From contig CAJXMW010000002.1 in NCBI GenBank assembly GCA_913056235.1, positions 310,001 through 374,000 on the forward strand: a stretch of 64,000 bases of DNA. Direction: 5' to 3'. The stretch's first letter is position 1. Each line of letters begins with the position of its first letter. This stretch comes from an uncultured Fodinibius sp. Its GTDB lineage: Bacteria; Bacteroidota; Rhodothermia; Balneolales; Balneolaceae. The notes beneath the pieces are model-generated. The model searched no databases. It worked only from the letters and a program-made list of their open reading frames with translations, and was not told the origin of the DNA. The translations under genes and the position numbers were made by a program. Below, piece by piece: positions 1 through 64,000 of the stretch.

Positions 1-890
1 ATACCATAACCAAAGAGCAGGCGCCGGATCAGCGTTTCCGCGCCAACATTTACTATGATATGGAACACCTAGCGCTGAATATGCGGCGTATTGACAACGT
101 CATTCGTCCCTTTAAAGAACTCGAGCTTCATCCCGAAGTAGCTAAAGCAGTAAGCCTGAAATATTTTCAATATGGGCTGACTCTGGTGACTGGTATTACG
201 GGCTCGGGTAAGTCTAGTACGTTGGATACCATCATTGATGCTAATAACCGCAGCATGGAAGCCCATGTAGTGATTATAGCATCGCCGGTGGAACTGGTGC
301 ACGAGCCTAATCGATGTATCATCCGACACCGTGAAGTAGGTCGCGATGTGGCTTCGTTTAAAGAGGGAGCTGTTCAGGCGCTGCGACAGGACCCGGATAT
401 CATTATGATTGGAGAGCTCCGGGATCCCGAAACGATACAGACCGCCCTTGAAATTACTGATTCAGGGCACAAGACCTTCGGTACACTACATACCTCTTCA
501 GCTATGGAAAGTATAGAGCGAATATTGGGCGAAGTACCGTATGAGGAGCAAGTACGCATCCGCCTTCGGCTGGCCGATGTATTGACGTGTGTAATCAGCC
601 AAAAGCTGGTGCCAAGTCTGGATGGCAAACGGGTATTGGCCAAAGAAGTGCTGTTGGTAACACCACCAGTAAAGGCAGCTATTCGAAATAACAACATCGG
701 CGAAATTTACCAGATGCTTATGGAGGGGGGCAAAATGGGGATGCATACCATGGAACAGGATCTTAAACGCCTGTATGAGCTAGGTAAAATCTCGGAAGAT
801 ACCGCCATGAACTATGCTAATAACAAAAAGCGGATGCAGAAACTGCTTAATCCGTCTACAGTTGACAAACTAAATACAATGGTAGGGTAA
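1..890 (+). CDS. pilT: PilT-like type IV pilus ATPase (5' end cut by window)
   Basis: AAA-type secretion ATPase of the PilT/GspE family, which powers retraction or assembly of type IV pili from the cytoplasmic face of the inner membrane. The reading frame is open from the first bases, so the N-terminus lies outside the window. Visible motifs in order are Walker A (GITGSGKSST), an Asp-box region, Walker B (DPDIIMIGELRD) and a His box (HKTFGTLHTSS). The tail carries AIRNNN, comparable to the AIRNL motif that marks PilT rather than PilB. It is the first visible gene of an operon with PilM/N-, PilO/P- and PilQ-like genes; the next gene starts 4 bases after its stop. A PilT-type role is inferred from the tail and the lack of a recognisable PilB N-terminal domain in the visible part. 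A PilU- or GspE-like role is not excluded. Confidence 0.85.
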   Translation, partial: TITKEQAPDQRFRANIYYDMEHLALNMRRIDNVIRPFKELELHPEVAKAVSLKYFQYGLTLVTGITGSGKSSTLDTIIDANNRSMEAHVVIIASPVELVHEPNRCIIRHREVGRDVASFKEGAVQALRQDPDIIMIGELRDPETIQTALEITDSGHKTFGTLHTSSAMESIERILGEVPYEEQVRIRLRLADVLTCVISQKLVPSLDGKRVLAKEVLLVTPPVKAAIRNNNIGEIYQMLMEGGKMGMHTMEQDLKRLYELGKISEDTAMNYANNKKRMQKLLNPSTVDKLNTMVG

Positions 891-894
891 CGAT

Positions 895-2535
895 ATGGGT
901 ACAAAAGAATACATAGGCTTAACACTGGACGGGGATTTGTTAAAAATTGCCCGGATCAAGAAAGAGAAGGGAGCCTGGAAATTGGCTCAGCTGGAGCGTA
1001 TTGCGATTAAGGAAGAGATGGACAAAAAGCGCAAGGAAAACCGTTCCAAAGAGATCGTCAAAGACTACAGCGAGGATTTCCATTTCGGGATTGATCAGAG
1101 CTATGACGACACTCTGCAAACTAATGGCGACCTGGATCTGCTTATGGCAGTTGAGAAAGATGGTGAAACACGCGACACCTTCAACACTAATGTTGTTACA
1201 CTGAAAGATGCCCTGGAAGAGCTAAGCAAGGGAAAAGTGCAGGTGGGAATGACCATCCAGACCGGCGACACGAATTTCCAGCTGCTTAAGGATCAGGATT
1301 TTAATCAGCTTAAAACCAAAGAACTGGAAAGCTACATAACGGAGCATCTGCAGAAGGTGTACGGGGTGGTTCCCAGTGCTGATCATTATGAGTATCAAAT
1401 CAGGCAAGAGGGGTCGTTGCTGTTGGCCTCATATCAGCAAAAGCCGTATCTGTTGCAGTTGCTGGATAACGCCCGCACGATATCAGACAATAAGATAGAG
1501 ATCAGGCAAATGCTGCCCGATGAGGGTTTGTTGGCCGGTCTCATCAAGAAGAACTACAAACTTGATGCGGATGAAATTACTTGTGTTATCCACATGGGCT
1601 TTAATCGCAGCCGTGTGTTTTTCATGAAGGGTGATCAGATTCAGCATACGATTTCTCCCATCGATGAGGGGCGCGTATCCAAGAGCATACTGGATGTAAT
1701 ATTCAGTAAGATTTTATTCCAGTTGGACACGGGCGAACTCAAAGGGCTAGACCGGCTGGTGATTACCAATAATGATCTGAACGCAACATCCATAGATTAT
1801 TTCAAAAAGCAGTTTCCGGGTATTACGGTTGATGAGTTTCGGTTTAAATCGGACTACATCAACATTCCGGATCACCTGCAGGTTGTTTCAGGGTTCTTTA
1901 CCTCGGCCATCGGCGCCGCAATGTCGGCTGCCGAGACCAAAGATGCTGACTTTGCCGCGTATTCGATGCTTCCCAATTACATCCAGGAACGCCAGAATGT
2001 GCTAAAGCTGGGCTGGCACGGGTTCGTGGTGTTGTTACTGCTGTTAGTTACGCCGGTGCTCTGGAATCACATGTATCAAGAAAAACAGCAACAGATCAAA
2101 GATCTCAATGAAGAGCTGTTTCGCACCGAGTTGAGTATCGTGGATCTGGAGCCGGTAGTCAAAGAGGCTAACGAGATTCAAAATCTCTATGAGATTGAGA
2201 AGACGAAGATGGATCTGCTTAACGACCTTGGCGACGGCGCGTTCTACTGGAGTGGAATACTCAAGACACTGAACGACGGGCTGGGATCCATTAAACACGT
2301 CTGGATCGACCGTATCAGGTATGCCGAAGACGGCTTTACGCTGCAGGGATACAGCACCGCGCGAGATCGCATTCCACAGGTGGCCAATTTATTCAAATGG
2401 GCCGACCTGAAAGCGGTGTCGGTAGTTGATATGAGAGATGTGAAGGTGTACAAATTCTCAATCAAGGTGTACAACAATTTTACAGACGATTTGAATCAAA
2501 AATTCAAGAGCAGTTCAAATAACAACAACCAATAA
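895..2535 (+). CDS. PilM-PilN-like fusion protein (type IV pilus/type II secretion assembly platform)
   Basis: 546 residues. The first ~365 residues have the actin-like PilM/GspL character, opening with an EYIGLTLDGDLLKIA strand pattern. A transmembrane segment follows at about residues 371-390 (FVVLLLLLVTPVLW). Then come a charged coiled coil and a PilN/GspL-like periplasmic ferredoxin-fold region (~residues 425-525), in which VWIDRIRYAEDGFTLQGYS resembles the core of PilN. In most systems PilM and PilN are separate proteins; here one polypeptide joins them, giving the topology of GspL. The role would be to link the cytoplasmic ATPase to the periplasmic PilO/PilQ chain. The protein ends in a polar Ser/Asn-rich tail. 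The domain assignment rests on pattern and operon position; sequence identity to named PilM proteins looks low. Confidence 0.7.
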   Translation: MGTKEYIGLTLDGDLLKIARIKKEKGAWKLAQLERIAIKEEMDKKRKENRSKEIVKDYSEDFHFGIDQSYDDTLQTNGDLDLLMAVEKDGETRDTFNTNVVTLKDALEELSKGKVQVGMTIQTGDTNFQLLKDQDFNQLKTKELESYITEHLQKVYGVVPSADHYEYQIRQEGSLLLASYQQKPYLLQLLDNARTISDNKIEIRQMLPDEGLLAGLIKKNYKLDADEITCVIHMGFNRSRVFFMKGDQIQHTISPIDEGRVSKSILDVIFSKILFQLDTGELKGLDRLVITNNDLNATSIDYFKKQFPGITVDEFRFKSDYINIPDHLQVVSGFFTSAIGAAMSAAETKDADFAAYSMLPNYIQERQNVLKLGWHGFVVLLLLLVTPVLWNHMYQEKQQQIKDLNEELFRTELSIVDLEPVVKEANEIQNLYEIEKTKMDLLNDLGDGAFYWSGILKTLNDGLGSIKHVWIDRIRYAEDGFTLQGYSTARDRIPQVANLFKWADLKAVSVVDMRDVKVYKFSIKVYNNFTDDLNQKFKSSSNNNNQ

Positions 2536-2555
2536 CAAAAACGGGGTACAAGACA

Positions 2556-3404
2556 GTGACTTACGCAATAAGAAACTCTCTCATGATGATCGGGGTATGG
2601 GTTCTCATGGTTGGCACGGGGTGGTCGCGGTTTTATTTGGTGGAAGATGCAGATATAGCTCACTTGGACGAAAAAATAAGTCAAAAGAAAGAGCAGCTGT
2701 ACGAACATCAAAAAGTCGCCAACACTTACAATAACCTGGTAGCTCAATATCAACAGGTAAAAGACAATGTGGATAAAAGCGCTAAATTACTCGTAAAGGC
2801 TAAAAATGCCGATGAAGTATATAGCTCACTCATTTCACTGGGTCAGGAAGATGCCTTTACTTATATGAATTTTGTAGCCGTTGACTCGGCACATTACGAC
2901 CAGTTCGGCTCACTAAAATTTGATGTAAGTGGAGAAGGGTACTACAAAAACGTTAACACCTTTATAAATCGGTTGGAGTACGGGCGACCGCTTTTTAAAA
3001 TAAAACAAATGTCGATTGAGCCGTTGGCAGGAATAACAAACCTGGGACGGGTGAACTACAGCTTTAAGCTGGAAAGCCTGTTCGACCGAGACGGTATCTT
3101 CGACGACTATTCAACAAAGCCGAGAAAAGAGCTGCCTGTTTTTAGCTACAACTCATTTTATCCGCTGATACATGATGTCAGAGAAAATGAGAAGAACTTG
3201 CCAAATGTAGAAGAAAGTACATTGGTGAGTATTGGGGCTAACTTTATCTCACTGAGAGATCAAAACGGGAAAATACGCTATATGTACGTCGGAGATGAGG
3301 TATATCTGGGTAGATTAATCAGGGTTGACACCAGCAAAAACGAAGCGACCTTTGAATTAAATAAAGGTGGAATTATTAAATACATAACACGGGTATTACG
3401 ATGA
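2556..3404 (+). CDS. PilO-like (with PilP-like C-terminus) pilus assembly protein
   Basis: 282 residues with one N-terminal transmembrane helix (~residues 9-28), a coiled coil (~35-80) and a periplasmic alpha/beta domain containing the PilO/GspM-type stretch YYKNVNTFINRLEYGRPLFKI. The last ~70 residues, including NGKIRYMYVGDEVYLGRLIRV, resemble the small beta domain of PilP/GspC that touches the secretin. It would bridge the inner membrane platform and the secretin. The start is taken as GTG at 2556; in-frame ATG codons at 2583 and 2586 would cut into the membrane helix. It follows the PilM-PilN fusion by 20 bases and overlaps the secretin gene by 4 bases, which fits translational coupling. 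The PilP part is inference from position and pattern. Confidence 0.65.
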   Translation: MTYAIRNSLMMIGVWVLMVGTGWSRFYLVEDADIAHLDEKISQKKEQLYEHQKVANTYNNLVAQYQQVKDNVDKSAKLLVKAKNADEVYSSLISLGQEDAFTYMNFVAVDSAHYDQFGSLKFDVSGEGYYKNVNTFINRLEYGRPLFKIKQMSIEPLAGITNLGRVNYSFKLESLFDRDGIFDDYSTKPRKELPVFSYNSFYPLIHDVRENEKNLPNVEESTLVSIGANFISLRDQNGKIRYMYVGDEVYLGRLIRVDTSKNEATFELNKGGIIKYITRVLR

Positions 3405-4822
3405 TGAAAACTATTATAAATAAAAAAATTAAGTACACGCTTTTCACAGCAGTGGTAGTATGTTCACTAGCTATACTTTGGGCTCCAATGGCAAAGGCCC
3501 AAGGCAACCAGGAGCTGCCGGCAAGAGAGTATTACAGCCCGGATGAGATGATCAGTTTGAGCAAAACGATGACGTTCGAGGAAGCAATCGACTTGCTAAA
3601 CGAGTATGCACAACGTTATGCCGATAAATTTATCGTGGATCGGACAAACACCACCGATGCAATTGGCATCCCTATTAGTAAGGTACACTGGAAAGAGGCA
3701 CTGCTGTATATTGCTGACGTCCAGGGATTGGCGGTCGTTGAATCGCCTAGATTCTTCGAAATTAAGGAAGCCCAAAAAGACGAGCAGGTTTACCGTGGTG
3801 CAGTACCCGCTGAAGCTAAAGTAGAGAGAATACCGGTGGATTTTGGGAGCCGGGAAGTGCGCATTAAGGCCATTTTCTTCGAAGGCAACAAGCGAGCATT
3901 GCGTGAAATTGGCGTCGACTGGAGCACCATCCATAATCTGAATTTTCGACCAGAAGGTTTAAGCCAGGTGTTGGATCCGAGTTCTGGTGGTGGCGCAGGC
4001 TCAGGCGGTGGGTCTGGTGGTTCTGGCGGAGTTCGTCAAAGCCTGCCGGATGTCGGCTTTGGTGGTGATTATGTAGAGGTAAGTAGCAGGGCTGCACAGG
4101 AAGTAACGCAGAATCTCTTCAATGGTGTAGTCAACTTTGGGGAAATAGCCGGCAGTGGCATCGAAGTGCGAGCGTTGTTTAAAGCCTTTGAAGCTAATAA
4201 CCTTGGTAAGGTTCTGGCCACACCAGAGATCAAAGTGCTGGACGGTGAAGAAGGCCGCATCCAAGTTGGGCAGGACTTCTCTATTAAGCAGCGAGACTTT
4301 GCGGGCAACGTTACCGACCGGTTCTTCAGCGTGGGAACCATCCTTACGGTTACCCCATTTATTGTGCAGCAGGGAGATTCAACGTTCATCGACATGGAAA
4401 TTTCGGCCGAACGTTCAACAGCCCAGCCGGATCCGGTGAGTACTGTTATCAACAAGCAACAGGCTAATTCCGAGATCCTACTTCTGGATGGTGAGTCGAC
4501 CGTTATTGCGGGACTTTTCCGAACTGAAAATGTAAAGGTTCGCAAAGGGATCCCCGTCCTCAAAGATCTGCCAGGTTGGTTCTTTGGTCTCCGCTACCTT
4601 TTTGGATACAATGCCGATGATCGTATTGAACAAGAGCTTGTCATCCTTATTAAAGCAAGTATCGAACCTACGTTAGCTGACCGTAGGAATGGTCGACTCA
4701 AGTCGTCTCGTGAACTCTTGAAAAACCAACGTTCTGAGTTTCGGGAAATGGGCAAGACGTATGAGGATGTCATTAAAGATGAGAATGTTGAAGCAGTTAA
4801 AGAAGTAAAGGAAGGTAACTAA
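3401..4822 (+). CDS. pilQ: Secretin (PilQ/GspD family outer membrane channel)
   Basis: 473 residues, short for a secretin. The signal peptide is residues 1-33 (cleavage near AKA-QG). A single STN/N0-like domain covers ~50-130 (MTFEEAIDLLNEYAQ, VHWKEALLYI). A beta segment follows (VERIPVDFGSREVRIKAIFFEGN), then a Gly/Ser-only linker at ~196-210, and then the secretin beta domain ~240-430. The secretin signature is clear: GKVLATPEIKVLDGEEGRI and GIPVLKDLPGWFFGLRYLFG. It forms the outer membrane pore of the pilus or secretion machine encoded by the preceding genes. Compared with PilQ of Proteobacteria it lacks AMIN domains and has few N-domains. It ends the operon and is followed by a strong terminator. 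Confidence 0.85.
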   Translation: MMKTIINKKIKYTLFTAVVVCSLAILWAPMAKAQGNQELPAREYYSPDEMISLSKTMTFEEAIDLLNEYAQRYADKFIVDRTNTTDAIGIPISKVHWKEALLYIADVQGLAVVESPRFFEIKEAQKDEQVYRGAVPAEAKVERIPVDFGSREVRIKAIFFEGNKRALREIGVDWSTIHNLNFRPEGLSQVLDPSSGGGAGSGGGSGGSGGVRQSLPDVGFGGDYVEVSSRAAQEVTQNLFNGVVNFGEIAGSGIEVRALFKAFEANNLGKVLATPEIKVLDGEEGRIQVGQDFSIKQRDFAGNVTDRFFSVGTILTVTPFIVQQGDSTFIDMEISAERSTAQPDPVSTVINKQQANSEILLLDGESTVIAGLFRTENVKVRKGIPVLKDLPGWFFGLRYLFGYNADDRIEQELVILIKASIEPTLADRRNGRLKSSRELLKNQRSEFREMGKTYEDVIKDENVEAVKEVKEGN

Positions 4823-4862
4823 ACTGCTTCTACACTAAGAATATCGTACCCTCAATACCCGT

Positions 4863-4934
4863 GCGTCCTTTGGACGCGTTAATGAGAGGAAAGTCCGGGT
4901 CAGTGGAATATCTGGCCCGGACTTATTTATTTTT
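4863..4934 (+). terminator. Terminator of the pilus operon
   Basis: A perfect 9-base inverted repeat AAGTCCGGG (4891-4899) / CCCGGACTT (4916-4924) is followed by ATTTATTTTT, a good intrinsic terminator. A smaller hairpin GCGTCC-TTT-GGACGC lies just before it (4863-4877). The pair closes the pilus operon 70-110 bases after the secretin stop. Confidence 0.8.
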
Positions 4935-5002
4935 GAGGAATCTACTTTATTTATCTGGATTTTAAAAACCGGTTGAGTGTGTTAACACTGACATATTTTA
5001 CC

Positions 5003-5034
5003 TCTGCCTTTCTCCTATAAAACCGATATCTTTG
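5003..5034 (+). promoter_or_regulatory. Bacteroidota-type promoter of purB
   Basis: TATCTTTG at 5027-5034 matches the -7 consensus TAnnTTTG used by Bacteroidota sigma-70. TCTG at 5003-5006 lies 20 bases upstream and matches the -33 TTTG box at three of four positions. Transcription would start near 5041, leaving a leader of about 35 bases before purB. Confidence 0.5.
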
Positions 5035-5074
5035 ATCAGCTAATAAACCCCAATTTCACTGGATACTTTATTTC

Positions 5075-6373
5075 ATGATTGAGCGATATTCCCGCAAAGA
5101 AATGGCCGACATATGGACGCTGGAAAACCAATTTCAAGCGTGGCTGGAGGTCGAGCTTGCTGCCTGCAACGCCTGGAGCAAGCTGGGTAAAATTCCCAAG
5201 GAGGACGTTGAAAAACTGTACGAAAATGCCTCCTTTGACGTCGATCGCATTAAGGAGATTGAAAAGAAAACCAAACACGATGTAGTAGCTTTTACACGGT
5301 CGGTTTCGGAATCGCTCGGCGACGAAAAAAAGTGGGTCCACTACGGGCTCACATCCACCGATGTGGTTGATACGGCCAACGGTTATCGCCTGAAGCAGGC
5401 GAACGAAATTCTGCGCAAGGATATCCAGCATATGATTGATGTGCTGGCTGAGAAAGCCAAAGAGCATAAATACACGGTGATGATGGGGCGCACCCACGGC
5501 GTGCATGCCGAACCCACTACCTTTGGTTTAAAATGCGCGCTTTGGTATGCCGAGATGAAACGCAATTTCGAGCGGTTTGAGCGGGCAGCCGAAGGCGTTG
5601 AGTTTGGCAAGATGAGCGGTTCGGTGGGGACATTTGCAAACATCCCGCCCGAAGTCGAAGAGTCAGTTTGTGAAGAGTTGGGACTAACGCCGGCACCTAT
5701 TTCAACGCAAACCCTGCAGCGCGACCGCCACGCCGATTACATTTCCACACTGGCTCTCATTGGATCCACCCTAGAGAAGATTGCGGTGGAGATTCGTCAC
5801 CTGCAGCGCAGCGAAGTGCGGGAGGCTGAAGAGTTTTTCGCTGAAGATCAGAAGGGATCATCCTCGATGCCGCACAAGCGAAACCCGGTCAGTTCTGAAA
5901 ATATCTCCGGATGTTCGCGCATACTCCGCGGCTATATGATGTCGGCTTATGAAAACATTCCGCTCTGGCACGAACGCGATATTTCGCACTCTTCTGTCGA
6001 GCGGATCATCCTGCCGGATGGAACCATTCTACTGGATTACATGCTCAACCGGTTCTCCGGGGTTGTCGAAAAGCTGACGGTCTACGAGGATAACATGGAA
6101 GAGAATATATACAAGACGTATGGACTGACGTTTTCTCAGCGTCTGTTGCACATGTTGATTGACGAGGGCGGAATGTCGCGCGAAAAGGCCTACGATACCG
6201 TCCAGCCGCTGGCGATGCAGGCCTGGAGAGAGAAAACCATGTTCCGAGATCTGGTCGAGGCCAATGAGACGATTACGAATACGCTATCTGATGAGGATAT
6301 CGACGAAGCGTTTAATCTGGAGCACCATACCCGTAATATTGAGCGAATATTTGAACGCGTGGGATTGGAATAA
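5075..6373 (+). CDS. purB: Adenylosuccinate lyase
   Basis: 432 residues, usual length for the bacterial short-form PurB. It carries out two fumarate-releasing steps: SAICAR to AICAR in de novo purine synthesis and adenylosuccinate to AMP. The fumarase/aspartase superfamily signature [11 protein letters not shown] is present at ~residues 262-272 in the mobile catalytic loop. The substrate-binding motifs TSTDVVDTA and [14 protein letters not shown] hold the conserved His and Thr residues. The start ATG at 5075 gives the typical N-terminus [14 protein letters not shown]. It stands alone, with its own promoter and 97 bases before the next gene. Very confident. Confidence 0.97.
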
Positions 6374-6470
6374 CAAGAATTCCATTGCAGAAGGTGACAC
6401 TAGAATATACAAAGTTTTATTCTCTCTGTGGCTCTTTTGTGTAGCTCTATGAAACTGTAAGATAAATTAT

Positions 6471-7469
6471 ATGAAAGATTGGTCGTCAATTATATTTTCG
6501 GATGAAACATCGTTTGAGGAAAAAGCCCGGGAGGTCTTTGAGTACCAGTACGAAAACAATGCAGTGTACCGACGGTATTGTGAAGCCTTGAATCCTGCTA
6601 TTCTGAAACGAGTTCAGGATGACGTCGAAGCTATTCCTCTTTTACCTATCAAGGCATTCAAAGACACCGAGGTGACTTCCCGGCCGGATCTCGAGCCTGA
6701 GATCACCTTTAAAAGCAGTGGCACCTCCAGTATGCAGCGCAGCGTGCACAGGGTGATGGATTCCTCGATTTATGACCAATCTATCTTGAAAGGATTCAAC
6801 CATTTCTATGATCTGGAGTCAGCTGTTATCTGGGGCTATACGCCCGGCTACGCCGACAACCCCGGATCATCGCTGATTTATATGATACAGAAGCTTATCG
6901 AGCAAGATGACAGTGGACTAAGTAAGTTTTTGCCGCTGGATGAGCCACTGAAGAAATCCGAAATCAAAAAAGTACAAGATAGTGCCAAGCAACTCATCCT
7001 TTTTGGGGCGGCGTTTGGGTTGATCGACCTGCTGGAAATGGAGAAAACAGCGCTGCCCTCGAACAGTATCGTCATTGAGACTGGCGGTATGAAAACGCAC
7101 CGCCGCGAAATGACCAAAAAAGAACTGCACCGGCAACTGGCAAATGGCTTTGGGCTGGACAGCACGAGGGTCCATTCGGAGTATGGCATGGCCGAGCTGT
7201 TGAGCCAGGCATATGCCACCGGCGGGCAGTGGTTTCGAACGGTGCCGTGGATGCAAGTGAGTATCCGTAACCCGGATAATCCCGCCGAAGAGCTGGATCC
7301 TTATAACGAAGGGTTGATTGGCGTTGTTGACCTGGCGAATGTCCACAGCTGCTCGTTTCTACTGACCGGTGATAAAGGCGTCATGGACAAGAACGGGCGC
7401 TTCAAGGTGCTGGGGCGGTGGAATCCCCAAGACTTGCGCGGCTGTAATTTTTTAATCGAAGAAGATTAG
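6471..7469 (+). CDS. LuxE-family acyl-protein synthetase
   Basis: 332 residues of the LuxE/acyl-protein synthetase family (PF04443), related to adenylating enzymes. It would activate a fatty or other carboxylic acid with ATP and pass the acyl group to a partner reductase. The AMP-binding Ser/Thr/Gly loop (KSSGTSSMQR) is at ~residues 80-89. HSEYGMAELLSQAY matches the family's acyl-adenylate motif, and LLTGDKG and VLGRWNPQDLRGCN resemble the C-terminal hinge of adenylating enzymes. The gene 104 bases downstream encodes a LuxC-type acyl-CoA reductase, so the two likely form a fatty acid reductase. No luciferase genes are nearby, so bioluminescence is unlikely; the true acyl substrate is unknown. 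Confidence 0.8.
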   Translation: MKDWSSIIFSDETSFEEKAREVFEYQYENNAVYRRYCEALNPAILKRVQDDVEAIPLLPIKAFKDTEVTSRPDLEPEITFKSSGTSSMQRSVHRVMDSSIYDQSILKGFNHFYDLESAVIWGYTPGYADNPGSSLIYMIQKLIEQDDSGLSKFLPLDEPLKKSEIKKVQDSAKQLILFGAAFGLIDLLEMEKTALPSNSIVIETGGMKTHRREMTKKELHRQLANGFGLDSTRVHSEYGMAELLSQAYATGGQWFRTVPWMQVSIRNPDNPAEELDPYNEGLIGVVDLANVHSCSFLLTGDKGVMDKNGRFKVLGRWNPQDLRGCNFLIEED

Positions 7470-7473
7470 TAAA

Positions 7474-7553
7474 AAACCCTGTCGGTTTAAGGATATGTTG
7501 TAAAATTAAGTGCAAGCAATTAAGTAAGGTTAGCTACAAAACCCGCAGGGTTT
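7474..7553. repeat. Inverted pair of a 15-base palindrome-like unit between luxE- and luxC-like genes
   Basis: AAACCCTGTCGGTTT (7474-7488) and AAACCCGCAGGGTTT (7539-7553). The second, read on the other strand, is AAACCCTGCGGGTTT and matches the first at 13 of 15 positions. Each unit is itself nearly palindromic. They could pair into a long hairpin in the transcript between the two genes. The style is that of small dispersed intergenic repeats; mobility is not shown. Confidence 0.55.
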
Positions 7554-7573
7554 AAAAAATATCAGTATGTAAA

Positions 7574-8650
7574 ATGGGAGATCTGGAAAAACGTATAGAT
7601 ACTATATTAGAAGCCACCGATAACTGGCTTCGCAGCGACAATCACTACTTGATGGATGCCATCGATCGGACGGTTCGGGAGGGCTATTTCAGTTTTGAGG
7701 ATATCAAGTATGCCATTAGGGCGATCAAGGAAAGTATCAGCAAGACTGCGATCGAAGAGTGGGTCGAGCGAGCAGGGATAACCGATGACCAAGATGCCTC
7801 ATCGCAGAATATACTGTGCCTGCATGCCGGTAATTTACCACTTGTAGGATTTCAGGATGCGTTTAGCACGCTGCTGAGTGGCGCGCGATACACCGGAAAG
7901 ATATCGCGGAAGGATCCCTACTTGTTACCAACTTTTTTGAATGAGGTGAAGAAAACCGCTGTATGGACTGACATGGATGTACAGTGGACGCACCGGCTGC
8001 ACGACTTTGAGGATATGCCGCACGATGCCATCATTTTCGCGGGATCAGAATCCTCGGTGCCGGGTGTTAAGGATGCAATCCAAAAATGGAACCTGGCGAA
8101 ACAGCATGCTCGCTATTTAATCCGTACTGCTCACTTTTCGATGGCCTATGTTGATCGGAAGGATGAGCGCACGATGCAAGATTTGGCGGAAGGAATTTTT
8201 CGCTACGGCGGAAAGGGCTGTCGGTCGGTGGCGATTGTAGTGTCCCCGTTCTCGTTGGATGAAATCAAGTGTGAGTTCACCGATTATATTGAGTCGTTCT
8301 GGCTTGAAAATCCCCAGCACGAGGCACCTGCACCCAAGCTGAAGCAGCAGTATGCTTACAATAAGGCTATCGAACGGTCGCAGGCCTGGCTGGATTACTT
8401 TCTGCTGCAGGAGGGGGGCTTGGAGCTGGATCAGGATTTTGTCTGTTACTGGGTGCAGGGAGAGGAGTCAACCGTAGCTGAGCTGGCAGATCAGTATAGC
8501 GATCAACTGCAGAGCATTTATGTGCCGCATCCCGATAGTGAGATACGCGGTTGGGAAGAGCGTACCGAATATCTTTCGGATGCCCAGCAGCCGCCGATAT
8601 CGTGGAAGCCGGACGGTGTGGATACCCTCGAGTGGCTGGTTAATCAATGA
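7574..8650 (+). CDS. LuxC-family acyl-CoA reductase
   Basis: 358 residues of the LuxC acyl-CoA reductase family (PF05893), which has an aldehyde-dehydrogenase-like fold and reduces a thioester-bound acyl group to an aldehyde with NADPH. Recognisable stretches are LCLHAGNLPLVGFQDAFSTL and HDAIIFAGSESSV. The motif GGKGCRSVAIVV at ~residues 211-222 holds the likely catalytic Cys. The family's usual length is 350-480, so it is compact. The start ATG at 7574 is chosen because the ATG eight bases upstream is followed at once by a stop. It pairs with the LuxE-like gene. Its 3' end overlaps the convergent membrane hydrolase gene by 11 bases. Confidence 0.8.
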   Translation: MGDLEKRIDTILEATDNWLRSDNHYLMDAIDRTVREGYFSFEDIKYAIRAIKESISKTAIEEWVERAGITDDQDASSQNILCLHAGNLPLVGFQDAFSTLLSGARYTGKISRKDPYLLPTFLNEVKKTAVWTDMDVQWTHRLHDFEDMPHDAIIFAGSESSVPGVKDAIQKWNLAKQHARYLIRTAHFSMAYVDRKDERTMQDLAEGIFRYGGKGCRSVAIVVSPFSLDEIKCEFTDYIESFWLENPQHEAPAPKLKQQYAYNKAIERSQAWLDYFLLQEGGLELDQDFVCYWVQGEESTVAELADQYSDQLQSIYVPHPDSEIRGWEERTEYLSDAQQPPISWKPDGVDTLEWLVNQ

Positions 8651-9647
8651 GCGTATTACCCAGTAGCATATCTAAAAATTGGCCGCGGATAGCTGAGCTT
8701 GCATTGCGATAAGTGTTGAATTCTACGTGCTCTTCTGTGTCGGTTGTATCAATTTTGATTCCCCAGAGTGGATTCACCGAGGTTGGAAGCATAGCATAAC
8801 GACCGTCGCCGATTACTTTTGCGGTGTCAGGGTGTGTGATAAGAATTCCATCGGATAGTTCATCAAAACGAGCAATATCGTTGTAGAGCGTCGTGCCACG
8901 GAACTTGGCATATTGATCCTGCCAGTTGAGCAAGTTCGTAGATGTGCCTGTGTAAATTTGGGGATCTGTGAAAGGCAATAATCTGACGCCATCGGCATAC
9001 AGGGTATCATCAGAGGTATAGCGAATGCTCCAGAGCAGCTCATTGGCGATCGTTGGCTTTATGATCAGTTTCTCAATGTTGTGATTTCGCTGGGTGCTCA
9101 GCTTTTGGGCTACGATGCTGGCTCGTTGCTGCTGGAACAAAGCAAAAGTCAGATACAAGGGGATCCAGGCAAGAGTAAAATATATGCTCAAGTGCTTTTT
9201 CTTGATGAGTGCCCATCCCAATGCAACTAGCAATACAAGACTGAATAAAGGATCGAAGACCGAGATCAGGTTCCAGGAAAAGCGCGTCTCCCAAAACGGC
9301 CACAGCAGCTGTACGCCATAGCTGGTAAAGGTGTCGGCCAGACCAGCCGTTGCAATCCCGGCCAGGCTATACAGATATATTTCTTTGAATGTGAGTCGAG
9401 CTTTTAAAAACCACCAGAGTAAGATTGTGACAAGCAGGGCGCCCACGGGCATAAAGACAAAGGAGTGGGTGATTGTGCGGTGGAACTCAAGTTGCAGCAA
9501 TGGATCCGAAGCACTGTCGATGAGCACATCCAGATCGGGAAGCATTGCGCCGGCAGCTCCGACTAGGGCAGCAACACGTAACTTCTGGCGTTTTGCGATT
9601 GAGGATGAGGCAGAAGCGCCAATGATTCCATGCGTGATGGGATCCAT
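8640..9647 (-). CDS. Membrane-bound metal-dependent hydrolase, YdjM/LexA-binding family
   Basis: 335 residues of the PF04307 family. The N-terminus MDPITHGIIG, the MLPDLDVL motif and FHRTITHSFVF place the conserved His/Asp residues expected to bind metal. At least four hydrophobic segments follow (ALLVTILLWWFL, LFSLVLLVALGWALI, IYFTLAWIPLYLTFALF). The C-terminal ~140 residues form a soluble domain of unknown role. Proteins of this family sit in the inner membrane and their substrates are mostly unknown. It is tail-to-tail with the LuxC-like gene, sharing 11 bases, so no terminator separates them. Confidence 0.8.
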   Translation of the reverse strand: MDPITHGIIGASASSSIAKRQKLRVAALVGAAGAMLPDLDVLIDSASDPLLQLEFHRTITHSFVFMPVGALLVTILLWWFLKARLTFKEIYLYSLAGIATAGLADTFTSYGVQLLWPFWETRFSWNLISVFDPLFSLVLLVALGWALIKKKHLSIYFTLAWIPLYLTFALFQQQRASIVAQKLSTQRNHNIEKLIIKPTIANELLWSIRYTSDDTLYADGVRLLPFTDPQIYTGTSTNLLNWQDQYAKFRGTTLYNDIARFDELSDGILITHPDTAKVIGDGRYAMLPTSVNPLWGIKIDTTDTEEHVEFNTYRNASSAIRGQFLDMLLGNTLID

Positions 9648-9662
9648 AAATTAACTGTCCAA

Positions 9663-10016
9663 TTAAATGACTTTGCAAATTAGGAGCTGAAACTTATGAA
9701 AACTCTTAGCCATTTCATCCTGAATTTCACCAACAAACTGCTCCACATTTGTATTTATGAAATCATCACTCATGGTTGCAATCTTATTATCGCTGCCAAT
9801 AAACAATCGGTTAATCAAAAAACATATATCCCCGTAATAGTCATTATGACTTTGTTCGGCACTGAGCAGCAATGGGTAACTGATACCAGTTACACTTTGA
9901 AAAGTAACGGTGAGTCCTTTCCCTTTGGGATCCTGGTATAAACCGTCCGCTTTTCGAGTTTTTAGCTTAATTTAAAAACTAAATGCTGGTGAGAGTTATC
10001 AAATGGAAGATCGCCT
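9663..10016 (-). pseudogene. Possible frameshifted small gene downstream of the SpoIIE phosphatase
   Basis: On the minus strand an open stretch runs from about 9953 down to a stop at 9663 and translates as protein-like sequence (DGLYQDPKGKGLTV, LLLSAEQSHNDYYGD, FINTNVEQFVGEIQDEM). It has no ATG or GTG; the first alternative start is a TTG at 9872. A second frame covers its upstream side: it overlaps the end of the phosphatase gene and reads KSEGDLPFDNSHQHLVFKL before stopping near 9958. A one-base shift around 9955-9960 would join the two into one protein of about 120 residues. I do not recognise the family. It could be a decayed gene, a sequencing error, or a chance open frame. The opposite strand also has an open frame (9696-9941), but its composition looks less like protein. 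Confidence 0.35.
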
Positions 10017-11303
10017 TCAGATTTTCTTGATGGCCATGATCGTAATATCATCACTCTGGGAGGCTGTGTTAGCGTGATCTTTAACGGCCTGCAAAATGGT
10101 ATTAAGGATTTCGTTGCAAGGCTTTTGCCGGTTGTCAGATACTAACCGAATAAGCCGATCAAGACCAAATTCTTCTTCTTGCGCATTCATGGCTTCGGTG
10201 ATGCCATCGGTAAACAAAAGAACGAGATCACCAGCAGTTAATGATACTGAAGCTCGTTGATAATCCACCTCTTCCATGATGCCTAAAAGGAGACCCGTTG
10301 ATTCAAGAAACTCAGGTTCATCCTTACCAGAACGGAACAATAGGGGAGCATCATGTCCTCCATTGGCATATTCCAGTGTATTATTATTAGGATCTAAAAT
10401 ACCGTAAAAAAGGGTTGCAAATTTTGTGATTTCAGTACTGTGGTATAGTTGCTTATTGGTTCCTTTCAAACAGTTGCAACAGTCCTCAAATATGATCACC
10501 TGGCTGCGTAGCGTTGCTTGAAGGTTAGCCATAAGCATGGCAGCTGGCATTCCCTTTCCAGTAATGTCTCCGATACAAAATCCAACTTTTTGGGATGACA
10601 AGGTCAAAAAATCATAATAGTCTCCACCAACTGATTTTGCCGGTATGTTTGTGGCCGACAGCTCAAATCCGGATAGTTGGGGTTCATGATTTGGAAGCAG
10701 GCTAAGCTGAATATCTTTAGCCATGCGCATTTCTTCCTGAAGGCTGAACAGTGCTTTTTCTTCCTCATATAACCGTGCATTCTCAATTACCTGGGCAGAC
10801 TGTGATCCAATGATTGATAGCAGGCGCCGATCCTGATCAGAAAAAGGGCGTTCATCTTTCTTGTTAAAGACCGCCAGGTAACCAATCAGGTTACCTTTTG
10901 CAATAAGCGGCACGCACACGATAGATCGGAAGGAATAGGAAGCCTTGCTTAAGTAATTAAAGCGTTCATCCGACTGAATATCGTTGCTCAACAGTACCTT
11001 ACGATGTTTGATCATCCATCCCTTTAAACGCTTATCCAACTTGATTGGAACCCGTTCTGCCGAAGAGTCAAGATGGCGGATCATCGTGTGAAATTCTTCA
11101 GCGCCCGTAGTACGCTCCAGCAAGCTTATTGTTGCCTCCTCAACCCCAAGGTATTTAATACATCGCCGCACAATTTCATCAATAATTGTTTCTACCGGTT
11201 GTGTAGATGTAATAGTAGTGGCAATATCGTTGAGTACCCGCAGCTCATTGACAGCTAGTTGCAGTTCTTTATTCTCTTGAGTTAATAATTCTACACTGGA
11301 CAT
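10017..11303 (-). CDS. GAF-domain SpoIIE/RsbU-type protein phosphatase
   Basis: 428 residues. A short coiled coil (~residues 1-30) precedes a GAF sensor domain (~20-170, with SFRSIVCVPLIAKGNLIGYLAVFNK). A linker helix and a PP2C-like SpoIIE phosphatase domain (~200-428) follow. The phosphatase metal-binding motifs are present: SVGGDYYDF, CIGDITGKGMPAAMLMA, YANGGHDAPL, LLFTDGITEAMN and QSDDITIMA. Such proteins dephosphorylate anti-anti-sigma (STAS) proteins in partner-switching or act on other Ser/Thr phosphoproteins. ATG at 11303 is preferred over the TTG three codons upstream. It is divergent from a Ser/Thr kinase across a 160-base AT-rich gap, a plausible kinase-phosphatase pair. No STAS or anti-sigma gene is recognisable nearby. 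Confidence 0.9.
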   Translation of the reverse strand: MSSVELLTQENKELQLAVNELRVLNDIATTITSTQPVETIIDEIVRRCIKYLGVEEATISLLERTTGAEEFHTMIRHLDSSAERVPIKLDKRLKGWMIKHRKVLLSNDIQSDERFNYLSKASYSFRSIVCVPLIAKGNLIGYLAVFNKKDERPFSDQDRRLLSIIGSQSAQVIENARLYEEEKALFSLQEEMRMAKDIQLSLLPNHEPQLSGFELSATNIPAKSVGGDYYDFLTLSSQKVGFCIGDITGKGMPAAMLMANLQATLRSQVIIFEDCCNCLKGTNKQLYHSTEITKFATLFYGILDPNNNTLEYANGGHDAPLLFRSGKDEPEFLESTGLLLGIMEEVDYQRASVSLTAGDLVLLFTDGITEAMNAQEEEFGLDRLIRLVSDNRQKPCNEILNTILQAVKDHANTASQSDDITIMAIKKI

Positions 11304-11464
11304 GGTTGGCAAGTTTATTTGTGGTGACGGACGAAATGCATAATATTAATATTTACATATAAATTATTAATTATTATAGACTTAAGTATAAAATATATTA
11401 ATTTAATATCTGCAGTAAGGCAAGGCAGAGAGTCGTTTTATTACCAATTAAAAGTGGATGAGGG
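11304..11464. promoter_or_regulatory. AT-rich divergent promoter region
   Basis: A 160-base gap between two divergent signalling genes. It is strongly AT-rich, with TAATATTAATATTTA-like runs in its centre. Both genes must have their promoters here, but I could not pick a single confident -7/-33 pair on either strand. Confidence 0.4.
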
Positions 11465-14005
11465 ATGCTCAAATCTTTTCTGCATTACCAAGTAATTTCG
11501 AAGCTGGGAGAAGGCGGCATGGGAGTGGTATATCATGCCCGCGATACAAAACTCAAGCGCAGTGTTGCCCTTAAGTTTTTGCCCCATCACATTTCCGGTA
11601 ATTCCACCGAACGCAAGCGATTTACACTTGAAGCCCAATCAGCTGCTGCATTGAATCATCCTAATGTAACCCAAGTCTATGCGATAGAGGAAGTTGAAGA
11701 TGAGCTTTTTATTGTGATGGAATATATCGAAGGACAAGAGCTCAAAGAGGCTATAGACGACGGTGCGTTAAGCTTGGATGAAAAATGCACAATAGCTCTT
11801 CAAATAGCTGAGGGTACCAAGGCTGCTCATGATCGGGGAATTATCCATCGTGATATTAAGTCGCGGAATATTATGCTGGACCAAAAGGGGGATGTGAAGA
11901 TCATGGATTTCGGGTTGGCCTATGCGACGGGCACAGCCCATATCACAAAAACGGGGACAACACTGGGAACAGCTGCGTACATGGCGCCGGAACAACTGGC
12001 CGGTGATGAGATGGATGAACGGTCAGATATCTGGGCTTTTGGAATAGTGTCCTATGAGTTGTTTACCGGTGTTCTACCCTTCCAGGGGATTTATGAATCA
12101 GCTTTAATATATGCTATTGCCGAAGAGGAGCCGATCCCGGTTTCGGAGCGAAATCCTGATATTCCCGAACGGATTGATGACGTGATAAGCTTATGCCTGA
12201 CTAAGGATAAGACCGTGCGTTACCAACAAATGGATGCCATTTTAGCAGATCTGACAGCGTCAGCTCCAGCTTCTATCCCCAGAAGTAAACAAAAAGGCTC
12301 AACGAGTAGTCGACGATCAAATCTGTTCAAAGTAACGGGAATAACGTTGGCCGTTTTGGTGCTTTTATTTTTCATCTATCAGTGGAGTGGTATAGCAGCG
12401 CATGGTATCCCAGAAAAAAGATACTTAGCTGTCTTGCCAATAGAGAATATTGGTCAAAATGCCGCTTTGCAGTCGATCTGTGATGGATTGGGAGAGACCT
12501 TCTCCTTTAAGCTTTCTGAGCTCGAAAAGCATGAGGAGTCTTACTGGGTAATGCCTGCTAGCGAAATGCGCGGCGAGCAGGTTCGCAGTGCCCGTCAGGC
12601 GCACCAGATGTTTGGTGTAAACCTGGCTATTCTTTCCAGCATTCAAGCTGTCGAAGATTCAATACGATTAATATTAGAGTTGGTAGATGCCGAAAATGTA
12701 CATCGCTTGGATACCAAGCAAGTTACCGTAGCCGGAAATAACTTTTCGTTGCTAGAGCGGAAAGGCGTTGAGGCAATGCTCCAAATGTTAGATATAAAAA
12801 GAACGACAACTATTGATGAAGTATTAACCGATGGTGGGTCTGCTAACCATGTGGCATATGAATATTATTTGAAAGGACGTGCCAGTTTGCAGAAAAATAA
12901 TAGTTTGGACCAGCTAAAGAATGCCATTCATTTTTTCCAGAAAGCAACCGAAGAAGACCCCCAATTTACGCTGGCATATGCAGGGCTGGGTGAAGCCTTC
13001 TGGCGCACTTTTGAATCTACCGATGATGTCCAGTTAGCAACAAATGCTGAGGTGGTATTACAGCAAGCCCTGCAAATAAATGAGAAGCTGGCGCCGGTAC
13101 AATCGTTATTGGGATTGGTTAACGCCGGAAGAGGTCATTATGAGGCTGCGATCGAGCACTTTAACAGGGCATTGGAGATTGATCCTAACTATACCCAAGC
13201 GTATCGTGAATTGGCAAATACGTACCATGAACAAGGTAAAATTGAAAAAGCTGTGGCTACCTATCGCTATGCCATCGCATTAAAGCCTCAGTTATGGGTG
13301 GGATATAATGATCTTGGATCGTTGTATTTACGGCAGGGGAATTTTGAAAGTGCGGCCGAGCAGTTTAAAAAAGCTATAGAATTAGCTCCTCAAAATGTAA
13401 ACGCTTATTCTAACCTCGGTATAAGCTATCACTTTCAGGGGAAGCTGGATTTAGCTGAGAGTGCCTACCAAAATGCATTAGCTATCAAAAATGATGCGGA
13501 TGTCGCGAGTAATTTGGCTACGCTCTATTATTCAAAAGGCTTATATGAACAGGCAGCACAGATGTATCAGCTTGCCTTGCAGGTGCTGCCTGACCGGTAT
13601 GCCATTTGGGCAAATTTGGCGTCTGCATATGATTTAAGCGGAGACAAACAGCGTGCCCGGGATTCTTATTTAACGGCCATCGAAAAAGGGTTAGATCAGT
13701 TAGCCGTGAATCCCAATGATGCGGAATTGATGGCCGATTTAGCGGCGTATTATTCGGATGTAGAGGACTCGCTGACAGCCCTTAAATACATCAAACAGGC
13801 ACTGGATCACAATGACAGTGATATTATTATTCGTCAACGTGCAGTAACGACCTATGAAAAGCTGGGAATGCGTCAAGAGGCTATCCGGTGGATTACAGGA
13901 GCTATGATTGCAGATATAGAATCGCAGCCCGAGCTTGAGTCACTGGTTGAAGATCCCCGTTATTTGGCGATGAAAGAAAAACTTGATGAAAACAAAAAAC
14001 CATAA
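11465..14005 (+). CDS. Transmembrane Ser/Thr protein kinase with TPR repeats
   Basis: 846 residues. The Hanks-type kinase domain spans ~7-270: Gly-loop GEGGMGVVY, catalytic Lys in VALKFL, HRDIKSRNIMLD loop, DFGLA, and APEQ. A transmembrane helix lies at ~291-310 (LAVLVLLFFIYQW). An FlgO/adenylate-cyclase-associated type domain follows (~325-430, YLAVLPIENIGQN and FGVNLAILSSIQ). Then come about nine TPR repeats (~440-830, e.g. AIEHFNRALEIDPNYTQAYRELA, a classic TPR pair). The arrangement is an intracellular kinase with a large extracytoplasmic TPR sensor. This architecture is common in Balneolota and Rhodothermota. It is divergent from the SpoIIE phosphatase gene. Its substrate is unknown. Confidence 0.93.
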   Translation: MLKSFLHYQVISKLGEGGMGVVYHARDTKLKRSVALKFLPHHISGNSTERKRFTLEAQSAAALNHPNVTQVYAIEEVEDELFIVMEYIEGQELKEAIDDGALSLDEKCTIALQIAEGTKAAHDRGIIHRDIKSRNIMLDQKGDVKIMDFGLAYATGTAHITKTGTTLGTAAYMAPEQLAGDEMDERSDIWAFGIVSYELFTGVLPFQGIYESALIYAIAEEEPIPVSERNPDIPERIDDVISLCLTKDKTVRYQQMDAILADLTASAPASIPRSKQKGSTSSRRSNLFKVTGITLAVLVLLFFIYQWSGIAAHGIPEKRYLAVLPIENIGQNAALQSICDGLGETFSFKLSELEKHEESYWVMPASEMRGEQVRSARQAHQMFGVNLAILSSIQAVEDSIRLILELVDAENVHRLDTKQVTVAGNNFSLLERKGVEAMLQMLDIKRTTTIDEVLTDGGSANHVAYEYYLKGRASLQKNNSLDQLKNAIHFFQKATEEDPQFTLAYAGLGEAFWRTFESTDDVQLATNAEVVLQQALQINEKLAPVQSLLGLVNAGRGHYEAAIEHFNRALEIDPNYTQAYRELANTYHEQGKIEKAVATYRYAIALKPQLWVGYNDLGSLYLRQGNFESAAEQFKKAIELAPQNVNAYSNLGISYHFQGKLDLAESAYQNALAIKNDADVASNLATLYYSKGLYEQAAQMYQLALQVLPDRYAIWANLASAYDLSGDKQRARDSYLTAIEKGLDQLAVNPNDAELMADLAAYYSDVEDSLTALKYIKQALDHNDSDIIIRQRAVTTYEKLGMRQEAIRWITGAMIADIESQPELESLVEDPRYLAMKEKLDENKKP

Positions 14006-14056
14006 GTTAGGGCTTGGGATTTATAGGTTCGGCTTTAAACAAAAAGAGGAAAGCTC

Positions 14057-14503
14057 ATGCGTAATAAATATGCACTAACAATATTAATATTGACCTTTTG
14101 CATGGTTTCTGCTGGTTTCATGCCGTCAGATTTTTTTTCGGAGGTTATGGCAACGATCAAAGTGACTATCGAAAAGGATAGAGATACTGATGTCTGGAGA
14201 GTTCGTGATAAGGAGGGAAATAATAGGGGCACATTAAAGGTCGGAAAGAAAGATAAAATCTACTGGCAGGCGAAGGGGTCGGATATGAGGTTTACCTTTT
14301 CCAAACCAGTGGATGATTATTTTACCTACAGCGAAGGGCAGTTTTTGGATGGCAAGAGTCAGCTTATTGGACGTAGTAAAATGTTGCAATTAACCGTGAA
14401 ATCTGATGCGCCACCTGACACATTAATCTATGAAGTGTATGTTGTTGCAGCTGATACACTGGTTGTGGGTAATTCCCCGCCCAAACTCATTATTAAACGA
14501 TGA
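14057..14503 (+). CDS. Exported cupredoxin-like hypothetical protein
   Basis: 148 residues, family not recognised. A signal peptide or membrane anchor is likely at residues 1-20 (ALTILILTFCMVSAGF). The rest is beta-rich: alternating hydrophobic strands such as IYWQAKGSDMRFTFSKP and a final LIYEVYVVAADTLVVGNSPPKLIIK. This pattern resembles cupredoxin-type beta sandwiches, but no full set of copper ligands is visible, so copper binding is not supported. A good Shine-Dalgarno (AGAGGAAAG) precedes the ATG at 14057. It follows the kinase gene by 51 bases and may be co-transcribed with it. It ends exactly where the convergent methyltransferase gene ends. Confidence 0.65.
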   Translation: MRNKYALTILILTFCMVSAGFMPSDFFSEVMATIKVTIEKDRDTDVWRVRDKEGNNRGTLKVGKKDKIYWQAKGSDMRFTFSKPVDDYFTYSEGQFLDGKSQLIGRSKMLQLTVKSDAPPDTLIYEVYVVAADTLVVGNSPPKLIIKR

Positions 14504-15127
14504 TCAATCTGCTGTCGGCTTTTGAAATACGACATAGAAATTTCGGCCTGATTTCTTGGGATCGTTGATCAGCGTGAAACCCGCTGTAGTCAACTCTTTA
14601 ACAACGGTTTTGGCCGTTACTCCATGCTGACTTCCGGAGTCGCGTCCCTCGGGCTCTGCCTCGGAACTGCGCGGTTCAAAGTCGATAATGGCCAGCCTGC
14701 CGCCGGGTTTGAGGGATTTGTACAAACTTTCATTAAATGATTTAGGATTATCAATATGATGATAAACGCGGCGCATATAGAGTCCGTTGCAGCACTCGGC
14801 GGGAAGATTGGTACGGCGGGGAGCTCCTTCGATAACCTCCACGTTGGAAAGATTGCTTTCTTCAACAGCATCCCGGAGTTCGCGCAGGGAGGAGGAGCCC
14901 AGCTCGGTGCTGTATATTTTGCCTTCCGGGCCGATAGTCTCGGCGATGGCCAGTGTTTGATCGCCATCTCCGGCCCCGATATCAGCAACTATTGCCCCCT
15001 CCTCGATTTGCAGAACTTCGATCAGCCACTCAACATCCGACTGGTTACCGGGCGCTTGGCTGCAGGCGGTTGAAATTGTGGACAAGAGGGTAAATAGGAC
15101 GAATGTCGCGGTTCGTAGGTTCTTCAT
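14504..15127 (-). CDS. Lipoprotein SAM-dependent methyltransferase
   Basis: 207 residues. The N-terminus is a lipoprotein signal peptide with lipobox STAC (Cys22). After it comes a class I methyltransferase fold: motif I VADIGAGDGDQTLAIAE, an acidic strand-2 end (YSTELG), and LKPGGRLAIIDFEPR for the post-motif region. It resembles exported methyltransferases annotated in several Bacteroidota and Proteobacteria. SAM is not normally available in the periplasm, so the localisation is a puzzle. The gene is tail-to-tail with the cupredoxin-like gene with no spacer. Enzyme class is confident; substrate and location are inferred. Confidence 0.82.
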   Translation of the reverse strand: MKNLRTATFVLFTLLSTISTACSQAPGNQSDVEWLIEVLQIEEGAIVADIGAGDGDQTLAIAETIGPEGKIYSTELGSSSLRELRDAVEESNLSNVEVIEGAPRRTNLPAECCNGLYMRRVYHHIDNPKSFNESLYKSLKPGGRLAIIDFEPRSSEAEPEGRDSGSQHGVTAKTVVKELTTAGFTLINDPKKSGRNFYVVFQKPTAD

Positions 15128-15393
15128 CGTATTCTTCTATTTCATGTAATTATGGATTGTCGGCTCATATTTCGTTCGTCTGGGTTTGCAGTACGACCTT
15201 TTACAAGGTTGAAAAACGGTTTTTCAATGGCAAGGATTGCAAGGATTACCGGCGGCTTGGCACGTTTGTACAAATGACTTATCATGGGATGTTGATACTC
15301 TGGAATCACCAAAAAGTACTACGAGAATATTAGATAACGGTTTGCTTCTAATAGAAGAGGCTGAATAGTACAAGCCTGATTTGTGTTACAAAA

Positions 15394-16521
15394 TTGAATG
15401 CTAATAAGAGTTCTGTTATGGGAAATAACATCTCGCGTAAAGATTTTATTCGAAAATTGGGTAGCACAGTGGCAGGAGGTTCTCTACTATCGGCCGTGGG
15501 ATTCCCATCGGTTTTACTGCCGCATAAAGAAGAGGCACTGGGTGTAGCCTTGCTGGGATTAGGTAATTATGCCGGTGGACAACTGGCTCCGGGTCTGCAG
15601 CAAACAAAGCACTGTGAACTCCGTGGCATCGTAACCGGTACGCCATCCAAGATTCCGAAGTGGCAGGAACAGTACTCAATTCCGGATAAGAATGTATATA
15701 CCTACGAAACCATGGATGAGCTGGCTAATAACGATGATATTGACGTTGTTTACGTGGTGACGCCGCCCGGGCTGCATGCCAAGTATTCGATTGCTGCGGC
15801 CGAGGCGGGCAAGCATGTCTGGTGTGAAAAGCCGATGGCTATGAATGTGGAGGAGTGTCAATCAATTATTGATGCGACCAACCGCAATGGGGTGGAACTG
15901 ATGATTGGCTATCGACTGCAGCACGAGCCCAATACCCAGACGATTATGGAATGGGCAGCGGAGGAGCCGTATGGCCCTATCCAGAATCTGGAAACTGGTG
16001 CAGGCTACAGCGGTTCTCACGGGCCGGACAGCTGGCGACGTGATGCTGAGCTTGGCGGTGGCGCACTTTATGATATGGGCGTTTATCCGATCAATGCAGC
16101 GCGATATTCTACGGGGATGGAGCCTGTGGCGGTACGCGGCCGTCAATGGTCAGAGCGAAACATCTATGATGAAGTGGATGAGTTTACCGAATTTGAGCTC
16201 CAGTTTCCCGGCGGTGTGATTGCCAAAGGGGAGACCAGCTTTGGCAAGTCTATGAACTATCTACGGATCGACTGTCGTGACGGCGGGTACAAGTTAGAGC
16301 CGTTTCAATCCTATAGCGGTGTCCAGGGCGAAACGAGTGACGGTAAAACACTGCCGCCGCATTCCCGGGACCAGCAGGCGCGCCAGATGGATGACGATGC
16401 GTTGGCCATCATGAAGGGCAGGGAGCCCATTGTGCCCGGAGAAGAAGGGTTAAAAGATATTCGTATTGTCAGGGCTATCATGGAATCCTCCGAGAAAGAT
16501 CGGGCTTGGATTGAGCTGTAG
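15394..16521 (+). CDS. Gfo/Idh/MocA-family oxidoreductase with export signal
   Basis: 375 residues. The N-terminus carries a Tat-like signal (ISRKDFIRKLGSTVAGG), with Arg-Lys in place of the twin arginines. The Rossmann domain follows (VALLGLGNYAGG, DVVYVVTPPGLHAKYSIAAAEAGKHVWCEKPMA). The EKP motif carries the conserved catalytic Lys of this family. The C-terminal beta-sheet domain includes GGGALYDMGVYPINAARY. The closest known layout is glucose-fructose oxidoreductase, a periplasmic enzyme with tightly bound NADP. It probably oxidises or reduces a sugar outside the cytoplasm. ATG at 15418, with an AAGAG sequence upstream, is an equally good start and would put the Tat motif nearer the N-terminus. 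The gene stands alone. Confidence 0.88.
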   Translation: MNANKSSVMGNNISRKDFIRKLGSTVAGGSLLSAVGFPSVLLPHKEEALGVALLGLGNYAGGQLAPGLQQTKHCELRGIVTGTPSKIPKWQEQYSIPDKNVYTYETMDELANNDDIDVVYVVTPPGLHAKYSIAAAEAGKHVWCEKPMAMNVEECQSIIDATNRNGVELMIGYRLQHEPNTQTIMEWAAEEPYGPIQNLETGAGYSGSHGPDSWRRDAELGGGALYDMGVYPINAARYSTGMEPVAVRGRQWSERNIYDEVDEFTEFELQFPGGVIAKGETSFGKSMNYLRIDCRDGGYKLEPFQSYSGVQGETSDGKTLPPHSRDQQARQMDDDALAIMKGREPIVPGEEGLKDIRIVRAIMESSEKDRAWIEL

Positions 16522-16715
16522 GTGAAGAAAGGGGAAAGTAGCACAATAATTCTTAAGCCCTTTAAAACCTCGTTTCTATCTTTGAAGGAGTTCTACTTCT
16601 GAACCGACAACGGGAGGAAACGCTTTCAGAGCATGTCAGATCTAGTTATTGATAAGAATAAAAATCGATTCCGGGCTAAACTATTAGAGCAGAACGCTAA
16701 AATTGGGGAGCTTTA

Positions 16716-17777
16716 CTAAAAACGATCAGTAATTTTCTTAGCCACAGTCCGGGCACTCTCAACAGCTCCATCCATATATCCCGGGAAGGCCTGGGCTGTT
16801 TCTGAACCGGCAACTAGCAGGGAATGATCCCAGTACCATTTTTGGAATATTGGTTCTCCGTTATGTTGATGGGGTAGAATGTGTTGCTGGTAATTGGCAA
16901 ATGTATAGGGCTCTTCTCTCCAGACCGTTTCGTGGTATGACAAATAATTATCGACCTTACTGCCATAGAATTTCTGCAGGTGATCTATGGTCAGTTCTCG
17001 TCGTTCCTTTTTGGAGAGTGAATGGTAAGCCTCATTCATGAAGCCTTTGAGCGCAAATTGAGAGCCTTCTTGGTTGGAGTGGTCATATAATTCGGTAATG
17101 GGACCGGCATTACTCATGATTGTTCCACTGGTATTCTCTTTACGCCAAAAAGGGGTACGGTAGGATAGTGCTACTTTAATTGAGTCAGCCATCCAGGTAT
17201 GGGTTTGAGCGGCGATATCAGTGAGAGAGGAGGGCAGGGTGGGCAAAAATGAAATATGCTCGTGCAGCAGCTTTGGTGGGAGTGTCAATATTACGATATC
17301 GGCGTTAAACCGGCTTTGTGTTGTTTCAATTTGTACAGCACGATCGTTTTGCTGGATGGATGTCACCGCCTGCCCAAGTTCAACTGAACAGTTGTTCAAC
17401 TTTTGCTTAAGTGTTTGGATAAGATTGTCGGAACCGCCCTCGATACGGTAAGTGGGATCTTCATTTTCAGGAAGTTGCACCAGCTGAGGAGGTGAGGTTG
17501 AGATAGGTTCATAATAGGCTTTGTTGCCCATAAACTGCTCAAAAATCCCAATATCCAGCTGTTCGAGCAGGTTGATCAAATGTGTATGCTTTTTACCGAG
17601 CCATGTAGCGCCCATCTCTAGCGGTGGTTCGTCATCATATCGGCAGGTTAGGATACGTCCCCCCAGACGGTTTCGTGCTTCCAGGATGGTAGATTGATAG
17701 CCTTTTTGTTCTAGCAAGTAAGCGGTAGTAAGACCGGCAAGGCCACCGCCGACGATTACAATATCAGGTTTGTTCAT
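16716..17777 (-). CDS. FAD-dependent amine oxidase family protein
   Basis: 353 residues of the flavin-containing amine oxidoreductase family (PF01593). The dinucleotide-binding motif GGGLAGLTTAYLLEQKG and the family signature EARNRLGGRI are at the N-terminus. The C-terminal FAD motif is SETAQAFPGYMDGAVESA. At 353 residues it is shorter than plant or animal monoamine oxidases (450-520), but similar to bacterial family members. Substrates of this family include amines, phytoene-type polyenes and protoporphyrinogen; nothing here decides between them. It is preceded by about 190 bases without genes and stands alone. Confidence 0.85.
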   Translation of the reverse strand: MNKPDIVIVGGGLAGLTTAYLLEQKGYQSTILEARNRLGGRILTCRYDDEPPLEMGATWLGKKHTHLINLLEQLDIGIFEQFMGNKAYYEPISTSPPQLVQLPENEDPTYRIEGGSDNLIQTLKQKLNNCSVELGQAVTSIQQNDRAVQIETTQSRFNADIVILTLPPKLLHEHISFLPTLPSSLTDIAAQTHTWMADSIKVALSYRTPFWRKENTSGTIMSNAGPITELYDHSNQEGSQFALKGFMNEAYHSLSKKERRELTIDHLQKFYGSKVDNYLSYHETVWREEPYTFANYQQHILPHQHNGEPIFQKWYWDHSLLVAGSETAQAFPGYMDGAVESARTVAKKITDRF

Positions 17778-17934
17778 CTGATGGGTAAATGATTATCTCT
17801 ATTATTTCCAAAGTTAGGCTTCAGCCTAATCAAAGCTTATACAATATAAATAATTCGCAATTGGCAAATAATTTGTGAGTCCCAATTAAAGGAGCATGTG
17901 CTGCTTAAAGTGAGGGCATTTGTAGAATCTCTTG

Positions 17935-17969
17935 TAAACAAAAAAGGCACCGCAGCAGAGCTACGGTGC
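17935..17969 (-). terminator. Terminator of the M3 peptidase gene
   Basis: Stem GGCACCG (17945-17951) / CGGTGCC (17963-17969), with an inner AGC/GCT extension. Read on the minus strand it is followed by a run of six T. It lies 42 bases after the stop of the minus-strand peptidase gene. Confidence 0.75.
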
Positions 17970-18010
17970 CAGATTGGTTATTGAATATAGTTAAAGACAA
18001 TCGAAATCGA

Positions 18011-20137
18011 TTACTGTGTATCCAATCCGCGACGTTCAAGCAAGTGCTTGACTTCAGGCTCTTGACCACGGAACGCTTTATAGAGTTCCATTGCCTCGTC
18101 GCTGCCGCCCTGTGAAAGAATATGTTCGCGGAAACGATTGCCGTTTTCACGTTTAAGTCCGCCGTTCTCCTGCATGTAGGCAAAAGCATCAGCTGCAAGC
18201 ACTTCACTCCAGATGTAGGAGTAGTAGTTGGCCGAGTAGCCTCCTGAGAATGTATGCGCAAAATAGGGCGATTTGTATCGCGGGGGAACCGCTTCCATAT
18301 CCAGGTTGTATTTGGCCAGCGCCTTGTTTTCAAACGCCTGCACGTTATCGGGAATCTCGTTGGTACCTAATAAGTGCCACTCCATATCCAGCATGGTGGC
18401 GGCAAGATATTCCTGCGTATCAAAACCCTGGTTGAAGTTGCTGGCTTCGATCACACGGTCAAGAAGATCCTGCGGAATTTGTTCGCCGGTCTCATAATGT
18501 ACAGCGTAGTTTTTAAGTACCTTCTGCTGGATGGCCCAGTCTTCCTCAAAAGTAGAGGGGAATTCCACAAAGTCACGGGGTACAGAAGTGCCGCTTTGCG
18601 ATGGATATTTGACATCCGAAAACATGCCATGAACAGCATGACCCATCTCGTGGAACAGGGTCGTTACATTGTCAAAGCTGATGAGCGCCGGTTCGCCTTC
18701 GGCTGGTTTCGGAATGTTCAGTACGTTCACGATCACCGGCTTTCGATCCAGCAGATGCGACTGTGATACATATGAGTTCATCCACGCACCGCCGCGCTTG
18801 GAGTCGCGCTCAAAATAATCGGCATAAAAAATTGCTATCTGTTCGCCGTTTTTGTCATACACATTAAAAGTACGCACATCCGGATGGTACACCGGCAGGT
18901 CGTTGCGTTCTTCAAAAGTGATTCCGAACAATTTGTTCATCGTATAGAAGACGCCGTCCTTCAGCACCCGGTCGAGCTCAAAATAGGGACGCACTTTCGA
19001 CTGGTCGATGTTGTATTTTGCCTGACGCACTTTCTCAGCATAATAGTTCCAGTCCCACGGTTTTACATCGTCTTTAATGCCATCTTCTTCCATCATCTCT
19101 TTGATGGCCGCCTTTTCTTCATTGGTATTGTTGATTACAGGCGGAATCAGGTCTTTGAGCATGTCGAGGGCATTCTCAGGTGTTTTGGTCGTCTGCGGAT
19201 CCAGCTTGTAGGCTGCATGATTTGGATAGCCCAGCAGTTCAGCCCGTTCGGCACGCAGCTTCACAATTTCAAGGATCAGCGGACGATTATCGATACCACC
19301 ATTCTCACCAATGCCGCGATTGGCTGAGGCTTTCCAAACGCGTTCCCGCAGGTCGCGGTTGTTGAGTTGTTTAAGTACGGGTACTCGCGTGGTATTGCTG
19401 ATCGTCAGCAGGTAGCCCTCTTTGTCTTGTTCGGCCGCCGCTTCCTGGGCTGCGGTAATGCGGTCGTCGCTGAGTCCATCGAGTTGTTCCTTGTCCTTAA
19501 CCAAGACCGACCGCTCTTTAGTTATGGCCAGCAGGTTCTCTTGGAATTCCGTTGTAAGCGAAGACAGACGCTCATTGATTTCGCGCATACGCTTTTGTTC
19601 ATCTTGGCTAAGTTGGGCACCGGCGCGGACGAATTCGCGGTGCGTATCTTCCAGCAACTTCTTTTCTGCTTTGGTGAGATCTAGTTCATCACGCTTGTCA
19701 TAAAGTGTTTTTACGCGTTCATAGAGATCGCCATTGAGCAGGATATTATCGGAGTGTGCAGCCAGCTTTGGCGCCATCTCTTTCTGGATCTCCTGGATTT
19801 TATCGTTGGTATGGGCCGAGGTCAGGTTATAAAAAACCGAGCTTGTCCGCTCCAGCAGGCGTCCACTTTTCTCCATCGCAACAATGGTATTTTCAAAGGT
19901 TGGCGCGGCTTGGTTGGAAGCGATTTCTTCAATTTCTTCAAGTTCCCGTTTCATCCCTTCCTTAAAGGCCGGGCGATAATGCTCCGGCTTTATTTTATCG
20001 AAATTGGGTGCGTGAAAGGGAAGGGTGCTTTCAGAAAATAGTGGGTTGTCGTTCATAGATTTATTTTCGGAATTACTACAGGCCGACAGCAGCATGCCAG
20101 CGGCCACAATGGTTAATAAAAGTGATTGGATTCTCAT
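18011..20137 (-). CDS. dcp: M3-family peptidyl-dipeptidase, lipoprotein
   Basis: 708 residues of the M3 metallopeptidase family (Dcp/oligopeptidase A), which trims dipeptides from short peptides. The zinc motif HEMGHAVHGMF is at ~residues 494-504, with the third ligand Glu in the downstream FVEFPSTFEEDW region. The N-terminus is a lipoprotein signal with lipobox LSAC (Cys20), so the enzyme is exported and membrane-anchored. E. coli Dcp has no such anchor. Length is typical. A strong terminator follows on the minus strand. It is divergent from a beta-lactamase-like gene across 205 bases. Family assignment is secure; the dipeptidase rather than endopeptidase role is inferred. Confidence 0.93.
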   Translation of the reverse strand: MRIQSLLLTIVAAGMLLSACSNSENKSMNDNPLFSESTLPFHAPNFDKIKPEHYRPAFKEGMKRELEEIEEIASNQAAPTFENTIVAMEKSGRLLERTSSVFYNLTSAHTNDKIQEIQKEMAPKLAAHSDNILLNGDLYERVKTLYDKRDELDLTKAEKKLLEDTHREFVRAGAQLSQDEQKRMREINERLSSLTTEFQENLLAITKERSVLVKDKEQLDGLSDDRITAAQEAAAEQDKEGYLLTISNTTRVPVLKQLNNRDLRERVWKASANRGIGENGGIDNRPLILEIVKLRAERAELLGYPNHAAYKLDPQTTKTPENALDMLKDLIPPVINNTNEEKAAIKEMMEEDGIKDDVKPWDWNYYAEKVRQAKYNIDQSKVRPYFELDRVLKDGVFYTMNKLFGITFEERNDLPVYHPDVRTFNVYDKNGEQIAIFYADYFERDSKRGGAWMNSYVSQSHLLDRKPVIVNVLNIPKPAEGEPALISFDNVTTLFHEMGHAVHGMFSDVKYPSQSGTSVPRDFVEFPSTFEEDWAIQQKVLKNYAVHYETGEQIPQDLLDRVIEASNFNQGFDTQEYLAATMLDMEWHLLGTNEIPDNVQAFENKALAKYNLDMEAVPPRYKSPYFAHTFSGGYSANYYSYIWSEVLAADAFAYMQENGGLKRENGNRFREHILSQGGSDEAMELYKAFRGQEPEVKHLLERRGLDTQ

Positions 20138-20249
20138 GACTTAGTGATTTGTTTAAAATAGGTAGTAGATAAAAATTTATTGGCCGAATATACAGAAAGT
20201 TAAATCCAAATAAGAGCATCGGCTTGCAAAATTTTGAGTTACAGATCTA

Positions 20250-20280
20250 TTTTTAGATTTATTCAAAATCATTACATTTG
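20250..20280 (+). promoter_or_regulatory. Candidate Bacteroidota-type promoter for the serine hydrolase gene
   Basis: TACATTTG (20273-20280) fits the TAnnTTTG -7 box. A TTTT stretch at 20250-20253, 19 bases upstream, is a weak -33 box. A start near 20287 would leave a leader of about 55 bases. Confidence 0.35.
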
Positions 20281-20342
20281 TTGATACTCTAGGTGAGATC
20301 AAATTAAAACTTCGGGTTGGTTCACTATCAAAATTTTCAGGT

Positions 20343-21629
20343 ATGCATAGGCAAGAGCGTTTTAATTTTATATACGTGGTGATTACAGCACTAATCCTTA
20401 CTTGTTTTATTGCTGGAACACCGTCGCTAACTTATGGACAGTTCGAGAGTGTTAAACCGGAATCTGTTGGATTCTCTTCTGAACGATTTACGCGTCTCGA
20501 TAGTCTAATCCAACAACAGATTGACAAGCAGAACATGGCGGGTATTAATGCTCTTGTGTTACGCCATGGAAAGGCGGCTTATTCGAAGTCGGCCGGTATG
20601 ATGAATATTGAGGAGCACATCCCCATGCAAGAGGATGCTATTTTCAGGATTGCCTCAATGACCAAATCCGTGACAAGTGTTGCAGTGATGATGCTCTATG
20701 AACAAGGCAAGTTTCGGCTCAGTGATCCGGTCGCTGATTATATTCCGGCCTTCAAAGATCCGATGGTGACCGTCCGCGATTCTTCCGAAAAGGGGTATCA
20801 TACCGTACCTGCGGAACGCCCGATCACCATCCGCCATTTGTTGACTCACACATCCGGGCTCACTTATGGCTATGGTATTGCCCAGGATGCCCATAAAGAA
20901 GCTGGATTGCAGGGATGGTATTTCGCTGATCGAAAGAAGTCCATTGGTGAACTGGTGAAAAAGCTGGCTAAGCTACCATTGAATGCTCAGCCGGGCGAAG
21001 AGTGGCATTATGGCTATTCAACGGATGTGTTGGGCTATTTTTTGGAGGTCGTTTCAGGGATGCCGCTGGATGAATTTTTTAGAAAGCGAATATTTGAGCC
21101 GTTGGGGATGAAAGACACTCATTTTTATCTACCACCGGAAAAGGCAGATAGACTGGCCCCGGTCTATGGTTTTAACGACCAGGGAGAGCTCAAACTGATG
21201 GAGCCGACCAGCACTACTGATTACATTCACGGACCACGCACCTGTTTTTCCGGAGGAGCGGGGCTGCTTTCGACAATTACAGATTATGGGATTTTTCTGC
21301 AGATGCTGCTCAACGGTGGAGCGTTTAAGGGCACGCGGCTGCTCAGTCCCCGAACGGTAGAACTGATGCATGTCAACCATACGGGAGACAAATACATTTG
21401 GGAGGATCTGGGGTTTGGGCTTGGCTTTAAGGTTGTAGAAAATCTTGGAAAATATGGAGAGCTAGGCTCCGTGGGAGCCTATGGATGGGGAAGTGCCTAT
21501 TATCCGGTTTACTGGGTTGATCCAAAGACGGATATGGTGTGTCTTTTCCTTACACAGCTGATGCCGGCTGACAACCTGCCTTTTCGGGATACCTTCAAAA
21601 ATTTGGTTTATCAGGCGATGGTTGAATAA
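20343..21629 (+). CDS. Beta-lactamase class C-like serine hydrolase
   Basis: 428 residues of the class C beta-lactamase/esterase family (PF00144). A signal peptide is visible (~residues 9-31, ALILTCFIAGTPSLTYG). The catalytic SxxK is SMTK with Ser ~105. The second motif is WHYGYSTDVLG (Tyr-x-Ser form). Most family members in this phylum are esterases or D-amino-acid-related hydrolases rather than true beta-lactamases. The gene stands alone. A weak hairpin (CATAAT at 21631-21636 with ATTATG at 21642-21647, then TTTTT) directly follows the stop and may terminate transcription. Confidence 0.88.
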   Translation: MHRQERFNFIYVVITALILTCFIAGTPSLTYGQFESVKPESVGFSSERFTRLDSLIQQQIDKQNMAGINALVLRHGKAAYSKSAGMMNIEEHIPMQEDAIFRIASMTKSVTSVAVMMLYEQGKFRLSDPVADYIPAFKDPMVTVRDSSEKGYHTVPAERPITIRHLLTHTSGLTYGYGIAQDAHKEAGLQGWYFADRKKSIGELVKKLAKLPLNAQPGEEWHYGYSTDVLGYFLEVVSGMPLDEFFRKRIFEPLGMKDTHFYLPPEKADRLAPVYGFNDQGELKLMEPTSTTDYIHGPRTCFSGGAGLLSTITDYGIFLQMLLNGGAFKGTRLLSPRTVELMHVNHTGDKYIWEDLGFGLGFKVVENLGKYGELGSVGAYGWGSAYYPVYWVDPKTDMVCLFLTQLMPADNLPFRDTFKNLVYQAMVE

Positions 21630-21770
21630 CCATAATTAAAGATTATGTTTTTAATAATTTGGTTTGTTAGAAACCATACTTCCAAAAAATGCTGCGATCT
21701 ATTATATTCGCTCTCCACATCTACAGGACATTATTAATTGTGATCAGCACATAATTACTAAAATCAGACG

Positions 21771-23510
21771 ATGGCTTATTCTTTCTGGGATCTTCTGCAG
21801 TTAGTCGGTGCACTGGGAATTTTTATTTACGGGATGAAAGTCTTCAGTGACGGACTTCAAAAAGTAGCGGGCAACAAGCTCCGTTCCATCCTTAAAGGAA
21901 TGACTAGTACACGATTTCGTGGCATCCTTACCGGTTTTGGCACTACGGCTATTACACAGTCCTCATCCACAACTACGGTAATGGTTGTAAGCTTTGTCAA
22001 CGCTGGATTGATTACCCTCCTCGAATCTACAGGAGTTATTATGGGGGCCAACATCGGGACCACTGTCACCTCTTGGATTATTTCAGTATTTGGATTTAAA
22101 ATGCAGATTACTCCCGTTGCAATGATCATGATTGGAGTGTTTTTCCCTTTTATGTTTTTTGGCCGGGAACGACTTCAGAATCTGGCCGAGTCGATGATTG
22201 GTTTCGGTATCTTGTTTATTGGTCTCGATTTCATCAAGAATGGCGTGCCCAACATTCAGCAGAATCCGGAAATGTTCCAGTTTCTGAATCAGTTTACTGA
22301 ATTTGGATTTCTCTCAATTGCCCTCTTTGTGGTCGTGGGTACGGTACTTACTTTGCTCACGCAATCCTCTTCGGCAGCCATGGCTATCACATTGGTCATG
22401 CTCTTTCAGGGCTGGATTGATTTCCCCATTGCCGCCGCCATGGTTCTGGGCGAAAATATTGGTACCACGGTAACGGCCAATATAGCTGCTGTGGTAGGTA
22501 ATGTGTATGCCAAGCGGGCAGCACGTTTTCACTTTGTATTTAATATGTTTGGCGTGCTTTGGATGATGCTGCTCATTAACCCCTTTTTATGGGGTATTGA
22601 TTCGCTGATGGGGTACTTTGCCCCGGGAGCGGGATCCATAATGAATGCCACCACTGAAATGGGACGGGCTAACGCCACGCTGGCACTATCCCTTTTTCAC
22701 AGTACATTTAATGTGATTAATGTACTGCTTGTTGTTGGTTTTGTGCCGTATATCGTAAACCTGATAGAGAGGTATCAGAAGGAGAAAGAAGATACGCAGA
22801 CGCGACTCAAATATATTTCGTCCGGGATGATGTCGTCGCCCGAACTGTCGATTGAACAGGCCCACAAAGAAATTCAGCTTTTCGCCCGGCTTATTGATAA
22901 GATGCACTTTAGTATCGAAGGACTGCTCTTCAACAAACAGAACAAGCAAGATCAGTTTTTAGAAAAGATCGAAAAGCGTGAAGGGATTACCGATAACATT
23001 GAGTTGGAGATTGCAGAATACCTGACCAAAATTTCCAGCTATAATATTACTGAAGAAGCCACGCGTCGCATCCGCGGAATGCATAGCATGATTAACGATC
23101 TTGAACGGGTGGCTGACATTTACTACCAGATGTCCAAAACCTATGAGCGGATGCTCAATGAAGGGAATGAACTGCCCGAACCTGCAATGGAAAAGTTGCA
23201 TGCGTTACTTGATTTGGTACATGATGCCATCCAAAATGTCCGCCATAACCTGAAGCAAGAACGCACAGAAATTGATCTTGATAAGTCTATGGCTCTTGAA
23301 AATGCAATAGATGAGTGTCGGGATAGGTTGCTTGAATTCCATTATAGTCAGCTCGAACATAATATTTATACCAATGAGGTGGGTTTTGTATTCCTGGATT
23401 ACCTGAATAGACTTGAGAAAATTGGCGATCACCTTTTCAATGTCAACGAGGCTATTGCAGGTGTGAAAGTAAAAGCAGCTTACGAGGAAGTTGTTGAAGA
23501 AGTCAGCTAG
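21771..23510 (+). CDS. Na/Pi cotransporter family protein with PhoU-like domain
   Basis: 579 residues. Two inverted Na/Pi-cotransporter repeats carry the QSSS motifs (TAITQSSSTTTVMVVSFVNAGL and LLTQSSSAAMAITLVM), each followed by a GANIGTT or GENIGTTVT stretch. These are the hallmark of PF02690. About eight membrane segments lie between residues 5 and 330. The C-terminal 230 residues are alpha-helical and PhoU-like (~residues 360-560), which fits regulation by phosphate. It would import phosphate with sodium, or act as a YjbB-like phosphate exporter. The gene stands alone; no phosphate regulator is visible nearby. Confidence 0.9.
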   Translation: MAYSFWDLLQLVGALGIFIYGMKVFSDGLQKVAGNKLRSILKGMTSTRFRGILTGFGTTAITQSSSTTTVMVVSFVNAGLITLLESTGVIMGANIGTTVTSWIISVFGFKMQITPVAMIMIGVFFPFMFFGRERLQNLAESMIGFGILFIGLDFIKNGVPNIQQNPEMFQFLNQFTEFGFLSIALFVVVGTVLTLLTQSSSAAMAITLVMLFQGWIDFPIAAAMVLGENIGTTVTANIAAVVGNVYAKRAARFHFVFNMFGVLWMMLLINPFLWGIDSLMGYFAPGAGSIMNATTEMGRANATLALSLFHSTFNVINVLLVVGFVPYIVNLIERYQKEKEDTQTRLKYISSGMMSSPELSIEQAHKEIQLFARLIDKMHFSIEGLLFNKQNKQDQFLEKIEKREGITDNIELEIAEYLTKISSYNITEEATRRIRGMHSMINDLERVADIYYQMSKTYERMLNEGNELPEPAMEKLHALLDLVHDAIQNVRHNLKQERTEIDLDKSMALENAIDECRDRLLEFHYSQLEHNIYTNEVGFVFLDYLNRLEKIGDHLFNVNEAIAGVKVKAAYEEVVEEVS

Positions 23511-23644
23511 TTACGAGGTCTTGGCATTGCTGTGTGCAAGAGGCGCCTGAGAAGCTTGGTATTGGCTCTATCGTAGATATGTGTAGTTATCGGGCATAAA
23601 GCCAATATTTGCTATTATCGATTCTAGTGCCGATAATAGGTCTT

Positions 23645-24256
23645 ATGCAAGCAGTAATAACCGGTGATATCATTAATTCACGTAAGAGCTCTACGGAAGA
23701 GACCCTCCGAGATCTCAAATTGGTATTGCAAGTTTATGGCAGTAGTCCGCGTGATTGGGAAATTTACCGAGGAGATAGTTTTCAGCTGTTGGTTGCGACG
23801 GCCAAGGAAAGTTTGGATGCAGCGATAAACATCAAGGCAAAGCTGAAAACCGAGAAAGGACGTGATGGACGTATGAGTATTGGTATTGGTGAGGTGTCGT
23901 ACCGAGCATCAGCAATAACGGAATCAAATGGGGATGCGTTTGTACGATCCGGAAATCGTTTTGATCAGCTTCGAAAGACCAAAACCAACTTGGCAATTGA
24001 AAGCCCGTGGAGTGATTTTGATGAAGAGATGAATCTCTATTTTCAGCTGGCACTTATCACAATGGATGGCTGGAGTCAGGCTTCGGCCGAGTTTATGGTT
24101 GCGCAGTTGGCTGATGAAGATCAAAGTCAGCAGGCGCTGGCTGAGAAGCTGGGAATCGGTCAGTCCTCGGTGAGCGAGCGTAAAAAACGCGCTCATTACG
24201 ATGAGTTATTACGGTTACGGCAACGATTTAAGAAAAGGGTAGAGGAGTATCTGTGA
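23645..24256 (+). CDS. SatD-family protein with winged-helix C-terminus
   Basis: 203 residues. The opening AVITGDIINSRK and the later NGDAFVRSGNRFDQL match the SatD family (PF16264) of Bacteroidota and Firmicutes. The C-terminal ~60 residues look like a helix-turn-helix (QQALAEKLGIGQSSVSERKKRAHYDEL), so DNA binding is likely. The ATG at 23645 is chosen; the TTG 12 codons upstream would add a hydrophobic stretch not typical for the family. The stop overlaps the start of the DUF3307 gene (TGATG), so the two are translationally coupled. Function is unknown; in streptococci SatD sits in an acid-tolerance locus. Confidence 0.75.
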   Translation: MQAVITGDIINSRKSSTEETLRDLKLVLQVYGSSPRDWEIYRGDSFQLLVATAKESLDAAINIKAKLKTEKGRDGRMSIGIGEVSYRASAITESNGDAFVRSGNRFDQLRKTKTNLAIESPWSDFDEEMNLYFQLALITMDGWSQASAEFMVAQLADEDQSQQALAEKLGIGQSSVSERKKRAHYDELLRLRQRFKKRVEEYL

Positions 24257-24951
24257 TGGTACTGTTTACCAAACTTTTGCTGGCCCATCTGCTGGGCGAT
24301 TTTATCTTTCAGTCTGAGCGCTGGGTGCGCGATAAAAAACGGAAGAAGCTGCGATCAAAATATTTGTATCTCCATTTTCTGATTCACGGACTGCTAGTAT
24401 TTATCCTAGTTCAGTCGTGGCTCATTACCGGTCTTATTGCCGGGACTCACGCTGCCATAGATATCACCAAGCAGTTGATGCAAACTTCCGACAACCGGCG
24501 TGCTTGGTTCTTTGGCGATCAGCTGCTTCACCTAGCAATAATTGTAGCTGTGGCCGGCTGGCTGAACGGCGTGCAGGCAGAACTTCTGATGACGGTGTTA
24601 TCCGATTACCTGTTGGAGATTACGGCCATCGTGTTTTTGACAATTCCCTCCTCAGTGGTTATTCAGATGATAATTTCTCGCTGGGATCCCGATCCCAAGA
24701 ACAATTCGCCCGACTCGCTGGACCGGGCTGGCAAGTATATTGGTATTCTCGAGCGGCTGTTCGTATTTACATTTGTAATGCTGGGACAGTGGAATGCACT
24801 GGGCTTCTTGATTGCAGCCAAGTCGGTATTCCGATTTGGCGATCTTAAGGAGGCGCATGATCGAAAACTGACCGAGTACATACTGATTGGCACGCTGTTG
24901 AGCGTGGGGATGGCATCGGTGGTTGCAGCCTTGGTAAGACAATTTTCATAG
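24256..24951 (+). CDS. DUF3307 membrane protein
   Basis: 231 residues, mostly hydrophobic. The N-terminus LLLAHLLGDFIFQSERWVRDKK and HFLIHGLLVFILV are the conserved DUF3307 (PF11750) block. About six membrane segments follow. The start ATG shares its A with the stop of the SatD gene. DUF3307 next to SatD recurs in this phylum, which suggests one functional unit, but the biochemical role is unknown. Confidence 0.8.
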   Translation: MVLFTKLLLAHLLGDFIFQSERWVRDKKRKKLRSKYLYLHFLIHGLLVFILVQSWLITGLIAGTHAAIDITKQLMQTSDNRRAWFFGDQLLHLAIIVAVAGWLNGVQAELLMTVLSDYLLEITAIVFLTIPSSVVIQMIISRWDPDPKNNSPDSLDRAGKYIGILERLFVFTFVMLGQWNALGFLIAAKSVFRFGDLKEAHDRKLTEYILIGTLLSVGMASVVAALVRQFS

Positions 24952-25020
24952 ATTGATGTTTCATTGATGAACTTCCGGCTACGCTTCTAATCCTTTCTTC
25001 AAACCAGCCTAAATTTTGCT

Positions 25021-25028
25021 TATCTTTG
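25021..25028 (+). promoter_or_regulatory. -7 box of the leuS promoter
   Basis: TATCTTTG is a perfect TAnnTTTG box 90 bases before leuS. No clean TTTG is present 19-21 bases upstream; TTTC at 24994-24997 (23-base spacing) is the closest. Confidence 0.4.
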
Positions 25029-25117
25029 GCAACTTAAATAAGGCACTATGTCAAGCTGAAAGTATATTCTGTAGTCGATTACAAATAACTAATAACAAAT
25101 TTCTAAGCAGTAACTGA

Positions 25118-27703
25118 ATGAGCTCGTATAAGCCGGAAGAAATTGAATCCAAATGGCAGGAATACTGGAAAAAAAACAAAACCTTTAAGACTGCTGAAAA
25201 CCACGACAAGCCCAAGTATTATGTGTTGGATATGTTTCCATATCCCAGCGGCTCGGGCCTGCACGTAGGTCATCCAGAAGGATATACCGCCACAGATATC
25301 TTGGCGCGTTACAAACGCATGAATGATTTTAACGTGCTTCATCCCATTGGATGGGATGCGTTTGGATTGCCGGCCGAACAGTATGCGGTTAAAACGGGCA
25401 CGCATCCACGGGATACGACCGAGAAGAATATCAACCGATTTCGCGAGCAGCTTAAGGATCTGGGCTTCAGCTACGACTGGGATCGCGAGGTGAATACCAC
25501 CGACCCTGATTATTATAAATGGACACAGTGGATCTTCCTGAAGCTCTTCGACAAAGGATTGGCCTACGAAGATGATGTGCCGGTAAACTGGTGTCCCGAG
25601 CTCGGTACCGTGCTGGCCAACGAAGAAGTTATTGACGGCAAGAGCGAAGTGGGCGGTCATCCGGTGGTGAAGAAACCGATGCGCCAGTGGGTACTCAAGA
25701 TTACCGAATATGCCGATCGCTTGTTGGAAGGCCTGGATGATCTCGATTGGCCGGAGTCCACCAAGAAGATGCAGCGTGACTGGATCGGTAAATCCATGGG
25801 CGCCGATATCGATTTTGAAATAGATGGCCATAACGAGGAAATTCGTGTTTTTACCACGCGTCCGGATACCATTTTCGGTGCCACTTACATGGTCTTGGCA
25901 CCCGAGCACGATCTGGTAGATAAGATTACGACTGAAGATCAGAAAGATGCTGTTGAAGAGTACCAGGAAGAAGCAGCACGTAAATCTGATCTCGAGCGCA
26001 CGGAACTTAGCGATGAAAAAACGGGTGTCTTTACCGGAGCCTATGCGATCAATCCTGCGAATGGAGAGCGTGTCCCTATTTGGGTGGCCGATTATGTGTT
26101 GGCAACTTACGGCACCGGCGCAATTATGGCGGTACCGGGACAGGATGAGCGCGACTGGGAATTTGCCGAAAAGTTTGACTTGGATATTATTCGCACTGTC
26201 GAGCCACCCGAAGATTTTGACGGCAAAGCCTATACAGGCGAAGGCAAGGCGATCAACAGCGAGTTTTTGAACGGACTTGGGGTTGAGGAAGCCAAAGAAA
26301 AAATTATTGACTGGCTTGAAGAGCACAGTGCCGGCAAGAAGGCGGTGAATTACAAGCTCCGCGACTGGTTGTTCTCCCGTCAACGGTACTGGGGCGAACC
26401 CTTCCCGATCATCCATGTGGATGGGGAACCAAAGCCTGTCGGTGAAGATAATCTGCCGGTAACCTTGCCCGAAATGGACGATTTTGAGCCGACAGATGAT
26501 GGCAATCCGCCGCTGGCTAAGGCTACTGACTGGGTCAATACGGAAGATCCCGAAACCGGCAAGCCGGCCAAACGAGAGACCAATACTATGCCGCAGTGGG
26601 CGGGATCCTGCTGGTACTATCTGCGCTATTGCAGTCCTGAGTTCCAGGACGGCCCGGTTGATCCCGAAGAGGACAACTACTGGATGCCGGTGGATATGTA
26701 TGTCGGTGGCGCCGAGCACAGCGTGCTGCACCTGCTGTATGCACGATTCTGGCACAAGGTTCTCTACGATTGCGGAGTCGTCTCAACCAAAGAACCTTTC
26801 CAGCGACTGGTGCACCAGGGGATGATTCTGGGCGAAATGGAGTTCACCGGCTATCAAAAAGGCGACGACTGGATTTCGGCGAATATCAAGGAAGATTATG
26901 ACAACCTGGAGCGCGTGAAGCTGGACGAGGAGCAGGTTGAGAAGAAAGGTGATGACTTTGTGATTAAGGGCACTGAAATCCGCGTGGATGCCAAAGCGCA
27001 CAAGATGTCGAAGTCGCGTGGTAATGTGGTGAATCCCGATGATATTATTGATCAGTACGGCGCGGATTCCATGCGTCTCTACGAGATGTTCATGGGGCCC
27101 TTGGAGCAGGTTAAGCCCTGGAGCACCAAAGATGTAGACGGCGTGTATCGCTTTTTGGGACGCGTCTGGCGAATGATAATCAATGAAGAAAGTGGAGAGC
27201 TGAATGAATCAGTTTCGGAAGCCGAGCCGTCTAGAGATCAGCTGAAAACGCTGCACGAATGCATCCAGAAGGTAACCAATGATATTGAGGATCTGTCATT
27301 CAATACGGCTATTTCAGCGATGATGATTTTCATCAACGAGGCGAACAAGTGGGATGAGCATCCGAAAGAGATTTTGGAGCCGTTCATCAAACTGCTGTCG
27401 CCGTTTGCACCGCATATCTCCGAAGAGCTCTGGCACCGCCTCGGTAATGAGGAAACGATCGCTTATGCCGACTGGCCGGAGTTCAATGAGGAATATTTGA
27501 TCTCCGATACGCAGCTATATCCCATCCAGGTGAACGGGAAAGTGCGCGGCGAAATCAACGTGCCGCGGGAGAAAGCGAAGGATAAAGAGTATGTACTTTC
27601 GGAGGCGAAAGCCGAGGAAAATGTGAAGCGCTACTTGGATGAAGGAAATCTCGTTAAAGAGATTTTTGTCCCCGAGCAGATTGTGAACTTGGTGGTGAAA
27701 TAA
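25118..27703 (+). CDS. leuS: Leucyl-tRNA synthetase
   Basis: 861 residues, usual length. It charges tRNA-Leu. The HIGH-type motif is [10 protein letters not shown] at ~residues 41-50. The CP1 editing domain sits at ~220-420 ([27 protein letters not shown]). The zinc-type insert region contains [22 protein letters not shown] is at ~629-633, and the anticodon-binding and C-terminal domains follow ([26 protein letters not shown]). It is transcribed alone, with a promoter box upstream and a strong terminator downstream. Confidence 0.98.
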
Positions 27704-27745
27704 TTAGCCACTGAATTTAGCAGATTTAAAACAGATACTGTATTT

Positions 27746-27777
27746 GACACCGCAGCTTTAGCTGCGGTGTCATTTTC
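27746..27777 (+). terminator. Terminator of leuS
   Basis: Perfect 11-base stem GACACCGCAGC (27746-27756) / GCTGCGGTGTC (27761-27771) with a TTTA loop, followed by ATTTTCT. It starts 42 bases after the leuS stop. Confidence 0.8.
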
Positions 27778-27915
27778 TACATTACTGACCAATCATCCTG
27801 AGCTTTTATTAGTGAAAAAGATTCCTCAAGCATATGCAATCTGTATGCTTTTTAATTTCTTTTTTCATCCAGAACTGCTTTTTTCAAGGGAGCGCTAATC
27901 AAAAACATTAGCTTC

Positions 27916-28857
27916 ATGGTTTTACCATTGCTTGTATTTGTCGTTGGCATCCTGCTGGTTGTCTACTTTTCTGAGAAGCTTGTCGAGGCTACAGTGGGTA
28001 CGTCATTGGGATTTGGCATTTCTACGTTCCTTATCAGCGTGATCTTTATCGGCTTTGATCCCGAGAATCTTGGCCTTGGGGCGGTAGCCTCATACGATGG
28101 TGTGGCAGGCATCCCGATAGGAACGATCATTGGTTCAGCCATGGTAGCTATTGCGCTGGCCCTTGGCATTACGGCGCTTATTGTCCCCATGAAGTTTCGC
28201 AAGGTGCCCATGCAGATACCCCTGATCCAGGTGGGAGCGGTACTGTTGTTTGGAGCACTTAGCTTCGACGGATTGTTGTCTCGTATCGACGGGGTAGTGC
28301 TGTTGGCTGGATATGGAGCAGCAATTTGGTATTTAATTTACCTTGGGAAACGAGGACTCAATATCCGTCCCACTGGTGAAACGGCCGAAGCCCTGGAAGA
28401 AGGCAAAGAGTTTAGTCGCTGGCAGGCCGCAGCTCAACTGGCAGGATCGTTGGTGGCCATCATCGTGGGAAGCGAATTTGTCGTTTGGGGATTTGAACGG
28501 CTTGTTGCTGGATTCGGACTCTCAGACACCGTCTTTGGGATCACCGTTTTGGCACTATTGGTGAGCATTGAAGAAATAGTCCGCGAATTGCCGGCGGCAC
28601 TAAAGGGACGTCCCGAAATTACAGTGGGCAATGTGATTGGATCTGTTCTGGCATTTTTTCTGTGCAATGCCGGGGTGATTGCTTTAGTCAGACCGGTACC
28701 CATCACAGCTGAAGTATTTAACTTTTACCTGCCGTTAAGTTTGGGCGCCGTTCTCTTCGTAACTTTCCTGATGATACGGAAATCAATACCACGCTGGGCG
28801 GGAATCGTCTTAGTGTTGGGATATGTATTGTTTTTCGCCCGCGGTTACTTGTTTTAA
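27916..28857 (+). CDS. Sodium/calcium exchanger-family membrane protein
   Basis: 313 residues, about ten hydrophobic segments arranged as two inverted halves. The alpha-repeats typical of the CaCA superfamily are visible: GFDPENLGLGAVASYDGVAG with GTIIGSAM in the first half, and SIEEIVRELPAALKGRPEIT with VGNVIGSVLAFF in the second. Acidic residues in both repeats (Asp/Glu in the first, EE in the second) are the likely cation ligands. It would exchange Na+ or H+ for Ca2+ across the inner membrane. Length is typical of bacterial YrbG-like members. The gene stands alone. Confidence 0.82.
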   Translation: MVLPLLVFVVGILLVVYFSEKLVEATVGTSLGFGISTFLISVIFIGFDPENLGLGAVASYDGVAGIPIGTIIGSAMVAIALALGITALIVPMKFRKVPMQIPLIQVGAVLLFGALSFDGLLSRIDGVVLLAGYGAAIWYLIYLGKRGLNIRPTGETAEALEEGKEFSRWQAAAQLAGSLVAIIVGSEFVVWGFERLVAGFGLSDTVFGITVLALLVSIEEIVRELPAALKGRPEITVGNVIGSVLAFFLCNAGVIALVRPVPITAEVFNFYLPLSLGAVLFVTFLMIRKSIPRWAGIVLVLGYVLFFARGYLF

Positions 28858-29180
28858 TCCTGAACTGTTTCGTCGCGCAGTTATGGAGTAAGATCTTATG
28901 TCATTCGAAACCTTCGATCGAAATCCTGTCTCAGGATCTATTTAATAATTCAGTATTTCATGTTGTCTTACCGCCTTTTGGCTTGATCCAAAAGGCTCGT
29001 AAAAAATCAAGGCTGAGAATTATGATCCCGCTTCGTCCGCCAGACGGAATAATTTCGATGGTCCATTACGCTTATTGCTTGTTTTCTTGGAGGTACCGGT
29101 ACGAAATTATTCTTGTCGTCTTTTGGACTCCGCTCATAATTCATAGGCCGACTGTAAAACAACCCATCCTACAACAGAAA
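28858..29180. repeat. Gene-free region with nested inverted repeats
   Basis: This 323-base gap between convergent genes is packed with inverted repeats. They are ATCCTG/CAGGAT (28923-28928, 28932-28937); GCCTTTTGG/CCAAAAGGC with a six-base loop (28973-28981, 28988-28996); GAATTATGA/TCATAATTC (29017-29025, 29134-29142); and, nested inside the last pair, GAATAATTTCG/CGAAATTATTC (29047-29057, 29102-29112). The nested pairs could fold into a 126-base hairpin. It has no coding content that I can support. It looks like a dispersed non-coding repeat element, possibly acting as a bidirectional terminator. Confidence 0.55.
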
Positions 29181-30608
29181 TTATTTAAAAAACTGAATAT
29201 CCTCTTCCTTTTGGAGAATCGATGGCAGTTTCCCTTGCGCTTTTTGTTTGTTGTGATCTTCGAGCCAGTAATTGATCTGCTGTTGGTCAATAGAGTGGAT
29301 TTGAGGTTCTCCAAGGGCATCAGTTTCTCTGCGGATGGCATAGTGCCGATTGTTCTCTTGAAGCTGCTTATCAATCTTGCTGACAAGCCGGTCAAGGGTA
29401 TCGCGATGTAGAGTTTCATAGGTTTGCACAAACCACGAGTGACGGGGAACAGCACGTTCATTTTCAAGATGTGCACCAATGGTAAACGTGCCAATATCCA
29501 GATCGAGTTCGGCGGCAACATCCCGCAAAGCCTGTTCAGCTTCGTAGGCATAGAGTGCTTCCCCGTAGTCGTCCAGCATCTCGCTAACGCGCCCCATAAC
29601 CTTGATACGCGGCGGATCGGTTTGGGTGAATTGCACAATATCGTTCATCGCATAGCGCCACAGCCCAGCGTTGGTACTCACGATCATGGCATAAGGAGTA
29701 TCCGCCTCGACTTCCCAAATAGGCACCGTTTCTTGAATGGCCAGCGAATCAGGGTCGGGCAGGGGGTTAGGGATAAACTCGTAGAAAATTTCATTATCGA
29801 TAACCAGTTTGAGGTCGTCTTTCTCTAGTTTATCAGTATAAGCAAAATAGCCTTCCGAAGCGCCGTAGGTTTCAATAAAATCAATATCACTTTTGCCAAT
29901 GAGCTGTTCTAAGTGAGGTCGATAGTTAGCCAGCTTTACTCCTCCGCAGACTAACAATTTCAGGTTAGGCCACACGTCGGCTACAGCATTTACTCCCGAT
30001 TTTTTTAACAATCGTTGGAAAAGTGTAAGTATCCAGCTTGGTGCTGAAGAGACAACACGGACATCTTTGTCGATAGCTTTGTCTAGGACGCGAGTAATTT
30101 TCTGGCTGAAGGGCATTTCCACAAGCTCTTCGGTGTTGATAAGCTGAAAAGGGGAGAGCCACCACGGGACATGTCGGGCCGTAAAAGCACTGATTTCGCC
30201 AATCTGTAAATCAGTAGAATCTTCCAACGATCCCGGCAGACTAATGTGTTGTCCCCAGAGCCGGAAGATGTTTGGGCGCTGCCGAAAGTAGCTCCGGACG
30301 ATCTTGCGCATAAAAAGCTTATCTGATCTTAATCGGTCTGGTGTCAACGGTAGATGTTTGCCGGTGCCCGAGGTGCCGGCTGAGACTGCAAACTGTTGGA
30401 CTTTTCCCGGCCAGGCGATATTCAGTGCGCCTTTCTTTATGTCGGCAATTTGGTCCGTGAGGTCAGAGTAGAAGGAAAGAGGCACTTCTTCCTGAAAATC
30501 CTCGTAACGTTGCAGATCGGTAAAACGATGGTTCTGTCCAAATCGCGTACTTTTGGCAGCTCTGATAAGTTTAAAAAGCTCGACTTCTTGTTTATCTCGT
30601 AAATCCAA
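29181..30608 (-). CDS. GH3-family acyl-acid-amido synthetase-like protein
   Basis: 475 residues of the GH3 family (PF03321), adenylating enzymes best known in plants for joining amino acids to jasmonate or auxin. The phosphate-binding loop SAGTSGTGKHLPLT is at ~residues 75-88. WPNLKLLVCGG, FIETYGASEGYFA and LWRYAMNDIVQFTQ are typical GH3 motifs. KVMGRVSEMLDDYGE corresponds to the hinge. The likely start is TTG at 30606-30608, because no ATG or GTG lies in frame upstream before the region becomes non-coding. Bacterial GH3 substrates are unknown. The gene is alone on the minus strand, after a gltA terminator. Confidence 0.88.
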   Translation of the reverse strand: MDLRDKQEVELFKLIRAAKSTRFGQNHRFTDLQRYEDFQEEVPLSFYSDLTDQIADIKKGALNIAWPGKVQQFAVSAGTSGTGKHLPLTPDRLRSDKLFMRKIVRSYFRQRPNIFRLWGQHISLPGSLEDSTDLQIGEISAFTARHVPWWLSPFQLINTEELVEMPFSQKITRVLDKAIDKDVRVVSSAPSWILTLFQRLLKKSGVNAVADVWPNLKLLVCGGVKLANYRPHLEQLIGKSDIDFIETYGASEGYFAYTDKLEKDDLKLVIDNEIFYEFIPNPLPDPDSLAIQETVPIWEVEADTPYAMIVSTNAGLWRYAMNDIVQFTQTDPPRIKVMGRVSEMLDDYGEALYAYEAEQALRDVAAELDLDIGTFTIGAHLENERAVPRHSWFVQTYETLHRDTLDRLVSKIDKQLQENNRHYAIRRETDALGEPQIHSIDQQQINYWLEDHNKQKAQGKLPSILQKEEDIQFFK

Positions 30609-30720
30609 CGTAAGAGTATATTCCTGTTTTCTTAATTGAAGAATGTTTCAGCATCTATAAATATTTAAGATGCTGGAATGAATTCAGGGTAACATTGAGC
30701 ATAGCATTTGAATCCCAAAA

Positions 30721-30753
30721 ATAAAAAAGCCCCGAAAAATTCGGGGCTTTAAA
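30721..30753 (-). terminator. Terminator of gltA
   Basis: An 11-base perfect stem AAAGCCCCGAA (30726-30736) / TTCGGGGCTTT (30740-30750). Read on the minus strand it ends in a run of T. It lies 24 bases after the gltA stop. Confidence 0.85.
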
Positions 30754-30773
30754 ATAGTGTTCAACATTAGATT

Positions 30774-31937
30774 TTATCGTTGTTCAACGGGGACCCACTC
30801 TTTGCCTTTTTCACCAACATAGAGTGCTCTTGGACGAACAAGGCGGTTATTTTCAGCCTGCTCGATGTAGTGTCCGGTCCACCCGGAAACGCGGCTCATG
30901 GCGAAAATACAGGTGAACAAGTCAGGCTTGATTCCCATCGAGTAGTAGACCGTTGCAGAAAAGAAATCAACGTTGGGATCGATGTCTTTCTCATCCTTCA
31001 TGGTCTTGAGTATTGCTTCAGACCATTCGTAAAGCGTTTCATGTCCAGTTTCTTTGGATAGTTTTTCAGACATGCTGCGAAGGATACGTGCTCGTGGATC
31101 CATCGTTTTGTAGACGCGGTGGCCAAAGCCCATAATTTTCTCTTTCCGCTCAAGACGACCCTTCACATATTCAACAGGATCATCGCCTTTTTCATCAATA
31201 TCCAACAGCATGTTCATAACCTGCTGGTTGGCACCACCGTGCAGTGGTCCTTTGAGAGCGCCGATTGCGCCCGTCACAGAAGAATACATGTCAGATTCGG
31301 TGGAGCAGATGGCGCGATTGGTAAACGTGGAGGCGTTCATCCCGTGCTCGGCGTGCAGAATTAGGCAGAGATCCATCGTTTTCTTAGCCTGTTCTCCCGG
31401 TTCCTCCCCGTTCAGCATGTATAGAAAGTTGTATGCTGTACTCTTCGAATCGAGAGGCTCAATAATATCCTTGCCATTTCGAATACGGTCGAAGGCAGCA
31501 ATGATGGTAGGAAATTTAGCCGTGATGTTGATAGCCTTGTTCAGTCGGAATTCCTCGTTGCTATCAGCTTCAACTTCGTGGAAATCCCCAAGCATCGAAA
31601 CAGCCGTACGCAACACTGCCATCGGTTCGGCATTTTGTGAGGTGCTCTTGATGTAGTTGATTACAGCATCAGGAAGCTTACGGTTGTTTTGTAGCTTGGT
31701 ATTCAGTTCATCCAGTTCCTGTTGGTTGGGTAACCGATCATTCCATAACAGAAAACAAACTTCTTCAAAACTTGCATTCTCAGCCAACGTGTCGATGTCA
31801 TACCCGGCATAAATCAATTCTCCCTTTTCGCCGTCAATATAACTTTTATGAGATGAAAAGGCGACAATACCTGCCAGTCCTTTATTAATGTGCGGGTATT
31901 GACTTAAATCAATATCTGTGTTTAAGCTCTCAGCCAT
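30774..31937 (-). CDS. gltA: Citrate synthase
   Basis: 387 residues. It condenses acetyl-CoA and oxaloacetate to citrate. The catalytic motifs are present: His in LILHAEHGMNAST, His in GFGHRVYKTMDPRA, and Asp in DPNVDFFSATVYYSMG. GALKGPLHGGANQ is the family's active-site loop. Length and the short N-terminus match the type I 'gram-positive-like' and 2-methylcitrate-type enzymes rather than the 427-residue NADH-inhibited E. coli form. It is transcribed alone, with its own -7 box and a strong terminator. Confidence 0.96.
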   Translation of the reverse strand: MAESLNTDIDLSQYPHINKGLAGIVAFSSHKSYIDGEKGELIYAGYDIDTLAENASFEEVCFLLWNDRLPNQQELDELNTKLQNNRKLPDAVINYIKSTSQNAEPMAVLRTAVSMLGDFHEVEADSNEEFRLNKAINITAKFPTIIAAFDRIRNGKDIIEPLDSKSTAYNFLYMLNGEEPGEQAKKTMDLCLILHAEHGMNASTFTNRAICSTESDMYSSVTGAIGALKGPLHGGANQQVMNMLLDIDEKGDDPVEYVKGRLERKEKIMGFGHRVYKTMDPRARILRSMSEKLSKETGHETLYEWSEAILKTMKDEKDIDPNVDFFSATVYYSMGIKPDLFTCIFAMSRVSGWTGHYIEQAENNRLVRPRALYVGEKGKEWVPVEQR

Positions 31938-31983
31938 TCTATACTCCGGATTTTAGATTGGATATAAACTTTAAGTTGCGGGT

Positions 31984-31991
31984 CAAATATA
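31984..31991 (-). promoter_or_regulatory. -7 box of the gltA promoter
   Basis: On the minus strand this reads TATATTTG, a perfect TAnnTTTG box, 47 bases before the gltA ATG. No clear -33 TTTG is visible. Confidence 0.4.
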
Positions 31992-32129
31992 ATATTTACG
32001 GATGAAAAAATCAGGGATAAGTTGAACGCAGCCAACCATTAATCCCATTTATCCTAATCTTTTAACGATATTCAGGTTAACAGCGTTTACCAATCTCCAA
32101 AATTTAATACTTCGATAATAATAAATGGA

Positions 32130-32909
32130 CTAATCGTCCTTAGTTTTTGCACTATTCCAATGTTTGTCCATTTCCTCCAACGAAACCTCAGAAATTTCTT
32201 TATCCTGCTTATGCAGTTGCTCTTCGATGTACTGGAACCACCGCAGAAATTTTTTATTGGTCGATCGCAGGCTGTCTTCAGCATCAAGATCAAAGAACCG
32301 TCCAAAATTCACGAGAGAAAATAATAGGTCGCCAAATTCCTCGCGGCTTTTCTGGGGATCTCCCTGCTCTAAGACTTCCTTAAACTCCTGCAGTTCTTCC
32401 TCCAGCTTGTCCCACACCTGATTTGATTCTGGCCAATCGAAGCCCACATTGGCGGCCTTTTCCTGCATGCGCTGAGCACGAATGAGAGCCGGCAGCTGTT
32501 TGGGAATTCCTTCTAGAATAGATTCCTTGCCTTCGTCAAGCTTGATACTTTCCCAGTTTTCAGCCACCTGTTCATCGTTCTCGGCTACCTCATCTCCAAA
32601 AACATGCGGGTGACGCCGGATGAGCTTCTCTTGGATCGAGTAAATGACATCTTGAATCGAAAATGTATCTTTTTCGTTGGCCATATTACTGTGAAACACC
32701 ACATGTAGTAGCACATCTCCCAGCTCTTTTTCAAGCTCATCAAAATCTTTGGTATCGATAGCCTCAACAGCTTCGTAGGCCTCTTCAATCAGGTTATCCT
32801 TGATGCTATCGTGGGTCTGCTTGCGATCCCAGGGACATTCCTTACGTAGAATTTTCACGATCTCAACAAGATCCTCGAAACGCTGGGTAGGTTCTTTATC
32901 TTGGGCCAT
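32130..32909 (-). CDS. mazG: MazG nucleoside triphosphate pyrophosphohydrolase
   Basis: 259 residues, matching the two-domain E. coli MazG (263). It hydrolyses (d)NTPs to NMP and pyrophosphate, which limits mutagenic or alarmone-related nucleotides. The N-terminal domain has CPWDRKQTHDSIKDNLIEEAYEAVEAID and ELGDVLLHVVFHS with the EExxE and ExxD metal ligands. The second domain repeats the pattern (EELQEFKEVLEQ, EEFGDLLFSLVNFGRF). It is the last gene of the minus-strand run Maf, TPR protein, exported 'asparagine synthetase B'-type protein, MazG, with 71 bases before it. Maf and MazG are both nucleotide house-cleaning enzymes. Confidence 0.95.
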   Translation of the reverse strand: MAQDKEPTQRFEDLVEIVKILRKECPWDRKQTHDSIKDNLIEEAYEAVEAIDTKDFDELEKELGDVLLHVVFHSNMANEKDTFSIQDVIYSIQEKLIRRHPHVFGDEVAENDEQVAENWESIKLDEGKESILEGIPKQLPALIRAQRMQEKAANVGFDWPESNQVWDKLEEELQEFKEVLEQGDPQKSREEFGDLLFSLVNFGRFFDLDAEDSLRSTNKKFLRWFQYIEEQLHKQDKEISEVSLEEMDKHWNSAKTKDD

Positions 32910-32980
32910 TAAATTAAAAATGAAATTTAGGAGTTGAGAATTGTCTTACTCTGCTGATAGCTGAATCCTAACGGTTGCCT

Positions 32981-34249
32981 TTACGTTTTTCGCTTTTTCT
33001 TCTTAGCAGCAGGGAATAGGATGTTGTTCAGGATCAGGCGGTAGCCGGGGCTGCTGGGATGCAGGCTCAGATCCGTGGGCGGATCATTGACGCGATGCGT
33101 GTAATCTTCGGGATCATGTCCGGCATAAAAAGTGAAGGTGCCTTTGCCATAATTTCCGTGGATGTATTTGACCATATTGCGTCCTGGACTTTCGCCCAGA
33201 ATAACGACCGACTCCTTAACCTTGTCCTTTTGGAAGGCGGTCGTTTGTCCATAAAATCCCTTGATGCTGCTTACATGATTTTGTGTCAGCATGGTGGGTA
33301 CCGGATCCCACTTGGCCGAAAAATTAAAGAGAGTAAAAAAGTCCAGCGACTTATCCACTTCATTTAGCTGTACCGGCACGTCAATGTCGGCATGTTCATA
33401 CTCTGCCGGATCTTTGCTAATGGTGAAATCGGTAAAAGCCAAGGTGTTGTCGTAATCCAGTTTTTGTTGGGCATTGGGATCCATCGGGTCGCCATCAAAC
33501 TGGGTTGGAGCAATATCAACGCCCTGTGCTGCCAGGGCAATATCAAACGTGTCAGTTCCCGAACACATCGAAAACATAAATCCGCCATTGCCTACATATT
33601 CTTTAATTTTAGCAGCAACAGCTTTTTTCTCATTGCTCACCTTATCAAAGCCCAGCTCCTTGGCCATTCCTTCCATTTTGCGAACTTGCTGAATGTACCA
33701 CGGTTGATTGCGGGATGAGACCCAGAATTTGCCGTACTGACCGGTAAAATCCTCGTGGTGCAGGTGTAGCCAGTCGTATTCCGAGAGCTTGCCATTAAGT
33801 ACTTCCGGATCCCAAACCTTGTCGTATTCTACTTCGGCATAGTTAAGAGCCAGCGTCACCGCATCATCCCAGGGGAGGGCCTGCTTGGGCGTATAGACTG
33901 CAATTTTCGGGGCTTTATCCAGCTTAATAACCGCCGTGTTGGCATCTGGTTGTTCTATTTTATTGATAATCTGGGCCGCTTCCTGGTTGGAGATCACCTT
34001 GGCTTTGACATTGCGGAGACGGGCTTTGCGCATCAGCTCATCAGAATAGTTTGTCATAAAAGCGCCGCCCTTGTAGTTGAGCAGCCACTGCGAAGAATTC
34101 CCATCCTGCAGATTGTTAAAGATGATACCATAGGCTTTTAGATGATTGGTCTGTGAGGCATCCATGGGAATGAATAGCTGTTGCTGGGCATATCCGGATA
34201 AACTAAAAAAAGCGGAAAACAGAAGAACAAGAAAACTGCGTAAGATCAT
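32981..34249 (-). CDS. Exported protein of the Bacteroidota 'asparagine synthetase B' type
   Basis: 422 residues from the ATG at 34247-34249, which starts one base after the stop of the TPR gene; this gives a clean signal peptide (LRSFLVLLFSAFFSLSGYAQ). Databases call this family asparagine synthetase B, but I see no N-terminal catalytic Cys for a glutaminase domain and no SGGxDS PP-loop of a true AsnB. A central block (KIAVYTPKQALPWDDAV, YDWLHLHHEDFTGQ, MFSMCSGTDTFDIALAAQG) instead resembles a class I glutamine-amidotransferase-like or BPL_N-type flavodoxin fold, with a Cys where the nucleophile would be. It is likely periplasmic. Function is unknown. It sits between a TPR protein and MazG. 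Confidence 0.7.
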   Translation of the reverse strand: MILRSFLVLLFSAFFSLSGYAQQQLFIPMDASQTNHLKAYGIIFNNLQDGNSSQWLLNYKGGAFMTNYSDELMRKARLRNVKAKVISNQEAAQIINKIEQPDANTAVIKLDKAPKIAVYTPKQALPWDDAVTLALNYAEVEYDKVWDPEVLNGKLSEYDWLHLHHEDFTGQYGKFWVSSRNQPWYIQQVRKMEGMAKELGFDKVSNEKKAVAAKIKEYVGNGGFMFSMCSGTDTFDIALAAQGVDIAPTQFDGDPMDPNAQQKLDYDNTLAFTDFTISKDPAEYEHADIDVPVQLNEVDKSLDFFTLFNFSAKWDPVPTMLTQNHVSSIKGFYGQTTAFQKDKVKESVVILGESPGRNMVKYIHGNYGKGTFTFYAGHDPEDYTHRVNDPPTDLSLHPSSPGYRLILNNILFPAAKKKKRKT

Positions 34250-34250
34250 A

Positions 34251-36194
34251 TCAGGTTTGGAGTTTTTGTAATTCCTGAATGCGGTTGCGAGCAAAGGTGG
34301 AATAAAATCCGTTGGGAAAGTGAACTAAAATTTCTTCATAAATAGGCACGAGCTGTTCTACCTCGGAAGGAATTTGTACTTCGGATCCCTTCCAAGATGG
34401 ATTGTCATTGCTATCAGCATCATTTGTTGACTTTTGTAACTTCTGGTCAATATCGTTGTTGGTGACAAACTGGTCGGCCAGCCGCGCTTTTTCCCAAAGT
34501 AATCGTTCATAAAGGGGAGAGCTCTTACCCTGCTGCTTCAAAAAAGTGCTCAGTGTCTTGTAAACATACTGGGCATTTTCAGCATCCTGGTAAGTGCATA
34601 ACTCCAGCAGTGCTTCATCGATCATGGGATTGTAGCGGTCTTCTCCGAGCAGCGACTCAAGCGTATTTATTCCCAACTGGTCTTTACCATGCGAAAAGTG
34701 CTCGATAGCCTTTGCAAAGGGATCGAGTTTGGCGCCACTGCTGTCGGCCTGCAGCCCATTTTGAATCCAGAGGCGAAGCTCAACCGCATCGTTGGCATAG
34801 TACGAGGTGTTTTGACGCTCAAGAGCATTGAGCTGAATTTTAGCAAAATCATAATCCCCGGCATAAAAATCAGTGAGTGCCAGGTAGTAGCGCGTCTTCT
34901 CGGCAAGATCACCAATACGCTCCTGCTTGCTGCTTTTAGTAAATGAGATGCGAGCCCGCGTGTAATCCTTATCGTACAGGTGCAGGCGTCCCTGAATATA
35001 CGCTTCCTGTGCCTTTTGTATGCTGTCGTTGGACAACGTCTGGAGCTCTGCCAAGTATTGCGAGGCTTTTTGGGGTTCGTGTAGAACATCCAGCGAGAGT
35101 TCCGACAATGTGATCAACACCCGGTTCAGATGTTGATAGTTCGGCGCATCTTTTTGAATTTTTTTCAGCGATGCAAAAGCTTGTTCATAGAGCTTTGTCC
35201 GCTTTGAGGAGAGACCAAGGTTATAGTTTTCGAGATATTTGGCCCACTCGATATATACGGTAGCTAGCTCTTCCCGACATCGATTTTTAAGCGAAACGAC
35301 ATTGTTGTCGATATAGTAAGAGTAGGCCTGCTCGGCAAGCTCAAACTCCTGTTCAGCCAACAGCTTAGATCCCAGGTTGTAGAGGGAGTAGGTAAGATTC
35401 GAGGACTCAGCCTCAAAATTCTTGGCCGTCACCAGTGCTCGTTCAAAAAGTCCTCGTTCCATCAGCAGCCAGATTTCGAGCTGTTGCAACTTTTGATAGC
35501 TGGGATGCGAGGGCGACAAGTCGTCAAGAAAATCCGAAATTTCGAGGATGGCGACATCGTAAATATAATCATCCTGAAAACGAATCAGACGTTGCTGTAC
35601 AAAATTCATGCGATCCGGCTGGCTCTTGACTAGCTGTAAAAATTGCTGAATAGCGTTTTCATACTGACCGGCTTGCAGGTAAGTTTCAGCAAGTTCTGTG
35701 GAGATCACATTAGAGCCGGAGGACATTTGCTGCGCTTTCTTATACACTTTGATGGCTTGGTCATAGGCACGGCGCTTTTTCATAGCGCGAGCCACGCGCA
35801 GATGCATTTGTTTACTGCCGGCATATTTTTCAAGGAGCTGGTTCCAGGTGCCAAACGCTTTTTCCTTCTGGCCGCTGGTATGGTAGATCTCACCCAACCG
35901 GATGAGAGCTTGCGCTCGCAGGTAGCCTTGGCTTACTGCATCTTGTGTTATTGAAACGGCCTTTTCATACTCCTTGAGGTTAATCAGGCACTCGGTAAGC
36001 TTATCCAGAAAGATATAGGTTTTTGGATGTTCCTGGTGAAGCTTCTCAAATTTCTGGGCGGCCTGCTCATACTTTTGTTGCTTAAGTAACTGATCGGCCA
36101 CAAAATACTCATCATCAAGTTGCGCTAGGGCCAGTTGTGGTAGCAGCGCCCCGATCAACAGGAGAGGAAGATATTTTTTTAAGAGATTATTCAT
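34251..36194 (-). CDS. Exported TPR-repeat protein
   Basis: 647 residues from the ATG at 36192-36194, which overlaps the end of the Maf gene by 8 bases; a start further upstream would bury the signal peptide. Residues 1-24 form a signal peptide (YLPLLLIGALLPQLALAQ). The rest is helical TPR/Sel1-like repeats (EQAAQKFEKLHQEHPKTYIF, AIKVYKKAQQMSSGSNV, ENAIQQFLQLVKSQPD), typical of periplasmic scaffolds or YbgF/BamD-like assembly proteins. The C-terminus ends in a TPR-like FPNGFYSTFARNRIQELQ. Coupling to the next gene is tight (one base between stop and start), so the two exported proteins probably work together. The partner is unknown. Confidence 0.85.
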   Translation of the reverse strand: MNNLLKKYLPLLLIGALLPQLALAQLDDEYFVADQLLKQQKYEQAAQKFEKLHQEHPKTYIFLDKLTECLINLKEYEKAVSITQDAVSQGYLRAQALIRLGEIYHTSGQKEKAFGTWNQLLEKYAGSKQMHLRVARAMKKRRAYDQAIKVYKKAQQMSSGSNVISTELAETYLQAGQYENAIQQFLQLVKSQPDRMNFVQQRLIRFQDDYIYDVAILEISDFLDDLSPSHPSYQKLQQLEIWLLMERGLFERALVTAKNFEAESSNLTYSLYNLGSKLLAEQEFELAEQAYSYYIDNNVVSLKNRCREELATVYIEWAKYLENYNLGLSSKRTKLYEQAFASLKKIQKDAPNYQHLNRVLITLSELSLDVLHEPQKASQYLAELQTLSNDSIQKAQEAYIQGRLHLYDKDYTRARISFTKSSKQERIGDLAEKTRYYLALTDFYAGDYDFAKIQLNALERQNTSYYANDAVELRLWIQNGLQADSSGAKLDPFAKAIEHFSHGKDQLGINTLESLLGEDRYNPMIDEALLELCTYQDAENAQYVYKTLSTFLKQQGKSSPLYERLLWEKARLADQFVTNNDIDQKLQKSTNDADSNDNPSWKGSEVQIPSEVEQLVPIYEEILVHFPNGFYSTFARNRIQELQKLQT

Positions 36195-36810
36195 TCGCTT
36201 TTTTGTCGATCTTCTGGGGTCGAATAATTTCGGGCGCAAAAGATTTCATCATATTATAAAAGCTGTGAAGCGGAAATCCTACCACATTATAATAGTCGCC
36301 CTCGATCCGCCGCACGAAGATGGCGCCAAAGTCATCCTGTATTCCATAGCCGCCAGCTTTGTCCATGGGACTGCCGCCAGCAACATACGCCTCGATATCT
36401 CGGGGATTGAGGTCGCCAAAGATGACGTCCGTAGATTCTACAAACGTGGTGCTTTCGGTAATGTTATGCGATGTGTTAACTTTGCAGAGGGCAACGCCGG
36501 TAAAGACCTGATGTGTTTGTCCACTTAGCTGCTGGAGCATCTGTTCGGCGTCGCTGCTGTCGACTGGCTTTTCCAGGATCTGATTCCTGAAAACGACAAT
36601 CGTATCGGCTCCAATGACAAGGGCATCGCGCGATTGGAGGGCAATATCTTTGGCCTTACGCATGGCTAGTTGCTGAACAATTTTGGCCGGACTCAAACTG
36701 GGGTTATACGATTCCGACACCGAGCTCGGTCGAACATCAAAAGAAAGCTTAATTTGCTGAAGCAGTTTTTTACGACGTGGACTGGCCGATGCGAGAATTA
36801 TTTGTTTCAA
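36187..36810 (-). CDS. maf: Maf-family nucleotide pyrophosphatase
   Basis: 207 residues. Maf proteins hydrolyse dTTP, UTP or modified nucleotides to monophosphates. The N-terminal signature LASASPRRKKLL is the substrate loop. ALVIGADTIVVF holds the catalytic Asp and EKPVDSSDAEQMLQQLSG the conserved Lys-Pro segment. The apparent start is TTG at 36808-36810; no ATG or GTG lies in frame upstream near enough, and the signature begins only six codons later. The stop overlaps the start of the TPR gene by 8 bases. Family assignment is secure; the preferred nucleotide is not readable from sequence. Confidence 0.93.
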   Translation of the reverse strand: MKQIILASASPRRKKLLQQIKLSFDVRPSSVSESYNPSLSPAKIVQQLAMRKAKDIALQSRDALVIGADTIVVFRNQILEKPVDSSDAEQMLQQLSGQTHQVFTGVALCKVNTSHNITESTTFVESTDVIFGDLNPRDIEAYVAGGSPMDKAGGYGIQDDFGAIFVRRIEGDYYNVVGFPLHSFYNMMKSFAPEIIRPQKIDKKANE

Positions 36811-36926
36811 GAATTGATAATATTGATTTATAAAATTTTGTTAGTTTAGTTAATGGAATGTTATAAAAGATTTACCAAAGTATTTCGTTTCACAGTATCG
36901 AATTAACTTTAAAGAGATTTTTTGTA

Positions 36927-37169
36927 ATGGCTTCAAAAAAACGCGGCAGGAAACGACCAATGATTTTCAGTGCATGGAATTATAAAATATTAGCACTGGG
37001 ATTTTTCTTGGTGATAGCTGGTTTCTCGGCCATGTACCTCGAAAATGAAGTGGAAGGCATTATCTCGCTATATATTTCACCTATTGTGATTATGGCCGGT
37101 TACGTTACTGTAATCGTTGCTATTTTGAAACACGATCACAGCTCTTCGACAGCTTCGGGCCAATCCTGA
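36927..37169 (+). CDS. DUF3098 small membrane protein
   Basis: 80 residues of the Bacteroidota family DUF3098 (PF11297). A basic N-terminus (KKRGRKRP) is followed by FSAWNYKILALGFFLVIAGF and a second hydrophobic segment (SLYISPIVIMAGYVTVIVAIL), giving two membrane helices with a short loop. In flavobacteria this family often lies next to ftsX and undecaprenyl-diphosphatase genes; here the next gene is DUF92. Role unknown. The stop is 10 bases before the next start, so co-transcription is likely. Confidence 0.8.
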   Translation: MASKKRGRKRPMIFSAWNYKILALGFFLVIAGFSAMYLENEVEGIISLYISPIVIMAGYVTVIVAILKHDHSSSTASGQS

Positions 37170-37179
37170 CAGCCGGCCA

Positions 37180-37989
37180 ATGCATCGTAAGCTGAATGCG
37201 CTCTTCATATTTCTGTTGGTTGTAGTGTTTATAACCGCAGCAAACACTGTGCAGCAGTGGAATATACTGTTGGGCGTGCTGCTCTCTACGGCTTTTGCCT
37301 TGGTCGCTTTTCTATTTCAGCGGCTCACGCTGGATGGCATGTTTGCCACAGCGGTTGTGGGGACATTCATTTTTGGTCTGGGAGGTTTGAGTATAGCCTT
37401 GGTCGTGTTGTTCTTTTTTGTGAGCAGTGCGCTTGTCACCGGACGATGGATCCCGGATTTAGAAGAGTCAGCTCAGCAGGTCCGCCGTGACGGATTTCAA
37501 GTTTGGGCCAACGGGTTCTGGCTTATTGTCTGCTTGGTGCTGGCGGTCATTTTTAATACCGAGCTGTTTCTTTTGGGAGCGCTTGCGGCCATCGCTACGG
37601 CCACCGCCGACACCTGGGCTACTGAATTGGGAAGCCTTGCCCCTCAATCGACCTATCTCATCACCAATTTTCAGACGGTATCGCCCGGCACCGACGGGGG
37701 CATCAGCCTGCGGGGTACCACAGCCGCATTGGCGGGAGCTGCAACCATAGGGAGTGCCGGTCTTTACGTTTTTTCACTGCATTTCTACATTTTTATCGTC
37801 ATCTTCACAGCAGGATTTTTGGGATGTGTTCTCGATTCTTATTTTGGAGCCATTTTTCAACGGAATAATCGTTCAGTAACCTTGCCGGCATGGGATATAA
37901 AGATCAGTATAGATAATAACCTCGTGAATGGCATTTCCACCGGAGCCGGCGCTTTACTGGCAGTAATCATAAAATTACTACTCGTATGA
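37180..37989 (+). CDS. DUF92 (TMEM19-like) membrane protein
   Basis: 269 residues with about seven hydrophobic segments. The family block is visible as TATADTWATELGSLAPQSTYLITNFQTV and SPGTDGGISLRGTTAALAGA, the conserved core of DUF92 (PF01940), to which plant VTE6/phytyl-phosphate kinase belongs. By analogy it may be a prenyl or polyprenol phosphate kinase or cytidylyltransferase-like enzyme, but this is inference. It overlaps the symporter gene by 4 bases (ATGA). Confidence 0.85.
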   Translation: MHRKLNALFIFLLVVVFITAANTVQQWNILLGVLLSTAFALVAFLFQRLTLDGMFATAVVGTFIFGLGGLSIALVVLFFFVSSALVTGRWIPDLEESAQQVRRDGFQVWANGFWLIVCLVLAVIFNTELFLLGALAAIATATADTWATELGSLAPQSTYLITNFQTVSPGTDGGISLRGTTAALAGAATIGSAGLYVFSLHFYIFIVIFTAGFLGCVLDSYFGAIFQRNNRSVTLPAWDIKISIDNNLVNGISTGAGALLAVIIKLLLV

Positions 37990-39299
37990 CGAAAGCATGG
38001 TATAAAAAGTTACACTGGCAGATCATCATCGGGCTTATACTTGGTTTAATTTGGGGATTGGTAGCCAGCGTTTCCGGATTTGCGGAATTTACTACGGATT
38101 ACATAAAGCCGGTAGGTACGATCTTCATTAACCTGCTTAAGCTGATTGCTGTGCCGCTGGTTTTAGCCTCGCTGGTGGTAGGAGTTACCAGCCTGAACGA
38201 TGCCACCAAACTTTCACGAATGGGAGGCAAGACGGTAGGCATTTACATCGTCACAACTATTTTTGCCATTACCATTGGGTTGACTGTTGTTAACGTACTA
38301 CAGCCGGGAGATTTCTTGCCTGATGCTACTCAGCAGGATTTAATGGCCAATTATCAGCAAAATATTGAGGGGTCCTCCCAGCGGGCACAAGATGTAATGG
38401 ACCGTAGCTTCATGAGTTTCTTCGTGGATATCGTTCCCTCCAACTTTTTTAATTCGGCTTCCGATAATGGCAATATGCTGCAGGTCGTCTTTGTGGCTAT
38501 CTTGCTGGGACTCGGACTTATCAAGATTCCTGCCGAGAAAAGTAAATCGCTTATCAACTTTTTTGATTCCCTCAACGAGGTAATTATCAAAATAGTGGAC
38601 TTTATTATGAAAATTGCCCCTTATGGGGTCTTTGCGCTTATGGCGGGGGTGATCGTAGATCTGGCCGGCGACGATATAACCCAAGCCTTGAATCTGCTTG
38701 GGGCCCTTGGTTGGTATTGTGTAGCTGTAGTAGTGGGACTTCTGCTGCATGTGATAATCGTGTATTCAAGTCTCTTCAAGATCTTTAGCAAGATGAAGCT
38801 CAGTGATTTTTTCAAAGCTATGCAACCTGCCATCTTACTCGGATTCAGTACCAGCTCGAGTTCAGCGACGCTGCCGGTTACAATGGAACGTGCCGAGAAG
38901 AACTTGGGCGTCGATGAAGAGGTTACCAGCTTTGTGTTACCAATAGGAGCCACCATCAACATGGATGGTACAAGTCTTTACCAAGCCGTGGCAGCCGTCT
39001 TTATTGCTCAGGCATTGGGACTTGACCTAGGCATTGCCCAGCAGATCACTATTGTCCTAACGGCCACCCTTGCCTCGATTGGAGCAGCCGGTGTGCCAGG
39101 TGCAGGTATTATTATGTTGGTAATTGTGTTGCAAGCCATCCAGGTTCCCGTAGAAGGTATTGCGTTAATTCTTGGGGTCGATCGGATACTGGACATGTGC
39201 CGTACGGCGGTTAACATTACGGGTGATGCTGCGGTATCGGTGGCAGTAGCACATACCGAAGGTTTGCTTGGTGACATGCATCTCGAAGATGATGAGTAA
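37986..39299 (+). CDS. Dicarboxylate/amino acid:cation symporter (DAACS family)
   Basis: 437 residues of the glutamate/dicarboxylate symporter family (GltP/DctA/GltPh fold). Eight membrane segments plus two re-entrant hairpins are implied. The serine-rich hairpin FSTSSSSATLPVTMERAE, the NMDGT motif (GATINMDGTSLYQAVA) and the substrate-binding DRILDMCRTAVNITGDAA are all intact. It imports glutamate, aspartate or C4-dicarboxylates with Na+ or H+. It is the last gene of the DUF3098-DUF92-symporter run and is followed by a strong terminator. Confidence 0.95.
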   Translation: MTKAWYKKLHWQIIIGLILGLIWGLVASVSGFAEFTTDYIKPVGTIFINLLKLIAVPLVLASLVVGVTSLNDATKLSRMGGKTVGIYIVTTIFAITIGLTVVNVLQPGDFLPDATQQDLMANYQQNIEGSSQRAQDVMDRSFMSFFVDIVPSNFFNSASDNGNMLQVVFVAILLGLGLIKIPAEKSKSLINFFDSLNEVIIKIVDFIMKIAPYGVFALMAGVIVDLAGDDITQALNLLGALGWYCVAVVVGLLLHVIIVYSSLFKIFSKMKLSDFFKAMQPAILLGFSTSSSSATLPVTMERAEKNLGVDEEVTSFVLPIGATINMDGTSLYQAVAAVFIAQALGLDLGIAQQITIVLTATLASIGAAGVPGAGIIMLVIVLQAIQVPVEGIALILGVDRILDMCRTAVNITGDAAVSVAVAHTEGLLGDMHLEDDE

Positions 39300-39335
39300 T
39301 CAAATCATCACAAGCTGAGGGCGTCAGCCGGTAGG

Positions 39336-39347
39336 CCTGTCAGCGTT
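39336..39347 (+). repeat. Isolated copy of the CCTGTCAGCGTT repeat unit
   Basis: CCTGTCAGCGTT lies just after the symporter gene. The same unit, in both orientations, makes up the cluster at 45.48-45.58 kb. The nearby GCGTCAGC (39321-39328) matches the neighbouring part of that cluster. Confidence 0.45.
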
Positions 39348-39374
39348 AAAGAAGAAATAAAGCAAAAAGTTATT

Positions 39375-39413
39375 AAAACCGTCACGGGCACTGCCTGTGA
39401 CGGTTTTTTATTT
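39375..39413 (+). terminator. Terminator of the symporter operon
   Basis: AAAACCGTCAC (39375-39385) / GTGACGGTTTT (39397-39407) with an inner GGC/GCC extension and a three-base loop, followed by TT and ATTTT. A classic strong intrinsic terminator 75 bases after the symporter stop. Confidence 0.9.
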
Positions 39414-39497
39414 TCACCCCTAATAGGGAACAGCGAGGTACCATCCGTTGTTCAAATTCGTTAACAAGCAGATGGTTACATCTTTAATATTGGCTTC

Positions 39498-40409
39498 ATG
39501 GTGATCAAAAATTTTCCGTCCTTAGTGAAAAAAATCTGTCTCTCTTTTTTTCTAATCCTCATATCCGTCTCAGTTGCCTATCCCAGCGTCAAAGTAGATT
39601 CCACCGCTTATGAAAAGAAGCTACAGGATGGTATTGAAGCCTTTTATAAGACCGACTGGAGCCGGGCAGGGGCTATTTTTATTGATCTCAAGGAACAATC
39701 GCCTCAGGACGCACGGGCCTACTTTTTCCACGCTATGATTCCATTTTGGAAATATTACTTTGGCAATAGCTCTGCCAGAGCCGCCGACCTTTTTTTGGAA
39801 CGTTCGGAGAAAGCAATCGAGGTTAGCAAAAATCAGCTCAATGCCAATCCCCATGATACCACCATGGTGCTGATGCTGAGTGGGCTTTATGGATATCAAA
39901 GTTTGGTTGCGGCCAGCGAAAAACAATACCGAACAGCTATACAGAGCGGCATGACAGGCTTCAAATATACACGTCAGCTCCTGTCGCTGGATGCCGATGA
40001 TCCCAAAGCCCTGATAGGCAAGGGGACGTTCTATTATATGGTGGGCAGTGTGCCGAACGGCCTAAAATGGGTGACTAATATGGTTGGGATGTCGGGTGAC
40101 ATGCAAGAGGGGTTTAAGGCACTGGAGCAGGCTGCAAACTCGGATACCTATGTCAGCAATGATGCAAAAATGATTTTGACGTACCTCTACAAACGAGAGA
40201 AACAGTACGAAAAGGCGCTCGGACATATCAAAGATTTAACGCATCGATATCCGGAAAATATTATCTTTCAGTATAATTACGCGCAACTCCTGGAGAAGTG
40301 TGAGCAAGTGCCCGCTGCGCGCAAGAAATACGAGCACGTATTAACAATGAAAACAGATGTATTACCATCACTTAAAGAGAAAAGCAGGAGCCGTATCCAA
40401 AATATGTGA
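39498..40409 (+). CDS. Exported TPR-like protein
   Basis: 303 residues. The N-terminal signal peptide is ~residues 10-28 (KKICLSFFLILISVSVAYPS). Helical repeats follow: FYKTDWSRAGAIFIDLKEQSP, ALIGKGTFYYMVGSVPNGLKWV and EKALGHIKDLTHRYPENIIFQYNYAQLLE, in the TPR spacing. It resembles small periplasmic TPR proteins widespread in Balneolota/Rhodothermota; I cannot name a more precise function. The gene follows a terminator and precedes a large surface protein by about 120 bases. Confidence 0.8.
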   Translation: MVIKNFPSLVKKICLSFFLILISVSVAYPSVKVDSTAYEKKLQDGIEAFYKTDWSRAGAIFIDLKEQSPQDARAYFFHAMIPFWKYYFGNSSARAADLFLERSEKAIEVSKNQLNANPHDTTMVLMLSGLYGYQSLVAASEKQYRTAIQSGMTGFKYTRQLLSLDADDPKALIGKGTFYYMVGSVPNGLKWVTNMVGMSGDMQEGFKALEQAANSDTYVSNDAKMILTYLYKREKQYEKALGHIKDLTHRYPENIIFQYNYAQLLEKCEQVPAARKKYEHVLTMKTDVLPSLKEKSRSRIQNM

Positions 40410-40529
40410 ATATTCCGGCTAATTATATTCATAACAAAGATTTAACACCCTGAATTATTGAAAAAGAGAATAAAAATAAGTTAATTGAAAGAAACTGACA
40501 GGGATACCGCTTTAATAAAGTTCAGGCAT

Positions 40530-43454
40530 ATGGGCCAAAAGCTACCAAGGAGATTATTTTTATGTGTTTTCCTTCTCTGTTGCTTTCTCTTGGCAGGGGC
40601 CTTCCAGGCGTATAGCCAATCATCTTTGCAACCTGGAGATATCGTTATTACTGAATTTATGGCAAATCCATCAGTTACGGACGATTCCGATGGTGAATAC
40701 TTTGAATTGTACAACAGACGTGCACAAACAATAAATATTGATGGATTTACTATTTCTGATGATGGTTCTAACTCGCACGTAATTGATAACAGTGGAACTT
40801 TAGATATTCCTCCAGAAGATTTTATAGTGCTCGCAAGATCTGATAATCCAGCAGGTGATGGGTCAGTAATTCCAGATTATGTGTATAGTAGTTTAACATT
40901 GGGTAATTCTGAGGACGAAATTATTCTGACTGATGAGGAAGGTGAAGAAATAGCTCGTCTTAATTATACAAGCATTAGTGAAGGTGTTTCTTCTGAATTA
41001 AATGATATCAAAAATACAGATGCATCAGGCCAAACTTCAGAGGATGACTATGTTGATTCAAATACCTCTTTGGGTAGTGGTGGGGATAAAGGATCACCAG
41101 GTACTAATGGAAAGACTGTAACTTCTGAAAATCCCAAAGTTCGTTTTTTATATTCTGAGAATTCCGTTTCTGAGGCTATTGGTACTGGAGTAGTAACTGT
41201 CCTTTTACAAGACCCTGATGGCAATGAAGTTAATGTTGATGTAGTATTTGAATCTAATGGTAGCACTGCTACTGCGGATGATTTTACTTCAAGTTCACCT
41301 GTTACCTTGACTTTTGAGGCAGATGCTAGCGATGGAGCTCAACAAAAAGTGTATACTCCAGATAATGATAATAAGTTTGAGAATACTGAAAAAGCAGTAT
41401 TCAGTTTGACTAACCTAAGTACCACCGGTGGTGTATCCATCTCTTCTCCAAGTATAACGACTGTGACTCTAACTGATGATGAGACGCCAAATATATTCAT
41501 TAATGAAATCCATGCGGATCCTGCTGACCAGGGGGGAGATGCTGATGGAAATGGCAGTCCTGATAGATATGATGATGAATTTGTTGAATTTGTCAATAGT
41601 AGTAATTCCGATATTGATATAAGTGGTTGGGAATTTTACGATGATGCTAACAATTCACCCACCTTACGACACAAATTTACTGAAGGCACTGTTGTACCTG
41701 CCGGAGGTGCCCTAGTTATTTTTGGAGATGATGGAGTTAGTCCTCAAGGAAATTTTGGAGGAGCGGTAGTACAGAGCTCCAATGAGTCGGCTTTATTGGG
41801 TTTAAATAATGGGGGAGATGATATTGAACTGAAAGATTCAGAAGGAAACACAATAGTTCAGCTTAGTTATGCTGCTGCAAATAACGATCAATCTATTGTA
41901 AGAAGTGGGGATGCAAGTGATGGTTCATTCACTAACCACTCTTCAGCAGATTCTGATGGGTCATTGTTTTCACCGGGCACCCAAATTGACGGCACTCCAT
42001 TTGGTTCAAAACACGCCATCGCTTTCCGTGGAATTGAAGGATGGCGAATGGCAGCTTCTCCGGTTCAAAGTGCAACATTTAGTGATCTTTTTGGATCACT
42101 TTGGACACAGGGCATGAGTAACTCTGATGATCCAGGAGGTGATTACACCATAGGAGCTTGGACTGAGTCATCGCACAGTTTTAATCCTATAGGCGATATG
42201 AACGACCCTGTGACGCCAGGCAAAGGTTACATTGTGTATGTATTTGAAGATGATCAGTACAGCACACCAGGTATACAGGGTGGATTTCCAAAAATTATTA
42301 GTTCAGATGGTACTGAAAATAGCAATGATATAAGTATACCAGTGAAAGCTTCCGACAGTAATGATAATGGCACATATGACAGTGATACCAATGAAGGTTA
42401 TAACTTGCTGGGAAATCCTTTTGATACAGACATCGTAGTTTCCCAGGTAATAACCGCACTTGAATCAGAAAATAGTAATGTTGATGCCAATGTTTACGTT
42501 TGGGATCATTCTGCTGGTAATGGAAATGGTGGATATGAAAGTTTATCTGGGACCGAAACCATCGCTCCTTTTCAGGCCTTTTTTGTTCGGTATGAGACTA
42601 TAGGCGTTGATGGTTCTGTTTTATTTAATAAAAACTCATTGGAAGCTAACAAAGGTGCTCAGTTTTATAAGAACAGTTCTGATGAGCCTATCTTTTTTAA
42701 TCTTGAGCTACACGGCGACGATTATTTTGACAGTTATTCGTTGGAGTTTAGTGACAATGGTACAACGGGTTTAGATCGCTACGATGCTTATAAACTTTTT
42801 TCATTGAATCCCAATTCTATAAATCTATTTAGCACCATTAATGAGACTCGTATGCAGAAAAATGTACTGCCCAAAGAACTAGAATCGAATCTCGAAATTC
42901 CACTCTCTTTTGATGCTTCGGGACGAACTTCTTTGACGTTTGAGTGGGACAACAAGATGGAAGATGTTCCCTCGGATTGGGAGTTGATGCTCATTGACAA
43001 GGAACAGAATCGGGAAATTGATCTTCGACGCAGTAAAGAGTACCAATTTACGGTTACAGGTTCTCAGCAGAGGTCGCAGTCTTCATCTGATCAAAATAAG
43101 CTGATGAACAAGGCGAATAATGTACAAGAGAATCGTTTTGCACTTTCAATAAAACCCAAGCAAAAGCTGGGGACCAACCCCGATATCCCAGAATCCGTAA
43201 AACTTAATCCCAATTATCCCAACCCGTTCAATCCCTCTACAACAATACCGTATGAGCTGAACGAAGACGCTGAAGTGAAACTCACCGTCTGGAATATGAT
43301 TGGGCAAAAGGTAGCCACGCTGGTTGACGGCTTGGTTGAGGCCGGATCGCATGAAGAAACCTGGAATGCCTCCGATATGCCGAGTGGTATTTATATTGCA
43401 CGATTCGAGGTAGGCAGCAAGGTCTTCACCCGGAAAATGACGCTCATTAAGTAA
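40530..43454 (+). CDS. Large lamin-tail-domain surface protein with type IX-style sorting tail
   Basis: 974 residues from the ATG at 40530, which places the signal peptide (RRLFLCVFLLCCFLLAGAFQAYS) at the N-terminus; a TTG 15 codons upstream is possible. Domains in order: a lamin-tail domain (~20-150, PGDIVITEFMANP), a Calx-beta-like domain (~185-310, ending SITTVTLTDDE), a second lamin-tail domain (~320-465, NIFINEIHADP, ISGWEFYDD), a less defined beta region (~500-860), and a Por-type sorting tail (~885-974, NPNYPNPFNPSTTIPYEL, SGIYIARFEVG, TRKMTLIK). Such proteins are secreted by T9SS and attached to the cell surface. The body is AT-rich; the last ~260 bases are visibly richer in GC. Substrate or partner unknown. 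Confidence 0.9.
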   Translation: MGQKLPRRLFLCVFLLCCFLLAGAFQAYSQSSLQPGDIVITEFMANPSVTDDSDGEYFELYNRRAQTINIDGFTISDDGSNSHVIDNSGTLDIPPEDFIVLARSDNPAGDGSVIPDYVYSSLTLGNSEDEIILTDEEGEEIARLNYTSISEGVSSELNDIKNTDASGQTSEDDYVDSNTSLGSGGDKGSPGTNGKTVTSENPKVRFLYSENSVSEAIGTGVVTVLLQDPDGNEVNVDVVFESNGSTATADDFTSSSPVTLTFEADASDGAQQKVYTPDNDNKFENTEKAVFSLTNLSTTGGVSISSPSITTVTLTDDETPNIFINEIHADPADQGGDADGNGSPDRYDDEFVEFVNSSNSDIDISGWEFYDDANNSPTLRHKFTEGTVVPAGGALVIFGDDGVSPQGNFGGAVVQSSNESALLGLNNGGDDIELKDSEGNTIVQLSYAAANNDQSIVRSGDASDGSFTNHSSADSDGSLFSPGTQIDGTPFGSKHAIAFRGIEGWRMAASPVQSATFSDLFGSLWTQGMSNSDDPGGDYTIGAWTESSHSFNPIGDMNDPVTPGKGYIVYVFEDDQYSTPGIQGGFPKIISSDGTENSNDISIPVKASDSNDNGTYDSDTNEGYNLLGNPFDTDIVVSQVITALESENSNVDANVYVWDHSAGNGNGGYESLSGTETIAPFQAFFVRYETIGVDGSVLFNKNSLEANKGAQFYKNSSDEPIFFNLELHGDDYFDSYSLEFSDNGTTGLDRYDAYKLFSLNPNSINLFSTINETRMQKNVLPKELESNLEIPLSFDASGRTSLTFEWDNKMEDVPSDWELMLIDKEQNREIDLRRSKEYQFTVTGSQQRSQSSSDQNKLMNKANNVQENRFALSIKPKQKLGTNPDIPESVKLNPNYPNPFNPSTTIPYELNEDAEVKLTVWNMIGQKVATLVDGLVEAGSHEETWNASDMPSGIYIARFEVGSKVFTRKMTLIK

Positions 43455-43470
43455 GCTATTAAATAACATT

Positions 43471-43692
43471 ATGCTAAATATCCTGTGCAGACATAAAAAA
43501 ACACTGCTGGTATCGCTCTCAATCTGTTTTATGATGATCGCCGGAGTGTTGATATTTCCTGATATTGCTGCCTCACAACCTCCGTTCCCAATGGATAATC
43601 CCGAGCAGTCGCCTATCGACGGTGGGCTAGGCATTTTGGCCGCTTTGGGTGGAACCTATGCCATTAAGAAATTGCGAGATAAAAAAGAGTGA
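43471..43692 (+). CDS. Small PID-CTERM-type protein
   Basis: 73 residues. An N-terminal signal or anchor (KTLLVSLSICFMMIAGVLIF) is followed by a short proline-rich spacer. The tail begins PIDGG, continues as a hydrophobic helix (LGILAALGGTYAI) and ends in KKLRDKKE. This tripartite tail (motif, helix, basic end) matches the PID-CTERM sorting signal described in Bacteroidota, thought to be handled by an exosortase-like protease. The mature part would be only ~20 residues, so the protein is little more than two sorting elements. It starts 16 bases after the lamin-tail protein, so the two are probably one transcript. No exosortase gene is visible in the window. Confidence 0.7.
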   Translation: MLNILCRHKKTLLVSLSICFMMIAGVLIFPDIAASQPPFPMDNPEQSPIDGGLGILAALGGTYAIKKLRDKKE

Positions 43693-43801
43693 TTTTTTAG
43701 ATTTGCCCTACTTTCTCTATCTTCAGTGAATCATCTAAGTATGGTTACTGTTTAGCTACTGATTTAATTTCAACTAAAACGGAGTATTTCTTTAAGTAAA
43801 G

Positions 43802-44620
43802 ATGCAATACAAAAATATTCAGGGTCTTGATGTACCCGAGATTGGACTAGGAACCTATAAACTACACGATCGAGAGTGTTCACGCATTGTACGAACAGCC
43901 TTAGATATTGGATATCGACATATTGATACGGCTCAGATGTACAAGAATGAGCGATCTATTGGAGAGGCCATGAGTGTCTCCAATGTTCCGCGGGAGGATA
44001 TCTTTTTAAGCACAAAAATATGGCATACTAATCTCGAGGCTGATGATGTGCTCCAAACAACCGAAGAAAGTCTCCGACAGATGGATACGCCCTATGTGGA
44101 TCTGTTAATGATTCATTGGCCTAACGATCAGTACGATCTCCGTTCTACCATCGAATCGATGCTTGTACTGCGCGATCAAGGTAAGGCGATGAATATCGGG
44201 GTCAGTAACTTTCCGCTGCATCTGCTAAAGAAAGTGAAGGAACAAATCCGTGCACCCATTTTTTGTGACCAGGTTGAGTTCCATCCCTTTATTGATCAGC
44301 TCGACCTGCTGGATTATGCTATCGAAAACGATATCATGGTTACGGCCTATAGTCCGCTTGCCCAGGGCAAGGTGATGCAAAATGATGATCTACAGGAAAT
44401 TGCGGATAAATATGGCAAGTCTCCGGCACAAATTTCGCTGCGTTGGTTGATTGAGCAGGAAAACGTTGTAGCTATTCCCAAGGCTTCAAGCGAAGAGCAT
44501 CTTAAGGAGAATTTCGATGTATTCGACTTTTATCTCGAGGATGAGGACTTCGATCGCATCGATCAGTTGGAAAAAACAACTCGTCTCGTAAATCCAAGCT
44601 TTGCGCCTGACTGGGGATAG
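43802..44620 (+). CDS. Aldo/keto reductase
   Basis: 272 residues of the AKR family (2,5-diketogluconate reductase type), NADPH-dependent reduction of carbonyls. The catalytic tetrad is readable: Asp and Tyr in HIDTAQMYKNE, Lys in STKIWHTN, and His in LMIHWPNDQ. The signature IGVSNFPLHLL and the C-terminal coenzyme site AIPKASSEEHLKENFDVFDF are present. Substrate not readable. It stands alone and is convergent with the acyl-ACP thioesterase gene. Confidence 0.95.
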   Translation: MQYKNIQGLDVPEIGLGTYKLHDRECSRIVRTALDIGYRHIDTAQMYKNERSIGEAMSVSNVPREDIFLSTKIWHTNLEADDVLQTTEESLRQMDTPYVDLLMIHWPNDQYDLRSTIESMLVLRDQGKAMNIGVSNFPLHLLKKVKEQIRAPIFCDQVEFHPFIDQLDLLDYAIENDIMVTAYSPLAQGKVMQNDDLQEIADKYGKSPAQISLRWLIEQENVVAIPKASSEEHLKENFDVFDFYLEDEDFDRIDQLEKTTRLVNPSFAPDWG

Positions 44621-44648
44621 GAACGAAATTATGGGCATGAGCTGATTG

Positions 44649-45383
44649 TCAACTCATCTTCGAGCGTGCTTTGGCCAGTACTTTTTGGTCTGAAGCCCTC
44701 GTAATTTCGTGAATGTAGGTGATCCCTGATCTATTGGCCACTTTTTCAGCTGCAGCAACAGCCGTATCTCCGGCTACTGACTCAGCCAGAAACTGTATAT
44801 CAATTTCTGAAACATTTGAATCGTCCGGCAGGCACGAGAGTGCCCATTCGATGTAATGCACATTGTTAACGTGGCGATTCAGGTCAAGATCGGTTTTGCG
44901 GACGTTGAAAGATTGGGTGGCTTCAGGGTGTTCGACCACAGCAAAATCAGCTTTATCCACAGGAAGAACATGTTCGACATCTTGTGGAGCCATCTCCAGG
45001 ATCTTGTCGGGAATGCGCGTGGGCCGACGACTTTCAATATTCATCATCAGCCAATAGCTCAGGCATTTGCCTATAGTATTTCCATCGGCATCTTTGATTA
45101 TAAAATCACGGTAGGCACGCAGACCATCACCACTTGAGGGCCAGGTTTGAATAGTGATCGTTTCTCTCCAGTCGGGGAAGCGGTCCATTTTAACGTAAAG
45201 ACGATGCAGTACCCAGGTTAGTTTATCCTGCTGTAGATCGGTAATGTCAAAATTAAGCTGTTGGGCGTGATTACCGGCAATCTCCTGTAGCAAATCGCAG
45301 ATAGCCGGGAGGGTGGCTTTCTGATTAAAGTTGACCTCCGAAGCACGAATTTTAAAACTTTCCTGGTATTTGATATCACTCAC
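44649..45383 (-). CDS. Acyl-ACP thioesterase family protein
   Basis: 244 residues of the acyl-ACP thioesterase family (PF01643), double hot-dog fold. Each half shows the pattern: YQESFKIRASEVNFNQKATLPAICDLLQEIAG with LTWVLHRLYVKMDRFPDW in the first, and FNVRKTDLDLNRHVNNVHYIEW in the second, which carries the catalytic Asn-His pair of this family. It releases fatty acids from acyl-ACP. The start is GTG at 45381-45383, preceded by GGTGAAAG; the ATG two bases upstream is out of frame. The gene is alone on the minus strand. Confidence 0.88.
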   Translation of the reverse strand: MSDIKYQESFKIRASEVNFNQKATLPAICDLLQEIAGNHAQQLNFDITDLQQDKLTWVLHRLYVKMDRFPDWRETITIQTWPSSGDGLRAYRDFIIKDADGNTIGKCLSYWLMMNIESRRPTRIPDKILEMAPQDVEHVLPVDKADFAVVEHPEATQSFNVRKTDLDLNRHVNNVHYIEWALSCLPDDSNVSEIDIQFLAESVAGDTAVAAAEKVANRSGITYIHEITRASDQKVLAKARSKMS

Positions 45384-45480
45384 ATTACTTTCACCTGATT
45401 ATGTTCAGAAGGTAAGCTTTTCTCTGTTTGGTAGAAAACGGAGTAACCAAGCACTTTTCAAGCCAAATAATAGCTGGAGA

Positions 45481-45576
45481 ACCTGACAGCGTCCCGATTG
45501 CTGAGACCTGTCAGCGTTTTTTGTAAGCCAGGGCTAATCACCCAACGCTGTCAGGTCTTGCTGACGCTGACAGGTT
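45481..45576. repeat. Cluster of four CCTGTCAGCGT-type repeats forming interleaved inverted pairs
   Basis: Four copies of one 11-13 base unit: ACCTGACAGCG (45481-45491), ACCTGTCAGCGTT (45506-45518), AACGCTGTCAGGT (45544-45556) and ACGCTGACAGGTT (45564-45576). Copy 1 pairs with copy 3 and copy 2 with copy 4, so the two hairpins interleave like a pseudoknot. It lies between the last RND permease gene and the thioesterase gene, both on the minus strand. It resembles small REP-like intergenic elements. Another copy is at 39.34 kb. Confidence 0.65.
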
Positions 45577-45585
45577 GAGATTGGG

Positions 45586-48500
45586 TTATTTGCTACGTCC
45601 TTGTTGCCACACGCGATTGCCCCACATTTTGATGTCGTCGAGGATAAGATAGATAGCCGGCAAAATAACCAGCGTAATCACCGTGGAAAAAGTGAGTCCC
45701 CCGACAATGGCCCGAGCCATAGGGAAATAGGGCGGACCGTCGCCGCCAATCTGAGTAGTTCCAAAGCAAAGCGGAACCAAGCCCAATACAGTAGTGCCTG
45801 CGGTCATCAAAATGGGCCGCATTCGATCGCGGCAGCCTTTTATAATGGCCTCGAACCTAGGTAGCCCTGATATCCGCAACTGGTGGATGTGATCGATTAA
45901 TACAATACCGTTATTGACGACAATTCCCATGAGGATGAGAATGCCAATCATAGCCATAAATGAGAAGGTGGTTCCGGTGATAAAGAAAAACCAGAATACA
46001 CCGATAATCCCAAAAAATATTGATGTAATAATACTTGAGGGAAACAGTACAGATTCAAACAGGGATGCCATCACGAGATAAATAAGAAACATCGCCAACA
46101 GCATATTAATCACCATCTCATCCATGGCTTCTTGGTCTTGTTGAAAACTCCGCCCCTTGCTCCATCCGTAGCCCGCCGGATAATTAATTTGATCCAAAAT
46201 GGGGAAGATACGCTGCTGGGCTTTATCCATGGTAATATCATCTAGGTTAATGGTGATGCCCATCGAGGTTTGTCGGTTTTCGCGCTGGATACTGCGTGGC
46301 CCGCTTTCGATCCGGTAGTCGGCCAGTGATGCAAGCTTTATATTTTGATCTCCATTTACAGCTACTGGTAGCTTCATCAGATCGTTAATAGTTTGGCGGT
46401 CGGAATCTTGTAGTGCCAGCACCACATCAGTTTCGCCTTGTTCGCCGCGGACTCTCCGCAAGTTGATGCCCCGCATGGAGTTCGATACGAGGTTAGCTAT
46501 CTGTTGTGTGGAAACTCCCATGCTGCGGGCGCGTTCTCGATCTACAATAACTTGCACCTCTTCGGTTCCGCTTTCGGCTTCGGAGCGTATATCAGCCAAG
46601 CCGGGCACTTTTTTAAGGCGACGCACTACTTCGTCTGCCAGCTCTACCAGAACTTCAGAAGATTCGCCAATCACAAAGATGCGCATCTGCTGGCCGCCTG
46701 TCATATCGCGGTATTCAAATGATGGCTTTCCGATCGACAATGTTGGTAGTTGCTCGGCAATTTCTTTTTTGATGGTCGTTACATCTTTCTCGGCATTGTC
46801 ATCATCCGTCAGCAAAATGGTGGATGTCGCGTTGCCGGGCTCGAAGTAGGAATAGACGGCATCTATTTCAAAATTGTCTTTATTGGCATACAGATATTCT
46901 TCTACTCGGCTTACCGACTGTTCTACGCGTTCCAGGGTGTAGCTGTCGTTTAAATTATAGTGCAGATACAGTTCCCGCGATTGGGAAGAGGGAAACATGT
47001 CGATGTTCGTCATGTTCAGGGGAATGGCTACGCTGATCAGTATCCCCAAAATCAGAAATACCGAAGTGTAGCGGCGTTGCAGCAGCCAGCTGAGCATATT
47101 GGCATATCGGGTTTGTAACTTGTCAATAAAGTCCGATTGATCAGATTTTTCGGGCACTTTTATTTTGGATGTCAGCAGGGGGATAACCGTTAGCGAGATT
47201 AACAGCGAGGCACAAAGTGCCAGAATAATGGTAATAGCCACGTGGTATAGCTGGATGGCTATCATGGAATCTTCGCTCACGATGTTGGGCAAGAATACGA
47301 TTATGGTGGTAAGCGTACCGGCAGTCACGGCCATGGCTACTTGCCCAACGCCCCGGCTGGTTGCTTTGATCTTATCATCCATCAGGTTTTGATTGCGATG
47401 GATATTCTCGGTAACAACCACTGCGTTATCCACGAGCATACCGACGGCCAGCATAAGTCCCATCATTGATAGGATGTTTAGGGATAGGTCCAGGAAATAT
47501 AACAGACCCAGAGTGACAATCAGTGAAAAGGGTACAGCCATGGCGACGATCAGCGTGGTACTGATTCGCCTGAGAAAGAGATAAAGAATGATGATCGAGA
47601 AAAGGGCCCCCAGGAGTCCTGCTTTGAGTAATTCCATCAGTGAACTGATGATGCCAGTCGCCTGGTTGTGCATCTCAAAAATCTTAATACCGCGCATTTC
47701 GGCCAGCTTACTCACTTCATCAATTTCGGTAAGCACACGGTCGCCTACTTCAACGGTATTAGCGCCGGACTCCTTAAAGACATCCAGCCCAATGGCGTAT
47801 TTTTGGTCTAGGTGACGGCCGTAATTGCGCTCAGGCTTGCCATAGCTGACAGTAGCAATATCTTGAAGCTTTAGATGGTCGGGGCCAATCACAAGATTGG
47901 CAAATTCAGCCGGATCGGTGATTTCTCCCGTCGGTCGCACAAGATATCGTTTGCCGGAATCCTCAATTTTGCCGGCCGTCACAGAAAAGTTGCTCCGGCG
48001 CAGTGTCTGGGTAAGATCATTGATGTTCACGTTATGGGCTTCCAGCCGCTCAGGAATAAGCTCAATCCGGATCTGTTTCTGCTCAACGCCGTATAAATCC
48101 ACTTTGGCCACGCCGGGAATACGCTCAATACGTTGTTTGAGATTTCGATTCAATAGCTCATAGGCATTTGATAAGTCACGCTCGCTGGAGATCCGAAGAT
48201 TCATCATCGGGTTATCCTGCGCCGAAAACTTATTGATATAGAAACGCTCCATATCTTCGGGCAGTTGATTACGGATGCCGTCAATTTTTTCTTTCAGCTC
48301 CATGGCTTTCAGGCTGATGTCGGAGCCCATTTTGAACTGAACAAAAATGCCAGCCTGGTTTTCGCTGGATGTCGAATTGATGCGTTCCAGGCCACTAATG
48401 GTAGCAATAGCCTCTTCAATGGGACGGGTGATGTTACGCTCTACTTCCTCTGGCGTAGAATTTTGATAGGGCACCGAGATATAGGCACCTGGGAATGAAA

Positions 48501-48618
48501 TATCCGGAAAATACTCGAGCGGCACCATGCGACTGGCAATAATCCCGATGACTACAAAGCTGATGAAGACCATCATCGTAGTTACCGGCCGGCGCAAAGA
48601 AAGGTCAGTGAATTTCAT
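45586..48618 (-). CDS. RND efflux permease (second in operon)
   Basis: 1010 residues of the AcrB/HAE-type RND family: proton-driven export of drugs or other compounds, working as a trimer with an adaptor and an outer membrane channel. Twelve membrane segments are implied; the TM4 motif reads GMLVDNAVVVTEN, so the second Asp of the usual DD pair is Asn. The porter-domain signatures (PISGVISD-type are in the adaptor) are represented by YFPDISFPGAYISVPYQN and GIVVNNGIVLIDHIHQL. The protein starts 18 bases after the first permease gene. Both permeases share one adaptor, so a heteromeric pump like MdtBC is plausible. Cargo unknown. Confidence 0.92.
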   Translation of the reverse strand: MKFTDLSLRRPVTTMMVFISFVVIGIIASRMVPLEYFPDISFPGAYISVPYQNSTPEEVERNITRPIEEAIATISGLERINSTSSENQAGIFVQFKMGSDISLKAMELKEKIDGIRNQLPEDMERFYINKFSAQDNPMMNLRISSERDLSNAYELLNRNLKQRIERIPGVAKVDLYGVEQKQIRIELIPERLEAHNVNINDLTQTLRRSNFSVTAGKIEDSGKRYLVRPTGEITDPAEFANLVIGPDHLKLQDIATVSYGKPERNYGRHLDQKYAIGLDVFKESGANTVEVGDRVLTEIDEVSKLAEMRGIKIFEMHNQATGIISSLMELLKAGLLGALFSIIILYLFLRRISTTLIVAMAVPFSLIVTLGLLYFLDLSLNILSMMGLMLAVGMLVDNAVVVTENIHRNQNLMDDKIKATSRGVGQVAMAVTAGTLTTIIVFLPNIVSEDSMIAIQLYHVAITIILALCASLLISLTVIPLLTSKIKVPEKSDQSDFIDKLQTRYANMLSWLLQRRYTSVFLILGILISVAIPLNMTNIDMFPSSQSRELYLHYNLNDSYTLERVEQSVSRVEEYLYANKDNFEIDAVYSYFEPGNATSTILLTDDDNAEKDVTTIKKEIAEQLPTLSIGKPSFEYRDMTGGQQMRIFVIGESSEVLVELADEVVRRLKKVPGLADIRSEAESGTEEVQVIVDRERARSMGVSTQQIANLVSNSMRGINLRRVRGEQGETDVVLALQDSDRQTINDLMKLPVAVNGDQNIKLASLADYRIESGPRSIQRENRQTSMGITINLDDITMDKAQQRIFPILDQINYPAGYGWSKGRSFQQDQEAMDEMVINMLLAMFLIYLVMASLFESVLFPSSIITSIFFGIIGVFWFFFITGTTFSFMAMIGILILMGIVVNNGIVLIDHIHQLRISGLPRFEAIIKGCRDRMRPILMTAGTTVLGLVPLCFGTTQIGGDGPPYFPMARAIVGGLTFSTVITLVILPAIYLILDDIKMWGNRVWQQGRSK

Positions 48619-48636
48619 AGCAGTTGGCTCTCGGTC

Positions 48637-51600
48637 TTAGTTTTCAGATTGATCAGTATCCGGTTGTGTGTATACTTTGCGATCCATAATGGCATACATC
48701 GTGGGAATCACAATGAGGGTCAGCAGGGTTGCGACGACGAGACCTGCAATCACTGTGATGGCCATTGGGGCACGCAGCTCAGCTCCGTCGCCGATTCCCA
48801 AAGCAAGAGGTAATAGCCCCAGGGTAGTGGTCAGCGTCGTCATCAAGATAGGGCGTAATCGTGACTTTCCGCCTTCCAGTATTGCCTGAACTTTCCCCAT
48901 TCCGCGTTCGCGCAGTTGGTTGACGAGATCGATCAGTACAATAGCATTATTCACGACAATACCGGCTAGCAATATCAGGCCGATAAAGACCACCACGCTA
49001 ATGGTAGAGCCGGTTACCCACAGGCCGAGGATAGCACCCACCAAGGCCAGCGGTATGGTAAATAAGATGATAAAAGGATGCATCAGCGACTCGAACTGTG
49101 AGGCCATCACTAGGTAGACTAGAAATACGGCCAGCGACAGCGCAAAAAGAAGTGATCTAAAAGATTCGGCCATCTCTTCGTTTTGTCCCGTGACCTGTGC
49201 CATGATACCGGTTGGGATAACCGTTTGATCGATAATGGTACGGATTTCCTGGGCAGCAGTAGCCAGATCACCATAATTGAGGTTTGCTGAAACAATCGCC
49301 ACGCGCTGCTGGGCAACCCGGCGGATCTCACTGGGACCAGTAGCTACTTTGATATCAGCAATGCTAGACAGTGGAATCGGAGAGTCACTGTTGGGATTGA
49401 TGATGAGGTTCTGTATGTCAGAAACAGATGAACGATCTGATTTCTTAGCTCTAACCAGTACATCAATCTTTTGATCGCGCCACGAGTAGCGCGTAGCCAC
49501 ATCACCGCGGACCTTACTGACCACCATATCAGCTACTTCGTGAACCTGCAGCCCTAGTGAGGCAGCTTTGGGCCGGTCAAATGTTACCTGGATTTCCGGG
49601 CTGCCTTGCTCCATCGTAGATTTTACATCTGTAAAGCGGTCGTTAGACGAAAGTTGCTCCAAGATCTTATCGCTTACCTTTTTGAGGTCTTTCAGGTTAT
49701 AGCCCGATACTTCAACTTCCACAGGTGTTTTAAAAGTGAAAAGGGCCGGGCGGGAAAATTTGTATTCGAGACCTGGTATGCGCTGGAGATCCGTACGCAG
49801 TTCATCCATCGTACTTTCTTCGAGCGATCGACCGGCACCACTGGCCAGTGCTACATTCAGCTCTCCGTAATTTTCGCCACCCTGATTGGGGTTGGCATCC
49901 ATCTTATTACCGGTACCGGCTACGGCAAAAGTAGTATTAATGGAACTGACATTCGCAGCGGCCCGTTGCACACGCTGTAACGCACGGTCGGTCTGCTCGA
50001 TAGGAGTGCCGGGGGGCATGTTAAATTCTACGTTGAATTCGCCCTGCGAGAGTGAGGGAATCAGTTCCATTCCCAGTTGAGGTACTAACATAAGTGATCC
50101 CAAGAGACACAGAAACGCAAAACTAATGACCGCAAAACGATGACGCAGTGACCATTTCAATGCCTGTGGATATCGATTTTCCAGTGAAGAGAATCCCTTT
50201 TCAAATGCATTGAGGAAAGGATTGAGCACAAACATGATTCCGCTGCTGACTAGCTTAACCACTTTGGAAATAATACTCACAACATAAGTGGGGATAGTTT
50301 CAAAAACGAAGATCCGGGCTGTTCGCATCCACCGGCCAACTTTTGTTTTGGGTTCGCGCAGCTCGGGTTTTTCAATTTCAGGCTTTTCGCGGCCGGCCAG
50401 GGATGAAAGCATGGGAATTAATGTAATCGCTACGACGAGTGAGGCCAACAGCGAGAACGTTACCGTTAGCGCTTGGTCACGGAAAAGCTGTCCCGCAATG
50501 CCGTGCACAAATACAAGCGGAAAGAATACCGCAATGGTCGTAAGGGTAGAGGCGACAACGGCCGTGCCTACTTCGCCAGCGCCGTCTTTGGCGGCCTGTA
50601 GCGCACTTTTTCCCATATCACGATGCCGCGATATGTTTTCCAGTACCACAATGGAGTTATCAACCAACAGACCAATCCCGAGCGCTATACCGCCCAGCGA
50701 CATGATGTTGAGCGTGATATCATTGCCGTACATCAGATTAAAGGTGGCGATTACCGAGACTGGAATGGACAGCGATATGATGACTGTGGCCCAAAAATTT
50801 CTCAAGAACAAGTAAAGTATGATGATAGCTAAAATACCGCCGATAATTCCGGCATCAACCACTTCGCTAACGGCCGACGAAATGAAGGTCGATTGGTCAT
50901 ACACTTTGGTCATCGACATGCCTTCAGGCAGACGTTCCGAGATGTTATTCATTTGTGACTTTACATTATCAGCGACATTTACCGTATTGGCATCGCCTTC
51001 TTTGTAGATGGCAATCTCGACAGCTTCCTGTCCATTGAGGCGGGTGATCGCCTCGCGTTCTTTATAGCCCTGGGTAATCTCAGCCAGATCTTTCAGATAT
51101 ACGGGAGTGCCGTTTTGGGTAGTAATAACCACATTTCGAATGTTGTCAATAGTCTGGAACTGGTTGAGTGTGCGTACTAAATACTGCTGACTTCCTTCTT
51201 CCAGGCGGCCCCCGGACAGATTTACATTTTCGGCGCCGAGCACCTGCGTAACTTGTTCAATGGGGATGTTCAAGTGAGCCAACCGATCCTGGTTGATAGC
51301 TACTTCAATTTCTTCTTCAAGTCCTCCGCTGATTTTAATGGAAGCCACGCCCCCGGCTGACTGCAGATCTTTTTTGATCTGCTCATCTGCATAGCGCCGC
51401 AATTGCTTGAGTTTGTTAATATGGTCCTCAGATGTGTTGCTCTGCTGGTAGTTGACGTAATCAACCTTTTTATCATCGGCAGGCGTTGTATCCTCAATAA
51501 AGAAAGCATACCGCATAATAGGATCGAGGGTAGGATCAAACCGTAGGATAACCGGCCGTTGCACTTCGAGAGGTAGTTGCAGAGCGTCAATTTTTTCACG

Positions 51601-51924
51601 GACATCGATGCTTGCGAAATCCATATCGGTGCCCCAGGCAAATTCCAGTGTTACATCCGACTGCCCGGATCGTGAGATCGAACGTACCTGTTGCACGTTT
51701 TTGACTACGCCGAGCGCTTCCTCTATGGGTTTACTCACGAGGTTTTCGACCTCTGCGGGTGCGGCCCCCTCAAACTCAGTTCGCACGGTCAGCGTTGGAT
51801 AACTTAGTTCAGGAAGCAGGTTTATTTTCAGGCGGCTGAGTGACACAAAGCCAAACAGGATAATCCCGATGGTAAACATGGCGATAGTCACTTTGCGCCG
51901 GATGGAAAAATCGATCAATTTCAT
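48637..51924 (-). CDS. RND efflux permease (first in operon)
   Basis: 1095 residues, AcrB/MdtB-type. The N-terminal signature NLLPELSYPTLTVRTEF, the TM4 motif GIGLLVDNSIVVLENI (again Asp-Asn) and the TM11 stretch GIVVNNAIVLIDLVNQ are present. Between TM6 and TM7 there is an extra ~60-residue segment (about residues 495-560, with KTKVGRWMRTARIFVFE and VVKLVSSGIMFVLN) not found in E. coli AcrB. It explains the greater length compared with the second permease. It lies 34 bases after the adaptor gene and 18 bases before the second permease gene, all on the minus strand. Confidence 0.92.
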   Translation of the reverse strand: MKLIDFSIRRKVTIAMFTIGIILFGFVSLSRLKINLLPELSYPTLTVRTEFEGAAPAEVENLVSKPIEEALGVVKNVQQVRSISRSGQSDVTLEFAWGTDMDFASIDVREKIDALQLPLEVQRPVILRFDPTLDPIMRYAFFIEDTTPADDKKVDYVNYQQSNTSEDHINKLKQLRRYADEQIKKDLQSAGGVASIKISGGLEEEIEVAINQDRLAHLNIPIEQVTQVLGAENVNLSGGRLEEGSQQYLVRTLNQFQTIDNIRNVVITTQNGTPVYLKDLAEITQGYKEREAITRLNGQEAVEIAIYKEGDANTVNVADNVKSQMNNISERLPEGMSMTKVYDQSTFISSAVSEVVDAGIIGGILAIIILYLFLRNFWATVIISLSIPVSVIATFNLMYGNDITLNIMSLGGIALGIGLLVDNSIVVLENISRHRDMGKSALQAAKDGAGEVGTAVVASTLTTIAVFFPLVFVHGIAGQLFRDQALTVTFSLLASLVVAITLIPMLSSLAGREKPEIEKPELREPKTKVGRWMRTARIFVFETIPTYVVSIISKVVKLVSSGIMFVLNPFLNAFEKGFSSLENRYPQALKWSLRHRFAVISFAFLCLLGSLMLVPQLGMELIPSLSQGEFNVEFNMPPGTPIEQTDRALQRVQRAAANVSSINTTFAVAGTGNKMDANPNQGGENYGELNVALASGAGRSLEESTMDELRTDLQRIPGLEYKFSRPALFTFKTPVEVEVSGYNLKDLKKVSDKILEQLSSNDRFTDVKSTMEQGSPEIQVTFDRPKAASLGLQVHEVADMVVSKVRGDVATRYSWRDQKIDVLVRAKKSDRSSVSDIQNLIINPNSDSPIPLSSIADIKVATGPSEIRRVAQQRVAIVSANLNYGDLATAAQEIRTIIDQTVIPTGIMAQVTGQNEEMAESFRSLLFALSLAVFLVYLVMASQFESLMHPFIILFTIPLALVGAILGLWVTGSTISVVVFIGLILLAGIVVNNAIVLIDLVNQLRERGMGKVQAILEGGKSRLRPILMTTLTTTLGLLPLALGIGDGAELRAPMAITVIAGLVVATLLTLIVIPTMYAIMDRKVYTQPDTDQSEN

Positions 51925-51958
51925 AGTAAGTCCCTTTTAGAAGATATGAGTAGCAATA

Positions 51959-53014
51959 TTAGAAAGATACTACTTCAACAAGAGCACTATCCTGCAGGCT
52001 ACTTTGTCCGATGGTCACGACAGTGTCAGCAGGGCTAAGTCCGTCTAGAATCTCGATATCCTCGCCGTTTACGTATCCCGTGTTGATGTTTCTGCGATAG
52101 GCCATTTTGTTATTGATAACGTAAACGCTGTTTGTTCCATCTTCAGTAAGTACTGCATTTTTAGGTACCATCAACGTATTCTGGTGGGTATCATACACAA
52201 TCTGCACGCGGCCAAACATGCCGGGTCTGAGTTGTCGCGATTCATCCTTAACCGAGATTGTTACTTTAAACGTGCCTGTCTCGGGGTTTACTGTTGGACT
52301 AATGCGTAATACCTGGCCTTCAAATGTTTTCCCCTTAATGGCATCGACCTTGATGATAGTTTGTTGGCCTTTTTGAATTTTGTTCATTTCGTGTTCGGGG
52401 ACATTTAGAACAGCCAAGATGGGATCGAAATCAGTAATTTCGAAGGCCTCCTGATCAGTGTTAATCATGTTACCTACCTTGATCATTCGATCGGATATTA
52501 CACCACTTATAGGGGCTTGAATGCGTGAGTATTTTACCTGCAACTGGGCTAGCTCATAGTCTGATTTCTGTGCCTGAAATTCATATTTGGCATTTTCAAA
52601 CTCCTGTGCGCTGATCAGGTTCTTGTTAAACAGTTCTTCTTTCCGGTTGAGCTCGTTTTGAAGCCGATCCATCGTTGCCTTCGCCCGCTGGGCTTCGAGC
52701 TGCAGTTGTTCATCATCGAGCTGAGCCAGTATATCACCGGCCTGTACAAAATCGCCTTCCTCAACAGTTAATCTTTGTACAATGCCCCGCACTTTGGCTA
52801 CTACTGTTGCTTCTTCTTCGGCTTCCAGCGTGGCTGTACTGGAGTAATAGGCTGATATATTCCCAACTTTTGCCTCTGCTATTTCAACGGGAATGGCAGA
52901 GGTGGTATCTTTGTCAGAAACATTTTTCGATTGCGTCTCTGAACTACAAGAGGAGGTGAAAACAGCAAGGCAACAAATAGTCCCTAAAACTACCCAATTT
53001 GTTAAATTCTTCAT
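51959..53014 (-). CDS. RND periplasmic adaptor (membrane fusion protein), lipoprotein
   Basis: 351 residues from the ATG at 53012-53014, which gives a lipoprotein signal with lipobox SSC (Cys23); an upstream ATG would put 23 residues in front of it. Domains: barrel-sandwich/lipoyl half (ATVVAKVRGIVQRLTVEEGDFVQAGDILAQLDDEQL), alpha hairpin (~110-160), second lipoyl half (IQAPISGVISDRMIKVGNMI), beta barrel and membrane-proximal domain. It links the two RND permeases to an outer membrane channel. No TolC-like gene lies nearby, so the channel must be encoded elsewhere. Confidence 0.93.
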   Translation of the reverse strand: MKNLTNWVVLGTICCLAVFTSSCSSETQSKNVSDKDTTSAIPVEIAEAKVGNISAYYSSTATLEAEEEATVVAKVRGIVQRLTVEEGDFVQAGDILAQLDDEQLQLEAQRAKATMDRLQNELNRKEELFNKNLISAQEFENAKYEFQAQKSDYELAQLQVKYSRIQAPISGVISDRMIKVGNMINTDQEAFEITDFDPILAVLNVPEHEMNKIQKGQQTIIKVDAIKGKTFEGQVLRISPTVNPETGTFKVTISVKDESRQLRPGMFGRVQIVYDTHQNTLMVPKNAVLTEDGTNSVYVINNKMAYRRNINTGYVNGEDIEILDGLSPADTVVTIGQSSLQDSALVEVVSF

Positions 53015-53171
53015 TGAACTAAGCCCGATTTTGAAAATTTTAAATGTTAACAGGATTTGATCAGCATTACGGCGCCGCTTCAAAAATGTTACGACAAGAA
53101 TTTTTGAAGGTAACTTCTTTTGGGTAGGGAAAGGGGAAATGAACGCCTCTCAGGTTGGTAACATATAAAAA

Positions 53172-53201
53172 ATCAGCCCGCAGATTTATCTGCGGGCTGA
53201 T
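53172..53201 (-). terminator. Terminator of the amidase gene
   Basis: A 13-base perfect stem ATCAGCCCGCAGA (53172-53184) / TCTGCGGGCTGAT (53189-53201) with a TTTA loop. Read on the minus strand it runs into a T tract. It is 26 bases after the amidase stop. Confidence 0.85.
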
Positions 53202-53226
53202 CAAGATGTTGGATAGACTGATATTT

Positions 53227-54891
53227 TTATTCAGTAAACATTGCAGGATGCTTGGTATGGAAATTAGTGGCTTGCTGATATTTCTGCGCTACTCCCAGAA
53301 GAGTGCCTTCATCGAAGAGCTTGCCCATGAATGTGATGCTGGTTGGGTGTCCATCCTCATCGAATCCATTGGGTAATACCACCGAGGGATGCCCTGTGAG
53401 GTTGGTAAGTAGCAGGTTGTCGGCTCCATATGTGGGACAGATATACACATCGACTTTCTGCATAACGCTATCCATTTTTTGGATGAGTACCTGCCGCGCG
53501 CGATTAGCCTGGATATATTCTACTGCAGGAATAAAACGGGCAGCCCGAAAAAGATTGGGCCAGGCGTTTTTACCTTGTCTCACCATTTGATCATCACGGT
53601 TGCTGAGGGTAAGCTGATCAAAAGCAGCAGCCCCTTCAGCTGTTAGCAAAAATCTGAGCGCATTTGTAGGATAATCAGGCAGTTCTATGGGCGTTAGTTC
53701 AGCACCCAGATCCCTGAGTTTGGCCAGTGTGAGGCTGTCGCGCCCGCGATTGTAGTAGTCATTCTTAAAAGCAGATTTTACATAGCCTATCTTGAGGTTG
53801 CTCAGATCAACGTCCGAATGATAGTTGAAAGGCAGATCGACGACGGTTTGATCTTTATTGTCAGGACCATAAATAGCATTGAAAACCATGGCCGCATCTT
53901 CTACGGATCGAGTGATGGGTCCGACCTTGTCCATGCTCCAGCTTAGGGCCATAGCCCCATGACGACTTACGCGTCCAAAGGTGGGGCGCAACCCAGTGGT
54001 CCCCGTTCGATTTGACGGAGAGACGATCGATCCCAAGGTTTCGGTACCGATGGAAAAGGGGAAGAGTCCTGCTGAAGTGCCAGCCGCTGATCCCGCCGAA
54101 GAACCACTGGAGCCTTGCTTCAGATCCCAGGGATTTTTTGTTTTGCCGCCAAACCAGACATCGCCGTAAGCCAGCGCACCCAGCGTAGTTTTGGCTACCA
54201 AGACAGCACCGGCTTCTTTCAGCTTTTTGGCCACGGTGGCCGTTTCATCAATAGTTTGATTCTTGTATGGTTCAGCACCCCAGGTGGTTTTATATCCCTC
54301 TACAGCAAACAGGTCTTTAAGGCCGTAAGGGATGGCGTGCAGTGGACCGCGATAATTGCCATTATCAAGTTCCCGATCCATCTTGCGGGCTTGTTCAAGG
54401 GCTATCTCCTTTGTTACCGTTACGATTGCTTCGAGTGTATCGCCATGCTCTTCAATACGATCCAGAAAAAACTTAGTGAGCTCTACTGAACTTATTTTTT
54501 GCTGCTTGATAAGCGAAGCCAGCTCTTTGATGCTATAGAAAGCGAGCTCCGAGCGATCGTTGGGCAGTGATACATCTTTTGGAATATTCCAGTTTTCGGG
54601 CTGTTCTGTTTTGTCAAACGTCTTCCCGGCGGGAATGGGATTAAAATTCAGGGCAGGAGGGACCGAGTTGTCTAGCTCAAGGTCCCGCAACGTTTGATAG
54701 GATTCCCGGCTGCTTTGCAGCTCTTCAATCATGGAGTCTTTTTCGGCGGCTGTAAATTTTAGGCCAATAATATTTGAAGCGTGCTGAATATCCTCGGCGG
54801 TAACCTCGGAATTCAGGTAGGACTGTGCTCCAAAAGCCAGCACAAATCCCAATGAGAGCCCGAAGAGGGTGTAGAGTATGTTAGTTTTCAT
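53227..54891 (-). CDS. Amidase-signature family hydrolase, exported
   Basis: 554 residues of the amidase signature family (PF01425). The N-terminus is a membrane anchor or signal (LYTLFGLSLGFVLAFGA) and the next ~80 residues are family-variable. The catalytic Ser-cisSer-Lys triad is visible: Lys in YGLKDLFAVEGYKTTWG, and the two Ser in QGSSGSSAGSAAGTSAG. The stretch GTETLGSIVSPSNRTGTTGLRP is the downstream conserved block. GatA would be shorter and cytosolic, so this is more likely a periplasmic amidase acting on peptides, nitriles or cell-wall amides. It is alone, with its own terminator. Confidence 0.9.
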   Translation of the reverse strand: MKTNILYTLFGLSLGFVLAFGAQSYLNSEVTAEDIQHASNIIGLKFTAAEKDSMIEELQSSRESYQTLRDLELDNSVPPALNFNPIPAGKTFDKTEQPENWNIPKDVSLPNDRSELAFYSIKELASLIKQQKISSVELTKFFLDRIEEHGDTLEAIVTVTKEIALEQARKMDRELDNGNYRGPLHAIPYGLKDLFAVEGYKTTWGAEPYKNQTIDETATVAKKLKEAGAVLVAKTTLGALAYGDVWFGGKTKNPWDLKQGSSGSSAGSAAGTSAGLFPFSIGTETLGSIVSPSNRTGTTGLRPTFGRVSRHGAMALSWSMDKVGPITRSVEDAAMVFNAIYGPDNKDQTVVDLPFNYHSDVDLSNLKIGYVKSAFKNDYYNRGRDSLTLAKLRDLGAELTPIELPDYPTNALRFLLTAEGAAAFDQLTLSNRDDQMVRQGKNAWPNLFRAARFIPAVEYIQANRARQVLIQKMDSVMQKVDVYICPTYGADNLLLTNLTGHPSVVLPNGFDEDGHPTSITFMGKLFDEGTLLGVAQKYQQATNFHTKHPAMFTE

Positions 54892-55204
54892 GAGCCAATA
54901 GTTTTATTAAAAATACATCGTAATGTAGCCATCAACGTAGAAAAAACAATCTTTGATTTGCTGTAGCTTGACAATATCATTATTTGCAATAACAGATCTT
55001 TAGAGGATTCGGAAAATTAGCCTTTTGTTCTCCTGTAGGTCTTTTTGAAAGGTAATGTCACTGTAGTAAGTTGTAGTTGGCAAGTATTTTTGTGATGCTA
55101 CAAAAGTATGAGGATGAGGGAGCGCAGATTAATTTTGGTTGGCTTGTCAACAAGAATACCATTATTATAAGCTAGTTCAATTTTCTTTAATCTTACTGAT
55201 TCAA
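54892..55204. other. Upstream region of the btu operon
   Basis: No gene is supported in this 313-base gap between the divergent amidase and btu operons. A weak promoter candidate (TTTG at 55133-55136, 20 bases, TACCATTA at 55157-55164) would start transcription near 55171, just ahead of the riboswitch. A perfect TAnnTTTG (TATTTTTG, 55085-55092) also occurs but without a -33 box. Confidence 0.35.
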
Positions 55205-55414
55205 TACGGGTCTGCATTAAATAAAATGCAGTTAAAACGGGAATCCGGTGATTCCAGCTGATAGGAAAGTCCGGAGCAGTCCCCGCTGCTGTAAGCTCCA
55301 GTAGCTTTTGATCCTTCAAAACCACTGCCTCGTAAGGGGCGGGAAGGTTGTCGGAAGTGGAGTAAGCCAGAAGACCTGCCGGTATTGATGAGGAATAAGC
55401 TTCGGGTGAAAGCT
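55205..55414 (+). ncRNA. Cobalamin riboswitch (upstream of btuFCD-like operon)
   Basis: The conserved elements appear in order: GGGAATCCGGTG (P3 entry), GTCCGGAGCAGTCCCCGCTGCTGT (core, split here as GGAGCAG and CCCCGCTGCTG), a CCACTGC/AAGTGG arm, and the signature GCCAGAAGACCTGCC (55366-55380). A P2-like hairpin CTGCAT/ATGCAG precedes it. A final small hairpin AGCTT/AAGCT (55398-55414) holds the SD-like GGTGAA and ends six bases before the ATG at 55421. This suggests control of translation: bound cobalamin would hide the ribosome site. Confidence 0.93.
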
Positions 55415-55420
55415 GTATCC

Positions 55421-56608
55421 ATGTTTCTACAACGATTTTACTATTTCTGTACACGTCTATCTGTTGGCGGTTTGATGGTGGCTGCTTTTGTTATCGCTGC
55501 CTGCCAATCGAATCCCAAAAAGAATGCGAACAACGGAGCTACTACAGATTCCGTTCGATATGCTGACCAAGTCCATGCCGAGTACGCCAAAGGATTTAAA
55601 ATCAGCTATCATAAAAACTACAAGCTGCTCGAGATCCTAAAGCCTTTCCAGAATCAGGTAGATACGCTTCGCTATTCGCTGGTACCGCGCGAACTCACCG
55701 ATGAAATTCAGGTGGAAAATTCTAAAGAGATCCCCATTCCGGTGCGGAGTATTATTGCGACTTCAACAACGCACATTGGGCTGACCGAAATGCTCAACGC
55801 CAATGAGATTATAAAAGGCATGGTTGGAGCTGAATATGTGTACAACAAAGAGATCCGCACACGTCTAGAGGATGATAAAATTACCAGTTTCCCCATGGGA
55901 GAATTCAATAAAGAACAGGCGATTGCAATGCAGCCCGACCTTGTGATGATTTCTGGTGGACAGTCTTCACAGTTTGATAATTACAAGGTGCTGATGGATT
56001 CTGGTATCGGCGTGATGGTTAACTCGGAGTGGCTTGAAAAGACGCCTCTGGGTAAGGCCGAATGGGTGAAAGTGCTGGCTGCACTGTTGAACAAAGAACA
56101 GTTGGCCAACAAGAAATTTAATGCCGTTGCCCAAAAATACGAGGAGCTAAAAGCGGCGGTCGATACGGTGGATGACAAACCGTTGGTAATCAACAATATG
56201 CCGTACAAAGGCGCTTGGTTTGTTTCGGGGGGCGACAGTTTTACGGCCCAGTATTTGAAAGATGCCGGAGCTAATTACCCGTGGTACGGTTCTAACCAAA
56301 CCGGTGGACTGCGCAAAGATTTCGAGGTCGTTTACGAATATGGACTCAAGGCGGATATATGGCTGAATCCGGGAGCTACCCAAACGAAGGAAGATATCCT
56401 AGCCAAGGATGCACGATTCAAGGATTTTAAAGCTTTTCAAACCGGGGAAATCTATAATAATAACAGGCGTAAAAACGAGGCGGGAGGTAATGATTTCTGG
56501 GAATCCGGGGTCGTACATCCGGAGATACTGCTGGCCGACCTTATCAAAATATTCCATCCCGGGATTGTGCCTGATCACGAGCTTTACTACTACCAGAAAA
56601 TTCAGTAA
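55421..56608 (+). CDS. btuF: Cobalamin-type ABC transporter substrate-binding lipoprotein
   Basis: 395 residues from ATG 55421. This start is preferred over ATG 55388 because it follows the riboswitch's SD hairpin and gives a good lipoprotein signal (VGGLMVAAFVIAAC, Cys28). The class III binding-protein fold (BtuF/FecB, PF01497) is indicated by RSIIATSTTHIGLTEML and DLVMISGGQ, with the long bridging helix between. It captures cobalamin (or cobinamide) in the periplasm for the following BtuC/BtuD-like permease. Control by a cobalamin riboswitch and the one-base overlap with the permease gene support the substrate. It is longer than E. coli BtuF (266). Confidence 0.88.
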   Translation: MFLQRFYYFCTRLSVGGLMVAAFVIAACQSNPKKNANNGATTDSVRYADQVHAEYAKGFKISYHKNYKLLEILKPFQNQVDTLRYSLVPRELTDEIQVENSKEIPIPVRSIIATSTTHIGLTEMLNANEIIKGMVGAEYVYNKEIRTRLEDDKITSFPMGEFNKEQAIAMQPDLVMISGGQSSQFDNYKVLMDSGIGVMVNSEWLEKTPLGKAEWVKVLAALLNKEQLANKKFNAVAQKYEELKAAVDTVDDKPLVINNMPYKGAWFVSGGDSFTAQYLKDAGANYPWYGSNQTGGLRKDFEVVYEYGLKADIWLNPGATQTKEDILAKDARFKDFKAFQTGEIYNNNRRKNEAGGNDFWESGVVHPEILLADLIKIFHPGIVPDHELYYYQKIQ

Positions 56609-57684
56609 TGGCTGAACCGACGACCGATCAAACGCGACAACACAGTACGGGAATTCGTCCACTGTATTTTGCCCTGCTCGTCGGTGGGGTATGCTTGCTC
56701 TTTGTGTTGAACCTGGCGCTGGGTTCGGTGGACATTCCTATTGAATCGATTGTACAGATTTTGCTGGGGGGAGAGGTCAATGACGTTGCATGGCAGCAAA
56801 TTATTATTAACATCCGTATTCCGCGAGCTGTGACGGCAATTTTAGCCGGTAGTGCGCTGTCGGTGGGAGGACTCCAGATGCAGACGCTGTTTCGAAATCC
56901 GCTGGCTGGTCCGTCGGTGTTGGGTATTACGGCGGGCGCCAGTTTGGGCGTAGCTATTGTGATGCTGGCGGCCGGCACCATCACCAGTATTTTCGCCATT
57001 CAGCAGCTTTCGGCACTGGGTAGCTGGTTTATTGTGATTGCCGCCAGTATTGGTTCGGCGGCTGTTTTACTGCTTATACTTTTGATCTCTATTAAAGTGC
57101 GCGATAACGTCACACTTCTGATTATCGGACTAATGGTAGGTAATATTACGATCGCAATGGTAAGTATCTGGCAGTATTTTAGTCAACCGGAGCAGATTCA
57201 GGATTACCTGATCTGGACGTTTGGCAGCCTAGGTGGCGTGCCGCTTAATCAGCTCTGGATTTTGGCGGTTGTGGCACTGCTGGGCGGAGGCATTGCCTTG
57301 GTGCTTTCGAAACCGCTAAACGGACTGTTACTGGGTGAAAACTACGCTCGAAGCATGGGCTTGTCGGTGATGAGCACCCGCATTTGGATTATCGTAAGCA
57401 CAAGTCTGCTGGCCGGTGGTATTACGGCTTTTTGCGGTCCCATTGGTTTTGTGGGAATCGCTGTGCCCCACCTGACGCGTTCGTTGCTAGGCACCAACGA
57501 TCACCGCGTGCTTATCCCCGGCACGCTATTGATGGGTGCTATCTTGCTGTTGGCCTGTGATATCATCGCGCAAGTGCCCGGTTCGACGACCACCTTACCG
57601 ATCAGTGCGGTAACTTCAATGATAGGATCACCTGTCGTAATTTGGGTTATTATTCAACGCAAAAACCTGCAGGCTTCATTCTGA
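56608..57684 (+). CDS. btuC: FecCD-family ABC permease (BtuC-like)
   Basis: 358 residues, about ten membrane helices. FecCD/BtuC family motifs: INIRIPRAVTAILAGSALSVGGLQMQTLFRNPLAGPSVLGITAGA at residues 68-112, split as RIPRAVTAILAG and NPLAGPSVLGI. GPIGFVGIAVPHLTRSLLG near the C-terminus is the coupling region facing the ATPase. It forms the membrane channel of the cobalamin importer. ATG overlaps the stop of the binding-protein gene by one base (TAATG), and its own stop overlaps the ATPase start the same way (TGATG). Confidence 0.93.
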   Translation: MAEPTTDQTRQHSTGIRPLYFALLVGGVCLLFVLNLALGSVDIPIESIVQILLGGEVNDVAWQQIIINIRIPRAVTAILAGSALSVGGLQMQTLFRNPLAGPSVLGITAGASLGVAIVMLAAGTITSIFAIQQLSALGSWFIVIAASIGSAAVLLLILLISIKVRDNVTLLIIGLMVGNITIAMVSIWQYFSQPEQIQDYLIWTFGSLGGVPLNQLWILAVVALLGGGIALVLSKPLNGLLLGENYARSMGLSVMSTRIWIIVSTSLLAGGITAFCGPIGFVGIAVPHLTRSLLGTNDHRVLIPGTLLMGAILLLACDIIAQVPGSTTTLPISAVTSMIGSPVVIWVIIQRKNLQASF

Positions 57685-58709
57685 TGGAACCAGCTCAACA
57701 AATCATATCAACTCTAGATTTGACCATTGGTTTTCCGGCCCGTGGTGCAATGAGTCAGCCTACGGTTGTGGCCTCGGATATCAATGTGGCGTTGAACAGG
57801 GGAGAGATTGTGTGCTTGCTTGGTCCCAATGGCTCGGGCAAGTCCACCCTGATTCGCACACTCACGGGTCTGCATGCCCCGTTGGATGGCGATATTGAGC
57901 TCGAAGGGGAGTCCTTGGGTCGTTTCTCTAACAAGGAGATAGCCAAGAAGATAAGCACCGTACTGACTGACCGTCTTACCATTGGTAATTTAAGTGTGTA
58001 TGAGCTGGTATCGTTCGGGCGATCGCCCTACACCGGGTGGTTCGGCTCACTTACCGAGCAGGATCAGGAAATCGTGGACTGGGCTATTTCCTCAACCGGC
58101 ATCGAGCGGTTTGTAGATCGGGATGTACTGCGACTCAGCGACGGGGAGCGCCAAAAAGTGATGATTGCCCGGGCGCTGGCACAGAATACCTCGGCCATTT
58201 TACTGGATGAACCCACTGCTCACTTAGATCTGCCGAACAGGGTAGAAATTATTCGTTTGCTGCGCGAGCTGGCGCATGATACCCAAAAAGGCATTTTACT
58301 TTCGACACACGAATTGGACCTGGCGCTCAAAGCCGCCGATACCTTGTGGCTGATCAATCGCGAAGGAAATGTCATTACCGGTACGCCTGAAGATCTTGTA
58401 TTGGATGGCACCTTTGAAGCAGTCTTCGAGCGTGACAGCTTTGATTTCGATCGTAGTACGGGTTCGTTCCGGCTTCATCATCCTGCCAAACAGCCCATCT
58501 ATCTTACCGGTGACACGGTGGGTGTATTTTGGACGCGGCGTGCCCTTGAGCGTGAAGGACACCGGGTTACAGAATCAAACGGAACAGATTTACAGATCAA
58601 AGTCCGGGCGGATCAGAATAAGTTTAGCTGGCTGGTGTCGAATGGCAGTGATCGGTTTAAGTGTACATCCATACAAGAGCTTGTAGAGAAACTTCGGCAG
58701 AAGGTTTAA
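57684..58709 (+). CDS. btuD: ABC transporter ATPase (BtuD/FecE-like) with C-terminal extension
   Basis: 341 residues from ATG 57684, which shares its A with the permease stop. Walker A GPNGSGKSTLIR at ~49-60, Q-loop equivalent near residue 90, signature LSDGERQKVMIARALAQ, Walker B AILLDEPTAHLDL and switch His in LLSTHELDLAL are all intact. It powers the importer. Residues ~230-341 form an extension of about 110 residues not found in E. coli BtuD (249). It has an alpha/beta look (VFWTRRALEREGHRVTE, DLQIKVRA) and may be a regulatory domain. The extension recurs in related Bacteroidota proteins as far as I recall. Confidence 0.92.
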   Translation: MEPAQQIISTLDLTIGFPARGAMSQPTVVASDINVALNRGEIVCLLGPNGSGKSTLIRTLTGLHAPLDGDIELEGESLGRFSNKEIAKKISTVLTDRLTIGNLSVYELVSFGRSPYTGWFGSLTEQDQEIVDWAISSTGIERFVDRDVLRLSDGERQKVMIARALAQNTSAILLDEPTAHLDLPNRVEIIRLLRELAHDTQKGILLSTHELDLALKAADTLWLINREGNVITGTPEDLVLDGTFEAVFERDSFDFDRSTGSFRLHHPAKQPIYLTGDTVGVFWTRRALEREGHRVTESNGTDLQIKVRADQNKFSWLVSNGSDRFKCTSIQELVEKLRQKV

Positions 58710-58746
58710 CAGTCGAAAAATGATAGAGATGACGAGTCTAAAGCAT

Positions 58747-58777
58747 TTTGATTTGATACACTGACCACCTATCTTCG
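58747..58777 (+). promoter_or_regulatory. Promoter of the second cobalamin riboswitch / TonB receptor transcript
   Basis: TTTG (58747-58750), 19 bases, TATCTTCG (58770-58777). Compared with the Bacteroidota consensus TTTG-N19-21-TAnnTTTG there is one mismatch, in the -7 box. A start near 58784 would leave the whole riboswitch in the transcript. Confidence 0.5.
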
Positions 58778-58789
58778 AGATGTGCATTG

Positions 58790-59010
58790 GTTCCCGACCC
58801 GAAATATTTCGGGAGGGATTGAAAGGGAATCCGGTGCTCCTCATTCCGAGGAAAATCCGGAGCATTCCCCGATGCTGTGAGTTCCATTAAACTTTTGATC
58901 TTTCTTCAACCACTGTCGCCGACGGCAATCGGCACGGGAAGGTTGTCAAAAGTGGGACAAGCCAGAAGACCTGCCAACGCACGGCATTCGTAGCTTTCGG
59001 GAGAAAAGCG
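58790..59010 (+). ncRNA. Cobalamin riboswitch (upstream of TonB receptor)
   Basis: Same conserved order as the first copy: GGGAATCCGGTG, CCGGAGCATTCCCCGATGCTGT, a CCACTG/AAGTGG arm and GCCAGAAGACCTGCC (58961-58975). Its P2 position is occupied by the perfect palindrome CCCGAAATATTTCGGG (58798-58813). The 3' end is a GCTTT/AAAGC hairpin (58993-58997, 59005-59009) with SD-like GGGAGA in the loop. The receptor start is 110 bases further down, unlike in the first copy. Confidence 0.93.
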
Positions 59011-59018
59011 AAGAATAA

Positions 59019-59063
59019 ATGTCGTCTCTGTTCGCAGGACGTATTTATACCTTCCATTTTTGA
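59019..59063 (+). CDS. Possible 14-residue leader peptide after the riboswitch
   Basis: ATG at 59019 opens a short frame, MSSLFAGRIYTFHF, ending in TGA at 59061-59063. It sits 10 bases after the riboswitch hairpin whose loop holds an SD-like GGGAGA, the position a riboswitch-controlled start would take. A stem ATGATGA/TCATCAT (59080-59098) follows it. The peptide may be a decoy start, a coupling leader or chance. Low confidence. Confidence 0.25.
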   Translation: MSSLFAGRIYTFHF

Positions 59064-59119
59064 TGTCCCAAAGGTACGAATGATGAATTAATCATCATTT
59101 GTAACCTAACTTTTCAACT

Positions 59120-61312
59120 ATGAAATCATTTAAATCAACTATTTCAGGGCTTTTGGCTCTGATGGCTTTTCTTTGGATTTGTAGTCCATCAATACTTTTT
59201 GCACAGAATACAACCGAACCGGACAGCAGTCGGGTATTTGAGTTGGATGAAATTATTATCAGCGCCAGCAAGTACGAGGAGTCTCCACAATCGGTGGGAC
59301 GCAATGTTACGGTTATCTCACAGGAGGAGATCCAGAAATCAACCTATACTAGCGTGAGTGATTTGCTGGCGAATCAGCAGAGTATTCACATGATTGGCTC
59401 GGGACAAACGCCGGGTTCGCTGCAGCAGGGATTTATCCGTAATTCGAACTCCAACCACTCGGTAGTGATGATCGATGGCGTGCGTATCAGTGATCCCTCA
59501 ACCAATAACAACGCAATCGATCTTTCTGAGCTGTCGCTGGCCGGCGTTAAGCGCGTCGAGATTGTCCGCGGGTCCCACAGCACACTGTACGGTTCCTCGG
59601 CTATTGGCGGCGTGATCAACATCATCACAAAGAAACAGGGAAGTGGTGGTCTGAACTTCGATTTAGATACCAAGCACGGCCGATTTGGTGAAGGGACCTA
59701 TTCTACCAGCAATAGCCTGTTTGCAAACTATTCGACCGAGAGTGGATTTTATGGCAATATTGGAATTGATCATCAGTACACGAACGGTCTTGATGCCACG
59801 ATAGATACCGTCGGTAGTTCAGCTGCCTTTAATCCACAGGATCAGGATGATTTTCGGAAGCTCGACCTGATGGGAAAAGTCGGTTATCAGGCTAATGGCT
59901 ACGGCGTTTACGCTTCGTACCGTCGAGAAGATCAAAAAGTGGATGCCGACCAGGGCGCGTATCAGGATGACAGTAACGCATTTACGGAGTTTGAACGCGA
60001 TTTGTATAGCTATGGTGCCAGCGCAGAGCTGTCGAATACGGTAAACCTGGAATTCAGTGGGGCCTACTCTGATCTACAGCGTGATTTTGTGAATGACTCC
60101 TCGCTGGTGAGTCCCAATAGCTATGATGGCATTTACACCGAAACTAACGGCGAAGGTACGCTCTGGGAAAATGAGCTGAAGGCCATTGCAAAGGGCGAAA
60201 ATGTGCGAATTGTTGGGGGCATCTCGTCTTCCCAGCAAACAATGAGCACCCGAAATTATACCTACAGCCGCTCACAGTTTGGCGTATATGAAAATACCAC
60301 TGATCTGGATTCGCTGAATTTAAAAGAAGTGATCTACAACGGGTACGTCCATACCGATCTGGGTGGTGGACTCCTTTCGGAATCGCTGGAGCCATTTTCG
60401 CTGGTACTCGGCGCACGGTACGTAAATCACAACGAGTTTGGCACGCACTATACCTACGAGATTAATCCTAAAGTACAGCTAAACGAATCGGCGCTTGTTT
60501 ACGGGGCAATTACTTCTGGATTCAATGCGCCCTCATTGTACCAGCTTCACTCACCAACGCGGGGCGGAGTGGGCTTTACCAACCGGGGTAATGAGAGCCT
60601 CCATCCCGAAAAATCGGTGTCTTACGAACTGGGATGGAAGCAACAGGTGAGTCCGGCGTTTTCGTTTGAGCTTTCGGCCTTTAAGACGAAAGTACGCGAC
60701 GTTATTCAGTATGTGTATCTTTGGAATGAAGGTACTTCAATCGATAACCTATCGGCCATGGACTATATGGGCGATACCTACATCAATGCTTCTCAGCAGG
60801 ACATCAATGGAATCGAAGCCTCAGTGAGTGCGTATCCTACCACAAAGCTCAGCCTGAAGGGAAATGTTTCACTGACCAAGTCCACGCTGACCTTTAGTCC
60901 GGATGATATAAATGAGTCGTATACTGGCGGAAATTATGTGCAGGTTTACGAAAGCGGCCAGTTTGTGACGCAAGAAAAAGAGATCGACGGCTTAACACGT
61001 CGGCCGTCGGTCAATGCTTTTGTGAGTGCATCGTATGAGGCGACCGATGCCCTCCGTGTTACCGTTGATTCCCGTTTTGTGGGTGCCCGTGATGATGTGT
61101 ACTACAGTGCTAATCTGGGGCCGTATGGAGCCCTCGATCGAAGCAACGTGGCGGGATATAATCTGACAGATCTCAGTGCCCGCTATACAATTACGAAGCG
61201 GTTTTCAGTAACCGCCAAGGTTCAAAATCTATTTGATACCCACTATCAGGAAATTAACGGATACCAGACCCGTGGAAGAGGATTGTTTTTAAAGGCTTCA
61301 TTCTCGCTCTAA
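59120..61312 (+). CDS. btuB: TonB-dependent cobalamin receptor (BtuB-like)
   Basis: 730 residues. Signal peptide residues 1-27 (ISGLLALMAFLWICSPSILFAQ). A TonB-box-like segment (VFELDEIIISASKYEE) is followed by the plug (~40-165, VSDLLANQQSIHMIG, ALYG-type motif HSTLYGSSAIGGVINIITKK) and a 22-strand barrel ending GRGLFLKASFSL. It imports cobalamin across the outer membrane with TonB energy. Assignment to BtuB rather than an iron receptor rests on the riboswitch in front of it and the cobalamin transporter genes just upstream. No strong Shine-Dalgarno precedes the ATG, as is common in this phylum. A terminator follows. Confidence 0.92.
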   Translation: MKSFKSTISGLLALMAFLWICSPSILFAQNTTEPDSSRVFELDEIIISASKYEESPQSVGRNVTVISQEEIQKSTYTSVSDLLANQQSIHMIGSGQTPGSLQQGFIRNSNSNHSVVMIDGVRISDPSTNNNAIDLSELSLAGVKRVEIVRGSHSTLYGSSAIGGVINIITKKQGSGGLNFDLDTKHGRFGEGTYSTSNSLFANYSTESGFYGNIGIDHQYTNGLDATIDTVGSSAAFNPQDQDDFRKLDLMGKVGYQANGYGVYASYRREDQKVDADQGAYQDDSNAFTEFERDLYSYGASAELSNTVNLEFSGAYSDLQRDFVNDSSLVSPNSYDGIYTETNGEGTLWENELKAIAKGENVRIVGGISSSQQTMSTRNYTYSRSQFGVYENTTDLDSLNLKEVIYNGYVHTDLGGGLLSESLEPFSLVLGARYVNHNEFGTHYTYEINPKVQLNESALVYGAITSGFNAPSLYQLHSPTRGGVGFTNRGNESLHPEKSVSYELGWKQQVSPAFSFELSAFKTKVRDVIQYVYLWNEGTSIDNLSAMDYMGDTYINASQQDINGIEASVSAYPTTKLSLKGNVSLTKSTLTFSPDDINESYTGGNYVQVYESGQFVTQEKEIDGLTRRPSVNAFVSASYEATDALRVTVDSRFVGARDDVYYSANLGPYGALDRSNVAGYNLTDLSARYTITKRFSVTAKVQNLFDTHYQEINGYQTRGRGLFLKASFSL

Positions 61313-61330
61313 CATAAAATTGGTCGTGCT

Positions 61331-61371
61331 AAAGGGACAGGCTGTGCAGGCAGTACTGTCCCTTTTCTTTT
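61331..61371 (+). terminator. Terminator of the TonB receptor gene
   Basis: AAAGGGACAG (61331-61340) / CTGTCCCTTT (61356-61365), then TCTTTT. A 10-base perfect stem, 18 bases after the receptor stop. Confidence 0.85.
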
Positions 61372-61421
61372 GGAGCAATTATAAGTGTCGCTTTATATGC
61401 CGGAGCTTCGTACTTTGAAGT

Positions 61422-61988
61422 ATGGATATTTATCTCATCAGTCATACCAGCATTGATATCGAGCCGGGTATCTGTTACGGGCACTCAGATATTGATGTGG
61501 CTGACAGTTTTGCCAACGATGCCGAGGAGGTCCGCCAAAAACTATCGGGAATAGACAAAAAGAATACCGTTGTTTACAGCAGTCCCTTAAAGCGTTGTCG
61601 TAGACTGGCCAGCGCGCTGACGGGGCATACGGTCCATACTGATTTCCGACTGCAAGAGCTCAATTTTGGGGACTGGGAGCTCAAAAGATGGTCAGAAATC
61701 CCCGAGCGACTACTGAAAAAATGGAGCAAGGATATCCGCGTTCCGTGCCCGGGCGGTGAGTCGTACCTGGAGCTTAACAGCCGCGTTATCGACTGGTGGA
61801 GAGAGCTTATGAAAACAGGTCATGAGTCTGTTCTGGTCATTACACATGCCGGGGTTATTCAAAGTGTGGTTAGTCATGTGTTAGGCATCCCGTTGGTAAA
61901 AAGTTCCCTTTTGGTTATCGATTGGGGGCACCTTTCCGCTATTTCTGCCAATAGTAATAATTACGTCGTCAAATTTGTCAACCGATGA
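61422..61988 (+). CDS. cobC: Histidine phosphatase, alpha-ribazole phosphatase-like
   Basis: 188 residues of the histidine phosphatase family. CobC-like features: GICYGHSD after the catalytic loop, VYSSPLKRCRRLA, the acid/base region LQELNFGDWE, and THAGVIQSVVSH with the second His near residue 141. CobC removes the phosphate from alpha-ribazole phosphate in cobalamin assembly and salvage. The usual RHG/RHT motif reads SHT (residues 7-9): the catalytic His is kept, but the phosphate-binding Arg is Ser. Neighbours (cobalamin receptor, importer, B12-dependent reductase) support a cobalamin role. Activity is uncertain because of the Ser. Confidence 0.75.
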   Translation: MDIYLISHTSIDIEPGICYGHSDIDVADSFANDAEEVRQKLSGIDKKNTVVYSSPLKRCRRLASALTGHTVHTDFRLQELNFGDWELKRWSEIPERLLKKWSKDIRVPCPGGESYLELNSRVIDWWRELMKTGHESVLVITHAGVIQSVVSHVLGIPLVKSSLLVIDWGHLSAISANSNNYVVKFVNR

Positions 61989-62248
61989 AGAAAGCGCTGA
62001 TGAATTGGAGCGGTCGCAGGGATTTTTCGCTGTGCCTCAATCGTTTGTAGATCCGTCGCTTTTCGGCAACGCAAGAAGCTCCTATTGGTAACTCTCATAG
62101 AGAACTAAACACTGAAACGCCTTTCGGATACGTCAAATAACAGACAGAAATTTATCAACGTTAGGAAATTCTTACGGGGTTGCCTCAAAATAGTACTTAT
62201 TTGGTTCTGAAATGTATTATTCAGGCCCTGCTTAAGCACCCTGAAAAG

Positions 62249-62345
62249 TTATCAACATTTGTTTATGTGAATAGCGGAAAAACGAGCAAATATCGTGACC
62301 GCCGCCTGTTAAAAAATGTGGATAACTTTACCGTTTTGTGGAAAA
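62249..62345. promoter_or_regulatory. Cluster of DnaA-box-like sites
   Basis: TTATCAACA (62249-62257, one mismatch to TTATCCACA), TGTGGATAA (62317-62325, a perfect box on the minus strand) and TGTGGAAAA (62337-62345, one mismatch, minus strand, 20 bases from the previous). A weaker TTATCAACG lies at 62152-62160. They precede the nrdJ promoter, as DnaA boxes precede E. coli nrdAB. Confidence 0.45.
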
Positions 62346-62361
62346 GTAATTGCCCATTTTA

Positions 62362-62392
62362 CTTGCTCCTAAGCACTAGGTCTTTATATTTA
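62362..62392 (+). promoter_or_regulatory. Candidate nrdJ promoter
   Basis: CTTG (62362-62365), 19 bases, TATATTTA (62385-62392). Each box has one mismatch to TTTG / TAnnTTTG. Transcription would start near 62399, about 75 bases before the nrdJ ATG. Confidence 0.45.
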
Positions 62393-62474
62393 ATTGATAC
62401 GAAATCAACATTGTTGTTGCTTTTTTCAGTAGGCCAATCAAGTAAAAATATTAGTCACCAACCGGAGATTCTAT

Positions 62475-64000
62475 ATGAAATTTAAACGCTTTTACACACA
62501 AGAGGAGTGGGATAGCCCTTTTGGAGATATGAATTTTGAGAGTCGCAAATCGGAGATTAAAAATCCTGATGGCTCGATGGTATTCAAGATGGATAAACTT
62601 ATCGTACCAGAGTCATGGTCGCAGGTATCCACCGATGTGATGGCTCAAAAATATTTTCGAAAAGCCGGGGTGCCCAAAATCACTAAAAAGGTAAAAGAAA
62701 AAGGCGTTCCCAAGTGGATTCAGCGTTCCGAGGCTGATGAAGAAGCCATGAAGGAAGCGGGATATGATGAAGATGAATTTTACGGTGGAGAGGAAGACAG
62801 CCGTCAGGTATTTCACCGTCTGGCAGGATGCTGGACCTATTGGGGATGGAAGCATGACTATTTTGATTCTGAAAAACAGGCGAAGACTTTTTATGATGAG
62901 CTCTGCTATATGCTGGCAAACCAGATGGCAGCTCCCAACAGTCCTCAGTGGTTCAACACCGGATTGCACTGGGCGTATGGCATTAACGGCCCCTCACAGG
63001 GACACTATTATGTAGATGGCAAAACTGGTGAATTGACTAAATCTGAGGATGCCTATTCCCATCCGCAACCGCATGCCTGCTTTATCCAGAGTATTGACGA
63101 TAACCTCGTCAACGAAGGTGGTATCATGGATCTCTGGGTTCGTGAAGCGCGTCTGTTTAAATATGGATCTGGTACGGGAAGCAACTTTTCGAAAGTACGT
63201 GGTCAGGGTGAACCCTTAAGTGGCGGCGGTAAATCATCAGGACTGATGAGTTTCTTGAAAATTGGTGACAAGGCCGCAGGCGCCATCAAATCGGGTGGTA
63301 CTACGCGTCGTGCCGCCAAAATGGTGACGCTGGATCTCGACCATCCCGATATTGAAGAGTATGTCAACTGGAAGGTCCGAGAGGAGCAGAAGGTAGCCTC
63401 TATGGTAACCGGCTCCAAGATGCTGGAGAAGCATCTCAAGAAGATTATCAAACTGTGCAACAAGCCAATCGAGGTTGACGGTCGTACGTTCAATGGTGCA
63501 GTAAGTCGCGATCCGACGAAAAACAAAGAACTTGCCAAGGCAATCAAAGAAGCCAAGCAGGATCAGGTACCGCTTAACTATATTGAGCGCGTTGTACAGC
63601 TAGCGGCCCAGGGTTATACGGATCTCGAATTCGAAACCTATGACACCGACTGGGATTCCGAAGCCTACAATACGGTGAGCGGGCAGAACTCCAACAATTC
63701 CGTTCGCATGCCGAACAAATTTATGAAGGCTGTGAAGGAAGATGACGACTGGAGTCTCTACTGGAGAACCGAGAAGCGTAAAGCCAAGGAAGAAGGTCGT
63801 GAGCCGGAACCGTGCAAAACGATGCCGGCGCGAGAACTCTGGGATCAGATTGCCAATGCGGCTTGGTCGTGTGCGGATCCCGGCGCGCAATATCACGATA
63901 CCATTAACGAGTGGCATACATGCCCGAACGACGGACCGATTAATGGTAGTAATCCGTGCTCGGAGTATATGTTCCTCGATAACACGGCATGTAACCTGGC
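62475..64000 (+). CDS. nrdJ: B12-dependent class II ribonucleotide reductase (3' end cut by window)
   Basis: The ATG at 62475, with GGAG eight bases upstream, opens a frame that runs to the window edge without a stop (508 codons seen). It reduces ribonucleotides to deoxyribonucleotides using adenosylcobalamin to make the thiyl radical. Visible motifs: NSPQWFNTG, the first redox Cys in PHACFIQSIDDN, the glycine loop KYGSGTGSNFS, SGGTTRRAAKM, and the catalytic triad NPCSE (Asn-x-Cys-x-Glu) at ~492-496. The rest of the enzyme lies outside. Location next to two cobalamin riboswitches and the importer fits its need for B12. The ATP-cone position and the C-terminal Cys pair cannot be checked here. 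Confidence 0.95.
   Translation, partial: MKFKRFYTQEEWDSPFGDMNFESRKSEIKNPDGSMVFKMDKLIVPESWSQVSTDVMAQKYFRKAGVPKITKKVKEKGVPKWIQRSEADEEAMKEAGYDEDEFYGGEEDSRQVFHRLAGCWTYWGWKHDYFDSEKQAKTFYDELCYMLANQMAAPNSPQWFNTGLHWAYGINGPSQGHYYVDGKTGELTKSEDAYSHPQPHACFIQSIDDNLVNEGGIMDLWVREARLFKYGSGTGSNFSKVRGQGEPLSGGGKSSGLMSFLKIGDKAAGAIKSGGTTRRAAKMVTLDLDHPDIEEYVNWKVREEQKVASMVTGSKMLEKHLKKIIKLCNKPIEVDGRTFNGAVSRDPTKNKELAKAIKEAKQDQVPLNYIERVVQLAAQGYTDLEFETYDTDWDSEAYNTVSGQNSNNSVRMPNKFMKAVKEDDDWSLYWRTEKRKAKEEGREPEPCKTMPARELWDQIANAAWSCADPGAQYHDTINEWHTCPNDGPINGSNPCSEYMFLDNTACNL

Follow-up and report, generated by a model that had tools for sequence, protein, structure and literature searches.

The window (the whole 64,000-nucleotide stretch that was analysed) carries on its forward strand a gene for a 73-residue protein, hereafter the mini-protein, directly behind the gene of a large protein with a type IX (T9SS) sorting tail, hereafter its partner. 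The features of this two-gene unit are as follows:

40485..43454, + strand: partner gene, 989 residues, with LTD and Calx-beta domains, a RemZ-like module and a T9SS type A tail; the first codon is TTG and the true start is uncertain
42006..43190, + strand: RemZ-like module of the partner, residues 508-902, common to 42 of 42 aligned partners; profile match to RemZ at E 1.1e-17
43215..43439, + strand: T9SS type A sorting domain of the partner, residues 911-985; TIGR04183, 42.3 bits against a cut-off of 23, and PF18962, 36.9 against 27
43455..43470, + strand: intergenic gap of 16 nt from the stop codon of the partner to the mini-protein gene, by its sequence without a promoter-like site
43471..43692, + strand: PID_CTERM mini-protein, 73 residues, from the open reading frame and its translation; NF046080, 37.4 bits against a curated cut-off of 26
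43471..43575, + strand: predicted signal peptide, residues 1-35, cut before Gln36, from hydropathy and a cut-site heuristic; predicted helix 2-34
43576..43611, + strand: proline-rich linker QPPFPMDNPEQS, residues 36-47, the predicted mature peptide; unstructured in the model, and constrained in relatives
43612..43689, + strand: PIDGG motif, transmembrane-like helix and basic end, residues 48-73; PID_CTERM match over residues 48-71, predicted helix 52-72

The reading frame, coordinates, strand and length that the initial annotation gave for the mini-protein were exact, and its position 16 nt behind a gene with a T9SS sorting tail is borne out by both tail models. The C-terminal sequence, PIDGGLGILAALGGTYAIKKLRDKKE, is made of the PIDGG motif, a helix and the basic end KKLR, and by its match to the NCBIfam PID_CTERM model (residues 48-71 of 73) the gene product is a member of that family. 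At the N-terminus a hydrophobic core is followed by Ser and Gln at positions 35 and 36, where hydropathy and a cut-site heuristic, rather than a signal-peptide predictor, place the cut. An AlphaFold2 model contains two helices (2-34 and 52-72), an unstructured linker between them and no strands. Almost the whole mini-protein is targeting and sorting signal: 12 residues separate the predicted signal peptide from PIDGG, instead of the 20 or so first estimated. A spurious reading frame is ruled out by strong purifying selection in relatives and by wide conservation. We saw no promoter-like site in the 16 nt before the mini-protein gene, and because this gap is also short, one transcript for both genes is likely. 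The proposal that two sorting systems meet in one transcript thus stands as far as the gene unit is concerned, which is general beyond the window, the shared transcript being deduced from the gap.

The window's genome (nine contigs, 98.4% complete) contains a single PID_CTERM match over the cut-off and no second mini-protein (the next matches, at 10.4 and 9.6 bits, fall far under 26), together with 12 T9SS type A tails. Their adjacency is not a matter of chance, since the only PID_CTERM gene neighbours one of just 12 tail genes here and the same holds for 114 of 127 genes in relatives (see below). The exosortase that such a tail called for was also found: the genome encodes a single one (PF09721, 41.6 bits against 25.7), which passes the cut-off for exosortase X, XrtX (NF046081, 188.5 bits against 170). 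In alignment with relatives it keeps the motifs DGCSG, NIVR and THDYS, whose Cys, Arg and His we take to be the catalytic residues. Of the T9SS side, six partial matches in this genome cover the C-terminal end of the PorU model NF033707, none over the cut-off of 420 bits, and in this lineage PorU may have diverged or be absent.

XrtX and PID_CTERM co-occur. An exosortase and a PID_CTERM match occur together in 42 of 92 family genomes; 8 have the exosortase only, 9 the match only and 33 neither. Only one of the nine PID-only genomes is over 90% complete; in the eight exosortase-only genomes, the enzyme is substituted in three, broken in one and intact-looking in four. In a sample of 296 genomes of the phylum, which overlaps the family sample (22 of its 51 PID genomes lie outside the family), PID_CTERM is present in 51 genomes (50 over the cut-off), and all 51 have a match to the XrtX model at E<=1e-5, a loose threshold that takes in related exosortases and is passed in 92 genomes. 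Conversely, PID_CTERM is present in 37 of the 38 genomes with XrtX over its cut-off. An intact-looking XrtX without a PID_CTERM match occurs in five genomes, the four of the family sample (G056, G057, G079 and G086) and G219 of the phylum sample; three of the five are fragmented or incomplete, and XrtX may have a different substrate in these genomes. In one further genome (G331), the gene adjoining XrtX matches the model of an XrtX-associated membrane protein below its cut-off (58.8 against 75 bits).

The dependence of the mini-protein on XrtX is best seen within the genus (12 genomes), where XrtX is intact in two genomes, carries catalytic substitutions in five and was not found in five. Fully canonical mini-proteins are present only in the two genomes with intact XrtX motifs, which are G000, the window's genome, and G002, a genome with six PID_CTERM matches. 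Where XrtX has lost its His, a mini-protein frame survives in G001 (His to Gln), where its linker is unusual, and in G011 (His to Pro), where the expected start lacks an in-frame ATG; in G010 (His to Ser) it is a decayed relic. Relics are also all that is left in G005 (Cys to Ser) and G006 (Cys to Gly, His to Gly); G007, which gave no XrtX match, has a weaker relic, and G003, G004, G008 and G009 have neither XrtX nor mini-protein. Measured against mononucleotide shuffles, the alignments of the four relics stand 6.5 to 11.6 standard deviations higher, and those of the four genomes without a relic -0.4 to 1.8, a comparison in which shared flanking sequence may raise the values of the genomes with relics. 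The PIDGG motif, expected from the start to be conserved, is so in relatives at large; within the genus, only 4 of the 12 genomes retain a PID_CTERM match. All 12 keep the large T9SS gene and, behind the two-gene unit, an aldo/keto reductase gene; in G003, G004, G008 and G009 only the C-terminal part of the T9SS gene matches. Thus, the mini-protein decays along with XrtX and the large T9SS protein does not; taken strictly, a canonical mini-protein is present in 2 of 2 genomes with an intact XrtX and in 0 of 10 with a substituted or missing one (p = 0.015, shared ancestry ignored). Since relatives without XrtX or mini-protein keep the large protein, the mini-protein would be an accessory. Of the three roles offered by the initial annotation (structural peptide, decoy or helper for surface attachment), a decoy is not favoured because substitution or loss of the exosortase goes with a changed, decayed or missing mini-protein, as expected of a real substrate. 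We conclude that the mini-protein is very probably a substrate of XrtX.

The two-gene unit recurs well beyond the window. We fetched 140 regions around PID matches and obtained 155 PID frames from 63 genomes, of which 150 have an upstream gene in the fetched region (five do not), 129 have it on the same strand and 127 are distinct. The nearest same-strand upstream gene matches TIGR04183 (E<=0.001) in 114 of the 127 distinct genes, although these pairs share ancestry and may in part be copies of one cassette, so that they do not amount to 114 independent events. By comparison, a home-made profile found a T9SS tail in 38 of 490 other genes of at least 200 residues in the fetched regions, and the number of tails per genome ranges from 7 to 122 in the 14 genomes counted. 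The PID matches of G033 and of G080-G088, that at G015:C10:184702 and contig-end matches in G059 and G065 were left out, and two fetched regions (L150 and L176) yielded no PID frame to our script. Some conserved mini-proteins do not stand beside a T9SS gene; examples lie behind metK (L180, L181, L189) or behind a class II fumarase gene (L151, L159). Identical or near-identical mini-proteins and T9SS ends are in some cases repeated within one genome.

A search of named genomes with the mini-protein alone as query (the module described below has no stretch conserved enough to seed such a scan) gave 34 loci, some from genomes already sampled. The nearest upstream gene has the module or the tail in 22 of these 34 loci, and one locus (L278) has such a gene on the other side. 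Outside the Balneolales the same is true of 10 of 17 loci, in records of Bacteroidales, Chitinophagaceae, Bacteroidia and Bacteroidetes, the remaining seven giving no module or tail match upstream. The home-made profile detected the tail in only 1 of these 10; of the others among these 10, eight were scanned with NCBIfam TIGR04183, which is over its cut-off in 6, just under it in L300, and gave no match in L291. The exosortase gene itself joins the pair in three loci: the order is T9SS gene (tail over the cut-off), mini-protein and exosortase in L166 and L215, and module gene, mini-protein and exosortase in L301. The exosortases of L301 (168.5 bits) and L166 (133.9 bits) fall under the XrtX cut-off of 170, and that of L215 is nearer to XrtY, also under the cut-off of that model. 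The pairing is seen in both gene orders, and a pairing limited to the window is ruled out by its recurrence in relatives and distant families. We consider the pairing of mini-protein and T9SS gene, and the co-dependence of the mini-protein on XrtX, to be well supported. A limited search of the open-licence literature found no published description of the pairing, nor papers on PID-CTERM or on an exosortase in Balneol- taxa; the PID_CTERM and XrtX families are already known, and the absence of a description of the pairing is a weak statement.

What the paired T9SS proteins share is a module. A set of 42 partners, picked by script (at most two per genome, with a residue limit and 'NP' required near the C-terminus), align over about 390 residues ahead of the T9SS tail, while their N-terminal domains are variable (LTD, laminin G, FG-GAP, fn3, RCC1). 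Apart from the tail, no Pfam family is common to more than 18 of the 42, and 22 modules matched none of the NCBIfam models. In PDB sequences, the window's partner alone has no match at E<=0.01, whereas a profile of 22 modules (the window's first) finds RemZ of Flavobacterium johnsoniae over residues 701-1051 of 1114. The partners' module is thus homologous to the region of RemZ that precedes its tail, and only the tail is well resolved in the RemZ structure. An AlphaFold2 model of the module is mostly beta (pTM 0.79); with it, Foldseek returned nothing at E<=0.001, and a second aligner gave middling similarities (best Z 5.5 over 87 residues).

The module is present in 106 of the 108 T9SS genes that lie immediately upstream of mini-proteins, by a profile for which 42 of these 108 had supplied the sequences. 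It is present in 21 of 49 other T9SS genes of the same loci, several of which flank a mini-protein on its other side. Pooled counts in the genus, read by eye and given no weight, have a mini-protein with 8 of 16 module genes against 0 of 33 other T9SS genes. The module is not sufficient for a mini-protein, because three other module-bearing T9SS genes of the window's genome lack one. On contig C3 of this genome (L306:1915-17619), other module-bearing T9SS genes form a cluster, one of them with Invasin_D3 and Big_1 domains and none with a mini-protein.

The part of the mini-protein that would remain after processing is also under selection. Among 98 mini-proteins of the family, a lenient heuristic places Gln after the hydrophobic core in all 98, and the residue before it is Ala, Ser or Gly in 96. 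Between this Gln and the motif, the linker has a median length of 11 residues (exactly 11 in 55 of the 98) and measures 11-16 in most family relatives, that of the window having 12. In 18 independent sequence pairs of relatives, dN/dS is about 0.25 in the signal peptide, 0.11 in the linker and 0.03 in the tail. From the linker length and these ratios, we would expect a mature peptide that is short, constrained and rich in proline. Exported proteins of Bacteroidetes usually carry an N-terminal Gln, which cyclises, and the accessible part of the source limits this Q-rule to Bacteroidetes (PMC5837995). NCBI places Balneolota outside Bacteroidota, and for that reason an N-terminal pyroglutamate on the mature peptide is only a possibility. 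A role of the peptide as the amine acceptor (nucleophile) for PorU is not favoured: the N-terminal Gln may cyclise and Lys is found in only 22 of 98 family linkers.

We propose that the mini-protein would be exported by Sec and cut by signal peptidase I before Gln36, its C-terminal helix holding it in the inner membrane. XrtX, we infer, would then cut at the PIDGG motif and move the 12-residue proline-rich peptide to a lipid or sugar acceptor. At the envelope, the RemZ-like module (about 390 residues) of the co-encoded T9SS protein would dock on, or be retained by, the peptide-tagged acceptor, whose role would be accessory. Attachment helper is, tentatively, our leading reading, ahead of structural peptide and decoy. 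The steps of this scheme do not stand on equal footing. That the mini-protein is a functional partner of the neighbouring T9SS protein we consider probable on balance, and this is argued from linkage and the shared module. Anchoring and binding are what we infer beyond that: an anchored peptide acting as a docking partner is a tentative proposal, to which we give a little less than even weight. The boldest form, in which XrtX and T9SS make up one two-track display system and the RemZ-like module next door has as its dedicated docking ligand the peptide that XrtX places on a sugar or lipid of the envelope, we regard as somewhat unlikely.

The alternative that survives best, itself fairly unlikely in our opinion, is that the mini-protein yields a general XrtX product (an envelope peptide-lipid or peptide-glycan) with no specific dealings with its T9SS neighbour, the linkage arising from the copying of a 3' cassette (module, tail and mini-protein) and from a single surface or matrix regulon. 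The repetition of mini-proteins and T9SS ends within one genome, the mini-proteins behind metK and fumarase genes, the XrtX genes beside nucleotide-sugar genes in G012 and G038 and the persistence of the large gene without mini-protein and XrtX would all sit well with such a product. It has more difficulty with a pairing that recurs in Balneolales, Bacteroidales, Chitinophagaceae and other records, in both gene orders, and with a same module in nearly all of the T9SS genes upstream of mini-proteins.

The second alternative takes its inspiration from type B T9SS cargo, for which a SprF-like shuttle is encoded directly downstream and needed for secretion, as described in the accessible part of PMC12618676; an excerpt of another study suggests that the SprF/PorP-like shuttle anchors type B cargo (PMC9143113). 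By analogy, the mini-protein could be a periplasmic, membrane-tethered export helper that acts before or without processing, and keeps hold of the module-bearing cargo, or sets its timing, as it travels to the T9SS translocon. The gene order follows this precedent, with the mini-protein 16 nt behind the cargo stop codon in the window, and the predicted shape of two helices around an unstructured linker also speaks for it. We nevertheless judge this helper unlikely: it leaves unexplained both the decay of the mini-protein where XrtX has lost catalytic residues and the tail as the most constrained part of the protein, and the cargo gene is retained without it. As a comparison, the SprF/PorP system is the nearest precedent for the arrangement itself, a surface protein gene followed directly by its own partner gene. 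It differs in that the tail of the cargo is here of type A, and that the partner is a 73-residue exosortase substrate with two predicted helices and no strands, and not the outer-membrane beta barrel by which a SprF/PorP-like shuttle is recognised. In a third alternative, XrtX and signal peptidase would set free the short proline-rich peptide, whose N-terminus might be a pyroglutamate, and the peptide would leave the cell as a secreted product or a signal. A short constrained linker would suit this reading, as would a Gln after the predicted cut in every family mini-protein under the lenient heuristic (compare the Q-rule in the accessible part of PMC5837995), but it is very unlikely, as the substrates of exosortase-like enzymes seem to stay attached to the cell surface according to an excerpt of PMC11980579.

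Returning to the anchored peptide, the known system closest to the one proposed here is PID_CTERM/exosortase X itself (NF046080, NF046081, NF046082): both mini-protein and exosortase pass the cut-offs and the Cys, Arg and His motifs are in place, while the names of these models are silent on a pairing with T9SS cargo, a RemZ-like module or a bare peptide product of 11-16 residues. The PEP-CTERM/EpsH and archaeosortase systems share with it the tripartite C-terminal signal (motif, helix and basic tail) and a multi-pass enzyme of one superfamily, as far as the accessible parts of PMC11980579 and PMC7468200 describe them. PEP-CTERM/EpsH systems also have neighbouring polysaccharide genes, as some relatives do here. 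The usual substrates of PEP-CTERM and archaeosortase systems are proteins with a sizeable exported domain; in contrast, the mini-protein is almost all signal, and the protein encoded next to it is exported by another machine.

The sugar genes deserve a separate comment. In 2 of the 17 XrtX neighbourhoods fetched, those of G012 (L253:9943-14642) and G038 (L255:9951-14520), XrtX is part of a gene run encoding nucleotide-sugar dehydrogenase, oxidoreductase, acyltransferase and aminotransferase functions, a setting that hints at a sugar as the acceptor of the XrtX product. This run presumably resembles the Wbp set of the T9SS linking-sugar (Wbp/Vim) pathway; only its dehydrogenases passed a curated cut-off, that of a general subfamily model, so the pathway is a candidate. 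Exosortases near VimA-related and sugar genes are discussed in the accessible part of PMC7468200.

If the pairing is functional, XrtX gains both a candidate substrate and a candidate partner protein with a defined module. The substrates of Bacteroidota exosortases appear to be an open question: mutants in xrtF and in a neighbouring gene are affected in surface colonisation and biofilm, and the accessible part of that study leaves the substrates to future work (PMC10936215). The scheme, if true, would describe an exosortase system that yields a bare peptide and not a sorted protein domain, and would link two envelope-sorting systems that are usually studied apart. The data suggest that two protein-sorting systems work as partners.

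Some PID frames depart from the simple organisation seen in the window. Tandem mini-proteins, two for a single upstream T9SS gene, are found at L096:5006-5454 and L164:5054-5482. The protein at L172:5015-7936 (G235), counted among the 155 PID frames even though it is not a mini-protein, has 973 residues with hydrophobic stretches and a PID-like tail, PIDGE, and is unlike the mini-proteins. Finally, an in-frame N-terminal extension precedes eight mini-proteins (L081, L087, L113, L114, L117, L118, L123 and L179, in G012, G015, G031, G032, G035 and G040), with no stop codon between the two; its CxxC...CxxC pattern is like that of a small zinc ribbon, and it may represent either a distinct start site further upstream or a domain fused to the mini-protein.
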